Positions 1 to 64,000 of a stretch of DNA of 64,000 nt are shown here, piece by piece. Numbering within the stretch: the stretch's first letter is position 1; each line of letters begins with the position of its first letter. Position numbers and translations under genes: made by a program. Below the pieces are notes generated by a model. The model saw nothing but the letters and a program-made list of their open reading frames with translations, was not told the DNA's origin and did no database searches. The DNA is taken from contig OY253661.1 in NCBI GenBank assembly GCA_958009055.1, forward strand, positions 186,001-250,000. The letters run 5' to 3'. This DNA comes from Choricystis sp. odSpoLacu1 (taxonomy: Eukaryota; Chlorophyta; Trebouxiophyceae).

Positions 1-3000
1 GGCGGACGCTGGCCCTGGCGCTGACGGCCATCGCGCTGGCGACGCATGCCGCGGCGCAACCGTTCACCGTCAACGAGTCGACTGAGGAGAGGTCCTACAT
101 TCCCATGTACCCGGTGGGGGGGGCCATTGTTAGCAACCAGGTGAGGGAGAGAGAGAGAGGGGAGAGGGGGTGGAGGGCAGTCACAGGCAATGCCCCCGCC
201 CAACCTAGCCACGCTCGCGTCCCCGCCCACCCACTCCCCACCCATACTCCACAGAACGTCCCCCTCGGCTACGGCTCCACCTTCATGAACAACGTCGCCT
301 CCGGCGCGTGGGCCGCCCCCCGCACCTCCATCACCGCGTCCCAGGACAACTTTTATGAATCGTGCCCCTCCCAAGCGCTTCGCCTCGCCCTCCCGGGCGG
401 CCCCTGCGCCGACGCCATTCCCGCCATCAAACCCTTTTCAGCGGGCATGGTGACGGCTGAGTGCAGGGTCGTGGCCATGGCCATGAGGGCGCAGCCCGCC
501 CCCTTCCCCCCAAAGTGTTGCCCTCTGCTGCGCCAGTTTATTGGTGACGGGTGCGCGTGCGAGTCGGCCACCCTCTTTGTGTCCCCGATTGGTAATGTGA
601 GCGCGGTCGACCTGGTGGCCGCCACACGCGCTGCCCAGGTGTCGTTCTGCGCGAGCGACGAGTATGGGGGGCCGATGCACAACCCGTGCCGCAACATCAA
701 GAGTTGCGAGACGTATGCACAGCTGGGCCAGAAGACGCCCGCCAAACCTGTGGCGCCGGCTGCGACGGCTACTGCTGCTCCCGTGGTCAAGCCGGCGGCG
801 GTTACACCGGGGCCCTTGGCGGCGCCGGTGGGGGGCGCCAAGTCCGCGCCCACGGCCGCCGGCGCGGGCGGGCAGCCTGCGCCGAGCGCGGGCACCACCG
901 CTGTCCAGCCGGCCCCGCCCGCGCCTCCGGCGGGCGTGAGTGGGGTGGGGCTCGGCGTCAGTCGGGCAGCGGTCGTGCCGTCACCAACGGTGGCGAGAGC
1001 TGCGACCGCGCCGCTGTCGACGGCAGCCGTCAAGCCTGCCGACGAGCCGGCTGCGCCTGCAAGCAAAGTGGCGGCCGCGCCTGCTGTTGGCGCTGTCACC
1101 AAGATGGTTGCCAAGGCGCCGGCTGCTACGTTGAGTGCGGCGCCGGCGCCCGTGCCGGCCGCTGCCGTCGCCGCGCCCACGCCCGGCCCTGGCGACGGCG
1201 ACCGCCCGTCCATCCAGGCGGCGGCAGATGACGCTGTTATTAAAACGACAGCACCGCCCCACCACGCCAAACCCGCGCCGCCGCGGCACGGGCGCCGCCT
1301 GGCGGCGCGCCCGCCCCACCCTCGTCACGGCGACGATGCCGCGCCGGCGGGCGACACACCACCGGCCCAGGAAGCTGCCGTGGATGAGCCTGCCAAGCTG
1401 GAGGCGGGCGCGCCGGCGCCAGCCCCGGCGGCGCACCCATTCGAGCGGCTGGGCGCGCAGCCGCTGCCGACGCCTGCGGCGACAGTCGAGGCGGTTGCGG
1501 CGGTTGCCGCGGTGGATGCGCCCGCCACCCCCAACAACGTGTTTGGCGACATTGTAGACCCCACCATTCCGGTGAAGCCGGCAGCGTCGGCGGCGCCGGT
1601 GGCGGCAACGGCTGCCACCCCCAACAACGTTTTCGGCGGAATTGTCGACCCGACGATTCCCGTCAAACCAGCCGCCCAGGCGGCACCGGTCGCGGCGGTG
1701 GCTGGGGGTGCCACCCCCAACAATGTGTTTGGGGGCATTGTCGACCCGACGATTCCCGTCAAGCCGGCAGCATCGGCCGCGCCAGACGTGGGCGCTCAAC
1801 CAAACGTGTTTGGTGGGATTGTCGATCCAACTATTCCCGTCCAACCGGCTGCTCAACATGCTGCAGCGACTGCAGCGACAGGAACACAACCAAACAATGT
1901 GTTTGGCGGCATTGTGGACCCCACCATCCCTGTTAAACCGGCTGGTTTTGTGCAGCCTGCGACTGCTGCCACCACCACCACCCCCAACAACGTGTTTGGT
2001 GGGATCGTCGACCCCACCATCCCCGTCAAAACCGAAGCCCAACCTGCGTCGGGGTCTGGCGCCACTCCCAACAACGTGTTTGGCGGGATTGTGGATCCGA
2101 CAGTGCCGACGTCCAAACCGGCCGCGACAGTGGCTGCGCCCGTGGACGGCGCGCCTGCCGCGCCCTCTCTGCAGCGTCCTGCGCCCGCTGTGGTGGCTGG
2201 TGGTGCTGCCCTCGCCCGCCCTGCGCCCTCGTCCCCGGCGCGGCACGCGACCGATCGCCAGGGCGTCACCGCGGGCAGTGTCGGCGGCGGCGTGGCAGAC
2301 GCGGCGGCCGCGGTCGCGGTGGCTCCGCCCCCCAGCAAGGGCGCTGTCAAGGCGTTTGCCGAGCCGCGGGCTGCTGCCGCGGCACCTGGCTCTGCCAAGG
2401 CGCCGGCTCTGGCTGCCGCGGTGCGCGGTGGTGCCGCGGCACCCGCGTCTGCCCTCGCCCGCGCGCCAGCCCTGGCCGCCAAAGCAAAGGCTGCTGCCTC
2501 CCCGGCCGGCTCCAAGCTGGGCGCGGTCGCCGCGCCCAAACCTGCCGGCGCGGCCGCAGCACACGATGCCGAAGAAGACGCTGCCGCCGCCGCCCCTGGC
2601 CCCTTCCCCAACGGCCCCAGGTTCATGCAGAAAAAGTACATCGTGGAACCCGGGGCGGGCGGCGTCCCCAAGCGTAGCCCGTGGTACGACTTTTCGGAGG
2701 GCGAGCGTGCCAAGCACGCCGCTTTTGAGAACAAGACGGCCCAACCCTGGCTCTCCATCCCGCCCGGCCCCTGGACCGGCAAGTCCAACTTCAAGGCCCT
2801 GTCCATCGGCCCCCGCATGACGACCATGGCCAAGTTTGGGTCGGCTGTTGTGAATGCCGCCCTGCGCACGCGCAAGTGGTCGACACGGTGGGAGACGGTG
2901 GACGAGGAGGCGGTGCGCAAGGCCAAGGAAGCGTGCGACAAGGTGAACCGGGCTGCCAAAAAGAATGAGAAGGTGGACTGCGTGGCCATGGTGGCGGAGA

Positions 3001-3380
3001 TGACGGCGGGCGGGGTGGAGGGGCCGGCAGTGGCGCCGGGGGCGGCCGCAGCCGCACCCCCGCCACCTTTACCTGTCGGCTCGGGCATCCCTGTCGGCGC
3101 GGTGGGTGGCCCCCGCCCCGTGGGTCAGGTGGGGTCGGCCCAGCCTGTTGGCTCGGTGGCGGGCCCCAACCCCGTTCCCTCGGCGCGCCGCGATGCGCCA
3201 CCGACCGCGGTTGGCGCGGTAGGGCCTGGCCCGCTCGCCCCCGCACTCACCACCGCCCCAGGCGCTGGCCAGCCCGCGCCCACGGTGGGCCGCCCCGCAG
3301 GAGCGGTCGCGGGCGGGGTGCTGCCTCAACCCGCGCCGAGCGTCGGCCGGTCGGCGGGCGACGCGGCCGCGGGGCGGTGA
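1..3380 (+). CDS. Secreted Cys-domain, Pro/Ala-rich repeat protein, member 1 (5' end outside window)
   Basis: The frame is open at the left edge and begins inside a signal-peptide-like hydrophobic stretch (LALALTAIALATHAAAQ). I read one intron at 141-254; it is a multiple of three without stops, but removing it joins the part that matches the homologue at 43541-46061. Exon 2 (255-3380) encodes a domain with ten cysteines (about nt 258-720), then long Ala/Pro-rich sequence, seven repeats of the type NNVFGGIVDPTIPVKPA (nt 1526-2115), a more ordinary charged block (nt 2620-3000, KYIVEPG to VDCVAMV), and a tail with PAPSVG-like motifs. At least 1087 residues. Such composition is typical of hydroxyproline-rich extracellular matrix or wall glycoproteins, so an extracellular structural role is an inference; I recognise no named family. 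Stop codon TGA. Confidence 0.75.
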   Translation, partial: RTLALALTAIALATHAAAQPFTVNESTEERSYIPMYPVGGAIVSNQVRERERGERGWRAVTGNAPAQPSHARVPAHPLPTHTPQNVPLGYGSTFMNNVASGAWAAPRTSITASQDNFYESCPSQALRLALPGGPCADAIPAIKPFSAGMVTAECRVVAMAMRAQPAPFPPKCCPLLRQFIGDGCACESATLFVSPIGNVSAVDLVAATRAAQVSFCASDEYGGPMHNPCRNIKSCETYAQLGQKTPAKPVAPAATATAAPVVKPAAVTPGPLAAPVGGAKSAPTAAGAGGQPAPSAGTTAVQPAPPAPPAGVSGVGLGVSRAAVVPSPTVARAATAPLSTAAVKPADEPAAPASKVAAAPAVGAVTKMVAKAPAATLSAAPAPVPAAAVAAPTPGPGDGDRPSIQAAADDAVIKTTAPPHHAKPAPPRHGRRLAARPPHPRHGDDAAPAGDTPPAQEAAVDEPAKLEAGAPAPAPAAHPFERLGAQPLPTPAATVEAVAAVAAVDAPATPNNVFGDIVDPTIPVKPAASAAPVAATAATPNNVFGGIVDPTIPVKPAAQAAPVAAVAGGATPNNVFGGIVDPTIPVKPAASAAPDVGAQPNVFGGIVDPTIPVQPAAQHAAATAATGTQPNNVFGGIVDPTIPVKPAGFVQPATAATTTTPNNVFGGIVDPTIPVKTEAQPASGSGATPNNVFGGIVDPTVPTSKPAATVAAPVDGAPAAPSLQRPAPAVVAGGAALARPAPSSPARHATDRQGVTAGSVGGGVADAAAAVAVAPPPSKGAVKAFAEPRAAAAAPGSAKAPALAAAVRGGAAAPASALARAPALAAKAKAAASPAGSKLGAVAAPKPAGAAAAHDAEEDAAAAAPGPFPNGPRFMQKKYIVEPGAGGVPKRSPWYDFSEGERAKHAAFENKTAQPWLSIPPGPWTGKSNFKALSIGPRMTTMAKFGSAVVNAALRTRKWSTRWETVDEEAVRKAKEACDKVNRAAKKNEKVDCVAMVAEMTAGGVEGPAVAPGAAAAAPPPPLPVGSGIPVGAVGGPRPVGQVGSAQPVGSVAGPNPVPSARRDAPPTAVGAVGPGPLAPALTTAPGAGQPAPTVGRPAGAVAGGVLPQPAPSVGRSAGDAAAGR
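1526..2115 (+). repeat. Seven protein-coding repeats, consensus NNVFGGIVDPTIPVKPA
   Basis: Seven imperfect copies inside the first gene, separated by Ala-rich spacers of variable length. The core VFGGIVDPTIPV is almost invariant (FGDI in copy 1, TVPT in copy 7, one N missing in copy 4), while synonymous codons differ between copies. This suggests selection on the peptide rather than a very recent DNA duplication. Confidence 0.9.
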
Positions 3381-3567
3381 TGATTTGTTTCGTTCTCGGT
3401 TTTGTGTTTTTGTCTTTGATTTGTTTGCCTCCATTTTTCTCCACCCCACTTTGCAACAAGAGAGCGCGCTCTGATGTTTCCAAAGTCCTGCCTCTGTGTC
3501 TCAGCTAGCATAGAGCCTGCGTGCGCGTGTGAATTAACAGAAAGAAAAAACAACCCCCATCTTCTTT

Positions 3568-4389
3568 TCACTCTTTGCTCGTGATCACAAACAGTCCCAG
3601 CACCCCTATCAACGCATACTTGACGGCGGGGTAGTCGTTCATGATGATGGTGACGCGACCGACGTGGGGCAGGAAGCCGACGACGCGCCCCATCAGGTGG
3701 GAGCCGTCGAGCCACCTCTGCCCCCTGTTGTACAGCGCCCGGTCGTCGCCCCAGTTGTTGTCGCCCTTGGTGAGCAACTGCAGGCCTGTGTCGCCGCCAT
3801 CGTGCACTTTGATGGCTCGGTGCACGATGGGGATGTCGCGCCCGCCGAGCGAGAAGACGACGACGTCGCCTGCGGCCACCGGGTGGGACTGCGAGTGGGT
3901 GAGGAACAGGATGTCGCCCCGGTAGAAGCCGGGCTCCATGGAGCCTGAAAGGACGACGACGACCTGTTTTGGAGGTGTGGGGTGGAGGGTGGGGGGTGGG
4001 GGTGTGCGGGGGATAAAAAGGAGCGGCGTGTGTCCTCCGCCACTCTCTCTCTGCTCTCCCACCCACCGGCGACTCGGATCCAATGGCAATGACCAAGAAC
4101 TTCCAGATCATCAGGGCGGAGGTGACGATGAGGCCTGTTTGGAGAGTTGTGTGTTTTGGGAGGGAGGGATCAGCGATTGGCAATGGCCTCTGCGCCGCTC
4201 CACCAACCGCCTCGATCCACCCCCACTCGCCACTCTCCAACACTCACCCAGGTTCACGCCCTGCATCAGCGCGTGCTTGAACCCCTGCTTGGTCAACACT
4301 TCGGCGCCGAACAGGGCCTCCGCACCCTTGCGCAGCGCGCGTGCGGGGGCGGACGCGCGGCGGGGCGGGGGGCGGGCTGCTGGGGCCAT
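3568..4389 (-). CDS. SEC11: Signal peptidase complex catalytic subunit SEC11 (peptidase S26B)
   Basis: Removes signal peptides from proteins entering the ER, as the catalytic subunit of the membrane signal peptidase complex. Three exons: 4389-4248, 4134-4067, 3963-3568, giving 201 residues, close to the usual eukaryotic size. Seen: an N-terminal membrane anchor (LIVTSALMIWKFLVIAIG), the catalytic Ser motif VVVLSGSMEPGF, the eukaryotic catalytic His in IVHRAIKV where bacteria have Lys, the Asp-containing motif LLTKGDNNWGDDR, and a second hydrophobic segment near the C-terminus. The first exon carries a basic, Pro-rich leader. The start is set by the only upstream Met in frame with a clean GTGAG donor. 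Divergent from the caleosin gene, with about 150 bp between starts. Confidence 0.93.
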
Positions 4390-4536
4390 GGTGTCAGAGT
4401 GCGTGTGGAGTATGTGGTGTGCGTGCGAGGAGGGAGGGAGAGGCAGTAGCGCGCACACACAGACAAAGAGATTGCGATTGAGCCGACCTTACACTGTCGC
4501 TTTTTTTCGCTCTCCAGAACCCGCCGACTCATCACC

Positions 4537-5346
4537 ATGAACACCCGCCGCTCCCCACCCTCCCCCACCGGCCCCGCCGACGACGCCATCACGTGCGCCG
4601 TCCCAGGCGCCCCCATCACCGCCGCCCGCCCGGTGCGGGCCGAGGTCCCGGGCGTGCGGGGCGCGGGCACCCCCCGCGCCGACACGGCGCCCTCCACCGG
4701 CGCGCCCGGGTGGGGCGCGCCGGTGGAGGGCGCCGTGCTGCAGGCGCACGTCGCGTACTTTGACCGGGGGGACAAGGGGTACATTATCATGGCGGACACG
4801 TACTCCGGCTTTCGGAAAATCGGGTTTGGCGTCGTGCTGTCCGCCGTCGCCGCCATCGTTATCGCGTCGTCCTTTGCGTGGCCTGCGACGACCGGCTGGC
4901 GCCGCCCGTCCCTCTCTGTCAGCGTCGCCCGCATCCACGCTTCTAATCATGGGTCGGATTCCGGAGCGATTGACCACGAGGGTCGGTTTGTGCCTGCGTG
5001 CTTCGACGCCGCCTTCACGCGCGCTGCGGGGACGACCGCGCCTGGCGCGGCGTCGGCTTTGACCTGGCGCCAGATTCGCACCCTCCTCGCCGCCAACCGC
5101 GTCGCCCGCGACCCCTTCGGCTGGACCGCCGCCTTCCTGGAGTGGGGCGCCCTCTTCTACGTGGCCGCCCAAAAGTTCAACGAAAGCGGCCCCTGGCTCC
5201 TGACGCGCGAGCGCGCGCGCGCCGCGATGGACGGCACCCTGTGGCCCGTGCTGGAGCGCGAGGCGGCGGAGCGGCGGGCGATGGAGACGCAGAAGCAGAA
5301 GGGTGGTGGTGGCGCTGCCCGCCTGGTCCGCCGCCACGAGGAGTGA
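4537..5346 (+). CDS. Caleosin-type peroxygenase
   Basis: Caleosins are haem-containing, calcium-binding proteins of lipid droplets and ER that use hydroperoxides to oxidise unsaturated fatty acids. Single exon, 269 residues. Seen in order: a low-complexity N-terminus of about 65 residues, VLQAHVAYFDRGDKGYI with one EF-hand-like loop and a conserved haem-ligand His, the TYSGFRKIGFG motif, a hydrophobic hairpin whose turn has only part of the usual proline knot, ARIHASNHGSDSGAIDHEGR with the second His, and the C-terminal NRVARDPFGWTAAFLEWGALF. All main family motifs are present. It fits with the other lipid genes in the window. Stop TGA. Confidence 0.95.
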   Translation: MNTRRSPPSPTGPADDAITCAVPGAPITAARPVRAEVPGVRGAGTPRADTAPSTGAPGWGAPVEGAVLQAHVAYFDRGDKGYIIMADTYSGFRKIGFGVVLSAVAAIVIASSFAWPATTGWRRPSLSVSVARIHASNHGSDSGAIDHEGRFVPACFDAAFTRAAGTTAPGAASALTWRQIRTLLAANRVARDPFGWTAAFLEWGALFYVAAQKFNESGPWLLTRERARAAMDGTLWPVLEREAAERRAMETQKQKGGGGAARLVRRHEE

Positions 5347-5467
5347 AGGGGACGGAGGGAGTGGGCCGAAACGACAGAGCGCACACTTTTTTGTGTCTAC
5401 CACCCCCCGCCTGTGTCGTTCAGTTTGCACAAACATCAACGCACCAAGCACACACACACACAAGCAC

Positions 5468-6917
5468 CTACCGTCTCACAGCACGCCGCCTGCCGCTGAC
5501 CGGCGACGGCGGCCCACTCGCCCCTCTGGCCCCCCCCACCCCGCCGCGTGCGTGCAGCGTGATCTCTCTCCACGCGGTGGCCGCGGTCGCGACCGCCCGC
5601 CCCCGCAGCGCGACCGCGGCCGCCGCCGCCGCGCTGGACGCGGCCGCCCCCGCCGCCCGGGCGGCCGCCAGGGCGGGCTCAGAGGGCGTGGTGGCGGTGA
5701 GGCTGGTGCCGGCGGCCGCTGTCGCGGCCGTGTCGAGCGCCCGCGCGTACTCGGTCATGCTGTGGTGCGACGTGGCTGCGGCCGCGGCGGCGGCCGCGGC
5801 AGCTGCCGCCCACGGCCGCCCAGCCGCCAAGTGCCGCGCCGCATCGTCCGAGTGGGCGGCGGTGCCGGGGCCCGCGCCCTCGGGGGCGCCAGCCCACCGC
5901 ACGGTTGGCCCCACGATGAGCACCACCGCGCCCACCGGCCGGTACAGCGCGATGGACGCCGCCAGCTCGGCCGTCAGCGGGTGCGCGTGCAGCACGCGGG
6001 CCACCTTGCGGAAGGGGGTGCCCAGCAGCCTCGGCACGACGTCCGCGTTGTTGACGACGTTGGCAAAGAGGAAGGCGGGCGGCGCGGCGCGCGCGAGCGC
6101 GGCGTGCGCGCGCGCCGCGCCGCGGGGCGGGCTCACGTGCAGCACCGCCGGCGCGCCAAACGTGGCCACACCGCCACCACCACGGAAAAAGGTGGCCGCT
6201 CCACCAGACGCCAGCAAATCGATGGCCGCTGCCGCCGCGTAGCCCCCGCCGAGCGAGTGCCCCGTCAACCACACGGGCGCGTCGGCAGCCGCGCCCTCCA
6301 CCACGCGCCGGATGGCTGGCAAGTGGCGGCGAGCGCCCTCCAGGAAGCCGGCGTGCGCCGACAGGCGGGCGGTGGAGGGGGGCAGGCCGGCCGGTTGGGG
6401 GAGGGGGGCGGGGTGGAAGGCGGCATCCACTAAAACGTCTTGTGCGGTGGCCGTTCCCCGAAACGCGATGACGATGCCGACACCAGGCACTCTCCACACG
6501 CCATACTGTTGGGGCGCCCCCACATCGTGGGAGGGGGCGGCCGGGCGGAAGTGGAGCAGGGTGGCGGTGGGGGTGGGGGCGGTGGCGGGGAGGGCTGCGC
6601 GGGGGAGGGGCGTGCGGCGGCCGGCGGACGACGGGGTGACGCTTGCGTGGAGAAGACGGTGAGCAACCACGGGCTCAACCACGCTCCTGCACTGCTCCAA
6701 CACCCCTTTCCCTTCCCTCTCACCTGTACACCGCGTCCGCCAGCGCGGCCAGCGTGGCGAGCGTCGCCAGCGTCGGCGCGTGTGTCGCGGCGGGGGGAAG
6801 GTCCAGCGCCGCCTCTGCCGCCGCCGCGCCCAGGGCGTAGGCGGCGCCCAGGGCGTTCTGTGCGGTCGACGACTCGCGCAGGCGGGACACGACGGCGTCG
6901 ACGACGGAGGCAAACAT
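5468..6917 (-). CDS. Class 3 (alpha/beta-hydrolase) lipase
   Basis: Predicted triacylglycerol or galactolipid lipase of the fungal lipase-like class 3 family. Two exons, 6917-6724 and 6641-5468, 455 residues. Seen: the oxyanion-side motif VIAFRGTATAQD, the nucleophile elbow VWLTGHSLGGGYA, and FLFANVVNNADVVPRLLG with the likely catalytic Asp. The C-terminal third is very Ala-rich and of uncertain function. No clear transit or signal peptide, though the first exon is Ala-rich and amphipathic. Divergent from the carotenoid dioxygenase gene, with 245 bp between starts. Stop TAG. Confidence 0.88.
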
Positions 6918-7162
6918 GGTTTGGGGGGCGGGTCTTGTGGGTCGGAGGTCCGACGGCTTGAAACGTGCTTCGGTGGTTGGCGTCGCGCGCGCTCTGTGTG
7001 TGGACTGGGCAGGCACACGACACACCAGTGTCGTGTGTTCCGACGGACGGCGCCCCCCACACCCCTCTGGCCCACAGCGCGCGTCTGCGAGAAAAGCAAA
7101 TGCAGCGTCGTTTTTTGCGTCAGTGTGTCAAAACTAAATAGAAACAAAACCTGTCGCACATC

Positions 7163-9069
7163 ATGTTTGCCGCCTTCGCCCTTGCCGCCGGTGTGGGCGC
7201 CGTCACATGGGTGCTGCGCGCACCCATCCTGCACGGCGCCGCGGTGGCGCTGTCGGCTGCGCAGGTGAGAGGAGGTGGTTGGAATTGAGACGCCAACGCT
7301 GGTGGGCACGCATTGGCGCCCCCACGCGCTCGCGGCAAACCCAGTGCCGGCATTGCGTGTGGTGGAGTGCGTGTTGGGAGTATGGATGGACGGCGCCTCG
7401 CCTCACGATGAGCGGAGGCGCGCAGCCCGCTGCTCTCTGCCCAATTTTGCTTGCTTCCTGTCGACGTGTCGACTCGTCGACGCCCCAAAGAACCTTCCGC
7501 ACCCACCCACCTTCCCCCTTCCCCACACAGGGCCAACCCGCCCGCACCAAGCGCAATCCCTACCTCGCCACAAACTTCAAGCCTGTGGCGTCCGAAACAA
7601 CGGCCCCATGTATTTTACTCGAGGGCTCTCTGCCCCCAGCCCTCGACGGCCTCTTTGCCCGCATCGGCCCTAACCCCGCCCTCCCTCCCACGGGAGGCTA
7701 CCACTGGTTTGATGGGGACGGCATGGTGCACGCTGTCCGGATCAAGGGCGGCTCCGCCACCTACGCCAACCGGTGGGTCGACACCGACCGCCTGCGCGCG
7801 GAGCGCGCCGTGGGCCACCCCCTCTACGCCAAGTTTGGAGACTACAGGGGCGTGTGGGCGCTGGGCCACATGGCCCTCCAAGGCCTGCGCTCCCTCGTCG
7901 GCCTGCTCCCCCCCAGGCTCGGGGCCCGCGCCGGCGGCGGCGGCGGCGGCGGCGGCAGGGTCGGGGGGGGGACGGCAAACACCGCCCTCGTCTTCCACGC
8001 GCGCAGGCTGCTCGCCCTGCACGAGGGCGACCTCCCCCACGCCCTGCGCGTGGCATGCGACGGCGTCGTCTCCACCGCGGGGCGGGTGCTCGTGGGGGAG
8101 GTGGGGCACCCGTTCACCGCGCACCCCAAGATTGACCCCGACGACGGGTCCCTCCACGCCATCGGCTACCGCCTGGACGCCGCCCCCTACCTGTTCTACA
8201 TGCACGTGTCGGCTGAGGGGGCGTTGCTGCGGGATGTGCCGATTGCGACGCCTGATCCCACAATGCAGCACGATGTGGGGATGGCGGGCAACTGGATCGT
8301 CTTCATCGACCCGCCCCTGCTCTTCAGGCCGGAGGCCATGGTGGGGTCCCTCGCCTCCATGCCGTTTGTGTACGACACGTCCCGCCCCCTGCGCATCGGC
8401 CTGCTGGCCAAGGGCGCGCCCAAGGGGGACGCGACGGCGTGGTTTGAGCTGCCCCCGGCCATGATCTTCCACATGGCCAACGCGTGGGTGGACCCCGCGA
8501 CACCGTCCACTGTGCGCTTCTTTGCGTGCTGCTTTGAAACGTTCAGCCTGGACCTGGATGACGCGCCCGCGACGGGGGCCGCGTTTGATGGGTTTGCCAA
8601 GCTGTGTGAGATTGAGCTCGACACGACCACTGGGCGCGCCTCCCGCCGCGTCGTGTCGCCCGTGTTGGGCGACTTTCCGGTGGTGCCGGCGAACAAGGTG
8701 GGCAAGCCCACGCGGTACGCGTACGTGGCGACGGTGGACCCGGAGGCCGCGGTCCCCCTCTTCACGGGCGTCGCCAAAATGGACCTCTCGTCGCGCGATC
8801 CGGCGTCCGCCATCGTGGCGTCCGCCCACCACGGCCCCGGCCGCCACGGCGGGGAGGTGGCCTTCGTGCCCGACCCGTCCCGCTCGGGCAAGGAGGATGG
8901 CGGCTTCCTGGTCACGTACGTCCACCCAGAGGGCGGGGAAACGAGCGAAGTGGTGGTGCACGATGCTGCCTCCATGGCCCGGGTGGCCCGGGTGGGGCTG
9001 CCGGCGAGGGTGCCGTTTGGGTTTCACGTGACGCACGTGGGGGAGGCGGCGCTGGCGGGGCAGGCGTGA
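7163..9069 (+). CDS. Carotenoid cleavage dioxygenase (CCD/NCED/RPE65 family)
   Basis: Non-haem iron enzyme that cleaves double bonds of carotenoids or apocarotenoids. Two exons, 7163-7264 (34 codons, a hydrophobic leader) and 7531-9069; 546 residues, normal for the family. Four histidines at the iron-ligand positions are seen: FTAHPKIDP, TMQHDVGMAGN, FHMANAWVDP and VPFGFHVTHV. The N-terminal GLFARIGPNP and YHWFDGDGMVHAVRI motifs are also typical. The usual MHDF reads MQHDV here. An insert of eight glycines (nt 7930-7955) is a local expansion. Substrate and cleavage site cannot be told from sequence. Stop TGA. Confidence 0.95.
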
Positions 9070-9610
9070 GGAGTGTGTGAGGGTTGGTTGTGTTAGCAGT
9101 GGGACAGCGCGCTCGAGTGCTCGACACACAATGCTTCGACCGTTTCTCTCACTTCTTCTCCAAGGTGAGTGTGTGTTCTGCCTCGGCCAGCTTCGTCCCC
9201 TCCCTCGGACATGCAGCATTGCGTGCCTGAGGTGCCGCCGCGGCGTGGGAAGAGCAACGGGGTGCGGCGGCGCGGCGGGCGAGCGACAATGCAATTCGGC
9301 CAAACTCCCTGTTGCCAGCTCACACGGCAAAAACGACCCGCCGCCGCCTCCAACCACGCCTTTCCTGTCGTGTCCCGCCCCGCCACGCGGTTCACTGCAA
9401 TGACTGGCGACACACCGGGGCTGGCATCGGAGCTGAAGGGCGAGCATCGGGCGCCAACCGCCACTTGCTGAAACAGAAAACGTGCCATTCGTCCCTGGCG
9501 CCGACCGCCGGCTGCCCCCCCGCTGCCCCGCACGCCCCTGCTCACACACCACGTTGCACACACAGGGTTCACCGACACACCTCTCCAAGCCCACCACCAA
9601 GCCTCACACC
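9070..9610 (+). other. Leader region of the tetraspan gene, possible 5'-UTR intron
   Basis: No convincing protein frame. A short ATG frame at 9131 ends at a good donor (GTGAGT at 9165), and a good acceptor (TTGCACACACAG) ends at 9565, 45 bp before the ATG at 9611. Joining them does not put the upstream ATG in frame, so this looks like a 5'-UTR intron with a short upstream frame. Inference only. Confidence 0.4.
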
Positions 9611-10528
9611 ATGGCTTTCGGCCGCAAAACGCCGGCCGGCGCGGTCACCACGTCCGACACCGGCACGCCCGCGTACGCGGGGGGCGGCTCCGCTCCCGCC
9701 ACCCCCCAGATTCGCACGGAGACGCGGTCTCGCTGCTGCTGCTGCTCGGTGGCGCGTGGGGTGAGTGGTTGAATGTGGGAGGAGGGGAGGAGAGAAAGGG
9801 AGGTGAGAGGCGACCCTCGCGTGCTGGCACGCAAACCGATCCCGCTCACCCTCCTTTTCCACCCACCCTCTTCCTCCCCACAGTTCCTGCTCTCCCTCGT
9901 CTCCCTCCTCCTGCTCGCCACCATGGCCACCTCCATCGCGTCCCTGGCCCTGGGCCCCAACTCCCGCATGACGCGCCCGGGGGCGACGGTCGAAATCAAC
10001 GCGTCGTCGCTGTCCAAAGCGGCTGCGACTGTTGAACAGCTGGGCTCCCTCGAAAAAGCGCCCATCAACGTGCACACCGGGTACGCGGGCTGGTCGGACG
10101 CATCCGGCGCCGACTCCCGCCCCTCGTCCCTGCGGTCGCTGGGTGAAGCCGAGTCTGTCGGGACGCAGCGCTCGCGCATCGTCGGCTACGTCATCCTCGG
10201 CATGCTCCTCCTCTCCGCCGTCGCCGCCTTCCTGGGCATCCTGGGCGCCTGCTGCTGCGGGTGCCCGGGCTCCCTGCTGGCCACGTTTGCCATCCCCTTT
10301 GGCCTGGCGCTGATGGCGGCGATGCTGGCGTACTACTTTATTGTCAACCGCGATGTGTCCAAGTACGCAAAGGCGACCTACCCTGAAATCCCCGCTGAAA
10401 AGACGGTGGTGCAGTACCCCTGGTGGGCGTGGTACACGGGGGCGGCGTCGGGGCTGCTGTGGCTGCTGAGCGGGTTGATTGGGTGCTGCATGCCCGCCAA
10501 GACGACCAAGGTGACGACCGTGGTTTGA
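9611..10528 (+). CDS. Four-helix membrane protein, unrecognised (tetraspan-like)
   Basis: Two exons, 9611-9760 and 9884-10528, 264 residues, phase-0 junction. A polar N-terminus of about 45 residues ends in a run of four cysteines (RCCCCSVA), a likely acylation site, followed by four hydrophobic segments: LLSLVSLLLLATMATS, VILGMLLLSAVAAFLGILGA with CCCGC, LLATFAIPFGLALMAAMLAY, and a last one beginning WWAWYTGAASG. A soluble loop of about 85 residues lies between helices 1 and 2. This is the topology of tetraspanin or claudin-like proteins, but I see no diagnostic CCG motif, so the family is open. Confidence 0.8.
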
Positions 10529-10879
10529 GGGAGCGGGGAATCATCAGGCTGTTTTGCCGCCCGTCGTGAAACACAAAACCCTACCCCTCGCCCGCCGGAA
10601 TATGGTGGAGGAGAGTGCAGCGGGGCGCGTGTTTTTCATGTCTCTTTTCTTCCCCTTTTTCCATCGATGTGCGGCTGCGCCCCCACAACCTTTGCGCGGG
10701 GGTTTCACACAAGCCACACACGAGTGCAAAAAAAAAGAATGCGTGCGTTTTTTTTATTCAACGAGCAGCGGGAGTTGTGGTCGAGAGGCAAAAAAGAAAC
10801 GACGTTTTTTCACCGTCAAAAAAAGACGTCCTACACACACACCTTGCCTCTCTCCCTCCCAACCCCTCACAACAATCGA
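10529..10879. other. Convergent intergenic region
   Basis: Shared 3' region of the tetraspan gene (+) and the phosphohexomutase gene (-). Contains several A- and T-runs, lower GC than the flanks, and no supported gene. Confidence 0.6.
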
Positions 10880-12922
10880 TCAACCATCCACCCGCAGCGT
10901 GCACGCGGATGCGCCGTCATACAAAGCATCGATGTCCACCCCCGCCCCCCTGCCGGCGCCCTCCTCGAAAAACTCCAGCACCCGCCCCACGATGGGGCAC
11001 GTGCCGTGCGCCAGGGACGACTCCGCGTTGAGGACGAGCAGGGGGTCGTGCAGGCTGCCCCGCAGCAGGGCCCAGCCGCGGCCGCCCCCCGGTTCCGCCA
11101 CACGCACACGCCACCCTTCGTGGTTCACCGGGTCCAGCGTCCAGTCGGGGCCGGCGGCCCCGGTGGCGACCCAGTCGTGGAAGGCGGTGAGGATGGAGGC
11201 GGAGGCGGCCTTGGTGTCGGCGCCGCGCAGGGGGAGGCGGAACTCCACCGAGTCTGCGGGCTCGGCCAGGGAGGCCAGCACAGCCGCCGCGACGTCCAGG
11301 GAGGGCGATTCAGTGCTGGCAGTGGTGGTGGTGGATCCACCCGCTGTATCAGCGGCGGCCTTGGCTTTGGCCAACAAAATGACGACCTGCGACGCGGAAT
11401 ACGTGCCGTCATCCAAGAACGCGTTGTCCCGCGCCGCGCCATGCCCACTCGTCTCCATGGCCAGCGGGCAGTCGACGCCCGCCTCATTCAGCTCGATGCA
11501 CTTGCGGATGACGTTGCGGTAGCCCCGCTTGTAGCGCAGGTGGACGCCGCCCGCGCTCTCAATGAATGCTGTGAGACCGTCACTCGTCACCGAGTCCGTC
11601 ACAATGGTGGCCCCCGGGTGGGCAGCCAGCTCAGCGTGGGCCAGCAGGGCGATGTAGCGGTTGGAGTTGATGGGGTCGCCGGATGCAGAGACGACGGCGG
11701 AGCGGTCGACGTCGGTGTCGAGAATGATTCCCAAATGCGCCCTCGACGACCGCGTCATGGCGACGGCGGCCCGCATGGCGGCCCTGTCCTCCGGGTTGGG
11801 GGCGTGGGCGGGGAATCGGCCGTCCGGGTCGAGGAACTGGGAGCCAGAGACGTCGGCGCCGAGCGGGGCGAGAACATCCGTCGCCAGAAAGCCGCCCCCA
11901 CCGTGGCCGGCGTCGACGGCGATGCGCAGGCCGGTGAGGGGGGTGGGGCCCGCGCCCGCACCGGTCACAATGATGGAGCGCAGGTGGGCGGCGTACGTGG
12001 GCATGAAGGTGAGGGTGGTGACCACGCCTGGAGGGGCGGTCAGCGCGGATGAGAGAATGGCGGCGCTGCCGTCCGGCAGGGGAGCATCGGGGGCTGCGGT
12101 CAGCGTGGGGTCTTTTGCCGCGGCAGCCGTGTGACGGGCCGCGGCGGCGGCCAGGACGGCGGCGACGTCGGGCTTGTCAAAGCCGCCGGCAGCGGTGAAA
12201 AATTTGAAGCCGTTGCGGTTCCACGGCAGGTGGGACGCGGTCACCATGACGCCGCCATCAACGGGGCCAGCGGCAGCCGCCTCTGCACCCGCGGTGTCGG
12301 CGTCGGGCGGAGCCACGCACGCGTGAAACATGGCGGGGGTGGTGGCGAGGTGAGCCTGCACCGCGCGGCTGCCCGCGGCGGCCACACCCGTACAAAAGGC
12401 GGCGTCCAGGGCGGGGCCCGACAGGCGGGGGTCGCGCCCGGTGGCCACCCGAATGGCGGAGGCGGGCTTGGAGAGGCGGGTGGTGAGAACATCCACAAAG
12501 CCAGCCCCCACAAAAAACGCGACGAGCGGGGAGAGTGTGACAGTCGCCCCCGCCACACCCTCCAACGCCACGCCGCGCACGTCCGACCCGTTCTGGATGC
12601 GGGTGTAGATGGCGGTGATGGAGGCCGGGTCGTGGGGGGGGAGGGAGGGAGGTGGGGAGGTGGCTGGGTCGGCGGCCGAGGCGCGCAGGGCGAGTGACGA
12701 GCGGGCTGAGAGGAAAAGGAGGCATGTGAGTTTGAGTGTGTCACTGCTCCCGACACCACTCATTCTTCATCTCTGTCTTCTCTCCCTACCTGGCGGCCGG
12801 CGAGTCGCCACGGGCTGCGGCAGCGCGACCCACCGCCGCGCCATGCGTGCCTGCGGTGGCGGCGCGGCAGCCCGCCCGCGCGCGCCCAGTGGCGCGCGTG
12901 CAGGGAGGCGTGTGGTGAGCAT
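10880..12922 (-). CDS. Phosphoglucomutase/phosphomannomutase-superfamily protein, predicted plastid
   Basis: Alpha-D-phosphohexomutase family: moves a phosphate between C1 and C6 of a sugar (or C1/C6 of an amino sugar). Two exons, 12922-12790 and 12705-10880, 652 residues. The N-terminus (MLTTRLPARAPLGARGR and on) is a green-type transit peptide, Arg/Ala/Pro-rich with no acids; it appears only when the upstream exon is joined. Seen: GVMVTASHLPWNRNG around the active serine, the metal loop ILDTDVDRSAV, the sugar-binding loop AMETSGHGAARDN. The DTDVDR form, rather than DGDGDR, occurs in a plastid branch of the family. Exact substrate unknown. Divergent from the MFS gene (204 bp). Stop TGA. Confidence 0.9.
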
Positions 12923-13126
12923 GTGGAGTGAAAGGGGTATGCGTGTGTGTTGGGAAAGAGAGTGTCGACGCGCGTCAATGATGTCAACCCAAAAGCGCGG
13001 AGTTGTGGGAAAAAAAGGTCGTCGCCCCACCGCCCACACCTTGAAAAACCGTTTTCCGACCCAAGCGCCCCCTCCTTCGCGCCTCGTCTCCCACCCCCTT
13101 TTTCAACATCCACACACGCACCGCCA

Positions 13127-14949
13127 ATGCTGACAGTCCGTCCCCGCGTCGCCGCCGTGCGGCCTCTCGCCCGCGCCGCGCCGCTCCCCCGCCGCGCCGC
13201 GCCCGCGCGCCGTGTCGCCGTGCGCGCGGCCGCCGCGTCCTCCCCTGAGCCTCCCAAACCCGCCTCCAAACCGGACGGCTTCATCGCTGCCCGGCTGGCC
13301 GGCCTGAAAGAGTTGGCCACCCCGTTCTCCGACCCTGTCGCGAATGGCAGGCTCGTCGCGCTGTGCGTGGCCCAGATGCTGTGCTCGGTGGCCACGTTGA
13401 TTCATGACACGTGAGTGGAATGTGTGGATGGTGGTGGGACGGGGAGGAGAGGAGGCGGGAGCGCAGGGGAGGCAACGGTTGTCGCGCGCGCGCATTGCTT
13501 TTTTCGATCGCGCAAGCGGACACCGCCCCGCTATGCCAGCACACCCGCCACTCCCTGCCGCCTGCCCCCTTTGGCCGTGGAAAGCGTTGAGCGAGTGAGA
13601 GGAGGGCGGGACGCCGAAAGAAGAGGGACTTGTTGGCACACGGCCATGCGGTGCTCTCTTTTTTGACTGTTGACCCTCTTTTCCCACCCCTCAACCCCAG
13701 CTACCTGCCCGTCTACCTGCAAGACGTGCTCGGCCTCTCCAACTCCAAGATCGGCAACCTGCAGGCCATCGCCCAGTTCCTGTGCAACGCGTCCAAGTCT
13801 GTGAGCGGCACCCTGGCCGACATGCTCTCCCCCGCGCGCATGATGCTTGTCGGCACCCTCCTCACCACCCTCAACAAGCCCATGTTCGCCGCCTCGGGCT
13901 GGATCTATGCCTCCTTTGGCACGGTGGCCACCCTGTACTGGATCACGGCGGGCAAAGTGTTCGACCGGATGTCCAAGGGCATTCGCGAAGCGCCGGGGAA
14001 AGCCTTGATCGGCGACCTGGCTGCCGCCTCGGGCGACAGGCCGGAAGGCGCGTTCGGCCTGCGCCAGGCCCTGGCCACCGCGGGCGCGTTGGTGGGGTCG
14101 GCGATCGCGGGGCTGGCGTACAAGCTGTCTGGGCAGAATTACATCCTGACGTTTGCCCTCGCTGCCGCCCCCGCCGCCGCCGCCCTGGCCCTGACCGCCG
14201 CCGCCTTTGGCCCCATGGCCGCTGAATCTGCCGCCGCCAAAGCCGCCGCCAAGAAGGCGGCGGCTGCGGATGGCCTGGCCAACCAAACGCTGGGCGACAA
14301 GGCACGTGCGTTAAGCAAAGCTCTCACCCCCGCCTACTGGCAAGCCCTGGCCGTCGTCTGCCTCCTCTACTTTGCCCGCTTCGACGCCTCCTTCATCACG
14401 CTGCGCGCCAAGACGATCATGGCCAAGTCCCAGCTGCCACTGTTGACCAGCGTCATCATGGTGGTGCAAGCCGCGCTGGCCGCGCCCGCCGGCCTGCGCG
14501 CCAAGCGCTCCCTCAAAGACCGTAACACCGTCCTGCTGGCTGGCTACGCCGCCCTGATCGCGGCCAATGCCGCCTTTGCGTTGATACCGACCATCAGCGG
14601 CCTGTTCCTGGGGGCGGCGTGCGTCGGGGCGCACATGGCGCTGACCCATGGGGTCACGCTGGCCATGGTCGCATCCTACATCCCGACCGAACCCATTCCC
14701 GGCGTCGGCAAGATCTCGGGCACCTGCTGGTCCTTCACCGACTTCATCTTTGGCATCGTCCTCGCCTACTCCAACTCGGTGGCGGGGCGGCTGTCGGACG
14801 TGACCGCCGCAGCAGGCAACGGCAACATCGGCTGCTTCTACGGTGGTGCTGCCGCCGTCGCCGCGTCCGGCCTGGCCCTGCTCCTGTTCTCCGCGCTTGG
14901 CGACCTGGCCAAGGAGGACAAAGTGGTGGCGGTGGGCAGGAAGAAGTAG
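13127..14949 (+). CDS. Major facilitator superfamily transporter with plastid transit peptide
   Basis: Two exons, 13127-13410 and 13701-14949, 510 residues. The first about 45 residues (MLTVRPRVAAVRPLARAA and on, to VAVRAAAASS) form a green-type transit peptide, so an inner-envelope location is likely. About twelve hydrophobic segments follow. The loop FDRMSKGIREAPGKALIGD resembles the DRxGKGIRxAPRDALIAD signature of a bacterial-type MFS group, which suggests a bacterial or cyanobacterial origin of the family. The substrate cannot be deduced. The central loop is Ala/Lys-rich (nt 14220-14290). Stop TAG followed by low-complexity GA-rich sequence. Confidence 0.88.
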
Positions 14950-15358
14950 AGAGATGGAGAGAGAGAGAGAGAGGAGAGGGTGGCCGTCACTTCGTGACTG
15001 TTTTTTTTCTTTTCTTTTCCCCCCACCCGCGAGAGTGAAACAAGCCACCACGAGGCGTGGAGAGAAACAAAAAACGCATGCACAATTTTGAAGGCAGCCA
15101 AGAGTGAAGCAAAAAGTCGGCAGTCACACAAGGGAGCGATGAAAACACCCCAATGAAAACAAACAAACACGTTTGCTCTCTCTCCACTCCCCCCACACCA
15201 GGCGGGCGCAAGGTATGAAAATAAAGGCCCACACAAAACACACAACAGTGCTGCTGAAAAGAAAAAGAGGGTGATGGGGATTGTTTTTTTGGGGAGAGCG
15301 CACGCAGTCGCACCCCTTCCCCGCCTCTCCACTAAGCTATTTTCACCACACACCCCAC
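14950..15358. other. Convergent intergenic region
   Basis: 3' regions of the MFS gene (+) and the SGNH gene (-). Starts with a GA-rich tract (14953-14976), then T-rich and A-rich stretches. No gene supported. Confidence 0.6.
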
Positions 15359-16366
15359 TCAAGCCGCCATCGCCTTTGTCACAGCGGGCGCCAGGCACCC
15401 CCCCGCAAACGCTTCATAGGCGGAGGGACCAATGTGGACGCCGTCCGGCATCGCGTCGGCTTTGATGCGGCCGCCCTCCATCAGGGCAGCGTTGCAGTCA
15501 ATGAAAGTGACGGACGACGAGTGAGCACCCGCGTACGCAGCTAGCGCTTTGTTGGCGGCGTTGATGGACGCAGAGTACTTGGAGGGCTGGGCGTGGCGGT
15601 CGGTGGCGGCTTCGTCGCCGCGCGGCGGGACGGCGACGACGAGCACGTGCGCAGAAGGAACATCCTCCAGCAGCGTCCCCACAATCGCGCCAATGGCATC
15701 GGCCAACGCTTTGCCGGGCACCGAACCTTCCTCCAGGTCGGCGGGCTCGCCCTCCACGGCGGCGCGCTTGATGTCGTTGGTGCCGACAGCCACAACAAGG
15801 ACTTTGGGGTTGAGCGGCGACGGCCACTCGCCGTTGCGGATACGCCACAGCACGTTGGACGCGGTGTCGCCCGAGACCGAGAGCGCCAGCGAGTTGGACT
15901 TGAAGTGTTTGGCCCAGGTGGCGGCGGCGGCATCGAGCGACGGTTGGTGGATGCCGATTTTAGAGCCGCGGAACGCTTCGAAGGTCGCGTCCCCGTAAAA
16001 CACAGTCTTCACGTTGCCCGCTTTCGCTTTCGTCTCCACTTCGTACGTGTACTTGTTGTGGACACCGATCCATTTGTCGTCTTCGCGGGGTTCGTTGCGC
16101 GCGTGAATTTTTGAGGTGCGCGGGTCGTGCACACCCTTGGGCTTGGCGGCCGCGACCGCGACGGCGGCATCGCCACCCGCGCGCTCAGCGCGCGACTGCC
16201 TGGGTGTGGCCACACCCGCCGCCGACGCGTGGCGCTGGTGCAGCATGACGCCGGTGAGGAGCAGGCCGACGAGGGCCATGATGAGGAAGCGGTTTTTGTC
16301 GAGGGTGGCGGCGAGCGAGGGCGGCGGCGCGGCGCCGGCGGGGCCGCGCGGGCGGGCGGGAGACAT
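15359..16366 (-). CDS. SGNH/GDSL-hydrolase-fold protein with the nucleophile Ser replaced by Ala
   Basis: Single exon, 335 residues. A polar, Pro-rich N-terminus is followed by one membrane segment (FLIMALVGLLLTGVML), so it is a predicted type II membrane protein with the catalytic-fold domain outside the cytosol. The SGNH blocks are clear: block I VFYGDATFEAF, block II SGDTASNVLWRI, block III VVAVGTNDI, block V MPDGVHIGPSAYEAFA with the Asp and His. Block I normally reads GDS; here the codon is GCG (Ala), so the nucleophile is missing while the Gly, Asn, Asp and His positions remain. It may be a binding protein or regulator rather than an esterase. Closest style is the PAF-acetylhydrolase-like branch. 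Stop TGA. Confidence 0.85.
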   Translation of the reverse strand: MSPARPRGPAGAAPPPSLAATLDKNRFLIMALVGLLLTGVMLHQRHASAAGVATPRQSRAERAGGDAAVAVAAAKPKGVHDPRTSKIHARNEPREDDKWIGVHNKYTYEVETKAKAGNVKTVFYGDATFEAFRGSKIGIHQPSLDAAAATWAKHFKSNSLALSVSGDTASNVLWRIRNGEWPSPLNPKVLVVAVGTNDIKRAAVEGEPADLEEGSVPGKALADAIGAIVGTLLEDVPSAHVLVVAVPPRGDEAATDRHAQPSKYSASINAANKALAAYAGAHSSSVTFIDCNAALMEGGRIKADAMPDGVHIGPSAYEAFAGGCLAPAVTKAMAA

Positions 16367-17101
16367 GGTGTGTGGTTGGAAATGTGACCTGTGTGGGGTT
16401 GTGGGGTGGACAACATGTTGGCACACAGTAAGTGGGGGCGGGGCGGCAGCGAGGGGGTCGGTCGGTCGCGAGGGGGTCGGCGCGCGTTGGGGGGGGCTGG
16501 CTCAGCGGGGGACCCCGACGCATTTTCCGCGCTTTTTCGATGCGACACTGCCTCAGCCAGCAGCGACAACATCGCAATGCACATCGCGGCCAAGGGCAGC
16601 AGGCTGGAGCGAGCGCGCGGGCGCCGCCAGCCTTCCCCCCCCTCTCGCATCGTGTTTTTGCACCGCGTGCATTTCTGTGTTCGCGTGTGCGCCGGCGGTT
16701 GGCGAGTGTCACGGCTTACGCCTCCCACACAGCACGCACACGCAGTCTATGAGTCTCGAGTCGGTGTGAATTGGGGGGAGGGGAGGGGCACGAGCGGCTG
16801 AAACGGTGGGGAACACTGAGACGCAAAGCTGGAGCGCCCAACGCCCGGCACGGCCAGCCAAACGGCAGGTGGCGCCCTGCACGCCTCGCCCACGCGCCTG
16901 ACGCAGCCACTGTATCGCACCTGTCTTGTGGGCCACGGGAGTGGTGGTCGGAAGCGGACGAGGGGTCCACAAATTGGGGAAAAAGAGGTGTGTGAGGGAC
17001 GAGAGAGAAGCAGAGGCGCTGCCGCTCTCTCTCGGACGACCGAAACACGAGCACCCCCACAAAAAGTCTACGCGCTGCTTCTACACACACACACACACCC
17101 T
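16367..17101. other. Intergenic, upstream of the SGNH gene and downstream of MON1
   Basis: 735 bp with no supported gene. Open frames here are GC-rich shadows without homology-like motifs or splice structure. It should hold the SGNH promoter and the MON1 3' end. Confidence 0.5.
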
Positions 17102-19155
17102 TCACCCATCCGCCACCGGCACAAACAGGTCGCCCGCGCGCGCGCGTACCCACCCCCCCACCGCGCGCGCCGCAGCGGCCGCGGTCGCGGCGCGCGTCCC
17201 TGCTGCCACACTGACGTACAGCTCGTATTCAGCGCTGCGCAAGGCCAGCAGACTGCCTTCTTCCCTTTCCTCCCAGTAGCAGCGGGCGGGGGGGCGGGCG
17301 TCGGCGCCGGGCGGCGCGTGCCGCGCTCGCGCGTCTGCGCCGGGAGCAGCCACCGCGTCCGCTGCGGCGCCCAGGGGCACGCCACCCCCCAGCAGGGCGG
17401 CGCGAGCGCGTGCGATGCCTCCGGGAGGGGGGCCACCAGTGGCAGTCGACGAAGAAGATAATAGCTGGGAGCGGGCGGCCGACCGAGCAGCAAAGTGCGT
17501 CACACATGCGGCCACCGCCCCCCCCACGTCCCCTGGCGCCGGCGGGCGGGACGCAGAGGCAGCAGCCAGCACGCCTGCTGTGCGCAGAGCGTCGGTCGCA
17601 GCGTCTGCCGCGGCGCGCGCCGCGTCGGCGGCGGCGGGGGAGGGCAGGAGGAGGGCCAGCGTGAGCGGGCGCTGGGGGTTGGCGTCTGCCGCGCCACCAT
17701 CCACCACTCGGCTCACGTAGGCATGCATGAAACACGCGCCAGATGCGATGGGCAGGCAGACAGGGACCAGGGCGTCTCTGTCTGCGCCGTCGCGCGTGGC
17801 GGTTAAAACGGCTGCCACCGCCCTCACATCCCCTGCCGCCCAGCCACCCGCCAGAGCCACCACCGCACCGTCGGGGGCCAGGAGGGCGCCCGCGGTCGCG
17901 CCGCATGCGTCGGTGGCGGTCGCCAGGGCGGCGGCGGCGGCGGAGCGTCTGCGCGCGGGCAGGGGGAGGGGTGAGTACGCGCCCGCGACCGCCAGCGGAC
18001 ACCGATCCGCATCCCCCAGGGCGGCGGCCACGACGTCGACCGCGTTGGCACCCAGCAGGGCGCCCGCGTCCAGGCGGGGGGAGCGGGAGAGGGCGGTGTG
18101 CAGGGCTGAGGTGGCGAGGGACGTGAGAGCGCCGTGCGCGGCGGCCGCGACCGCCGCCAGGGCGGCGGGCGGCTCACTCAGGGACGAGGCCACAATGAAG
18201 CGGATGTGGCCGTGGCGGGTGAAGAGCAGGGTGTGGGCTGGGGGGAAGCTGTGGGTGGTGGGGAGGCGTGAGTGCGGGGTAGCGTGAGGCGACGAAACAA
18301 AAAACCTCTTTCTCTCTTTCTCTCTCCTACCTCAAGCTGACCAAAGCATCCCCTTCACCGTCTCCACCCTCGGAATACTCGGCCAGGGCGGCCCCCGCGG
18401 CCGCTAAGCCAGCGACTTGGCCCCCACGGCCGCCGCTGTCGCCGCAGCCCAGCGCCAGGATGGGCTTGCCCGCCGCCGTGACGGCCAGCAGGTGGCGCGG
18501 GGTGGCGGTCCAGGCCGGGGGGTTGGGGTTCGTGAGTGGTGGTGGTGGTGGTGGTGGAGGGGTGGGGGTGGAGACACCGTTGGAGTCGTCGTCGTTTGAA
18601 GGTGACGATGGCGACAGCAGTGCTGCGTCCCCGCTGGCTCCAGCCTGGGCAGACCCGGCATCAGACGCCGGAGGTGGAGGTGGTGGCGAGTCGGCGGGCG
18701 GGGGCGAGGGTGGAGGGGTGGTGGCGCGCGGCGGCAACCCGCGCGCGGTCGCCTGCTCTGCATCGTCGTCGACTGTCTCACCACGATCAAGCTCGTCATT
18801 GCCAACGCCTGCCAGTGCATCGCCATCTTCGTCGTCGGCTGGCAGCGACGCGGTCGCAGCGGCCTGGCTGCCGTCGTCTGCGCCCTCGCCACCTCCGGCC
18901 TGCCTTCCACCATCGCTCGCCGCCACGCTGGCGGCCAGGGCGCCATAGTCGGACGCAAGGGCGGCCGGCTGTGTGGAAAAGAGGGAGGTGAACACAGAGA
19001 AGTAATCAATCGCACCCCCATCCTCGCGCCCGCCTCTCCCTTCCCTCTCTTTGCTGCCTCTGCCACACCCACACAACACACACACTCACCCGCTTGTCAG
19101 GCGATCGCAGGTACGCAGATGGCGGGGCGTCCGGGTCGGACGGGGAGGCCGGCAT
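17102..19155 (-). CDS. MON1: Vacuolar fusion protein MON1
   Basis: MON1 with CCZ1 forms the exchange factor that activates Rab7 on late endosomes and vacuoles. Three exons: 19155-19090, 18968-about 18331, 18248-17102; about 616 residues. After a long disordered acidic/Pro-rich N-terminus, the first longin-like domain shows PRHLLAVTAAGKPILALG, and the next exon starts HTLLFTRHGHIRFIVASSL. The third region has ALVPVCLPIASGACFMHAYV, matching the family signature (PICLP..GF.HAYVS). Alanine-rich inserts are common. Stop TGA. Confidence 0.9.
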
Positions 19156-19446
19156 GGTGTGCGGCCGGGTGCCGCAGCGCCGCCCTCTTGGGCGCCTGCT
19201 GTCACTCGACTGCCAGCAGTTGGAGAGAGTGTGTGCGTGTGTGTGCGTGCCCGCGACACGGGGTGGCACGCGGGCACACGCGCGAAAATGGAGAAACTTT
19301 GTTTTTTTTCGTTTTTTCGTTTCCTCTATGTGATCATCCAACCTCGCAGATCAACATTTAAGTACGGCTAAAAAATGATTTTTGAACATAACTACCGCCG
19401 CTTGGAGAGACACTTCCCTTGGTGCCTCGATCAAGTCGCGGTTTGC
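19156..19446. other. Intergenic, MON1 promoter side and tRNA upstream region
   Basis: 291 bp without a gene. GC drops close to the tRNA, with T-runs and short A/T-rich words at 19300-19400 that could serve as an upstream element for RNA polymerase III. Confidence 0.5.
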
Positions 19447-19548
19447 GGCCGTTTGGTCTAGTGGTATGATTCTTCTTTAGGGACGATCAATTTCTTCACG
19501 GAAACTGCAAGCTAGAAGAGGTCCCGGGTTCAATTCCCGGAACGGCCC
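19447..19548 (+). tRNA. tRNA-Pro(AGG) with a 30-nt intron
   Basis: Acceptor GGCCGTT pairs with AACGGCC, discriminator C. The A-box-like TGGTCTAGTGGTATGATT and B-box GGTTCAATTCC are present. The anticodon stem CTTCT/AGAAG pairs once an intron after G37 is removed; the loop is TT-AGG-G...T. The intron is 30 nt at the canonical 37/38 site, and the mature length is 72 nt. A short T-run follows the gene at 19553, a normal Pol III terminator. Confidence 0.95.
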
Positions 19549-19953
19549 TCCATTTTTTTTTCCTGGCCCCTTCTTCATCGCTCTGCCCCTTGCATCAACG
19601 TGCTGATGTGTGACGAGCTCAACGCGCAGCAAACCGACACCGAGACGTGGCGGTCGGAGCCGCTTTGCGCACTTCGATATCGAAGTGCGCTGTTGTGCGC
19701 ACCTGGGTCGCTCTCTCCACTCCTACCGGTATGTGAGTCTCAACGTGCGCACCGTCAGCGTCACGGCGCACCCGGTGGTGGGGGTGGGGAGAGCGATAAG
19801 AGGTTTGAAAATGCGCACAAAAAAATGTCGAACTGCGTCGACGTCCGTCACAGCCGCTTTTCGTGTCGGTTTGTTGCGCGCCACGTTCCTGAGACGCCAG
19901 CGTGTTGCTGGGAGGGGAGGGCGATGTGTAAAAGAGGGAAACAAAATTTTTGC
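19549..19953. other. Spacer between the two convergent tRNA-Pro genes
   Basis: 405 bp with no protein gene supported. Holds a T9 run at 19553 (Pol III terminator), a 24-bp perfect palindrome at 19667-19690 and moderately AT-rich sequence. The open frames are short and show no motif. Confidence 0.55.
19667..19690. repeat. 24-bp perfect palindrome
   Basis: The half-site GCGCACTTCGAT is followed directly by its reverse complement, with no spacer. GCGCAC/GTGCGC words recur just after it (GTGCGCACC at 19695). It lies between two tRNA genes and about 100 bp after the first. Confidence 0.9.
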
Positions 19954-20107
19954 GGGGTCAGCGGAGAATCGAACTCCGGACCTCTCCTATAATCGCAGTC
20001 GCTGCCTTGACTAAAGAACCGCGGGACCTGCTTTTGATCCCGCGACTCACTCGCCGACAGAAATGTGCAGACCCGAAAGGAGAATCATACCACTAGACCA
20101 CTAACCC
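19954..20107 (-). tRNA. tRNA-Pro(CGG) with an intron of about 82 nt
   Basis: Read on the minus strand: acceptor GGGTTAG pairs with CTGACCC (one G-U), discriminator C, D-region TGGTCTAGTGGTATGATT shared with the AGG gene, T-arm GGAGTTCGATTCTCC. The anticodon stem CTCCT/AGGAG closes on TT-CGG-G...T when an intron of about 82 nt between positions 37 and 38 is removed; mature length 72 nt. The intron is unusually long for a nuclear tRNA intron. T-rich sequence follows the 3' end at 19947-19950. Confidence 0.92.
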
Positions 20108-20344
20108 TGGGATTATCAAAAATGTATTTTTGAGGGTATTTGAAGCAAGTGGGGTGTTTGGGCAAGGCGGCTGGTTGTTTGCCGCCTTGAAGACCGCGAT
20201 CCATGCCTTTTCGCCCCACATTGCCACCACTGAAAACGAACAAGGCACGCCTATCACACGCTCTAAAAACTCACAAAACACGCGGAGGTTTCTTCGATCA
20301 CTCTCCCTCGACACACCCAACTCTCTCTCCCTCCCTCTCTGCCT

Positions 20345-21381
20345 TCACGGCTCCACCCCGCCATGCCGCCCCGCCCACGCCGTCTTCAGCAGGTCGGACC
20401 GCGAGAACAGGCCGATGAGGCGGCCAGACTCGTCGACGACGGGCAGGCGACGCACCCGTTTTGCCAGCAGGGTGCGCGCGGCCGACGCCAGCGTCGCCCC
20501 CCCCGCCACCACCACGGGGTCGGGCGTCATGACGTCGGCGACCCGGGTGGCGGCCGCCTTGGCGGCGGCCTCCTTGACGGCAAGGAAGGGGGCCCACTCG
20601 GCCCCTGGGGCGGGGAAGGTGGCGGTCGGGTTGTCGTCCAGGGCGACGTCCAGGGGGAAGAGGTCGAAGTCGGACACGACGCCGATCTGTGGATGTGGGT
20701 GGGGTGGGAATAAAGAGGTGGGTGGTGGTGGTGTGTGCGTGTGTGTGTGTGGCGCCCGCGGTTTTGAAACAAACACTCTCTCTCTCCCCCCAAAAAACTC
20801 ACCACCTTGCCGGCGGCATCCACGACGGGCAGGCCCGTGATGCGTTTGGACACGAGCAGGTCCAGGGCTGTGTGGGGAGGGTGTGAAGAACAGGGGGTCA
20901 GTTTTTTGGTGTGTCGCTCTCGCGTCGCCACCAGCGCGCGCCGTCGCAGGCGGAGGGTGTCTTTGTTGTGCTTGCCGCCGCCCCTCTCTCTTCCCATCCT
21001 CGCTCCCAGCACTCGCGCTCCCCCCCCCCCCCCCACACACAACTGTGCTGGCTGCTTCCTCAACACACACACCACCTCCCGTTTCCCTCTCCCGTTCCAA
21101 CACCCCACTCGCACACCTTCGTCCACCGCCGTCTCGGGCCCCACCGTCAGCACGTTGCGCGTCATGACGTCCGCCACCGTCAGCGCTCCCACGCCCACAG
21201 CGCACGTGGGGGCGGGCGCGGAGGAGGAGAGGGAGGAGGAGGGAGCGGCAGCCGCGAGGGCGGCAGCGCGGGGCGTGCGCGCGGGGGCGGCGCGGCGCAG
21301 GGGCAGAGGCAGCACCGGCGCGCCAGCACGCGGACGCGTGAGGGGGGCGGAGGGTGCCGCCAGGGTGCGCAGGGCGCTCAT
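20345..21381 (-). CDS. CBSX: Plastid CBS-domain-pair protein (CBSX1/CBSX2 type)
   Basis: In plants, CBSX proteins bind adenine nucleotides and tune thioredoxins in the plastid. Three exons: 21381-21117, 20867-20803, 20686-20345; 223 residues. The N-terminal 55 residues are a green-type transit peptide (MSALRTLAAPSAPLTRPR and on). Then CBS 1: TVADVMTRNVLTVGPETAVD with ITGLPVVDAAGKV; next IGVVSDFDLFPLDVAL, the CBSX-typical linker with WAPFLAVKEA; then CBS 2: VADVMTPDPVVVAG and RRLPVVDESGRLIGLFSRSD. Order, spacing and the inter-domain insert match plant CBSX1/2. Stop TGA. Confidence 0.92.
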
Positions 21382-21557
21382 TGGAAGGGAGGAGGGGAGG
21401 AGAGACGCGGGGGAAGAAAAAGGAACAAGGGATGTGAGGCGCTGTCGTCGGTGTTCTTCTTTTGTCGGCGCGGTTTCTGCCTGCGCCAACCCCGCCCCCA
21501 CTCCTGTGAATGAAAGTGCCGTGTCTTTTACAATGAAGGTAGTGTGTGCGTTGTTGT

Positions 21558-23498
21558 TCAATGTCTCCTTTTCTGTTTCACCCCTGTTTTCTCCAACCCC
21601 CGCAACGCCGCCCCCAACCTCACCGCCCCCTCCACCAACTCGCCATCCGCCGCCCCCGCAAACGACAGGCGGACGCAGGGGCAGGGTCTGTCCCTGTCGC
21701 CCGAGCAGTGGGCGTAGGCGCCCGGCACGACACACACGCGGGCCGCAGTCAACGCTGCGAGCGCGCCGCGCGCGCAGGTACACCCGCGCAGCCGCGCCCA
21801 GATGAACATTCCGGCCGCGGGCAGCGTGAAGTCGACCAGGGAGGCACAGTGGGTGGCCAGGGCGGAGGCCGCGATGGCGGCGCGGCGGCCGTACTCGACT
21901 TGGACGGAGCGCACGTGGCTTTCCAACCCGCCCTCCCCCCAGTGCCGCAGCAGCGCGGTCGTCATGACTTGGGCCATGGGGGGGGCGCCCAACAGCACGC
22001 CATGCAGGTGGTAGGCCAGCTTGGCGGCGACGGGGGGGGAGGCCGTGGCCCAGCCTAGGCGAATGCCGGGAAGGAGGGTTTTGGAGAATGAATCCAGCCG
22101 AATGACGCGCCCATCGACGTCCAGGGACAGGTAGGAGGGGCCCAGGCCGGTCAGGCCGCGCGGCATGGTGAGGATGGCGTGGTCGATGAGTGGGGGAGGT
22201 TGGGGTGGGGCGGCCGCGCCACCACTCACATTCACGCGCACCCACTCCGCCTCCGCTTTGACCGCCGCCTCATCCAGCCGCTCCCAGTCGGGTTCCGGGC
22301 CAAACTGGAGGTAGAAGTAGGGGTCGTCCTCGATGATCAGAATGCCGGCGGTCCGACAGATTGAGTAAATCGCGACACGCCGCCCCGGCGGCGTCACGGC
22401 GCCCGTCGGGTTTTGGCCGACAGGCACCGTGTACATAATTTTAGGAGTAGGGCGCCCCGCCGCCTGCTCATCCGCCAGGGCGGCGGTGAGCGCCGCAGGT
22501 ACGATGCCGTGTGCATCGACTGCCACGGGCAGTGCGCGAAACCCCGCGGGCGCCACCAGCGACTCCGCGACATGAGGGTATGTGAACTCCTCACACAGCA
22601 CCGCATCCCCCCTGTTCAGGAACGTGCGCAGGGCGGCGTCCAGGGTGGGGTTGTTGCCGTTGGTGATGAGTGTCGTGTGGCGCGGGGGCGCGGGGGGCGC
22701 GTGCATGGCCGCCACGTGGGTGGCCGCCCACGCGGCCAGGGGGGGGTGGCCCAGCAGCGCGACCGAGTATTGTTGGGCGGCGTAGACCTAGGGGTTGTGG
22801 TGGTGGTGGGGAAGTGTGGGGTGGGGTGTGTGTTGTGGGATGGATTTTCCTGCCACTCTCTCTCTCTCTCTCTTTCCTTCCACACAACTCCTCACCTCAT
22901 CCTCGTCATCAATCACCAGCTCGCTGCCGTCCGCCAGGGTGGCGCTCAACCGCCGAAACGGGAACGCGGTTGCGGGCGGGAAGCCGCCGTGCAGGCCGAC
23001 AATGCCGGGAGACGAGGCAGCCGCCGCCACCACTTCGCGCAGGCCGGCAAGGCGGCGGGCGACACCTTCCAGGGAGTAGAGGGACTCAAAGTCGGGGGGG
23101 TTGGGAGGGGAGGAGCGCAGGGCCGCGACGCCGGGGTGCGTCAGAAAGGGGTGGCGTGCGGGGGTCGCTGTGACGGCGGCGGGGGCGACGGGCGCTGCAT
23201 GCTTGGGCGGGGGCGGGGTGGTGGTGGTGGTGGCGGCTGTGTGTGTGGTGGGGAGGGCGCGCGGCGTCAGCGACGTGTGTGCGAGAGGACACGCGGGCGA
23301 CGACACACCACATTCGACGCTCCCGCGCTTCGCCGCGGTGGCCGCCACCCTGTCCCCGACACAAGCCAGGCTTTTTGTTGGTCTCGTTCCCACCGTGGCG
23401 TGTGTCGACTGACACTGGCCGCGATGGCAGCGCACACAACACGCGCCGGTGTGCGTCTCCTCTTCCCCACGGCGGTTGGCGCACGCCTCGCTGCCCAT
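21558..23498 (-). CDS. PLP-dependent fold-type I aminotransferase (Aro8/AADAT-like)
   Basis: Exons 23498-22896 and 22787-21558, 610 residues if the first in-frame Met upstream of the conserved part is the start; the true start is uncertain because the first about 200 residues carry no family motif. Seen: TLITNGNNPTLDAALRTFL, TVPVGQNPTGAVTPPGRR, IIEDDPYFYLQFG, the PLP-lysine motif RLDSFSKTLLPGIRLGW, and a C-terminal substrate-arginine region near CPCVRLSFAGA. This pattern fits aromatic, kynurenine or 2-aminoadipate aminotransferases of the Aro8 group. Stop TGA. Confidence 0.88.
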
Positions 23499-24730
23499 TC
23501 GCACGGCGCGCGTCTCCACGACAAGCCACACTGCTAGCACGCAGCGTGAGGAGGGCGGGCGGGTGGGTGACTTGCACCCTGCACGCCCGCGCGCCCCGTC
23601 TCTGCGGGGGCACAGAGCCAGGAGGGCCACAGAGGCCCGCCATTTCAGCCCGCCCTCGCACCTGTCGGGGCGGTGTCTCTGTCGGCTGCGGCCGGCATCG
23701 GGGAGAAGGGGAGAGGAGGTGTGCGCGCCCCCCGAGAAAAAAACAAAAGGGAAAAACGAGTGTGTCGAAGTGCCGTCGACGCCGCTTTTCCGTCTCGACT
23801 CTCGCCGTCTTGAGACGTCCTCTGCTTTTTTTGGTCTGGCGGGCCAACCGGGGCGCCGCACCATCGCGTCGTGCCCTATGATTTTTACAATGCACACACG
23901 CTCCACGCACGCCCGGGGGTCGCGCCAAAGACCGACGCCGCGGCTCTCAAAATGAAGAGGGGGGGGGGGGGAGGGAGGGGTGCGATATGTTTTGGGCGCG
24001 CGCGTCATATGTTTTTTTAGTACGGGGTGTGTGGTTAAGATGGTTGATGATTAATCAGAAACGGGGCAACGAAACAAGCGCGCCGGGTTGGCGGGCGCGC
24101 ACCGGTTTGCTATTGTGGCGTGCGTTCGGGGCCCCAGTTTCTGAAATCAGAGCTCCACGCGGGCGCGCCCAGCGCTCCCCGCGTCCAAAGCAAGCTTTGG
24201 AGCAGTCAGTGCGAGCGCGCGTGGCGCTCTCATAATTTGAGGGAGTGAGGGAAGATCATAGAGGGAGGGAAAGATGAAAAAATCGTCAAGGGGTCGAGGT
24301 GCGCGTGCTTTTGTCAGACACGTCACCTTGTTTTTTTTTTCGGTTCTACCGCCCGAGAACGTTAAAAGACCATGCTTGTTCTAAGAACGAATCAAGAACG
24401 AACACATAGCGCGAATGGATTGGCTGCTGTGCGTGTGGGGAGGGGAGAGGATCGAAAGAAGGTGGCATAGGAAGAAGAGACACGGGGGCGGTCGGTGCGG
24501 GGGGGCACGCCCCCACCGCTCACGAACGCACGCGCCCGGGAGGAGAAAAGAAAAAAAGGAGAACAGGGGTTTTGTGGGTCCAGACCCGTCGGGTCCAGAA
24601 GAGGGTTTTTGATGAACCATAAAGGGGGCACTTGTACGCGACAGATGAGTCGTTGCGGTAGGCATGATCCACCGGCTGCACACAGGCACCCAACTCGTGG
24701 AAAATGAAAAAAAAGAGGGAGAGTGTCACG
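23499..24730. other. Intergenic region, relatively AT-rich in the middle
   Basis: 1.2 kb between the aminotransferase start and the 3' end of the BNR gene. Contains a G-run of about a dozen bases near 23950, and 23990-24420 is clearly poorer in GC than the surroundings (T-runs, TTAAG, GATTAATC). I see no tRNA, snRNA or coding motif. A minus-strand frame around 24610-24700 (CVQPVDHAYRNDSSVAYKC) looks slightly protein-like, but I could not join it to the gene before it. Confidence 0.45.
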
Positions 24731-27288
24731 TCACCCTCGAGCAGGGCCGGGGCGGTTGGCGGTGCACGTCCCCCTTTGAGCGTAGCAGGAGCCGTCCTCA
24801 TAAGCCATACAGCATCTGTCAGACGTGTTGTCGCATCCAGGAGCATAGAAGTAGCCCGTGCACTGGCCAGGACCCCGGGAGCAGCGCACGCTGAGAGAGT
24901 GGGAGGGATCAGTTGAGTGTGCCGCGAAAGAAACAAACCTACGGTCCCACACCAAAACACACTATGCGACTCACGTGTACGGTCTTTGAACCCAGCCGAT
25001 GATGGAGCCGGCATGATTGTAAACGCACGGTTTGCCAAACGGAATACGGGCCGACGGAACAATGGGCTGCATCTTTCGCGGCTGCAAGACGGGGAATGCA
25101 GCATTGGAGATCCCCCTGAACGTGGTTTGCAGGACGTCAATAGCAGCTGAGACGAATTTGGAGGTTAAATCGATGACCTGATGATCACGCAAGGGAAAAA
25201 GGAAGGAGGATGGGCGTTGGAATCTTTGTTGAGGGGCAAGGCTAAAACGTGCGTCACCAACAAAACGACGCCTCAACCACACAGACGCACCCAACCCGCG
25301 ATCGCGATTAAGGCGTCAAGCCCAGTCGGCGCATTGGGGCAAAAATCGGGAAGCATGGCTGATGATGAGCCGAAGGCCGTGCCGAGCGCTTTTGCCTGGC
25401 CTGCCAAAGAGCCGACAGCGAGGTTTAAAACGGCGCCAAACACTCCCTCTCCGCAGACGGGCCCGGTGACTGTGCCAATAGCGTTGCGGGTGCCCGCGTA
25501 AACGTCATTGCATGAAGAGTATGCTTTGCAAGCGGACAGGGTGGCCGCTGTCACGGACTTCAGGACGGTGGTGAATGACTGCGGGCTGTTGTCCGCGCTC
25601 GCCGGCAGCGCCGACGGGAACATGGACCCGTTGGTCGCCCTGGCGATGGCTGCGTGCTGCAGTTCAACCAGTTCGGGCGACAGGCTGTTTGCTTGGTTGA
25701 TGCCCATGTCGATTGTGATCTTTGTCGACGTCACGACTGACGACGCATGCGGCGGCGCAGCCGCCAGCGCGGCGGCGACCTCCGGCTTTTTGCGGTCGAC
25801 GGCATAGTACGCCGAAGACACGACGGCCGGGTCTTCCAGTGCGGTGCCGGGGCCGTAGGGCGTCCACCTGAGGATGTGTGTGCGGGGGAGGGGCAAAACG
25901 TGAACAGGAGGCGCAGGACAAGCGGGCCAGCGACGCCAACACCGGCCCACCCTGCCTTCCCAACCGACCACCGCCACCAACAAGCGCAGGACAAGCGGGC
26001 CAGCCGCACACCCCTCCCACCCCCTTGCCCCTCCACCACTCACAATTGACCGTTGGTGTCCCACGCAAACAGGTTGATCAACCCGCCCGTGCCGTCCTCC
26101 ACGCCGGCCAGCGTCCACGCATCCTCCGGCACGGGCACCACCTCCCACGTGGCGCCCTGGTCTTTGGACGCGATGATGCCGTCATCGGTGGAGATGGCGA
26201 TCGTGCGGCCGGTGGCGCTGATCACGGCGTTGGTGAGTTCCGTCGTGTCTTTCAGGACGGACGAGATGTCGACTTCCGTACACGTCACGCCGCGGTCTGA
26301 GCTCAGCAGCACTTCGTAGTTGCCTGCCGCGTTCACGTCCGCATTGATGAGAATCGCCACAAACACCCGGCCATCCAGGCCGCCCACCGCGTAGTCGAGC
26401 CAGATGTAGTCGGACGACACTGCCGACGCGGTCCACGTGGTGCCCCCGTCCGTGGAGTACTGCAGCACGACGTCGCCCTGGTGGGTTGGTGGAGGTGAGG
26501 ATGTGTGGTGAGAGTGTGGGGAGGAAGATCATTGGGGGCGGGTGCAAGCGTCGGGCCAACCTCTCCCACCCACCCTTTCCCCCTTCCCTTCTCACCTGTT
26601 CCGTCTTGGATTCGTCGCCTTCGATCGTCGTCACCAGCGTGTTCATCAGTGCGTACATGGTGGTGCCATCATTCGACAGTTGCAGCGGCGTGACGACGTC
26701 CTGGGACAGCGTGAACGTTTGGGTCCCGTTGTTGGTGGTCACTTCAGACCCCAGCACGGACCGCGTCCAGGACACGCCGCCATTGACCGAGTAGTAGGTG
26801 GCGAGGGTGTTGGGGTTGTTGGACTGGTAGAGCCACGTGGTGCGCAGCTGGTCCAGCTCGGATCCCGCGTCGTTGTTGATGTACGACCCCCCAAACTCGG
26901 TGGCGCCCACCAGGACGTGCTGCCCAGTCGCGTCGGTTTGGATGTAATCAACGCTCAAGATGGTGGCAGAGTTGGAGGGGACCAGGTCCACCGACTGGAA
27001 AGAGAGGCCGCCGTCGCTAGACTTGAGGAGGCGCCCGTTTTGGAAGACGTCGCTCAAGACGTCGAACCCGCCCGTCGCGTTCACAAAGTTGGTGAGGCCA
27101 CCGTACATGGTCTTGGCGTCTACACTGACCGCCAGCGCGCTGGTGTAGGCGCTGTTGACGGCCAGCGAGTCGGTGAGGGCAGAATGGTACGTGGTGAAGG
27201 TGTTGCCGCCATCGTACGAGAGTTCCAGCGTGGACGGGTCCTCACTCAGCAGCGTCAACATGGTGAGGCCGCCCCCACCCCACGCCAT
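24731..27288 (-). CDS. BNR/Asp-box repeat protein with C-terminal Cys-rich module
   Basis: Five exons: 27288-26596, 26477-26044, 25867-25291, 25177-24975, 24890-24731; 688 residues from the first Met after the TAA at 27388. Six Asp-box-like repeats are visible: LSYDGGNTF, KSSDGGLSF, YSVNGGVSWT, YSTDGGTTWT, LSSDRGVTC, SKDQGATWE. They form beta-propeller blades in sialidase or sortilin-like proteins. A helical Ala-rich region (TITIDMG-like to VDLTSKFVSAAIDVL) follows, then a final module with eight cysteines in about 40 residues (CSRGPGQC...CDN...CCMAYEDGSCYAQRGTC). No signal peptide of its own; the frame is open upstream to a TAA and beyond it continues the gene at 27388-28946. Exons 4-5 are less GC-rich than neighbours. 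Glycan or protein binding is an inference. Confidence 0.8.
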
Positions 27289-27387
27289 GCCAAACCCGTC
27301 CAGCCGAGTGTTGCCAAACCGGAACGTGGGGGGCGGCGGGGGGGGCGGCGGCGGCGTGGGCAGCGGGCCAGCGACGTCGAGGATGCG

Positions 27388-28946
27388 TTAAGGCACGGTG
27401 CCCCCATTTTTGATGACAAACGCGGCGGTTTCGGCCAGCGTGCGCACCATGCGCACACCGCCAGACGGCAGGGGGCCCGCCCCCGGCACCAGGGGGGCCG
27501 CCACGACGAGCGTGGTGCCAGGGTCGACCGAGCCAGGGGCCGCGGTCAGGCGGCGGCCGCCCGACGTGGCGGCGCACGTGCCTGCCAGGCCGGCCAGGGC
27601 AGAGTTGGCGGGCAGCACTTCTTTGGCGTAGAGCCCACCCGCGGAGCCACAGTAGTAGAGCTTGGGCTTGACGTACTGGTGGTCGGCAAAGGCGTTGGGG
27701 ATGACTTCAAACACCATGCGCCCGATCGCGCCCGTGCGCTTGTCCATCGAGACCTTGATGCCGTTGACGTAGGCGCCGGTGAGCGGGATGACGGTGGTCT
27801 TGGTCGTGTACCGGCAGGTGACGGTGCCGCCCTGCGACCAGCCAGCCACGACGCCCGTGGCTTCGTCCTCGTAGCAGGTGATGTCGCCGCTGCCGCCGGC
27901 CGCCGCGGCCGTCGCCGCCTGGAAACTGGTCGGCAGCGCCACCATCGTCAGGCCACTGCCCTCGGCGCCAGCTTTGAAGGCCAGGGTGGTGTTGACAGCG
28001 GTCAGCAGGTCGGTCTTGTTGCCGCTGTTGGCGAGCGCGGTTTTGGCGGCTGCCACGGCCGCGGCTTTGACCTTGTCAACCTCGTCGGCGGCGGAGCCGA
28101 CCGCGTTGACGCCCGTGAACAGGACGCGCTCCTTGGCGTGCTCCACGTCGGCCAGCTGGTGCAGGGTGGAGTTGATGGCCGCCACTTTGGAGGCGAGGCG
28201 CGGGGTGTGGAGGGTCTGTGGGAGAGGGGGTGTGGGGGTGTGGGGGTGTGGGGGTGTGGGGGGCGTGTGTTTTGCTGTGCAGAGCCCCCTACCCTTTCCT
28301 GCCCACGCTTGACTGCCTTGCCCCAAACCGCACCTTGTTGAGGGAGAGGGACGGCAGGGCCGAGACCTGTGGTTGTTTTGTGTGAGGGGGGGAAGGTTTG
28401 GGTGTGGCTTCGGTTTCCCAAGGGGTGCGTGCGTGTGTCGGGCTTTGCGCAAGCGCAACTCGCTCAGGGAGAGCAGCCAAGGGGTGCGTCTCACACACGG
28501 CCGCGGCGCCACCTGGCTGGCCGCATCCTCGCCCCCTCCCCCGAGACGGCGTGAAACACCAGTTACCACAGCTCGCAGGGGTGCTGGCGCCGGCGGTCGG
28601 CCGCAGGCGCGCGCAGTGCCCCCCCCAAATGTGTCGCCTAAGCGAGCGCGAGCGCGCGTCAAACTTCGCGCGCGCACTTTGCACTCTCTCTTCCGCGCGC
28701 AGCCGAACGCCTCATCGTGTCGCCGCTTCCCCCCCCCAACGGCTAAAAAAGATTGATAACGGTGCACCAGGGGCGGTCGCGCGGGCGTGGGTCGTCTAAA
28801 ACGGTGGCTACACAGCGCGAAAAAAGGCCAACCCTGTGACTCGCGCGCATGGGGGGCGCGCAAAATAAGGGGCCTCTCTCGGCTCTGTTGCTCACCTGGC
28901 TGATTATCAGCATGGCCAGCAGGGCCAGGGGCGTCGTGCGACGCAT
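27388..28946 (-). CDS. Secreted N-terminal part of the BNR gene, or separate secreted protein; ends at TAA
   Basis: Three exons: 28946-28896 (MRRTTPLALLAMLIISQ, a signal peptide), 28366-28334, 28215-27388; 303 residues to TAA at 27390-27388. All junctions are phase 0. After the signal come a helical region (VDKVKAAAVAAAKTAL), then a beta-like domain with cysteines (DITCYEDEATGVVAGW, TVTCRYTTKTTVI, KLYYCGSAGG). I recognise no family. The frame continues after TAA through a proline run straight into the BNR repeats with no shift, so the two are probably one gene of about 1025 residues broken by one codon. Confidence 0.7.
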
Positions 28947-29183
28947 TGGTGTGGTGTGGTGTGTGTGGGGGGGGGGGGGGCAAAGGGGGAGGGAGGGAAG
29001 GGCGAGCTTCTCCAGAGAGCGCCGCGCGAAACGAGAGGGGTTGTGTCGTGGCAGAGAGGGCTCGAAACACACCTCGTTTTTCACTGCTCGAAACACACCT
29101 CGTTTTTCACTGCTCGCCGGGCGCGCGGCCGCAACCTCCCCGCCCTCCTCCCTCCCTCTCTCTCCCTCGCCCCCTCGCTCGCA
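28946..29183. promoter_or_regulatory. Divergent promoter region with a 26-bp tandem duplication
   Basis: About 236 bp separate the start codons of the secreted BNR-related gene (-) and dapF (+). It holds a G-run near 28966-28980 and two exact copies of a 26-bp unit at 29061-29112. Confidence 0.5.
29061..29112. repeat. Two perfect tandem copies of a 26-bp unit
   Basis: The units 29061-29086 and 29087-29112 are identical (each starts CTCGAAACACACCTCG and ends TTTTTCACTG). They lie 70-120 bp upstream of the dapF start codon, probably in its promoter or 5' leader. Confidence 0.9.
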
Positions 29184-30240
29184 TGCGCGCTCCCCTGGCC
29201 CACCGCATGGCGCGCCGCCCGGACGCCCGCCCCGCGCGCGCCGCCGCGGCCGCGGCCGCAGCACCGCCCACCGTGCGCTTCGCCAAGTACCAGGGCCTGG
29301 GCAACGACTTCATCATGGTGAGTGGGATGTGTGTGAGTGTGGTGTGGTCGCAAATTGGGCGTGGATTGACGCTCACTTTCCCACCCTTCCCAACCCACAG
29401 ATAAACAACTTGACCTCGCCCACCCCCTCCCTCACCCCCTCCCAAGCCGCCGCCCTCTGCGACCGCCACTTTGGCGTCGGCGGCGACGGCGTCATCTTTG
29501 CGTGCGCCGCGCCGGCTGGCTCCGGCGCTGACTACGCGATGCGCATCTACAACGCCGACGGCTCCGAACCCGAGATGTGCGGCAACGGCGTGCGCTGCTT
29601 GGCCCGCTTTGTCGCCGACGTGGGCGGCGGCCCGTCCCACCCCGCCCACACCGTGGTGACGGGGGCGGGCCTGGTGCGGCCCACGCTGCTGGCTGATGGA
29701 TCTGGCGGGGTGCGAGTGGACATGGGTCCGCCCACGCTGGCCACGGGCGACGTCCCGACCACGCTGCCCCCAAACCATCCATCCGGCGCTGCCGTCCGCG
29801 CCCCCCTCACCATTGCCGACCGCACCTGGCTGGTGACTACCGTGTCCATGGGCAACCCGCACGCCGTCGTGTACGGTGACGCAGACGGTGGCAGGATTGA
29901 TCTCGACACGCTGCCTCTGTCCACGCTGGGCCCCCTGTTCGAGGCCCACCCCGCCTTCCCCGCCCGCACCAACACCGAGTTCGTGCAAGTGCTGGCACGC
30001 GACCACGCCCGCATGGCGGTGTGGGAGCGTGGGGCGGGGCCCACGCTGGCGTGTGGCACGGGCGCGTGTGCCACCGTCGTGGCCGGCGTACTGGAAGGTC
30101 TCCTCGACCGCTCCGCCCGTGTCGACCTCCCTGGCGGCCCCCTCTACATCGAGTGGGCGGGGGCCGGCACAGATGGCACCGTCTACATGACCGGGCCCGC
30201 GGAGCGTGTGTTTGAGGGGGAGGCGGTGGTGGTGGGTTGA
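29183..30240 (+). CDS. dapF: Diaminopimelate epimerase, plastid
   Basis: Converts LL- to meso-diaminopimelate in lysine synthesis, a plastid pathway in green algae and plants. Two exons, 29183-29317 and 29401-30240, 324 residues. The first about 30 residues (MRAPLAHRMARRPDARPARA) are transit-peptide-like. Then AKYQGLGNDFIM, the first catalytic cysteine in EPEMCGNGVRCLARF, VSMGNPHAVV, and the second catalytic cysteine in LACGTGACATVV. Both active-site thiols are intact. The intron falls between the DFIM and INN residues, phase 0. Stop TGA. Confidence 0.96.
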
Positions 30241-30476
30241 GAGGGGTGTGCTTTTTTTGCGCCCAATTTTTTGGTGGTGTTTTGTTGTCCAAAACACGCA
30301 CACACTCGTGCAAAGACAGAAAAAGTAGAGACACACAAGGCCCCGTGTGCGCGGCACACTCGCCCCCCTGCACACACTCAGGGGGGACGCACACACAAAA
30401 AACACCTCTACGCCCCCCCCACACCCGCCCCCCCTCCACCACCGCGCGCCACCAGCCGCGGCCGCGTCCTCTCCCA

Positions 30477-32312
30477 CTAAAAGTCCCACACTTCCGGCAT
30501 GCCTGCCGTCGGCATGACGTGCGCCCAGTCGGCGGGCTTGAAGGGGGGCAGGAGGCCGCCCGCGGTGGAGGGCCCGGTGACGACGTCAGCGACCAGTTCG
30601 CGCGCCAGGCGCACGCTGGTCGCCTTCGAGTCAAAGCAGCCGCGCGGCTCGCGGGTGGCGGCGTCTGCCTCCAGGTCGGCCCGGCCGCACACGGCGGCCA
30701 GGGCGTCGCCGTGTGCGAGCGGGTCGAGCGGGGCGCATGGTTTGGTGGTGGTGTCGCCACCCTTCCCCCCCGCACCACCCGTGTAAACGCTCCTCATCAC
30801 TTGCCGCAACCGGGCCACCGACCCGATGCCGCCCCCATCCCGCCGAAAGATGGACGCGCGCGGGGCGGCTTGATAGGAGAGCCACCGCGTCGCGGCGAGC
30901 GGGGCATCCAACCGTCCCGCCACAGCCGCCACCGCGACATCATCATTCAGGCCGCACTTGTCATACACGCGTAGATTGCTTGGCAGGTTGTAGGAGGGGA
31001 AGAAGCCTCTGTCCAGGGCGCGCGTGGCGTCCACTGTGGTGACGAGGCCTGGTATTTGGTCGACCACGGTCAGCAGGCCAGGCCGCAGCGGTGCATCCGT
31101 GCCCGGAGCAAAGGAGGAGGGAGCTAGAACCAAAAACTCGTTGTTATACGTGCCCGAATTGTCTGCCGAGAAGAGGCGGGCCCAGTCGCGCCCGTTCGTC
31201 GCGAGCAGCGTCGCCGCGCGCACGCGCTGCCACGACAGCAGCACGGTGGGCGGCAGGGTGCGGTAGATGTCAGGGTTGACGATGTGGAGAGACGTGGACG
31301 CGATGATGAGGCGGGGCGTCAGGTAAAGATCATCATCCGACGAGAGTTCGCCAGGAAAGGACGAGTACGACACGCGCTGCGCGGTCAGTGGCACCCCCAC
31401 CGTCGCCAGCGCCGTGGACACGTGTTTAAACACTTTGGTGGCTTGAGAGAACGAGTCCCACACCGAGTGACCGACGAAGATGTCGGAAAGGTCGGGGGCG
31501 ACGGCGACGACGGCGGAGCAGCGGCCGGCGGTCGCGAGGCGAGTGTAGGTCGGGCGGGAGGCAAGCAGTTGGGGCAACGCAGACTGCGTCTCCCCAACCT
31601 TCCCACCCCCATACCGGCGGCAGTGCTCGATGACGTCGTACAGGTCGCCGTTGGCGTTCAGAAAGCGCAGCTGGTGGGACGACAGGGGGGGCAGCTTGGG
31701 GTGTGCCGCGTGGCCCTCGGCCGCCGCTGCTTCGCTCTCCGCCACGGCAGCCGCATACCCGTCCACCAGCCCATCCAGCTGGGCCAGCAGCAGCCCGATT
31801 ACAGTCCACCGCGTGTCCCGGCGGGCGCGGGCGGAGGAGGCTCGAGCCCGCGCCCACGCGTCCTGGGTGGCGAGCCACCCGAGCGGCGTGGATGGGTCGT
31901 CCGCGCTGCCCAGGCTGGCGTTCAGGCCCGTCGGCGACGTGAAATAGGTCCATGTGTTTTGGTAGTAGTCTGCAATCTCGCGAGCCGTCAGGTAGCCTTC
32001 CACCATGCCGGCGGCGGTCATTTGGTCGGCGTCTGAGGCTGCCCCTGACGTCGCGACGTGCTGTGTGCCTGTGCCCGACGGCGAGACTGAAGCCGGCGCA
32101 TACTCGCCCCACGCGACCGCGTCGTCCGGGGGCTCGTAGGGGGCGTCGCCCGGGGCGGCGGGGGGGGCGGGCACGAGGGTGAGGGAGGCGTTTTCATCGT
32201 CAAAGGCCACGTAGGCGCGGCGGTACGCGTAAGGGGGGGACGGCGGGGTGTCGTCCGCCGCGGCCGCCACGCACGCGGCGAGGGCCAGAAGGAGGAGTGT
32301 GAGGGCGCGCAT
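30477..32312 (-). CDS. Phospholipase B-like (PLBD) N-terminal-nucleophile hydrolase
   Basis: Lysosomal/vacuolar or secreted amidase or phospholipase B family, self-cleaved to expose an N-terminal cysteine. Single exon, 611 residues, starting with a good signal peptide (MRALTLLLLALAACVAAA). Seen: the nucleophile region GRCSAVVAVAPDLSDIFVGH followed by WDSFSQATKVFKH, then VSYSSFPGELSSDDD, LLSWQRVRAATLLATNG, and GTYNNEFLVLAP. The late motif DQIPGLVTTVDATRALDRG with FFPSYNLP matches the family's PG...D.T..L..GYWPSYN. The cleavage Cys is present. Stop TAG. Confidence 0.93.
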   Translation of the reverse strand: MRALTLLLLALAACVAAAADDTPPSPPYAYRRAYVAFDDENASLTLVPAPPAAPGDAPYEPPDDAVAWGEYAPASVSPSGTGTQHVATSGAASDADQMTAAGMVEGYLTAREIADYYQNTWTYFTSPTGLNASLGSADDPSTPLGWLATQDAWARARASSARARRDTRWTVIGLLLAQLDGLVDGYAAAVAESEAAAAEGHAAHPKLPPLSSHQLRFLNANGDLYDVIEHCRRYGGGKVGETQSALPQLLASRPTYTRLATAGRCSAVVAVAPDLSDIFVGHSVWDSFSQATKVFKHVSTALATVGVPLTAQRVSYSSFPGELSSDDDLYLTPRLIIASTSLHIVNPDIYRTLPPTVLLSWQRVRAATLLATNGRDWARLFSADNSGTYNNEFLVLAPSSFAPGTDAPLRPGLLTVVDQIPGLVTTVDATRALDRGFFPSYNLPSNLRVYDKCGLNDDVAVAAVAGRLDAPLAATRWLSYQAAPRASIFRRDGGGIGSVARLRQVMRSVYTGGAGGKGGDTTTKPCAPLDPLAHGDALAAVCGRADLEADAATREPRGCFDSKATSVRLARELVADVVTGPSTAGGLLPPFKPADWAHVMPTAGMPEVWDF

Positions 32313-32469
32313 TGCGCGGATGGGGGAGAGTGGGGCGCGCGCGGAGGGTGTGCGCGCCTGCACTGAAATTGGCGAGTCGCCGGTCGGTGTATGGTTCCGT
32401 CAATTTTTTTCTTCTTCCGTCCAAAAATCAGGTTCTCAATACACACGCGCCCAAAACACAAACACCAAA

Positions 32470-34194
32470 TCAATCATCCTCCATCAACACCACCCCTGGC
32501 AGCGCACGAGGATCCTCCCCCCCCGCCTTGGCCTTGAGCGCGGGCGTGAGCGGCGCACGCGCCGCGCCGCGCGCGGGCGCGGCCGCCAGCGCCCGCGTGA
32601 CTTCGGGTGTGACGGCGTGGTGGTACTGCGCTTTGCACAGGGAGGCTAAGACCACCCTGTCCTCTGGCCTCACGTCCCCGCCGTACCTCTGCACAAAGGT
32701 CAACAAGGCTTGGTGCCACACGACCGGCAGTTGGCGCGGGTCTTTTGCGAATGCCGCGAAATGGTCCACCACGCCATCAATGACACGGTAGGGCAGGGCA
32801 TACTTTTTGTCCAGCAGGACGCGCATGAAGAAGGAGCTGGCGCCGTTGTAAGGGAGGGAGGACAGGCAGAGGAGGGCGGCCGCGGCGTGGAGGGAGGGGA
32901 GGGACACGCGCGCGACGGCGGACGACAGGATGACGGCTTCGCGCAGGGAGCAGTCGCCGGCTTGGCAGAGCGAGATGAGCAGGCCCTGAGGTTTGTTGTG
33001 TGGGTGGGTGTGGGGGTGTGGGTGAGTGATGAAAAAGGAGGTGTTTCTTCACCCCACACTTTTCCCTCTCTTCTCTCACCTTGAAAAACGCGTCCGGTTT
33101 GTACGCCGCCTTTTTCACCGACTGGTACAGCGCAAAGTGCAGCCTGCGATTGGCCCGAATGTCGGCCCTCACCGCGGGCAGCAACACGAGGCACACAAAC
33201 CTCTGCGCGGGCTTGGGCGGCAGCGACGACACAAACAGGCGTGTCGCTTGGAACGTCGCGTGCGGCGACCAGGCGGAGGGATCCGTCCACCCCAGCACCG
33301 TCTCCCAGTCCGCCAGGGACGGCACCACTTTGAAGGCTTTGGGCAGGGCGCCCGCTGTGTAGCGGGCGAGGACGCGGCCGACGCCGCGGTAGACCGTCTC
33401 GAGCCGCGCGTCGGTGTCGAGGGGGGATGATGGACCGCCACTGGCGTCGCCACCACCTCCATCCTCCTCCATGCCGCCGCTCCCGCCCTCCTGCTGCTGC
33501 AGCTGGCGCTGCTTGATGCGGTCCAGGATGACGTCGGCCAGGGTGCGGGACGGAACAGAGCCTTCCGGGCGCGCAAACGCGGCGAGCGCGGCCTCATCGT
33601 CGGGCGACACGGCCACCTCGCCCGAGGACCAGGGGGGGGCGCCATCCGAGCCGGCGCCGTCGGACGCCCAGCCGGCGTCGGCGTCTGAGTCGTCGGCGTC
33701 CGAGTCGGAGGGGGCGGGGGCGGTGAGGCGCTGGGGGGTGGGGGTTGGGTCGGCGGGTGAGTTGCTGCGTTTTGGCTAGCGCGCTCCCTCCCTCCCTCCT
33801 CCTCTCCCAATTCTCTCACCTGCACCACCCCTCCCATCCCCCTCTCCTCAGCCTCCACTTCAGCCTGCTGCGCCCGCGCCTCCCGCAGCACGCGGGCCGA
33901 CAGGTCGGCCGCCAGCGGCGCGTCGTCGTCGTCGTCGGACGCGGAGGCGCGGCCGGACGCCCGGTTCTTTTTGCGGGGTTTGGGCTGCGGGGGGGAGAGT
34001 GTGCGGTGTGTGTGGGAGTGAGGAATGTGTGTTGGTGACGAGGAGGGAGGGAGGAGGCGCGGGAGCCCCCGCATTTTGGCGACGGCCGCCGCTCGTTTTT
34101 CACTCACCCGCACGCCGTTGTTCCACGGGCTCTCCATGTCTTCCGCCAGGCCGTGGCGGTGGCGGTCGGGCTTGACCCGCTTTTTGCCGCCCAT
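32470..34194 (-). CDS. BYSL: Bystin (Enp1), 40S ribosome assembly factor
   Basis: Nuclear factor for 18S rRNA processing and 40S subunit maturation. Four exons: 34194-34108, 33984-33820, 33730-33080, 32985-32470; 472 residues, normal for the family. Seen: an N-terminal basic part, acidic linker (SASDDDDDAPL), then the bystin core: LARYTAGALPKAFKVVPSL, ATRLFVSSLPPKPAQRF, KKAAYKPDAFFK, GLLISLCQAGDCSLREAVI, MRVLLDKKYALPYRVIDGVV, LPVVWHQALLTFVQRYGGDV, HHAVTPEVTRAL. All junctions are clean GTGAG/AG. Divergent from the frame at 34381. Stop TGA. Confidence 0.95.
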
Positions 34195-34380
34195 GGTTGT
34201 GGGTGGGAGAGCGTGTGTGTGGGGAGGACGGGCTGAAAAGAGACAAGTGCAAGTGAATGCGACTCTTCTGCCGTCGTTTTTTGTCGTCCCCCAACTCTCC
34301 ACAGCCCCCCGGCCCCGCCACCAGCCCGCTCAGGCTCTTCGCACACACGCACGCACGTCCAAACACGCCCCAAAAACGAT

Positions 34381-35148
34381 GGCCACGCACGCGTCCTTCA
34401 CCACGATCGATGAAGCCATCACACACAACCTCACACTCGCGCTGCTGGGGCTGGAGTACGTCAAGAGTCGCACCCTACAAAACGTGAATCCTCGTTACAT
34501 CGGCCTGCGCGAGGTGCCGGGCGCACAGCCGCCGACGCTGTGCTGGGCGTGTGTGCCCGCGGCGACGGCGCGTACCGGGCCACCGCCTCCCGCTGGACTC
34601 GGCCGTGCAAGCGTTGGCGTGCTGCATGGAGTGCAGTGCACTGGTCTGTTCCTCCTCCGGTGTCATATTCAAGATGCACCGCGCCGTTGGCGCGGTCAAG
34701 GGCGAATCAACGCCCGACGGGTGGGTATGCCTCGCGGCGTGCCGTGGTCGAGTGCCCCCCCCGTCCGGCCCCTGGCCACCCTTCACGCCCCATTTACGGC
34801 GTCTTTGATGATGTGGAGACCGCTGTAGCCGACGTGTGCGTGCGGGAGGCGCTGGGGTTGTCGTCGTCCATGGGCCACGCGCACAACACGCGCACGCGCT
34901 GGATCGGTCTGCGCGTCGCAGCGCAGACCGACGGCAGCTGCCGCGTCGTCGGCGTGTGCCACGCCCACCACTCGCCACACGGGTGCCCTGGGCACGCCCT
35001 GGCGCTGCGCAACCTGATGGACGCGACCGCATGCTGCCTCGGGTGCGGCGCGGAGGTGGCGATGAACAAAATTGTGCAGCGCGCTATCGCCGGCCGCCCT
35101 GTGCTTGACGCCTCCGGACAGGTGACGGGTTGGATGTGCTTAATTTAG
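34381..35148 (+). pseudogene. Cys/His-rich frame broken by several frameshifts, unrecognised
   Basis: Starts ATGGCCACGCACGCG (MATHASFTTIDEAITHNLTL), reads well for about 55 residues to PPTLCWAC, then the protein-like signal moves between frames near 34550, 34590 and 34750 (the last at a C8 run) before ending at TAG 35148. Joined by eye it has many paired Cys/His: CWAC, CCMEC, CLAAC, CHAHHSPHGCPGH, CCLGCG, which suggests a zinc-binding protein. No intron borders explain the frame changes. Either a decaying gene or a working one with sequence errors. No family recognised. Confidence 0.5.
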
Positions 35149-35280
35149 AATAGCGCGGGGTGAAGGCCCAGGCGCCGCGTGCGTGTGGGCGGGGTGCCTC
35201 TGTAAAAAACGCCTTTTCGTTTTACTCCAAAACGCTCGCTCGCCCACTCTCCGCCACACACACACTCCCACACTCCCACC

Positions 35281-37854
35281 ATGGCCTCGCCCGACTCCCC
35301 CCCCCCCCCACTCATCCTGGGCGCCGCCATTGACAACCGGGGCGGCGAGGTGGGGCTGGCCTTCTTCGATGCCGGCCGCGCGAGGTGAGCGTGTGCGGCA
35401 AGGGGTGTGCAAAAACCCGCGACAAACCCCAGCCTCGTTGCCACCGCCACGCACTGAAAACTCACTCACACACCACACACAGCCTCACCCTGACCCAGTT
35501 CATCGAGACCGCGCGCTCCCGCGCCAACGTGACCGCTGCGGTCGCCGCGGCGGCCGCCGCGCGCGTGCTGTTGGTGCCCCCCCCCCGCCACCGCGCCGCC
35601 CGCTGACGCCACGCCCGGCACACTGGACGCCGCCGTCGCGCGCGCGGGGGCGGCCGTAGTGACCACGCCGCGCGCCGCGTTTGATGACGCAGCAGGCGCG
35701 GCCGCGGTCGCCCGCGTCGCAGTGGGGGGGGGGGCCTGCTGGCGAGCGGCCGCCCTACCTGGCGCTGGCGGCTGCAGGTGAGTGAGAGCGAGTGCGAGTG
35801 CCGGGGCGGCGTCCGAGGCTGGGGAACGGAGGGCGGCAAGTGGCGTTTCCAACCACCCCCCTCTCTTTCCCTCCCCTCTTCCAGCTGCCCTCCTCACCCA
35901 CCTGGCCGACGCCCACCACAGCGTGCCCGCCCCCGCCTCCATCACCGTCACCACAACTCTGCCCTCCTCCTTCATCGCCATCGATGCGTCCACCGCTGCG
36001 TCCCTGCGCCTCGTGACGTCCCCGCCCGGCACCCCCTCCCTCCTCTCCTGCCTCGACCACACGCGCACCGACGCGGGGCGCTCCCTGCTGCGTGCCAACG
36101 TGCTGCAGCCCCTGGCGCACGCGCCCACGCTGGCGTCTCGGCACGCGGCAGTCGCAGAGCTAGCACGCGACGCTGACGCCGCAGCCGCGATCGACGCCGC
36201 CCTGCGCGCCCTGCCGCGCGACCTGGACCGCATGGTGGGCGGCCTGGCCCTGCGCCCCGCCCGGTGGCCGGGTGGTGGGGACGGCCCCGCCGCCGTGGAC
36301 GCGAAGGCGGGGGCGCTGCGCGCTGCGTTGCGCGCGCTGCGCGCGGCACCCGCGCTGGCGGCCACCCTGGCGCGGCGCGAGGCGGAGCTGTTGCAGGGGC
36401 TGGCGCGCGCGTTGGCGCATCCTGAACTGCAAGAGTTGGCGGATGACGTGAGTTGAATGGGTGGGCGGGGGGGAGAGGGAGAGGGACGGAGATGACACGC
36501 CTGCCAACCCCCTCTCACCCCCCCCCACTCACAGCTCTCCACCACCCTCGCCGACGACGCCTGCCTCGACGACACCCTGCCCCTGGACACACGGTCCGCG
36601 TTTGCGGTGCGCGCATCGGATGGGGGACTGCTGGCCGCCGCGCGCGCCGCGCTCGCGGCGGCCGCGCTCGCGGCGGCCGACGAGGCGATGCGGGTGCGTG
36701 GCCTGCCCGGGCTCAAGGGAGCCCGCCTGCAGTACACCACGCGCCAGGGTTTTGTGTTAACTCTACCGAATGGGGCGGCGCACGCGGCCGAAAGCCACGC
36801 CCTCACCCTGCTCACCCCCCGCCGCGCGACGACGCCCGCCCTGGCCGCGCTCTCCTCCCGCGCGGCCGCCGCCAGGGCGGACTGCCTGACCCTGTCCGCT
36901 GACGCCCTGGCGGCTGCTCGCACGCGTGCCCTGGCCCGGGCGGCCGCCCTGCACAGGTTGGTGGATGCGGCCGCGCTGGCCGACGTGATTGCCAGCCTCG
37001 CGACCGCGGCACGCACCGCGCGCGGGCCAGTGGCCTTGCCCACTCTCACGGGCACCGGGCCCCTCGTCATCACGGGCCTGCGCTGCCCCCTGCTGGAGGC
37101 GGGGTGTGTGGACGCCGTGCCCAACGATGTGTGTGTCGGGGGCGGCGCGCCCCTTGCCGTCGTCACTGGACCCAACTCGGCCGGCAAGACCACCCTCCTG
37201 CGCGCCGTGGCACTGGCCGCCATCATCGGGTCCATTGGAGGCCTGCCCCCCGCCCGCGGGCTGGCCCTGCCGACCCTGGACCGCGTGTGCGCGCGCGCGG
37301 GCGCGGTGCCGCCCGCCCCGACGCGGCGTGCGTCTGCGCTTGGCGTCGAGTGTGGCGACCTGGCCACCGCGTTGACCACGGCGACGTCGGCATCCCTGGT
37401 CATCCTGGATGAACCCGGGCGCGGCACGTCGCCCCGCGACGGGGGCGCCCTGGCGTGGGCGGCGGCAGAGGCGCTGCTGTCGGTGCGCGCGTGCACAGTC
37501 ATCGCCACCCACCACGGCGTGCTGGCTGGCCTGGCGTCCATGTATGCGGGCGCTCGCCGGTGGCACCAGGATGCGGCAGTTGTGGCAGGCGGCGGCGGTG
37601 GCAGTGGTGGCGCCGCGGGCCTTGTAACAACCTGGCGCCTGCTCCCCGGCCCCTGCCCCGTCCGCCACTACGGCCTGGCGCTGGCGACCGTCGCCGCGCG
37701 CCGCGCCGCGGTCGACACCGCCCACCGCGTCGCCGCCCTGGCGCGGGCGGCGGCGGCGGGCGCGCCCGCGTACGAGGTGGCGCCGAGGCTGCGCGTGCTG
37801 GTGGGGGAGGCTGCGGCCGCGTTGAGTGGGCTGGAGGATTGTGGGGGGGAGTGA
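35281..37854 (+). CDS. MSH4: MutS homologue MSH4 (meiotic), frame broken at two homopolymers
   Basis: MSH4 pairs with MSH5 to stabilise meiotic recombination intermediates and promote crossovers. Exons 35281-35384, 35483-35777, 35885-36447, 36535-37854; about 759 residues. The N-terminus AIDNRGGEVGLAFFDAGRAR matches the MSH4 start rather than mismatch-repair MSH2/6, which carry an extra domain. Also seen: DASTAASLRLV, SLLSCLDHTRTDAGRSLLR, the Walker A TGPNSAGKTTLLRAVAL, Walker B SLVILDEPGRGTSPRDG, ACTVIATHHGVL. Walker B has DEPGRGT where the family has DELGRGT. In exon 2 the frame slips at C10 (about 35577) and at G11 (about 35723); one base less in each restores one reading frame through the exon. 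Stop TGA. Confidence 0.85.
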
Positions 37855-37922
37855 AGAGGACAGTGCGCGCGTGGCCACCCGATAAATAAAAACGTTACAC
37901 GTTTCCCCCCCCCTTCTCTCTC

Positions 37923-38869
37923 TCATCCCCACCCCAACCCCACCATCTTGACGTAGCTGGCAACAAAGTCGGTGTAAAACTTGGCCTGATTCGCTGGGTA
38001 CTCCTCAATCATCGGCCGCAGCGCGGGCGACGTCGGCAGCGCGTGGTCGCTCGGCAGCCCAATGTGTGTGTCCATCTCACTCTTGGGGTGCGCCCACGGC
38101 GCCTCCAGCAGCGTCTTGTAGTACGTGTTGTCAAAGGTGACGGGGTCGCCAAAGCCCTTGGCGCCCAGGGTGTGGGCGCCGGAGAGGGCGACCAGGTCGC
38201 GAGGCGTCAGCCCTTTTTTTGAAAAGGAGGCGATCAGCTCTTCCGGGGAGGCGTTCTCCGAGGGCATGCGCCCGGGAGGGTCGGCGGAGGTGGCATCGAT
38301 TCTGCCGATGGGGACGGAGATGGAGGGGCCGCCCGTGACTGAAACGCTGTACGCGCCGCGCCGCCCAGAGCGATCAGATCAGCAGCAGACAGACTGGCAC
38401 CCGCCGTCCCACGCAACCTCGCCCGCACCGCCTCGATGACGCGCCACCCGCGCTTCAGGCCAAAGTTCTCGGGCCTGTCGAGTTCGAACTGGATGGACGC
38501 GTTGGCGCCACCCCCGCGCGTCGCGACGTCAAACGGCGCGGCATCATGAAACGCCAGCCGCAGCAGCACCGCCGACTTGTTCTTGCCGGCCTCCTTGTCA
38601 AAGGCGGCTTTGACAGCGGCGGCGGCATCGGGCGGCAGCGGAGTCAGGGAAGGCGCTGCGACTGCGGCGCGCGGGCGGGTCGCGGCGAGCGCGGCCGCTG
38701 CGCCGGCTAGGAGCAGCTTCCGTCGTGTCGCGGGGTAGGCGGTTGGTGGCTGGGGAGGTGATGGCTGGGCATCAGCGCCTGCATTCACAGACGCTTGGGC
38801 ACGCACTGCAGTGCGTGATGGGGGGCAGAGGGAGAGGCGGGCGCGCGGGAGGGAGGTGAGGGACGGCAT
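37923..38869 (-). CDS. TL29: Thylakoid lumen 29 kDa peroxidase-like protein TL29 (APX4), one frameshift
   Basis: A class I haem-peroxidase relative attached to photosystem II membranes in plants. About 315 residues, single exon. Seen: a transit peptide, then a twin-arginine lumen signal (RRKLLLAGAAAALAATRPRA), LLRLAFHDAAPFD with distal Arg and His, ASIQFELDRPENFGLKRGW, ADLIALGGA, then in another frame SVSVTGGPSISVPIGRIDAT, LVALSGAHTLGAKGFGDPV and FDNTYYKTLLEAPW, GLPSDHALP. The last motifs are specific for TL29, not stromal APX. The frame changes in the GC-repeat near 38355 (one base missing or two extra). Stop TGA. Confidence 0.87.
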
Positions 38870-39027
38870 TGGTGTCAAAAAAACGGAAGGGTTATGTTTC
38901 GAGAGACCCGCTGTCCCCCGTCTGTTTGGCCAACGCCCTCCCACACACCCCACAAGAGTAGCACAGAGGAGCACAAAAAAGCAGCAGTTCTTTAAATCAG
39001 CACAAAACAACCTACCCCCTCTCTCTT

Positions 39028-40802
39028 TCACCTCAGCTGCGCCCGCGCCGCGCTGGCTAGCGGCCGCCCGTCGCCGTCGCGCGCGCGCGGCCCGGGGAAC
39101 GCCGCCCAAAACCGCAGCGTCTCATCCCCCGCCCCCGTGACGATGGTGGCGCCATCCGGGGACACAGCCAGATACAGCACGCGCAACGTGTGCCCTGTGA
39201 GTGTGGCCAGGCGCGTCATGGACGGATACCGCCACAGCGCGACCGCGTTCTGGCTGTACCCGTGCGTCGACACCAGTTCGTTGGCGTTTTTCGACCACGC
39301 CAGGTTGCAGACTTGGGAGCCGGTGTCGACGGCGCCCATGGGGGCGCCCGTGCCCGCGTTCCAAAACCGGATGCAGCGATCGGCGGTGCCACCGCCCGAC
39401 GCCAGCAGGCTGTGCGCGTGGGGCGACCAGGCAATGGCTTTGACGGCGGCGGTGTGGGCAGTCAGCCTGTGCAGTGGATCGGATGAGGCGGCGGCAGCCG
39501 ACCAGACGAGCAGGTGGTTGTCGTTGCCGCCAGAGGCAAGCGACCGACCGTCAGGCGCCCACTTCAAGCCACACACTTCTGATCGGTGACCGGCGAGCCG
39601 AGCCGTCACGTCGCCAGGCGCACGTGCGTCTCGCTGCAGGATGGACCTGTCGCGGGACCCGGTGACCAGAGTCGCCCCTGTCGGCGCCCACGCGCAGACA
39701 CCGACGCGGCCGCGGTGGCCGCCCAGCGCGCGCACGCGCTGGCAGGCGGCGGCGTCGTACAAGTGGACGGAGCCGGCGCCGGTGCCGACGGCGAGGTAGG
39801 ACCCACGGCCCGACCACGAGACGGACGTGACGGCGTCAGCCCCCGCGGTCGGCGCGCCTGGGGATGGCGGCCCGGATTCACTTAAATCACACAGCTTGGT
39901 GACTGTCGATGTGCACGCCGACCACAGGTACACCGCCGACCCCAGCCCCACGGCCAGCACGTTGGAGGCGGACCAGTCGACGAGGTTGAGGTAGAAATCG
40001 TCGGCAAAGGATGGAGCGTCTAAAACCTTGAAGGGGGCGCGTGCCACACGGCGGGGGGCGAGCCTCGCCGGCGTCGCCCCATACGGCGACGCGAACGGGG
40101 CAACGGCAGGGGATGGGATGAGTAATCCGGCAGGTGCCGGCGACGCGGACGCGTGGGGAGCAGCGTATGTGAAAACGCGCGGGCGCCCCGGCGTCGCGCC
40201 GCGCCCGCCGCCGTGCGGCGGCGTCAGCGGCGGCAGCAGGGGTTGTGGCGGTGGCCCATCCTCCCCCGTCGCTGGAGGCGGTGGCGGCGGTGGTGGTAAC
40301 GGTGGCGGTGGCGGCGCCCCCAGCAACTCGGCGCGTAGCAGGGCTGAGTAAGCAGACGCCCCTGGCGGCGCGGGGCCGCCGCCGCCGTCAGCGGCGGCTG
40401 CGGCGGCGGCCGCCGCCTCAGCAGCGCCGGACGCATCGTCCAGCGCGACGGCGGCGTCTAGAGCGGACGCCAGGGCGCGCGCACCCGCACGGGAGGGGAC
40501 GTGGCGGTCGGCCAGGGCGTGGCGGTGGGTGGGGGAGGGTCTGTGAGTGGGGAGGTGGAAAGGTTGAGTGAGTTTTTGTCTTCGTCTCTTCCCCTCTCCT
40601 CCTACAAACACCCACCACCCTCTTACCTCACAAACGGCGATGCAGGCGACGCGGGCAGCACGCCCGCCGGGCGGGAGGGCGACGGCGGCGGCAGCCCACT
40701 CGACGAGGAAAACAGCGCGCGCCGCGCCGATCGCGCGCCACTGGGGGGGAGCGGGGGCGCGGTCAGCAGGGGGCGGCGCGTCGGGGTGGAGTCGACATCC
40801 AT
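39028..40802 (-). CDS. FZR: APC/C activator CDH1/FZR (Fizzy-related, WD40)
   Basis: Co-activator that brings substrates to the anaphase-promoting complex in late mitosis and G1. Exons 40802-40627 and 40540-39028, 562 residues. Seen: C-box-like DRHVPSRAGARAL (family DRFIPSR), RVARAPFKVLDAP, then FYLNLVDWSASNVLAVGLGS and VYLWSACTSTVTKLCDL, which are CDH1-type, WD repeats including SWSGRGSYLAVGTGAGSVHL, TGSRDRSI, SGGNDNHLLVWS, RCIRFWN, STHGYSQNAVALWRYPSM, GAGDETLRFWAAF. The C-terminus ends QLR, in place of the usual Ile-Arg tail. A long Gly/Ala/Pro insert (nt 40190-40470) precedes the propeller. Stop TGA. Confidence 0.95.
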
Positions 40803-41310
40803 GAGTTTGTGTTGAAGGTTGGGGAGCGTGGCTCGGTTGTGTGGGAGGGGCGGCAGCCAGAGCAGTGCGCCTAGGCAATGCCGAGTAACCAGGGCGTCAA
40901 ACGGTGTCGTTCTTATCGTTGCCCACGCGACGTGCGTGTGGTGTTGCGCGTGTCGTGACTTTATTGTGAGTGCGTGACTGCAGGCGAGAGAGCAGGGGCG
41001 GCCGGACGAGGAGGCGGGCGCCGCGGGCTCCCGTCCGACTGCGGCGGTTGTGGTCAATGGGGACAGGCGTCCGCCGAAACCGGGCACGCTTGTGGCCTCG
41101 CTTGCACGTGGCGTGCCTTGTGGACACAGAGCCTGCGAACCTCGGGACGCCCAGGCTCCAGAGTTTATGGGGTGGCGCCAGCAGCGGGGGGGCGGGGGGT
41201 AAGAAATGGCTCTTGTTGTGTTGTGCGTTTTCTTCGCGCTCGTCCCACACGGCGCGGCCCCCGCGCGCTGCTGTGCGACTGCTTTTCGTGGACGACGGCG
41301 CGACACTGCG
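40803..41310. other. Divergent intergenic region
   Basis: 508 bp between the CDH1 start (-) and the RNF10-like start (+). An upstream ATG at 41206 is in frame with the RING gene but adds a hydrophobic, motif-free leader, so I treat it as 5' region. Nothing else supported. Confidence 0.5.
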
Positions 41311-43399
41311 ATGGCCGACCCTGGTGCGTCCAATTTTACTCCTCCACCCCCTGCGTCAACACCACGCGCCCGGCGGGCGAGAGGCACGCAGGCGCAGCGG
41401 CACCCGGCCCTGATGGCCTCGCGCCCGCACCCCCACTCCCACCCTCACCCTCTCCCCACCATCCCACCCACCGCACACACGCCAGCCAACGCTTCCATCC
41501 CTCTGGGCCGGTCGCCCTCGACCCGCGGCCTGCGCGCCGACCACCTGATGAACTTCCGCGCGGCGCGGTCCGACCCTCCGCCCCGCCGCGGAGGCCGCGA
41601 CACCGGCCCGCCCCGCCGGCAGCAGGCAGCGGCGGTAGCACCACCCCGCCGTCCTGGAGACGACCGGGCGCGCCACCTGGGGGCGCCCGGGCTCAGGTTT
41701 TTGGTGTCGGACGCTGCGGCCGCGCTGCCACTACTGCCTCCCCGCCCCGCCCGCGGCGGCCTGGCCACCGCCCTGGCCGCCGCCACCACCTCCGCCGTGC
41801 CCGACTGGGACGATGTGGCGGCCGTCGTGGCCGACGTCTTTCCCGGCCTCCCTCCCTCCTGCCCCATCACCCTCTCCGACCTGGACACCCCATCCTCCGC
41901 CCCCGTGCTCACGCCGTGCGGCCACGCGTTTGCGGCGGCCGCGTTGGCGGCCCACATCGCGGCGCGGGGGGGAGGGGCGGCCCCCTGCCCTCTGTGCTAT
42001 GCGAGGGTGGGGGCGACCGACGCGCGCGCGCTGCTGCTGCGGCGCGCAGCCCCCGTGCCTGCGGAAGGAGACGTGGTGAACGACTTTGTGCTGGTGCGGC
42101 GCCCGCGCAAAGGGGGGCGCGTGGCGGTGGTGGAAGATGGAGACGGCGGCGGTAGCGTGCCGTTTCCGTTTGAAAAGGCGACGCCGATTTGCGACGCGGC
42201 CCCCCTGTGGGCCGCAGAAGCGACCGCCCTGGCCGCAGCAGCCTCTTCAGCGTCCGGCACTGACGCTGCCGCCGACGCGGCCGCCGCAGTCGCCGCCCTG
42301 GACGCGCTGGCGGCGCGCGCGGGCGCGTGGGCGGCGCGCCGCGCTGCGCTGCGCGGCGGCGTTGCGGCCCACATCCCGGGCGGCGCCGCCGACGAGGGCA
42401 GTGGGGAGGCGGACGCGGCGGCGGCTGCCGCGGTGGCGGTCGTGCACTCGGCGCGCGACGCGGAGGCGCAGAGGTGGGCGCCGCGCGGCGCACGGCCGCC
42501 GCAGCTGTCGCCCCCGCCGCTCGCGTCGGCTCGCCCGCCGCCGCCGCCCCCCTCCCCAGACGACCTGTTCTTCTACCAGCACGCTGATGGAGCCCCCGTG
42601 TTTCTGGCACCGCTGGATGCGCGCGTCCTGGCGTCCGGGGCGGGCGGGTATGGGAGCCTGCCGCCGCGGTTGCCCCCCTCCCGCGTCGTCGCCGTCGAAT
42701 CACACGACGCGGCCTCTCCACCCGCCCGCGCCGCCCGCGCCCTGGACCACCTGCCCCCCTACGGCACCTGGAACTTTGTGTCGTTGGATTTGGCGGCTCT
42801 GGCGCCCCCCGACGCGCTGGCAGCGCACGCTGGCGAGCTGGCGGCGCGGGAAAAGAGGTGGGCGGCACGTGCGGAAAAGAAGAAACGCGCGCGTGCGGCC
42901 GAGGCGGCGGCGCAAGCCAGAGCCGAGGCGGCGGCAGAAGCTGCTGCTGCGCGGGCCGTCGGCGGAGGAGTGGAGGGCGATGCCCCGGCTGGAGGGTGGC
43001 GATGACGCCAACGACGGCGACGCCGACGCCGACGCTCTGCCCGCGGCCACGCCCCCCCCCACCGCCGGCGTTTCCTTTGCCCGCATCGCGCGCGATGGGT
43101 TTGCGGCAACGGGGCCCGCCCTGGGGACGAGCCCGGCGGGCGTCGCGTCATCGTCGTCGCCCGGGGGCGGCACGTGGGGCGTGCCACGGTCGGCACTCGG
43201 GTCCAGCCCGGCACGAGGAGGCGGCGTGTGGACCGGTGCCTCCACCCCCACGCGCGCCAGCCCGCCCGCGGCATCTTGGGCCGCCCGCGCGGCCGCCCGC
43301 TCGGGGGCAGTGCCGACGGGGGGCACGCCTCCCTCTGGTGGCAGGCGTCGAAGCAAGCTGGTCCTCCTGTCCGACAGCGTGTCGCGGCGGTCGTCCTGA
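41311..43399 (+). CDS. RING-finger protein, RNF10-like; one late frameshift
   Basis: RNF10 is an E3 ubiquitin ligase acting on 40S ribosomal proteins in stalled translation. About 695 residues, single exon. Seen: a disordered start with HLMNFRAARSD, LRFLVSDAAAALP, DWDDVAAVVADVFPG, a RING with CPITLSD...TPCGHAFAAAALAAHI...CPLC, VVNDFVLVRRPR, then DDLFFYQHADGAPVFLAPLD, YGSLPPRLPPSRVVAVE, and LDHLPPYGTWNFVSLDLAA, a Lys/Arg/Ala helix, and a C-terminal tail. Near 43000 the frame ends (TGA 43005), but a protein-like tail (DGDADADALPAAT to SDSVSRRSS) continues in the neighbouring frame; one G less in a GGG restores it. The start could also be the ATG at 41413. Stop TGA at 43399. Confidence 0.8.
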
Positions 43400-43540
43400 T
43401 TTGTTTTGTGTTTTTCTCTGCCTGCGTTTCCCTCTGCCTGCAGTGCCGGTGTGTTTTTTAATCGCTGTTCTCCCTTCGCGTTGGAAAATTAAAAGTCAAA
43501 AATCAGGCACATCAAAACGAAACCACTCTCTCCCTTCACC

Positions 43541-46061
43541 TCACCCCAAATCAGCCACCACCAGCTGCCCACCCGCCTTGGGCTTGGGCAACGCATCCCC
43601 TGGCTTGGGCAGGCGTGCTGGCCGCGGGTTTTCAGGCTTGACCGCTGCTTTTGCCTCGGCCATCGCTTCCGGCGAGTCGCTCGCCGCCTGCAGCGACGCC
43701 AGCGCGTCCGCCGCGCCCGGAGGGGGAGCTTCCGTCTCCTGTGGCACGGCAGCAGCTGCTCCTGCGTCGCGTGGCGGCGCCGCGTTGGGCGCCGGCTTGA
43801 CCGCGCCGACCGAGGGGGCGGGGCGGGCGGGGCCCTTGGGGGGGGCGGGCTTGACGACAGCCGACGGAGGAGGAGGCGACGGGGTGGCCGCATCCTCGAC
43901 GGGCGGGGCCGCCACGTCCGCCGTGGGCGGGGGCGCGCCCGGCGGGGGAGCGGCAGCCGCCTTGGCGGCGGGCTTGGGAGCAGCGGCAGCGAGGGAGACC
44001 GAGACCGCGGGCGCGCCGCTCGCGCCCCCCACCACCGCCGGCGTCGCCAGCGGCACCGCGGCCGCCGCCACCGCCACCCCCGCCCCCGCGGTCGGGGCGG
44101 GGTGGGCACCGGTGCTGGGCTTTGCTGCGGCAGCGGCCGCCACCGGCTGCGCGGCCGCCGTCGCCGCGGTACCCACAGACGGCGCGGGCTGGGCGCCCAC
44201 CTGGCGCACAACACCCCCCGCCGCCGCCGTGCCCACAGCAGGCGGTTTGACAGGCGTGGCAGCCCCAGTTTTGGGGGGCGGGGGTGGCGTGTTCAGGCCG
44301 TACTGCACCATCGCCCCCCACGTGCCGCAGTTCTTGATGTTGACGCACGTCGACCGGATGGGCCCCCCAAACGTGGCGTTGGCGCAAGACGTCAACTGCC
44401 CCGCCCGCGTGGCCGCGATCAACAGGTTGGCCTGGATGCCGACAATGCTGGAGACGGCGAGCGTGTTGGCGTCGCACGCGCAACCGCTTTCGATGTACAA
44501 CCGCAGGTCGGGGCAGCACATCGGCGTGATGCTGGATTCAGCCGACTTGGCGGCCGTCGTCACGATGCGGCATTCAGCAGTCGCCACCCCCTCCGCAAAC
44601 TCTTTCAACGGGATGAGGGAGGGGGCGCACGGCCCCCACAACATGCGCAGCGCTTGGGACGCGCACGAATAGTAGATCTGGTTCTCACTGGACGTGATGA
44701 CCGACCGCTTGCCCGCCGCAATGCGCACAGTCTGAGGCATGCCGGTGCGCGGGTTGGACTCCACGGCATCGATGTTGGGGCCGCCCGTGTTGGAGAGGAA
44801 GGAGGAGCCTGAGGCGAGGGGGACGGAGTGGTCCCCCACCTTGGACGCAAACGAGGTCATCGAGTACGTGGGGGGCGCGTTGGATTGTTGGTAGGACGTC
44901 TGCGACCCCACATACGAGGAGAAGGGTTTGTAGGGCCAGTTGAAGGCGTCGTTGTAGGGGAGGGGCTGGTCGCGCGACCCGGCGGGTGCGGGCGCGCCCG
45001 GCGGCGGTGGCGGCGGGCGTGTCGGGCCCGCTGGCGCGGTGGTCAGCGGGGTGCCGCCCGGCGGGGCGGGTGCGCGTGGTGTGACGCCACCGCTGCCGGT
45101 GGAGGGGGCGGGCTGGGCGCCGGGCTTGGCTCCGACTGACGGCGCGGGCTGGGCGCCGGGCTTGGCTCCGACTGACGGCGCGGGCTGGGCGCCGGGCTTG
45201 GCTCCGACTGACGGCGCGGGCTGGGCGGTGGTCGTGGTGGCCGCGCCACCGCCCACCGATGGCGCCGGCTTGGCGCCTCCCCCCACCGACGGAGCCGGCT
45301 TGGCGCCACCCCCGGCAGCAGCGGCAGGCGCAGCCGCGTCCGCGGTCAACGGTTCAGCAAAGCCCTTGGGAGTGGCGGTGCCGCCCGCCGCCGCCGCGAC
45401 CGACGGCGCGGGGCGCGCGCCGGTCGGGGCTGCGGGCAGGGCACCGCCCGCCACTGAGGGTGCAGGCTGGGCGGTGGCGCCGACCGAGGGGGCGGGCTGG
45501 GCGCCGCCGCCGCCCACGGAGGGGGCCGGCTTGGCGCCACCCACCGAGGGCGCGGGCTGGGCGCCACCGCCACCGACCGACGGCGCGGGCTGGGGCTGCG
45601 CGCCGCCCGGCCCAGCCGCCGCCGCCGGCTTCACGCCGCCCGCCGCCGCCACGCCAGCACTGCTGGGCGGCGTCAGCGGCGTCTCCTCCCCGCTGCCCGC
45701 GGGCGGGGGCGGGGGCGCGGGGGCAAAGGGCCACCCGTTGACATGGTTTTGGACGCCCGCACTCGGGTACACGCGCGCCCCCACGGGGAAGGGGGGGCGG
45801 GCCAGGCCGTCCGCGGGATTGGGGCGGGGCTGCAGGTAGTGCGGCTCCTTTTTGGGGGGTTTGTAGGGGGGGACATCGCCGTGCGCGGCGCGCGCTCCGG
45901 GCGGCGCGGGCGGCGCGGGCGGCGGGGGGGGGGATGGGGCCGCCCCCGCCCGCTTTGTCGGCGGTTTGCAGTCCACGCCGCGGGTTGGACGTGTCAATGG
46001 CGTTGTCTGCTGTTGCCAGGGCGGCGGCTGCCAGCAGCAGCAGGAGCGCGGCGCGGCGCAT
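43541..46061 (-). CDS. Secreted Cys-domain, Pro/Ala-rich repeat protein, member 2; one frameshift
   Basis: About 839 residues. Begins with a clear signal peptide (MRRAALLLLLAAAALATADNA), then Pro-rich sequence with KPPKKEPHYLQPRPNP, about 18 PAPSVG-type repeats, the region NWPYKPFSSYVGSQTSY, and the ten-cysteine domain (nt about 44300-44690) also found in the first gene: YYSCASQALR, AECRIV, MCCPDLRLYIESGCACD, IAATRAG, CVNIKNC. A Pro/Ala-rich tail follows. The signal peptide and body are in different frames; the change falls in a run of ten C on the minus strand (45925-45934), and nine C would join them. Probably extracellular matrix or wall; no known family. Stop TGA. Confidence 0.75.
45085..45620 (-). 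repeat. PAPSVG peptide repeats
   Basis: About 17-18 copies of AQPAPSVG, AKPAPSVG or ARPAPSV with short Gly/Ala spacers, inside the second Cys-domain gene. Three neighbouring copies at 45108-45218 are almost identical at DNA level (unit GGCTTGGCTCCGACTGACGG on the plus strand), which shows recent tandem growth. PAP and SP motifs of this type are often O-glycosylated in algae and plants. Confidence 0.85.
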
Positions 46062-46469
46062 GGTGTTGCCTAGGCGTGGGAATGCGGCGTGTCGCGGTCG
46101 CAGCGCGGGCGAGCGCACACAGTGTTTTCAGTCAACGCCCAGCTGCACGATCAGTCGACAACCCAGAGCAGGGTGTGGGAGGGTCGGCGCGTGGCAGAGG
46201 CAGGGCCGCAGAGCGGTGGGACGTGTTATGGCGGGGGGGGGGGGGGGGAGCACCCGCCAATGCGACTTGCGCTGTGAGTCTCTCGCGCGCGCGTTCGAGA
46301 AACGAGTGTGCAGCCTCTGCACTGGGGCACTCTCTCGCGCGCGCCACAGGGGTGTGTGGGGCGGGCGAAGAGGTCAGAAGAGGGGGAAAGGCAAAGAGAG
46401 TTTGGGCTTCTCCCCACAAACCACAGCGTTTTTTGCAACTCTTCTCCCCACCACTCTTCTTCTCTGCGT
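46062..46469. other. Intergenic with a G16 tract
   Basis: 408 bp between the start of the second Cys-domain gene and the acyltransferase stop. Contains a run of 16 G at 46233-46248. No gene supported. Confidence 0.6.
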
Positions 46470-47141
46470 CTACTCGTCCTTGTCCCGCCGCCGCCGCGCC
46501 GCCTCTCTCAAATCAGCAAACCCGTCCGCATCCACGACACCCCGCGGGGCGACGATGGTCGCCCCATCCGCCTCCACACGCACCCCCGCCCGCAGCAGCG
46601 CCGCAAACTCTTCATACCCCTGGTCCACCACGGGCACGCCCAGCGTGTCCGCAAACATGCGCCTCACATTGGCGGCGTAGAGGGACGGGTCGGCTTTCTC
46701 GGCGTCGGAGGGAGTGTAGGGCGGCAGCACACGTACAGTGATTTTTTTGCGAAACTGGCACAAGCACCGCACAAAGTGGGCGCCCTCGGTCACAATGGTC
46801 CAGGCGGGGTTGAAGTGCGCGGATTCATACTGCAGCACGACGGGCAGCACGGGGGCGCCCGGGACAAAGGCGCCGGAGCGAAAGCGCAGCATGCAGCGCC
46901 CGTCGCCGCACGTGCCTTCGGGTGCGACCACCACCATCGGCCACCGCGGGTCCGCCACCCGGGCCGAGATGGCGGCCGCCACGCCGCGCGACTTGGAGCC
47001 ACCCCGGGAGTCGCGCTGGATGTAGATATTCTGAAAGGACTTGATGCACTGACCGATGATGGGGATGTGTGCGTTCTCCGCGCGGGAGACGCCAGACGCG
47101 GCGAGGAGCCACATGATGAGGGGGGCGTCTGGGAGTGTGTG

Positions 47142-47223
<82 letters not shown>

Positions 47224-47856
47224 TGTTGGCTTGTGTGGGAGGGAGGTGCGTTTTCCCTCTCTTGCGTGTGCCGTTTTCCTCCCTAACCCACCTGCCCACG
47301 CCACATGGTTGAACACGGCCACCGCGCGCTGGGCCTTGGCTTCCTTGATGTGTTTCCACCCTTCCACCCTGATGGAAAAGCCCAGGCACCAGAGAACGAC
47401 GCCCGCGAGTTTGGAGCCCGCAACGGCAAGAGCGCGCCTGTGCGGAGGCAGCGGCTCGTCCAGCGGCCACCCCGCCGCCGCGATCGCGGACACGACCGCC
47501 AGCACGGCGCAGGCGGAAAGAGCGGCCACGCAGCGCGGGATGACGAGGGGGGCCAGGACGGCGAGTTTGAAGAGCTCCCTGTGGGTGGGGGTTGGAGAGG
47601 GAGCGGAGCGTTGACCGGCGCAGGTCGAAAGATGTGCCGAGGTGAGCGGGCACCCGCGCCCCGACCGCGCTCCCCGCGCGCGCGCCTCCCGCCGCCTCTC
47701 CTCCTGCCCGTCTCTCTGTGCTGAGCACGGGGCGGTGCGGCTCGCCAACCGCTGCAGTGTTTCAACCACCCATCAAACGCACCACCACGTCACCGGCGTC
47801 GACGTGTCCAGAAAGGGGGACGCGCGCGTGTCGTAGCGGGCGAGGCGGTCGGTCAT
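46470..47856 (-). CDS. Lysophospholipid acyltransferase (LPEAT/LPCAT, PlsC family)
   Basis: Reacylates lysophosphatidyl-ethanolamine or -choline at the ER. Exons 47856-47783, 47578-47292, 47128-46470; 339 residues. The first junction uses a GTGCGT donor and gives TPVTWWELFKLAVLAPL. Seen: two N-terminal hydrophobic segments, the catalytic HX4D built across the second junction (FNHVAWADAPL), IYIQRDSRGGSK, the EGT motif VVVAPEGTCGDGRCMLRFRS with GAFVPGAPVLPVV. The second intron carries a long GT repeat. The two acyltransferase motifs match the plant LPEAT1/animal LPCAT type; EF-hands of LPEAT2/LPCAT1 are absent. Divergent from GLDH (192 bp). Stop TAG. Confidence 0.9.
47142..47226 (+). repeat. 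GT/AC microsatellite inside an intron
   Basis: About 40 GT units with two small interruptions, within intron 2 of the acyltransferase gene. Open frames through it (Cys-Val and His-Thr runs) are artefacts. Confidence 0.95.
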
Positions 47857-48048
47857 GGTGTGTGGGGGCTGAGAGGGTGAGTGCTGCGTGCGAGGAGGTG
47901 GTGCGCGCCGCGGATGGGGGGGCGCGCGCGCGGAAGAAGACTGGTCCCGAGCGGCCGACCCTCTCGTTCAAAGTTTTTGTTTCTTGTGTCGCTCTCGACA
48001 CGCGCCGCCCACACTCACACGCTCCCGCATTCGCCTGCCTCGACACAC

Positions 48049-49988
48049 ATGCGGGCTGCCGCCGCCGCCCGCGCCCTGGCGTCTGCCGCCGCCGCGACCG
48101 CGGTCGCGCGGCGCGGCGTGCACGCGGCGGCGCCGCTGGCGGCGGCGCCGACGGGCGGAGGCGACGGCGGCAAGGGATGGTCACCAGGTGCGTGTGCTGT
48201 GGGCTGGGGGCGAGGGCCCGGCGTTTGTGTGTCGCGGCCGGACGCGTGTGGTTTGTTACTAGGAGCCGTACCCGACCACCCCTCCCTCCCTCTCTCTCAG
48301 CCCCCATGCTGGCCGGCGTGATCGCCGGCTCCGCGGTCGCCTGGTGGCGTCGGCGTGGCGACCGTGACACGCCGGCGGGGAAGGCGGCGGCGCCGCCAGC
48401 CGCCACGCTGCCGCCACCACCCGCCGACACCCCACCCTCCGACGACGGTGCCGACGACGGCGACGCCCGCCCCACCATCTACAACTGGTCGGGCACGCAC
48501 GCCGCCCGTCCCGTCACCCTGGCCACGCCGGAGACGCTGGCCGAGCTGGAGGAGGTGGTGGCCAGGGCGCACGCCACCCACACGCGCGCGCGCCCCGTCG
48601 GCTCCGCCCTCTCCCCCAACGGCCTGGCCCTGGAGGATGGGGGCATGGTGTCCCTGGCGCTGATGGATGCCGTCCTGTCTGTGGATGCGGGCGCCCAGAC
48701 GGTGACCGCGCAGGCGGGCGCGCGCGTGGCGGACGTGACGGCCGCCCTGCGCGCGCACAACCTCACCCTCCCCGTCTACGCCTCCATCAAGGAGCAGACG
48801 CTGGGAGGGTACGTGCAGGCGGGCGCCCACGGCACGGGGGCCCGCATCCCGCCCGCGGACGCGGCGCTGCGTGGGTTGACGCTGGTGACACCCGGGAGGG
48901 GCACGCTCCACCTCGCCTCGGGCGGCACGCCCGACGACCCCGACGCCTCCCTCTTCCGCCTCGCCGCCGTGGGGCTGGGCGCCCTGGGCCTCGTGGCGGA
49001 CGTCACCCTGGCGTGCGATCAGCGCACGTGGCTGGTGGAGAGCTCTCGGGTGGTGTCGCGGGCAGAGGCGGTGGCATCACGCCCCGCTCTGCTCTCCACC
49101 CACCGCCACGTGCGCTTCATGTGGCTGCCCCACACCGACGCCGTCGTCGTCGTCACCCTGGACGCGGGGGAGGAAGGGGCACCCCCGCCCGTGCCCCCGC
49201 CGTCGGAGGCGGCGGCGGCGGCGGCGCGGGGACACTTGGAGGCGCTGGTGCCGGCGGCGCTCGCCCGCCGCGGCGGCGCACCGTCCGACCCGCCCCCCGT
49301 CCATGTAGCAGGTTTGTCCCCCATGCTCCTCCGCCAGTGGTTGCTGTCGTCAGCTCCGTTGGATGTTGACTGGGTGGCGACTGTCAACGGCGCGGAGGCC
49401 GAGTTTTGGAGGGGCGCCGCGGGCGGGCGGTCCGGCTGGAGCGACGCGCTGCTCGAGTTTGACTGTGCCGGCGCGCAGTGGGTCCTGGAAGTCGCCCTCC
49501 CCACCGGCACCGTGGACGAACCATCCGACGCGGACGCTCGCTTCATGGCCGACCTGCTGGCCGCGGTGGAGGCGGGGCGTGTGCCCGCCCCCGCCCCGAT
49601 CGAGCAGCGGTGGACGGCAGCCTCCCCCAACGCGCTCTCCCCCGCATCCCCTGTCCCGGGCGACCCCTCCACCCTGTTCTCTTGGGTGGGGGTCATCATG
49701 TACGTGCCCGACGAGGGTGCGCCCACGTCCGTGGCCGACGTCAGCGCCGCGTTTGATGAGTATGCTGGCCTGGTGGAGGGAACGATTGGGCCGCGCTATC
49801 ACGCCACCGAGCACTGGGCCAAAATTGAGCCCCGCCGCCTGGACGTGGCCGCCAAGCGGGCGTCGCTGGAGGGCCGGTTCCCGACGGCCGCGTTTGCGGC
49901 GGCGCGGGCGGAGCTGGACCCGAGGAACGTGCTGGGAGGGGTGGTGGTGGATGCTGTGCTGCCGCACCCGCTGGTGTCGCGCGCATGA
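48049..49988 (+). CDS. GLDH: L-galactono-1,4-lactone dehydrogenase, mitochondrial
   Basis: Last step of plant-type ascorbate synthesis on the inner mitochondrial membrane; passes electrons to cytochrome c and also helps assemble complex I in plants. Exons 48049-48187 and 48301-49988, 608 residues. Seen: an Ala/Arg-rich mitochondrial leader, one membrane segment (MLAGVIAGSAVAWW), then the FAD domain: YNWSGTHAARPVTLATPE, RPVGSALSPNGLALEDGGMV, LTLPVYASIKEQTLGGYVQA, GAHGTGARIPP, LFRLAAVGLGALGLVADVTL; and near the end YHATEHWAKIE and LDPRNVLGG. These agree with plant GLDH rather than fungal ALO. Stop TGA, 60 bp from the convergent OB-fold gene. Confidence 0.95.
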
Positions 49989-50048
49989 GAGTGTGTGTGT
50001 GATCCAAGCACCACAAACAACACAGAAAATTCACTGCCACAAAACACC

Positions 50049-52380
50049 CTACTCTGCGTCCTCCACCAGCGCCAGCGCGATCTCGGCGGCTTCACCACGC
50101 CGCGCGACGAGCGACGCGCGGATGGAGCGCCCTGCCACCGCAGCCGCGAGCGCGCTCCTGGCTGCCGGCGTCGCCGCCACAAAATCCAGAGCACTGACCC
50201 CCAGCAACGCTTCCGCGGCGTCCCCCACCGCAAAGGCGGGGATGCGAGTGGCGGTGGAGGCGTCATCAGTGCTGCTGCTCTCCACCAAGCACACGCGCGC
50301 CGACAGCGCCAGCGCGGTGCGCGCGCGCGAGCAGTCGACACCACACGCGACGCACGCCCACAGGGGGCCATCCTCCACCGTGGCGGGCGGGGGTGGGGGC
50401 GGCGTGGCGGCGGTGGAGGTGGGATGGCACGCCGCGTGGCCGCCGTCGACGACGATGATGGCTGAAGCGCCCGCGTCGGTTTGAGTGAGCGGGGGAAGTG
50501 CCGCAGCTGCCGCACAACCCCCATCCTCCCCAAAGTCCAGCTCAGCGGGGGCCAGCGGGCGCCCACAGTCGGCGTGGGTGCGGTGGACGGCGACGGTGGC
50601 GCCGCACGCGGCCCGGGCTGAGACAACGCCGCCCGCGGCCGCAGCCGCTGCGAGCGGGGCGGCCGCGCCGGCCGCGGTGCGGGCGGACGCCAGCAACCCG
50701 GGAAGCCGGGGCAGGGACGCGACAGCGACTGAGGCCAGCGGGTCCAGCACCAGGCGGGCGGCGGGGTGGGGGGCAGTGTTGGGGCCGCCACCACCACTCC
50801 GCTCGACGCGCACACGCGCGCACGTCACCGCCACGCCGTCCCCCACCCTCACCGCCAGCGCGGACCGGGGCACGGCGCCGGGGGGGAGGCGCAGGGTGGC
50901 CACCGCGGATCCATCGTCCAGGGTGAGGGAGACGCCGCCGGACGCGTCGGCGGTGGCAGCGACGACGACACCCACCGCCGCGGCGCGCGCGGCGCGGCCG
51001 GGGGCCAGCCCCGCCAGCAGGGGGCGCGTGACCGCGGTGCCGGCGTTGGTGCAGGGGAGTGGGAGGGATGCTGATGAGGTGCCAGGAGGCGCGTTTTCGG
51101 TGTCGTCGGCATCATCAGACGCGTGCTCGACGACAACCACCACCTGCCCGCGCGCAGGCGTCAGCGCGGCGGGAGCGCCGCCGCGCGGCACCACCCGCAC
51201 CGCGCCAGGCAGCACGATGCCGTCGCCCGGGGCCAACAAGTCTGCCAGGGCGACGTCGCCATCCAGCAGGAGCAGGGGGGTGGGAGGGGTGCCGGCGGCG
51301 GCGCCGACGTCGGCGAGCCAGGCGACGCGCGCGGCGCCCGAGGCCGCCGCAGACGCGGCCACACTCCCCTCCGGCTCCACCCCGCCCACAGCCACGATGA
51401 CACCCGCCGCGGGAGCACCCTCGGGCGCGGCGCCAGCCGCCACCCGCGACGCGGTGAGTGTCACCGCCAGGCCGGGCGGCAGGTCGCGCCAGTGGGGGAC
51501 GACGGCGGCCGCGGCCGCGGCCCCGCACACGACGACGGGCCCTCCACCCCCCGCCGTGCGGCGCCACCCGCGCACCTTGGCCAGCCTCAGGGTGCGCGGA
51601 GGGGTGGCACCATCCCCCCACCCGCTCAGGGCGGCAGCCAGGCAGGAGGGGAGCAGGGCGTCGATGGTGCGGCCGGCGAGGGACGCGTCAGAGAGGGGGA
51701 GGGCGACGGACGAGACTGACGAGACCGCGTCGCCGCAGCCGCTGCCACCACCCACCGCCCCCGCCACGGTCGCCACCACCGCGTAGGATGCCCCCCCCCG
51801 TGCATCGGGCGCGCCCGCTGCCGCCAGGACGGAGGCGAGGGGGGTCCAGCGCAGCTCGGGGGTGGGCACGCCCTCGGGCGGCTGAGAGGGAGGGGTGGAA
51901 AAAAGGGTTGGAAAAAAAAAAACAATCACCGACTGCCCACACAACCACATCATCACACACAACCAAAGGCTCACCAACTGTTTCCAGTCGCCCCACAGCG
52001 CGGTCTTGAGGACGTGGTGCGGCAGGCCGTCTGTGTGGGGGGTGGGCGGATGAAGTCCAAGACCGTGCGATGTGTGACGTGCCCGGCCTTCTCACCCCCA
52101 CTCGCCCCGCCCACACGAACCATACACACTCTCTCTCACCTGCATGCTGCTGCAGCATCCTGACCACCCGGTCCGCCGTCCACGCCCACCCGGGCGCGGG
52201 CGCGCGCTTGGCGCCCCCCGCGCGCGCGGACGCGGCCGCGGACGCAGCCTCGGCGTCCAGGTAGGAGGCCAGGTCGTCCACTGCGGCCGCAAAGGCGGCC
52301 GCGGTGGGGCCGCCGGGGGGGAGCGGCATGTGGAAAGTGGAGAGGGGAGGCGTTTGAATTGTGGTCGAGCCGAGCGGCAT
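50049..52380 (-). CDS. OB-fold/zinc protein, possibly CTC1-, RPA1- or MEIOB-like
   Basis: Exons 52380-52140, 52030-51975, 51881-50049; 709 residues. Very Ala/Val/Gly-rich, but several stretches read as OB-fold strands, e.g. VVVAATADASGGVSLTLDDG then ALAVRVGDGVAVTCARVRV. Near the C-terminus CHPTS...WACVACGVDCSRARTAL could bind zinc, followed by LSARVCLVESSSTDD and VGDAAEALLGVSALDFV, the order seen in C-terminal OB-folds of RPA1-type ssDNA-binding proteins. The assignment is tentative; nothing fixes it to one family. Divergent from the MTA nucleosidase with only about 90 bp between starts. Stop TAG. Confidence 0.5.
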
Positions 52381-52471
52381 TTCGCTTCACTCCGTTTTTT
52401 TTTTTTTTTTTTTGCGGCTTGCCAAATTTGTGTCCTTTTCTGTCTAGCGCCCGCGCGCGCTCTCCCACACG

Positions 52472-53517
52472 ATGCCAATCAAGCGCGTGCTGATCATGAT
52501 GGGTGCGTGTTGTGTGTGTGCGTTGTGTGAGCCCGCCGCCGCGGTGGCTCGCAACGCGCCCGCTGCCTGCCGACCCCGACTATTCACCCCCCGCCTCCCC
52601 TGCCGTTCCCCACGCCTCTCACGCACGCACTCACACCCTCCTCACACACACACACAAACCACACAGCCATGGAGGCGGAAGCCTTGCCCGTCATCGACGG
52701 CCTGGGCCTGACGCGCGACACCCCCCCCCTCCTCCCCCCGCCCGCGCCCGCGGTCTCGTTCTCGGGGCGAGTCGGCTGCGTGGACGTGCACGTCGTGTGC
52801 AACGGTGAAAGAGAGTAAATGGGAGGATGGATCGGTGCGAGATGAGTGTTTGTTGTTGCAAGAGGGGAGTCTGAAACGCACTAACTCCCACCCTCTCCAT
52901 CTTCCCTCTCACCACTTCTTCTTCCCCTTCACCTCACCGAAACAATAGGCAAGTGCCCCGTGCACGGCGTGGACAACATCGCGACGATTCCTGCCGCCGT
53001 GGTCAGCTACCTTGCGCTGGGCGCGCTGAAGCCAGACCTCGCCATCTCCGCCGGCACTGCAGGCGGCTTCCGGGCCAAGGGCGCCGCCATTAACGACGTC
53101 TACCTGGGCACCTCCTTTGCCCACCACGACCGGCGGATCCCGTTGCCCGGGTTCGATGCGTATGGCGTGTGGGCCGTCCCCGCCCACCCCGCCCCCTCCC
53201 TGGCCGCCGCCGCCTCCCTGAAGACCGGGGGGGTCACCACCGGCAACTCGCTGGACTGGCATGAAGCCGACATGGCTGCCGTGCAGGCGTCTGGCGCGAT
53301 CTTGAAGGAGATGGAGGCGGCCGGCGTCGCGTGGGCGGCGCACCTGCACGGAACCCCCCTCATCGCCCTCAAAGCGGTCACCGACAGTGTGGACGGTGGC
53401 GTGGCCACCGCGGACGAGTTTGTGGCCAACCTGGCGGCCGCCACGGCCGCGCTGCACGACAAGCTGGCGGTGGTGCTGGCGTGGTTGGGGGAGGGGCGGG
53501 AGGTGGGGGAGTTGTGA
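52472..53517 (+). CDS. MTN: 5'-methylthioadenosine nucleosidase (plant MTN type)
   Basis: Cleaves methylthioadenosine to adenine and methylthioribose in the methionine salvage cycle. Exons 52472-52502, 52667-52804, 52949-53517; 245 residues. The 31-nt first exon codes MPIKRVLIMM; joined, it gives the family start with AMEAEALPVIDGLGL, containing the catalytic Glu. Then GKCPVHGVDNIATIPAAV, PDLAISAGTAGGFRAKGA, HHDRRIPLPGFDAYGV (plant-specific), TTGNSLDW, LKEMEAAGVAWAAHL with the ribose-binding MEAAGV, and LKAVTDSVDGG with the catalytic Asp. It agrees with Arabidopsis-type MTN rather than bacterial Pfs. Stop TGA. Confidence 0.95.
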
Positions 53518-54019
53518 GGGAAGATGTGTGGAGTGTGTGTGAAAGTCCGTGAGATAATGCAAAAATGAGACTTTTTTTCGACACCTTGTTTTTGGGCCTG
53601 CCGTCGGGTCGGACAACGTGGAAGGGAGCTGGCACTGGCCGTGCGGCGGGGCTCAGCGCGCGTCGCACAGAGCGTCATTGTTTGTCACACACAACTTGCT
53701 GTTGGCGCACCCTTTCCCTTTCCACCACGCCCTGTCTACAGGGCCACACACATACTGCACCATGGTGCGCGGGCAGCGTGGTGGGGCGTGCGTCCTCTGC
53801 GTCACAGAGTGACGTCCGCATGCGCCATATGCGTGCGCGGTGCAGCGCTCATTCCGCGCCCGCCACGCACATTGACCGCCTTCCTCGCGCTTTCCCGTCT
53901 ATGCGTGACTCGTAGAGCATGCACCTGTGTGCGCGCCTGAAAAATGGCGCGCAGCGCGACCGTTACAGACCCACCACCCAAAACCACCCCGACCACCTTT
54001 CCTCCCCCCCACACTCCAG
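53518..54019. other. Intergenic / possible unseen first exon of the Erv-like gene
   Basis: 502 bp. No frame gives a convincing start for the next gene. A first short exon with the ATG should lie here, but I could not place its donor. Confidence 0.45.
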
Positions 54020-55134
54020 ACCGTCCGCGCCCTGCTGTTGCTGGGCGTGCTGACTGTCGCCGCCGCTGTTAAAAAGGTAAGGGCCTTGTGTGTGTTGAAA
54101 ATGCTCCGCCTTGTCATGACTCTCCTCCCACCCCAAACCCATCCGAACGCACATTCCACACAGCCGCCCCCGCTGTTTCAGATTGAGATCGAACCGACAG
54201 AGTGAGTTGACGTGTTTGGGTGGGGCAAACGGGTGTGCGTGCGCACGCACGCACACTGATGTTTCACCATTCCCGCTTTCCTCAACAGAACCGCCAAAAC
54301 CATTCCCGACACAATTCAATCCTTCCTGGCCAACAAGACGGGCGTCGCGTCCCTCGCCGCTACCAAGAAAGTGAACGCCAGCTACCTGGCGAGCAAGCTG
54401 TGCTCCGGCGTGACTGGGTCTGCGGGGGCGGCCCCCAGCTGCACCGCTCCCACCGACCCCGCCTACACCGCCGGCTTCAATGTGGCGTCCCAAACCATCA
54501 TCGAGTGCACGGGGGTGCCACTGGTGTCGATCTCCAACTGGGCGATGGGGGAGTGCGGGACGCGCACGACGGCCGATCCCCGCATCTTTGGGCCCGCCGC
54601 GTGGAGGGCGTTCCACCTGTTTGCGCAGAACTATCCGACGGATCCCGCTGGTGAGAGAGAGAGAGGATGGAGGAGGAAAAGGACTCTCAGCAGAGCATGA
54701 TGTTTTTTTCAACCTCACACCTTTCTTCCCACCCCTTTTCTCCCCCAGCCACCGTCAAAACCGCGTGCGAAGCCTTTGTCAACGCCATCCCCTACATGCT
54801 GCCCTGCCCTCACTGCGGCTACGACTTTCAACAGTTCATCCAGGTCAACGCTCTGTACGACGGCACCTTCAACCCCGCCTGCCGCGCGTCGGTCGCCTAC
54901 AACATGCCGTGCCAATCCGTGCCCATCGCCTGCGCCTCCCAAGCCAACCTGGTCAACTTCTTCCTGCGCGCCCACTACAACGTGGACACGCTGACCAAGC
55001 CGTGCAAACAGTTGTGGTCGCCGTCGATGGCGGCGGCTGCGTATGGCCAATACACCGACTTCTGCGCCAACAACATTGTGTACGGCACGGTCGAGCTGTG
55101 CAGGAGCGCGGGCGAGACGGGGTGCATCGTGTGA
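54020..55134 (+). CDS. Secretory Erv/ALR-type FAD sulfhydryl oxidase (first exon not found)
   Basis: Makes disulfide bonds and passes electrons to oxygen. Exons 54020-54076 (hydrophobic, TVRALLLLGVLTVAAAVKK, after acceptor CACTCCAG), 54164-54201, 54289-54650, 54749-55134; 280 residues without the start. Seen: FGPAAWRAFHLFAQNYP (family GRxxWxxLH), AFVNAIPYMLPCPHCGYDF with the CxxC redox pair, and FFLRAHYNVDTLTKP in place of the usual HNxVNxxxGKP. Extra cysteines after the CxxC (FNPACRASVAYNMPCQSVPIAC) and near the C-terminus are not typical. The hydrophobic exon suggests entry to the ER; mitochondrial Erv1 would lack it. Stop TGA. Confidence 0.75.
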
Positions 55135-55422
55135 GGTGAAGTGTGTGTGTGTGTTGGGTGGGCTTTTCTTTTCTGCAAACACAGACAGTCTTCGGGGATT
55201 GTTGTTTTTCGACTTCAGCTCCGCATTTGTCGACAGACGGCGCCTCTCTCTCTCCCTCCCTCCCCTCCCGCCTGCACGCAGCACTCTGGCTCGGCACGAG
55301 GACCACATTCGACCACTCCGGCACACACCGACCGCGCCAACCGCCACGATTTTTTTTCTTTTTCGTCGTCGTTCTTTTTTTCGACACGGCCGCCGCCAAG
55401 CCAACCACCTTTCCAACACACC

Positions 55423-56682
55423 ATGCCGTCCGACGCCATCCTCCAACTCCAGAACCGCACCATGACCCGCCGCCTGCTGGCCTACTTTGACGCCCGCCCC
55501 GGCGCCCCCCGCCGCGGCGCCGACGACGACGGCAACCCCCCGCTCGCGGTGTGGCCGCGCGGCGACGTGTGTGGCGCCACCGCGTCCTGGCTGGGCACGA
55601 CGGGGCCGACCGGCGGGTCTGCCCGGTCGGATGGAGGGCTGATGCTCATTACGGGCATCGAGGCGTCTGTGAGTGAGTTTATTGAATGGGCGCGCGGCGC
55701 GGCGCCTGTTGCGAGAGCGCTCTCCCGGCTCTATTGGTATCAGGGCGGCATTCCCAAGGATGGTGCGTGTGAGGACGTCACTCCCTTTGCATGGCCCGCC
55801 GCTGGCAGTGGGGGCCACCCTTTGCCGCGCGCGGCCGACGCAGCCGCGCTGGTCGCCTCTCTCGCCGCGCGCGTCAGCACCTCTCCACGCCCCCCCCTGC
55901 GCGTCATGGCGGCGCCCCGCTCCCTGCAGATGGCTCTGCTGGACGCCCTGGAAGCCATCAACTGGCCCACGTCTCCCACCGCGGCCGACGTGTGCCTCGC
56001 TGCAGTCGACGCTGGCGACGGGCGCGGCGTGCGCGCCACCCTCCTCCCCCGCTGCGCCATCCTGGCCGACACCACGGCCGAGCGGGAGCGCGGAGACGCG
56101 GTGTCGCGAGCGGCCGCCAAGCTGACGGAAGTCGTGGGCGTGCTGGGGGTGTCGCTGGCGTCAGTGCGCGGCGCGATCGACGTCGGCGCCGCGCCGGGAG
56201 GGTGGACCGCTGCCCTCGCGGACGCTGGTGTGACTTCCGTCGTGGCTGTCGACCCCGCCGCCCTGGATGCGGGCGTGCTGTCCCGCCCGGCCGTCACCCA
56301 CGTGCGTGCTCTGTCCGACGCGGCGGGCACTGTTGACGCCGTGCGCGCAGCGTTGCGCGCCAGCGCCGGTGTCCCCACAGCCGACCTCCTCCTCTGCGAC
56401 GCCAACGCGTCCCCCGGCCGCACCGTGCGCGCGCTGCGCCCCTTGACCAGCCTGCTGAGGCCCGGCGGGCTAGCCATTCTGACGCTCAAGTGTGCGCACG
56501 GTGGATCACCCTATGGAGATGGCAAAGCGTTTGCCGCCCGCCTCGTGCGCGAAAAACTCGAGCCCGCCTGCCTGGACCTCGTCACCACGCTATGGCTCGT
56601 GGCCAACACGCTTGCGGAGCGCACCATGGTGCTGGTGAAGCGGGGGGAGGGGGAGACGCTGTTGATGGCGAGTGAGGATTGA
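55423..56682 (+). CDS. FtsJ/RrmJ-fold SAM-dependent RNA methyltransferase-like
   Basis: Predicted 2'-O-ribose RNA methyltransferase. Single exon, 419 residues. The N-terminal half (about 230 residues, e.g. ALSRLYWYQGGIPKD) has no motif I know. The C-terminal half is a Rossmann methyltransferase: AIDVGAAPGGWTAALADAGV (SAM loop), VVAVDPAAL, ADLLLCDANASPGRTV with the catalytic Asp, and GGLAILTLKCAHGGSPYGDG with the catalytic Lys. The architecture resembles RlmM-like or plant FtsJ-domain proteins with an N-terminal extension. RNA target unknown. Stop TGA. Confidence 0.82.
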   Translation: MPSDAILQLQNRTMTRRLLAYFDARPGAPRRGADDDGNPPLAVWPRGDVCGATASWLGTTGPTGGSARSDGGLMLITGIEASVSEFIEWARGAAPVARALSRLYWYQGGIPKDGACEDVTPFAWPAAGSGGHPLPRAADAAALVASLAARVSTSPRPPLRVMAAPRSLQMALLDALEAINWPTSPTAADVCLAAVDAGDGRGVRATLLPRCAILADTTAERERGDAVSRAAAKLTEVVGVLGVSLASVRGAIDVGAAPGGWTAALADAGVTSVVAVDPAALDAGVLSRPAVTHVRALSDAAGTVDAVRAALRASAGVPTADLLLCDANASPGRTVRALRPLTSLLRPGGLAILTLKCAHGGSPYGDGKAFAARLVREKLEPACLDLVTTLWLVANTLAERTMVLVKRGEGETLLMASED

Positions 56683-56887
56683 TTTTGAAGAGGGGGGGTT
56701 AATTGTCTACAGCTGTTTCTTTTTCCAGCGACTTTACAGAGTCAAAGCATTGTGTTTCTGTGCGTGCATGCGCAGGAAGACACAAACTCTCTCTCGGGTG
56801 CACGCAATATGAAAAGCAATCAAAAAAACAAACTTTCAGACGGAAACGTCACGTCGCCTTGATTTTCTGCTGGCCGCCCGCCGCCTC

Positions 56888-58147
56888 CTACTTTTTCCGC
56901 CGCGCCACATGCTCTGCATCGACCGCGACAAGCTCCCGCACGAACCAGTCGACGTGGTCGTACCCTTCCCAGTTGAGCCACCATCGCGTCGATTGAATCA
57001 AGTTGTGGGCGAGCGGCAGGCGCGTGCCCTTGAAGCAGGCATCCACCCGGCGCCAGCCGAGGGACGACAACGAGTCCAGCATCTCGAGTGCATGTGGCGT
57101 GGCAGCTTGGGCAGCGTCCGCGGCAGCGGCGGTGGTGGGGGAAACTGGTTTGGAGGCGGCAGCAGAGCCACCCCCAAACGCGGCCTCCCGCCCGTCATCC
57201 CTCACCACGCCGCGCCCGCGGGTGACCCCCAGCGCTGGCAAATCCCGCGGGTGGCGCAGCGAGGCGCCCGCCCACCCCACCAGGTGGTCGCGCGACGAGT
57301 TGGCATAGGCGGTGCGCGTGGCAAACGAGGCTAGTGCAGACAAAAAGGGTGGATCCCCCGCGCTCGCGCCCGCGCCATCGCGCGCCATGCGCAGCAGGAG
57401 GGGGGGGTCGGAGTCTGTCAAGAAGAAGTGGGAGCCCGTGCGGCGCATGCTTTTGGCGACTCGGTCGACGGCCGCGGCAGCCAAGGGCGCGGGCGGCTTC
57501 AACCACGCGATCAACGGCACCTGGGCCGGGTTGGTGGGTTCGTGCGCGCACCCCAGGTGCGGTGTGGCTAAAGACACATAGTGTGCGGGCGGCACCCCCG
57601 CCACCGTGCCGCTGGCCGTGTCAAACAGCAGGCCGATCGCGTGCCGCGCGATCAACCCCCCCATGCTATGCCCCACAAAGCTGATGCGGTCGATGGTGGA
57701 CGCACCACCCGCGGTCGCCACCGCGTCGCGCACTTCCGCCGCGAGGCGTTCGCCGCACGCGTCGACGCCGTCAAACGTGCGGCGCGCCGCGTTGGCGTTG
57801 GACGCGAGGATGGTCCAGTCGGCGGGGGCGTGCCTTTCCAACGCCGCCCGGGTCACGTCCCAGTTGGATGCGTTGCCCACGAGGCCGTGGACGAGGACGA
57901 CGAGGTGGGTGCGAGGTGTGGTGGGTGCGGGCAGGGGTGTGTCATTGCTTCCGCGCGCTGGCACCGCCGCCACCGACGGCGGCTGCACCGCGCTGGACGC
58001 GGTGGCAGTAGCCACCACACTGGTCGCGGCTCTGCCGCGCAGCTTGCTCCAGGCGGCGGCCAGGTACGAGCGAGGGGCGGGGGTGGGCGTCGCGCGCGGC
58101 GCATTGGCGCCTGCGGAAGGGGGGCGCCCCGTGGCGTGGGGCGCCAT
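56888..58147 (-). CDS. DUF676-type alpha/beta-hydrolase (serine esterase/lipase)
   Basis: Single exon, 419 residues. Seen: a disordered or transit-like first 80 residues, HLVVLVHGLVGNASNWDV with the oxyanion HG, the nucleophile elbow RISFVGHSMGGLIARHAIG, SLATPHLGC, HFFLTDSDPPLL, YANSSRDHLVGWAGA with the likely acid, and a late AHNLIQ with the likely His. The triad order Ser-Asp-His matches the DUF676 (ROG1-like) lipases that act on monoacylglycerols or phospholipids. Stop TAG. Confidence 0.88.
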   Translation of the reverse strand: MAPHATGRPPSAGANAPRATPTPAPRSYLAAAWSKLRGRAATSVVATATASSAVQPPSVAAVPARGSNDTPLPAPTTPRTHLVVLVHGLVGNASNWDVTRAALERHAPADWTILASNANAARRTFDGVDACGERLAAEVRDAVATAGGASTIDRISFVGHSMGGLIARHAIGLLFDTASGTVAGVPPAHYVSLATPHLGCAHEPTNPAQVPLIAWLKPPAPLAAAAVDRVAKSMRRTGSHFFLTDSDPPLLLRMARDGAGASAGDPPFLSALASFATRTAYANSSRDHLVGWAGASLRHPRDLPALGVTRGRGVVRDDGREAAFGGGSAAASKPVSPTTAAAADAAQAATPHALEMLDSLSSLGWRRVDACFKGTRLPLAHNLIQSTRWWLNWEGYDHVDWFVRELVAVDAEHVARRKK

Positions 58148-58701
58148 TAAGTGGGCGTGTGTTTGTGGGAGGGGGTTGACCCTGAGCGCACACGTGCGCG
58201 TGAGTGTTTTTTTGTGTGTGGAAGGCGCGGGTGCGGGAAAACGCCGCCCAGGGTCTGAAAAGCGCTCGCGTCGCGCTCAAGCCAAAAAACACAACGCACG
58301 TTTTTCTCGTTTTCTTCCGCACAGTTTCGGTCGCAGTGTGTCGAAACCGCGCCGCGCGCACCACTGTCTTCTCAGGACGACACACAGGTGAGCACAGGAC
58401 GGTGGGCCGCGAGGCAAAAGCCAGGCGCTGCGACGAAGCTCCCAGGCATGCTCACCAGTTTTATTTAGACCCAGTGATGCGTCCGCCACACCGCGCGACA
58501 CGCGTCCCTCTGCGCCGCTCCAACCACGCATGAGAGGCGGCTGTCACGCAGTGGTTGCTGACACGGTGTGGAGCCAGCGACAGGCTAGTAAACGAGGGGG
58601 CACACGTCAGCTTCCGTGTAGGCACGCTAGACCACCCACCCCAACCCTTCCCACCCACACACAGGCCTCTCTCCAACCTCCCACACACCACACACACAAC
58701 C
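58148..58701. other. Divergent intergenic region
   Basis: 554 bp between the DUF676 lipase start (-) and the MCWS gene (+). No supported gene; short frames only. Confidence 0.55.
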
Positions 58702-59646
58702 ATGTGCTGGTCCATGGAAATCTCCATAGCGTTTGGCGCCGCCGCCTTCGCGATGGCAGCCTACCTTCACCGCACGGGGCGCCCTTTTGGCAAGGTCACC
58801 CTCTTCCTCTACTTTGGCGCCATGGAGTTGATCCAAATTGGGCAACACTTTGTGCTGGGGGATTGCGCCAACATTGTGAATCGGTCGTTGACAGCCCTGG
58901 CCTGGTTCCACATCTGTTTCCAGCCGTTGATCGTCAACGCCTACCTCCTGGCCAACACCGACGACGTCCACCCCTCCGTCGCCCTCCTCGTCCGCCGCAT
59001 GTCCCTCGTCGTCGCCTTTGGCATGGCCGCCCGCCTCCCCTTTCCCGGCAACCCGGTTTCCATGCTGGGCGATTTACTCAACGGTGGCGCCGCCCCGCTG
59101 CCCGGCCAGCCCTACGACCCCTCCCACCCCGCGGCCCGCTTCCCCGAGCTGCCCCCCTCCGCGGCGGGCGGGTCCGCGTGCGGCATGGAGGGCCTGTGCG
59201 GGCGCACCCTGTGCGCGTTCCAGGGGACGAGGCACCTGGCGTGGAGCATTCCCCTCCTCCCCGCTGGCTACATCCTGCCCACCGGGTGGGCGCACGCCCT
59301 CATGTTCTTTGGTCCCACCCTGCTGGCCCCTGGCAAGTATGCCGGCATTCGCCGCGTCATCGCGATTGGGTCGTGGCTGATTGGGCCGCTGGCGTCCATG
59401 CTGATTTCGCGCGGGCCTGCCTACCAATTCGAGTGGTCGGCCGTGTGGTGCTTGATGTCTGCCGGCCAAGCGTTTGGCGTGCTGGCGGCCGACGTGTACG
59501 AGGAGGCGGTGCGCCGGGCGCGCCACCGCAAGAAGATGGCGCGGCTGGCCAAGGCCAAGGCTGCGGCCGAGGTGGGTGGCAGCGCGGGGGTGCAGGCGGG
59601 TGATGTCGCGCTGGCGAGCGATGCCGCGGCCGCCAAGGCGGCTTGA
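58702..59646 (+). CDS. Multipass membrane protein with MCWS N-terminus (perhaps DUF5765)
   Basis: Single exon, 314 residues, starting MCWSMEISIAFGAAAFAMAA. About seven hydrophobic segments, with conserved-looking polar positions inside: YFGAMELIQIGQHFVLG, WFHICFQPLIVNAYLL, a Pro-rich loop with several cysteines (SACGMEGLCGRTLCAF), HLAWSIPLLPAGY, PTGWAHALMFFGP, FEWSAVWCLMSAGQAFGVL. A basic C-terminal tail (RRARHRKKMARLAK) ends in the cytosol or stroma. The MCWS start and Glu/Gln/His pattern remind me of DUF5765 membrane proteins; function unknown. Stop TGA. Confidence 0.75.
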   Translation: MCWSMEISIAFGAAAFAMAAYLHRTGRPFGKVTLFLYFGAMELIQIGQHFVLGDCANIVNRSLTALAWFHICFQPLIVNAYLLANTDDVHPSVALLVRRMSLVVAFGMAARLPFPGNPVSMLGDLLNGGAAPLPGQPYDPSHPAARFPELPPSAAGGSACGMEGLCGRTLCAFQGTRHLAWSIPLLPAGYILPTGWAHALMFFGPTLLAPGKYAGIRRVIAIGSWLIGPLASMLISRGPAYQFEWSAVWCLMSAGQAFGVLAADVYEEAVRRARHRKKMARLAKAKAAAEVGGSAGVQAGDVALASDAAAAKAA

Positions 59647-59828
59647 TTTTTGTGGGTTGTAAAAGAGGGAGAGAGAGAGTTTCGGAACGTTTGGGTGACG
59701 CCCACGTTTTTTTTTTCGTGAAAACAAGAGGACTCGACCGAGAAAAAAAAACCACAACGCGGCGTCGAGAGCAGAGGCGTCAATCTGTCGCCCCTCTCGC
59801 GGCTCTCAAAAGCTCTCTCCCCCCTCCA

Positions 59829-61421
59829 ATGCGGCTCACACATCAATCACGGTGTGTGGCTATCTCTGGCGCCGCGCGGCGGCTGGGCGCGCCGCGTGCG
59901 ACGCTTTCCCCACCTCCCCGTGCCGCACCGTTCACTCACACACCGCCACGCCGGTCGCTCACCGCCACCCACGCTGAGCCACCCTCCTCCACCCCTCCCC
60001 CTCCCCCGTCCGGCGCCGCCCTCGCCGCCGCCCGCCGCCTGTCCGGCACCTGGATCGCTGACTATGGCGCCTCCAGCGGGCGGGGCGGCCTGCTGTCCGC
60101 GCTGGGACTGTCAGGGTTGGAGAGGGTCACAGCCGATAAACTGATCGAGGGCGTGCGCATCGCTGTGGAAGGCACACACACGCTCTCTGTGTCCTACTTG
60201 ACTGTGGTACCTTTCTTTAGTGTGACTGAGACCGCGAGCCTGCGGCCGGGGGCACCCGCGACACGCTGCAAGCGGAGGGATGGTAAAGCGGGCTCTCAAA
60301 CAGTCACCGCCACCGCCGACGGGGACGCCCTCATCGTCACCCTCACCTGGGACGCTCCCAACGCGGCCACACTGAAAGAATTCTACCGCCTGGCGCCCGA
60401 CGGGCGCACGCTGTGCGTGGAGGCCCAGATTGTGAGGCGCGATGGCCAGCGCGCGTCTGCAAAGACGATCTACCGCCTGTCAGAGGCGTGGAAACCACGG
60501 TACGTCTTTCCTGGAGGGGGCGGGGGTGGTGCCGCCACCCGGCGTGCGCTGCTGCTGGGGCTGGGCCTAGCCACTGCGACGGCCACCGCCGCCGACGCCG
60601 TAGCACTGCCCTCCCTCGCCCCCCCACCCCCCCCTCCCGCCTTCCCGCGCCGCACCCTGACCCGCCCCCTGGCCGTCCTCCTGCTGCGCTCCTGCTATGA
60701 TGGACTGGATGCCATGGACGTGTGCCCCATGGATGTGTGGCAGGCGCGGTTTTGGAGGTCGCGCGCAGACGCGTGGGAGCCCTACATCTCCGCCCGCACG
60801 GCCGTGGGGGCGTCACCCGCCCGCCCTCAACAGGGTGAGATCACCGACCCCGCCTACTTTGACTACATTTCGTGGGCGCAGTGGGGGGCGGTGGATGCGG
60901 CGTTGCTCGACGCTGTCGCCACTGCGCGAGATGGCCTGACCCCCTTCGGCTTTGATGAAGCGTGCGACCCGGAGACGGAGGCGCCCTGTCCTGCTGCAGG
61001 CGTGCGGCATGTGGAGAGGTCGACACCCCTGCCGGCCACGCTGGCGGGCGCGCGCGCAGAGTTTGCGCGCGCTGCGGGGGCGACCGCCCTGGCCAACTTG
61101 CGCACCGGGTTCCAGGGCGTGTCGTTTGATGTGCCGGCGGTCAATTCAACTAAGCCTGGCACTGCCCAAGCTGCGTTGGCCAAGTTGGCGGCCGTGTTGT
61201 TGTAAAATGGGTACGCCCTTTCAGCCGACGTCACGCCAGACCCCTCCACCTCCTCCCTGTCCCTGCGGTGCGACGGCCCCGCCGACCTGTATGGCGTGCG
61301 GCGTCGCCTAGCGGCGGGCACCCCCCCCAACGCGCTGTTGGCGGGGGTGGTGGAGGGAGCGCCCAGCGTGACGGCGACGGACACAGCGACGACGGCGACG
61401 TGGAGGTTAAGGAGCGTTTGA
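59829..61421 (+). CDS. Plastid fusion protein: lipocalin/FABP-like domain plus lumenal domain; in-frame TAA at 61203
   Basis: Single exon. The first 70 residues are a transit-like, Pro/Ser/Thr/Arg-rich leader. Then a calycin-like beta-barrel pattern: LSGTWIADYGAS, LIEGVRIAVEG, LTVVPFFSVTETAS, GSQTVTATADGDALIVTLTW, LKEFYRLAPDGRTL, IYRLSEAWKPRYVF. Next, in mid-protein, a twin-arginine-like segment (TRRALLLGLGLATATATAADA) that looks like a lumen signal, and a second domain: LLLRSCYDGLDAMDVCPMD, FWRSRADAWEPY, GEITDPAYFDYISWAQWGAV, resembling a plant thylakoid-lumen protein family as I recall it. The frame ends at TAA 61203-61205 (458 residues), but the same frame continues for 71 residues (NGYALSADVTPD, CDGPADLYGVRRRL) to TGA 61421. 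Confidence 0.7.
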
Positions 61422-61686
61422 ATGGGAGTGTAGAGAGAGCAAGGAGGTTTTGGGTCACTGATTTTATTGCATGGTGTGGTTGAAACAAACGTCGAAAAAG
61501 CGGGCAAAATGAAAAAAAGGGGGAAAAGGAGTCGCAAAGAAAACGTCAAAGAAAGTCGAGAGGAACACGGAGGGGGGACCAGCAAGGCAAAAAACACACA
61601 TCACGCGGGCGCGGGCAGCACAATGAAAGAAAAAGAAAGGCAGCGAAAAGCGGGAAGAGGATCAAACGAAAAAGCCCCACTCACAC

Positions 61687-63475
61687 TCACAGCAGCCCGC
61701 CGTCCTCACTCCCACCGTCCTCCACCCGTTCATCCCCCATGAAGCTGAACCTCACCCCCAGCCTGGAAACCGCCTCCCCCAAGTCCCCACTGCCGGGGGC
61801 GGTGGGGGGCAGGGCGGTGGGCTGGCGGCTGGTGGCGGGCGCGCGGCCGACACTCGCACCCCCGCGCGGCGTCACGCTGCACGCCGGCGACAGCGCCCCC
61901 ATCGGTGTTGACCTCCCCGACGCGGGCAGGGTGGACAGGGCCGCTCTCAGCCCAGCCCGCAGGTCGCGCGGCGCGATGGGGTGGTGGTGGTGGTGGGGGT
62001 GGGGGTGGTGCGGAACGCGTACGCCGCCGCGCGGCGTGCCGGCGCCGCTGCCGGCCGCCGAGCCACGCGCCGACCCGCGGGCCGACCCGTCGCGAGGCGG
62101 GGGCGCCGCAAACCCCAGCTGGCGGCGCACTGCCATGGACATGCGGGGGCCGTCGCCGTCGCGGTGGGGGCCGAAACGGGAGGCGGCAGCCGCGAGCGGC
62201 GTGGCGGCGCCGCTCGCGCCACCGGCCGACGCCGCAGGCGACCCGGGCGCGCTGTCCAGGGCCCGCCCAAAGGGGGACCCAGCGCCCGGGCAGGAGCAGC
62301 CGCCCGAGGAGTAGCCACCGCCACCGTGGGCGGCGCAGGGGGAGGCCGGGTCGGAGCGCGCAGACGAGGGCGTGGCACGCCCCGACGCGGCACCCGACCC
62401 ACCTCCACTCACCCCCGTGCGCAGCGGGCGCAGTGGGGGCGCCCGCCCCGCCAGCAGGGCGGCCGCTGCGGCCGCCAGGTCCCCTCCCTCCGGGTCGGCC
62501 GCCAGGCACTGCAGCTTGTCAGTGCGCACCGCGTCCGCGTCGGCGGCCGACCACTCGTGCGTGGGGGCGCGCAGCTCGGCGGGCGCGTGCGCAAAGAAGC
62601 ACACCCGCCGCCCACAGGCGGCGCCTTCAGCGCACGGCCGGGTGCGGTAGCGGGCGGGGTGGAGGTGGCGTTCGTACACGCCGTGCGCAAAGGGGCAACC
62701 GTCGCCCAGGAGGCACAGACCGTGGCGGTAGTCGGGGCACGGGTCGGGCACGTACCGCCGCGCGCGCGGGTCGCGCCGCCTCGCGTTCTCGTGGGGGTGG
62801 GCGTAGGGGCACGCGTCCCAGGGGTGGGTGGACTTGACTGCGCAGGGCGTGATCTGTGGGGGAGGGTGTGGGAGGGTGGGTGAGTCGGCCTCCGTTCTCC
62901 GTCGCTCGCCCTATAAGTGGGAAAAAGCGGGCACGGCCGGCGTGTGTTTGGTGTGGTGTGGTGTGGTCGCGTCGGCGTCTCCCCGGTCTTCGGCGGCGTC
63001 TAAATAAAGCGGTGAGCGGGCACGACCGGCGTTGAGGACGCGGCATTCGCCCCCCCTCGCTCCCGCCTGCGCCGCATTTCCACCCGCTGCCAGCCCCGTC
63101 AGCCAGCTACAGCACTCTCACGTCCATACAAGCGGGAGGTACACGGTGTGGCGGGTGGCAAGGTGGCGCACGGGGGGCGGCCAAACGGGGTTGCGGTTGG
63201 CCGGTTTTGGCTAGTTTGCCGCCCACCGTCTCACCCTCTCTCCACCTCTTCCACCCTCTCACCTTGAAGTTGAACATGCGGAATTCGTCGGACGTGGTGT
63301 CCAGCTCGCCGCCGACGGAGACGGTGGCCTGGGGGAGGGAGGGCGGCATGTCAACACCGCTGTTCCGAATTTGTACAGGTCGCTGTTTGACTCGCCACAC
63401 CACAATTGCACTCACCCACGCGCCCGTGCTCCAGCCGGGGAAGCCGTACACTTGAGTGGAGGCTGGCACCTCCAT
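61687..63475 (-). CDS. Plant-type tandem CCCH zinc-finger protein (RR-TZF)
   Basis: Plant RR-TZF proteins bind AU-rich RNA and shuttle to P-bodies in stress signalling. Exons 63475-63416, 63328-63263, 62853-61687; 430 residues. The joined exons give SDEFRMFNFK then ITPCAVKSTHPWDACPYAH (the Arg-rich-region first motif), ENARRRDPR, then CPDYRHGLCLLGDGCPFAHG with VYERHLHPARYRTRPC (C-x7-C-x5-C-x3-H type), and CGRRVCFFAHAPAELR. The rest is disordered, Ser/Gly/Ala-rich, with a His-rich stretch and a short end motif LGVRFSFMGDE also seen in plant members. Ankyrin repeats of the plant proteins are missing. Stop TGA. Confidence 0.93.
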
Positions 63476-63622
63476 TGTGGAGGAGGGGGGGGAGGGTCGT
63501 GGAGAGGGAAGAAAGAGGAGTTGCAAGATTTGGCCCGCAAAAGTGCGGAGTGACGAGCTTTTCTTCACACTCTCTCTCCCTCTCCGAGAGAGAACACGAC
63601 CCGCTGTGTGTGAAACCACACC

Positions 63623-63627
<5 letters not shown>

Positions 63628-63662
<35 letters not shown>
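63628..63662 (+). repeat. CA dinucleotide repeat in a divergent promoter
   Basis: About 17 CA units directly upstream of the ATG at 63670, within the 195-bp region between the CCCH gene and the last gene. Probably the 5' leader. Confidence 0.9.
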
Positions 63663-63663
<1 letters not shown>

Positions 63664-63669
63664 ATCATC

Positions 63670-64000
63670 ATGGCCCGCCCCGGCCGCCAGCGCCGCCCCG
63701 CCCGCGCCGCATGCCCCGCGTCCGTGTCCCTTGCAGTCGCGCTGCTGGCCGCCCTGGGCGCGCGCCCCGTGCTGGGGGGGGCGACCGCCCCCCCCGGCTC
63801 CCCCAACATGGGGTGCTGGCGCAATCCCGAGTCTGGCGTCGCAGCGCGGTGCACCGCGCGGTTCGACCTGGGCACGCGCGAGCGCGCGGTCTACTCATTC
63901 TCGATTCCGCCGCGCGGCGTCGACAACGAGGCGTACGACGTTGAGGTGGAGCTGACGCCGGAGGAGGGCAATGCTGATCTGTGAGTCGTGTGGTGGTTGA
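63670..64000 (+). CDS. Secreted or membrane protein, first exon only (3' end outside window)
   Basis: Exon 63670-63980 ends at a GTGAGT donor; 103 residues visible. A basic start (MARPGRQRRPARAA) and hydrophobic core (VSLAVALLAALGARPVLGG) form a signal peptide. The mature part includes MGCWRNPESGVAARCTARF, IPPRGVDNEAYDVEVELTPE. Too short to assign. Divergent from the CCCH gene. Confidence 0.7.

Follow-up and report, generated by a model that had tools for sequence, protein, structure and literature searches.

Two genes in a 64,000-nt stretch of algal DNA, referred to here as the window, encode Pro/Ala-rich proteins, P1 and P2, that carry the same ten-cysteine domain (Table 1). The locus raises the question of what this domain is and whether it is related to lipid-transfer proteins. 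The window averages about 69% GC, and neither an Rfam scan nor a tRNA scan of it gave a match. We surveyed the genome as a whole (14.6 Mb, 19 contigs); it also encodes chlorophyll a/b light-harvesting proteins.

The cysteine spacing described in an initial annotation of the window was reproduced exactly when we recomputed the intervals (13-18-17-0-10-1-29-12-5 in P1 and 11-18-17-0-10-1-29-12-5 in P2). Across 137 aa the two domains share 45% identity, and the whole-genome search gave E = 6e-34, which indicates that they are homologous beyond their Cys residues. In an alignment of seven family sequences, 13 columns are invariant in all seven, ten of them Cys. The genome contains at least 11 loci of this kind, some of them neighbouring copies produced by tandem expansion, and there are homologues in environmental sequences; ten Cys are present in 10 of the 11 loci and eight in one (L018). 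The ten-cysteine domain is a genuine protein family.

Signal peptides, which like C-terminal tails were judged by eye throughout, are present in P1 and in eight of the nine loci outside the window (L005, L006-L011 and L018), and a signal-peptide exon followed by an intron lies upstream of the domain in seven of these nine. The P1 start codon is located just upstream of the window, in an open reading frame seen in L002. Its putative intron was placed from splice-site sequence alone, and the reading frame stays open through it as well; the spliced model is 1092 aa long (106 kDa). In P2 (80.5 kDa), as in the ninth outside locus (L027), the signal peptide is in a frame other than that of the domain. 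The reading frame of L027 changes within the gene. A scan of the first 300 bases of P2 for three common donor types revealed none, and its frame change may reflect either an indel in the assembly or a gene structure that is unusual.

Table 1. Features of the P1 gene (window positions 1-3380, + strand) and the P2 gene, numbered from the first base of the window
Feature	Position	Strand	Basis or remark
P1 exon 1, signal peptide	1..140	+	read in L002: MRPTRRTLALALTAIALATHAAAQ...; judged by eye
P1 intron, putative	141..254	+	script search: donor GTGAGG, acceptor CACAG
P1 exon 2: domain, Pro/Ala-rich stalk, C-terminal block	255..3380	+	open frame up to stop
P1 ten-cysteine domain, Cys 1 to Cys 10	363..707	+	genome search and interval computation
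P1 repeats NVFG[GD]IVDPT[IV]P, 7 copies	1524..2123	+	repeat count
P1 C-terminal block, non-repetitive, two Cys	2601..3014	+	unique in genome
P2 gene, signal-peptide ATG (46061) to stop	43541..46061	-	ATG frame differs from domain frame
C10 run where P2 frame changes	45924..45933	-	sequence inspection
P2 PAPSVG-type repeats (majority of 11 PAPSVG copies)	45086..45607	-	repeat count
P2 block preceding domain, common to P0021 and P0022	44666..44953	-	residue alignment
P2 ten-cysteine domain, Cys 1 to Cys 10	44327..44665	-	genome search and interval computation
P2 C-terminal side, Pro/Ala-rich	43541..44326	-	PAST 60.5% vs. 39.5-43.6% in three other window ORFs

Pro/Ala-rich stalks are fused to the domain in four genes (P1, P2, L010 and L027). 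The family proposed in the initial annotation was borne out as regards the domain itself, the signal peptides of other members and the Pro/Ala-rich embedding of these four. PAST residues make up 52-61% of the stalks, compared to 39.5-43.6% of three other ORFs in the window, and AP/PA/SP/TP/GP/VP-type dipeptides occur at 12.5-13.4 per 100 residues, compared to 3.5-5.9. The [AST]P dipeptides are clustered, and the stalks exceed the PAST level (> 35%) used to define xylogen-like chimeras, a threshold that does not discriminate by itself here because the three other ORFs also pass it. Of the PAPSVG-type and other repeats ascribed to the two proteins, PAPSVG itself is present in 11 copies in P2 and in a single copy in P1, which has a repeat of its own in seven copies. 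Beyond the domain, P1 has two more Cys close to its C-terminus. The 85 residues before the P2 domain align with P0021 and P0022, with 49/78 and 42/74 aligned residues identical, respectively. No hydrophobic C-terminal tail hinting at a GPI anchor was seen in P1 or P2. The genome encodes prolyl-hydroxylase-type oxygenase domains (PF13640, seven matches), a family too general to prove hydroxylation of the stalk prolines.

The signal peptide, the Pro-rich repeats and the chlorophyll a/b proteins of the algal host would also suit pherophorin- or extensin-like wall proteins with a pherophorin domain as their Cys-rich globe, a comparison suggested in the initial annotation. However, SPPP motifs are absent from P1 and occur once in P2, sibling genes carry the domain without a stalk, and Pfam returned no family at E <= 0.01 for P2 or the second exon of P1 and none for the two domains at E <= 10. 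With no Pfam match for any of these, membership of the pherophorin family is not supported, and we consider this reading highly improbable.

The domain had been presented as unnamed, which is accurate for P1 and P2, but the sibling L008/P0001 and the homologue P0002 just exceed the cut-off of PF00234 (the LTP/seed-storage/inhibitor family), with 22.0-23.4 vs. 21.7 bits. A match to a named Pfam family, the result that the initial annotation had said would overturn it, is in part obtained with these two sequences, while P1 and P2 themselves match nothing. The L008 match is the only one to PF00234 in the genome, and none occurs in 14 control genomes. For PF14368 (LTP_2), the best score in the family was 16.5 bits, below the cut-off of 22, and P1 and P2 had no match. 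Compared with eight chains of land-plant non-specific lipid-transfer proteins (nsLTPs), the family profile gave P = 6.8e-4, over the core only, a score reached by 0/200 permutations that kept the Cys in place. With the ten-Cys profile, such permutations did as well in 0/100 cases for land-plant nsLTP chains, 1/100 for type 2 and 3/100 for type 1. These comparisons suggest a weak likeness to land-plant nsLTPs, limited to the short Cys-rich core.

The eight-Cys subfamily is informative in this respect. It consists of L018 and P0025-P0034, the only members with exactly eight Cys, and lacks Cys 3 and Cys 10 jointly. The profile alignment with the ten-Cys subfamily (hhalign P = 2.6e-12, a score reached by 0/40 permutations) indicates that the two are clearly homologous. 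The nsLTP order C-C-CC-CxC-C-C is contained in P1 and P2 among their ten Cys; if the third and tenth are assumed to be the extra ones, the remaining intervals are 11/13, 36, 10, 29 and 12. On the same assumption, the C2-CC interval of 36 is above 30 and inside 8-50, the upper limit and the range given for land plants (8-30) and the algal lineage (8-50), respectively, in the published description of nsLTPs (PMC9832785). The initial annotation had doubted the lipid-transfer likeness because of the lengths and the two additional Cys; that doubt is less supported in view of the PF00234 matches, the eight-Cys subfamily and the occurrence of the ten-Cys order within PF00234.

Among structures assigned to PF00234, cereal alpha-amylase/trypsin inhibitors (PDB 1b1u, 1bea and 1hss) have the very same order, C-C-C-CC-CxC-C-C-C. 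The domain could accordingly serve to inhibit digestive or wall enzymes and be secreted as a defence against grazers or microbes, and the Pfam family would be common to both. However, profile similarity to four inhibitor chains was at chance, with permutations as good in 33/100 cases for the ten-Cys profile, 32/100 for the full family and 41/60 for the eight-Cys subfamily. The second, eighth and ninth gaps also differ in length (13-8-14-0-9-1-27-17-10 in 1b1u), and the inhibitors have no stalk. With residue similarity at chance we rejected membership of this group, and an inhibitory function seems highly improbable. Cys 3 and Cys 10 are missing together from one subfamily, which suggests that Cys 3 may pair with a Cys of the C-terminal part, whereas the disulphide pairing of the cereal inhibitors would join Cys 3 to Cys 8.

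Two AF2 models, one of them covering 44285-44707 of P2, are both helical (pLDDT 73 and 76, pTM 0.65). Comparison of both with PDB folds (Foldseek, VIA) gave no interpretable match, and a PDB sequence search with P0001 and profiles A1 and A2 gave no matches at E <= 10. Membership of the eight-cysteine-motif (8CM) fold is unproven, since the predicted helical structures match nothing in the PDB. The comparison of models with nsLTPs proposed in the initial annotation was thus negative, and it counts against the lipid-transfer idea.

The lack of a structural match, together with the lack of a Pfam match for P1 and P2 and the confinement of nsLTP similarity to a short core, would suit an adhesion or matrix domain, helical and rich in disulphides, that is specific to the lineage, holds wall proteins together, is unrelated to lipid-transfer proteins and resembles them in its CC...CxC part by convergence. 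The stalked forms and tandem expansion fit such a matrix role. This reading has to contend with the PF00234 scores of L008/P0001 and P0002, with residue similarity to nsLTPs that none of 200 Cys-keeping permutations equalled and with the canonical 8CM order of the family's eight-Cys subfamily; we regard it as possible, if on the improbable side.

The explanation we favour, with about even chances of being right, is that P1 and P2 are secreted chimeras in which a lipid-transfer-related, 8CM-type module with an added disulphide is set on Pro/Ala-rich stalks. Each would carry one helical, disulphide-clamped module, a distant relative of algal and land-plant nsLTPs, in which one extra bridge would tie the long stretch between Cys 2 and CC to the C-terminal part. 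The stalks are probably hydroxylated and O-glycosylated and would anchor the protein in the wall or in the surface matrix, where the module would bind a hydrophobic ligand, for example a wall lipid or a precursor of a resistant wall polymer.

Lipid-transfer proteins, including their chimeric glycoprotein forms, have been associated with wall lipids and with life on land. According to PMC12209756 (2025), xylogen-like proteins have lipid-transfer-like domains that are restricted to land plants, and the survey that found algal nsLTPs discarded proteins above 60 kDa, according to its published description (PMC9832785, 2023). Tentatively, and with the chances rather against it, chlorophyll a/b algae other than land plants may have evolved, or inherited from before the land-plant split, giant xylogen-like chimeras made of a ten-cysteine module and hydroxyproline-type stalks; the host here is most probably a chlorophyte. 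Inheritance would make the chimeric architecture an old one and extend the proposal, outlined in PMC12209756, of a chimeric beginning for G-type nsLTPs. If the chimeras are separate, they would have originated more than once, which would fit the scattered positions of the stalk-bearing P1/P2, L010 and L027 in the tree. Should the domain bind lipids, this compact genome, with eight- and ten-cysteine, free and stalked forms, would lend itself to studying the origins of such proteins and their role in the wall of a single cell.

Among known systems, the group AI nsLTPs of green algae (Chlamydomonas CrLTP1 and CrLTP2) can be likened to this family by their published description (PMC9832785), which reports a Ser in CxC, an extended C2-C3 interval and binding of C20-C24 fatty acids by a Chlamydomonas member. 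As far as that description goes, both groups have secretion, the C-C-CC-CxC-C-C order, an extended C2-C3 interval (42 residues in L018, 36 in P2), neighbouring copies and introns in common, as well as the residue inside CxC in L018 (Ser) and L009 (Pro). The eight-Cys subfamily, with its 42-residue C2-C3 interval and Ser inside CxC, fits the description. Unlike the AI proteins so described, 10 of the 11 loci have two extra Cys, most members have Ala or Gly within CxC, introns lie mostly before the domain, and P1 and P2 exceed the 60 kDa limit.

Xylogen-like chimeric arabinogalactan proteins, as characterized in PMC4239379 and PMC12209756, likewise combine a signal peptide, an 8CM-type module and, on one or both sides of it, PAST-rich regions with AG-type dipeptides. 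The pattern given there for rice clade C (C-X9-C-X14-CC-X12-C-L/V-C-X25/27-C-X9/10-C) is close to the algal domain except between C2 and CC, and 20 of 21 rice members are listed with a GPI-anchor signal (PMC4239379). P1 and P2 differ from these proteins in their ten Cys, the lack of an LTP_2 match, far longer stalks, the lack of a visible GPI-type tail and another host lineage.

Hybrid proline-rich proteins (HyPRPs) consist of a Pro-rich N-terminal part and a C-terminal 8CM. L027 has ten Cys and a reading frame that changes within the gene, unlike the HyPRPs, but its signal peptide, Pro/Ala-rich part and C-terminal Cys domain follow one another as in that architecture.

The ten-cysteine spacing that the initial annotation had claimed for the two Pro/Ala-rich proteins P1 and P2 agreed exactly with the intervals we computed, and a genome search with the P2 domain recovered P1 at E = 6e-34 (45% identity, 137 aa), confirming that they have the domain in common. 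Both had also been credited with signal peptides. P1 indeed begins with one, its start codon sitting just upstream of the window; for P2 this held only in part, as signal peptide and domain lie in different frames, and a C10 run occurs within the stretch where the frame changes. The C-terminal block of P1 is non-repetitive and contains two Cys; the Pfam scan gave no match to it and the genome search no second copy. Directly downstream of P1, on the opposite strand, is a signal-peptidase-like ORF that scores just below the Pfam cut-offs for Peptidase_S24/S26, and Pfam identifies two lipid hydrolases between P1 and P2 (see table).

The window corresponds to G000:C13:186001-250000 in an assembly (G000) of 14.6 Mb and 19 contigs. 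Its GC content is 64-76% in 31 of 32 2-kb stretches and 59% in the remaining one; one stretch has an AT skew far higher than the others. The host encodes chlorophyll a/b light-harvesting proteins (26 PF00504 matches in a genome scan), and the best 60 of 336 PDB matches to one of them were all chlorophyll a/b-type light-harvesting chains. Since some of the top chains come from long multi-domain LHCI proteins, the result identifies the type of plastid but not the precise lineage. With so compact a genome, a chlorophyte is the most likely host.

Locations of family members and of other features in the window
Feature	Location	Strand	Remarks
P1	window 3-3380 (frame)	+	ten-Cys domain carrier
P1 C-terminal block	window 2601-3014	+	
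Signal-peptidase-like ORF	window 3568-4107	-	
Class 3 lipase	window 5468-7402	-	PF01764
Phospholipase B	window 30477-32399	-	PF04916
P2	window 43541-46069 (frame)	-	ten-Cys domain carrier
GT dinucleotide repeat	window 47135-47226		46 units
AT-skewed stretch	window 50001-52000		skew 0.324
L005, L006, L008, L010	G000:C9:7341-11654		clustered within ~5 kb near C9 start
L007, L009	G000:C1:1484254-1485969		tandem, ~30 kb from C1 end
L018	G000:C1:1012795-1013091	-	eight Cys
L011	C1		ten Cys, shorter early intervals, unsure gene model
L027	G000:C2:1128301-1131300		ten-Cys domain and Pro/Ala-rich part

The family of secreted algal proteins to which P1 and P2 belong is real and expanded. Searches with P2, L009 (as P0003), L010, L005, L006, one L018 orthologue and PF00234, the LTP/seed-storage/inhibitor Pfam family, found at least 11 loci in the genome, P1 and P2 included. 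This lower bound leaves out weak matches to the P2 domain (C6:576678, E 0.65), to L010 (C7:248256, E 0.016) and to the L018 orthologue (C5:552042, C1:770429 and C4:783469, E 0.011 to 0.48). Ten Cys are present in 10 of the 11 loci, and eight in L018; L006 has one additional Cys inside the domain. Of the nine loci outside the window, seven (L006-L011 and L018) show a short signal-peptide exon ending in a GTGAGT or GTGCGT donor and, after it, an intron ahead of the domain; the exons of L006 and L011 were joined by eye. A second intron interrupts the L006 domain, and L005 has no intron. In L027, as in P2, signal peptide and Pro-rich part share a reading frame, but the domain is in a different one; such shifts in two stalk genes, both rich in GC, may point to indels in the assembly or to introns of an unusual kind. 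Stalkless and short members form tight clusters by the ends of C9 and C1, and P1 and P2 lie in the interior of C13. Such clustering suggests that the family expanded locally, close to chromosome ends.

A seven-member profile run against 5.8 billion proteins returned 20 at E <= 1, of which 11 have all ten domain Cys; in the other nine the domain, as called, is incomplete. P0001, P0003 and P0006 contain exact copies of the L008, L009 and L007 domain exons, respectively. A later profile including L018 also gave 20 proteins, 11 of them new; ten of these, P0025-P0034, belong to the L018 type and, as far as their sequences extend, have neither Cys 3 nor Cys 10. As L018 was part of this query, its hits alone do not prove homology. 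Conservation among L018 homologues is strong (GCSCNRLIL, SIPRLYQFSC, NGCSFSG). P0021-P0023 are long, Pro/Ala-rich relatives of P2 with the ten Cys kept. Compared with P2, P0021 and P0022 have 65/120 and 69/120 identical aligned residues in the domain, and 49/78 and 42/74 in the 85 residues that precede it. Their other N- and C-terminal parts are 39-44% alike, much of this through common composition.

The domain had been called unnamed. P1 and P2 did give no Pfam match at E <= 10, but L008/P0001 (22.0 bits, 22.6 spliced, 23.4 from the genome) and P0002 (22.5 bits) exceed the curated PF00234 cut-off of 21.7 bits. L010 stays under it (16.9 bits), and five scans found any PF00234 match in 2/7, 2/10, 2/19, 2/6 and 0/10 proteins. 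We compared profiles with hhalign, using controls in which all non-Cys columns were permuted and chains of our choosing: three type 2 and five type 1 non-specific lipid-transfer proteins (nsLTPs) and four cereal inhibitors. The ten-Cys profile was equalled by 1/100 permutations against type 2, 3/100 against type 1 and 0/100 against all eight nsLTP chains; the full family by 0/100, 0/100 and 0/200 (P = 6.8e-4), respectively. Against the inhibitors, 33/100 and 32/100 permutations did as well as the ten-Cys and full-family profiles. For the eight-Cys subfamily (L018 and P0025-P0034) the figures were 0/100 (type 1), 13/100 (type 2) and 41/60 (inhibitors). The two subfamilies matched each other at P = 2.6e-12 (0/40 permutations as good), and a ten-Cys query (L009 as P0003) found L018 in the genome at E = 2.6e-6; judged by sequence, they are homologous. 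The permutations also point to a weak, non-random link between family and nsLTPs, with an hhalign probability of at most 35% and over a short core only.

Outside the domain, Pro, Ala, Ser and Thr make up 52-61% of P1 and P2 vs. 39.5-43.6% of three other window ORFs, and arabinogalactan-type dipeptides number 12.5-13.4 vs. 3.5-5.9 per 100 residues. The stalk composition therefore exceeds what the GC-rich genome gives. Hydroxyproline is known in chlorophyte algae (PMC7612518), and G000 encodes PF13640 domains. Pro/Ala-rich parts also occur in L010 and L027. In a 20-row tree (P0023 left out), with 10 of 17 inner branches open, P1, P2, P0021 and P0022 form one clade (support 97/99), L010 pairs with P0008 (95/88), which as called has no such stalk, and L027, on a long branch, is of uncertain position. 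More than one gain or loss of the stalk is therefore probable.

Our literature search, with most subscription papers outside its reach, found no paper on ten-cysteine algal lipid transfer proteins and none joining nsLTP, chlorophyte and arabinogalactan. An algal survey describes 29 nsLTPs from 13 green algae, among them a group AI with a longer, D/Q-rich C2-C3 region and, in CxC, P or S as the middle residue (PMC9832785). L018 fits that description (42 residues C2-C3, Ser in CxC), and the eight-Cys subfamily may be the closest counterpart of the published algal nsLTPs. The survey's widened motif would accept P1 and P2, but its size limit, which left out proteins > 60 kDa, would not (PMC9832785). 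We regard the family as most likely a branch of the algal nsLTP lineage that has ten Cys. Architecturally, it works the way an nsLTP-type protein does; we do not claim membership, because P1 and P2 have ten Cys instead of eight and no Pfam match, and two predicted structures, both helical, matched nothing in the PDB. The stalk-mounted chimeras resemble xylogen-like proteins (PMC4239379, PMC12209756), whose type of lipid-transfer-like domain is said in PMC12209756 to be restricted to land plants.
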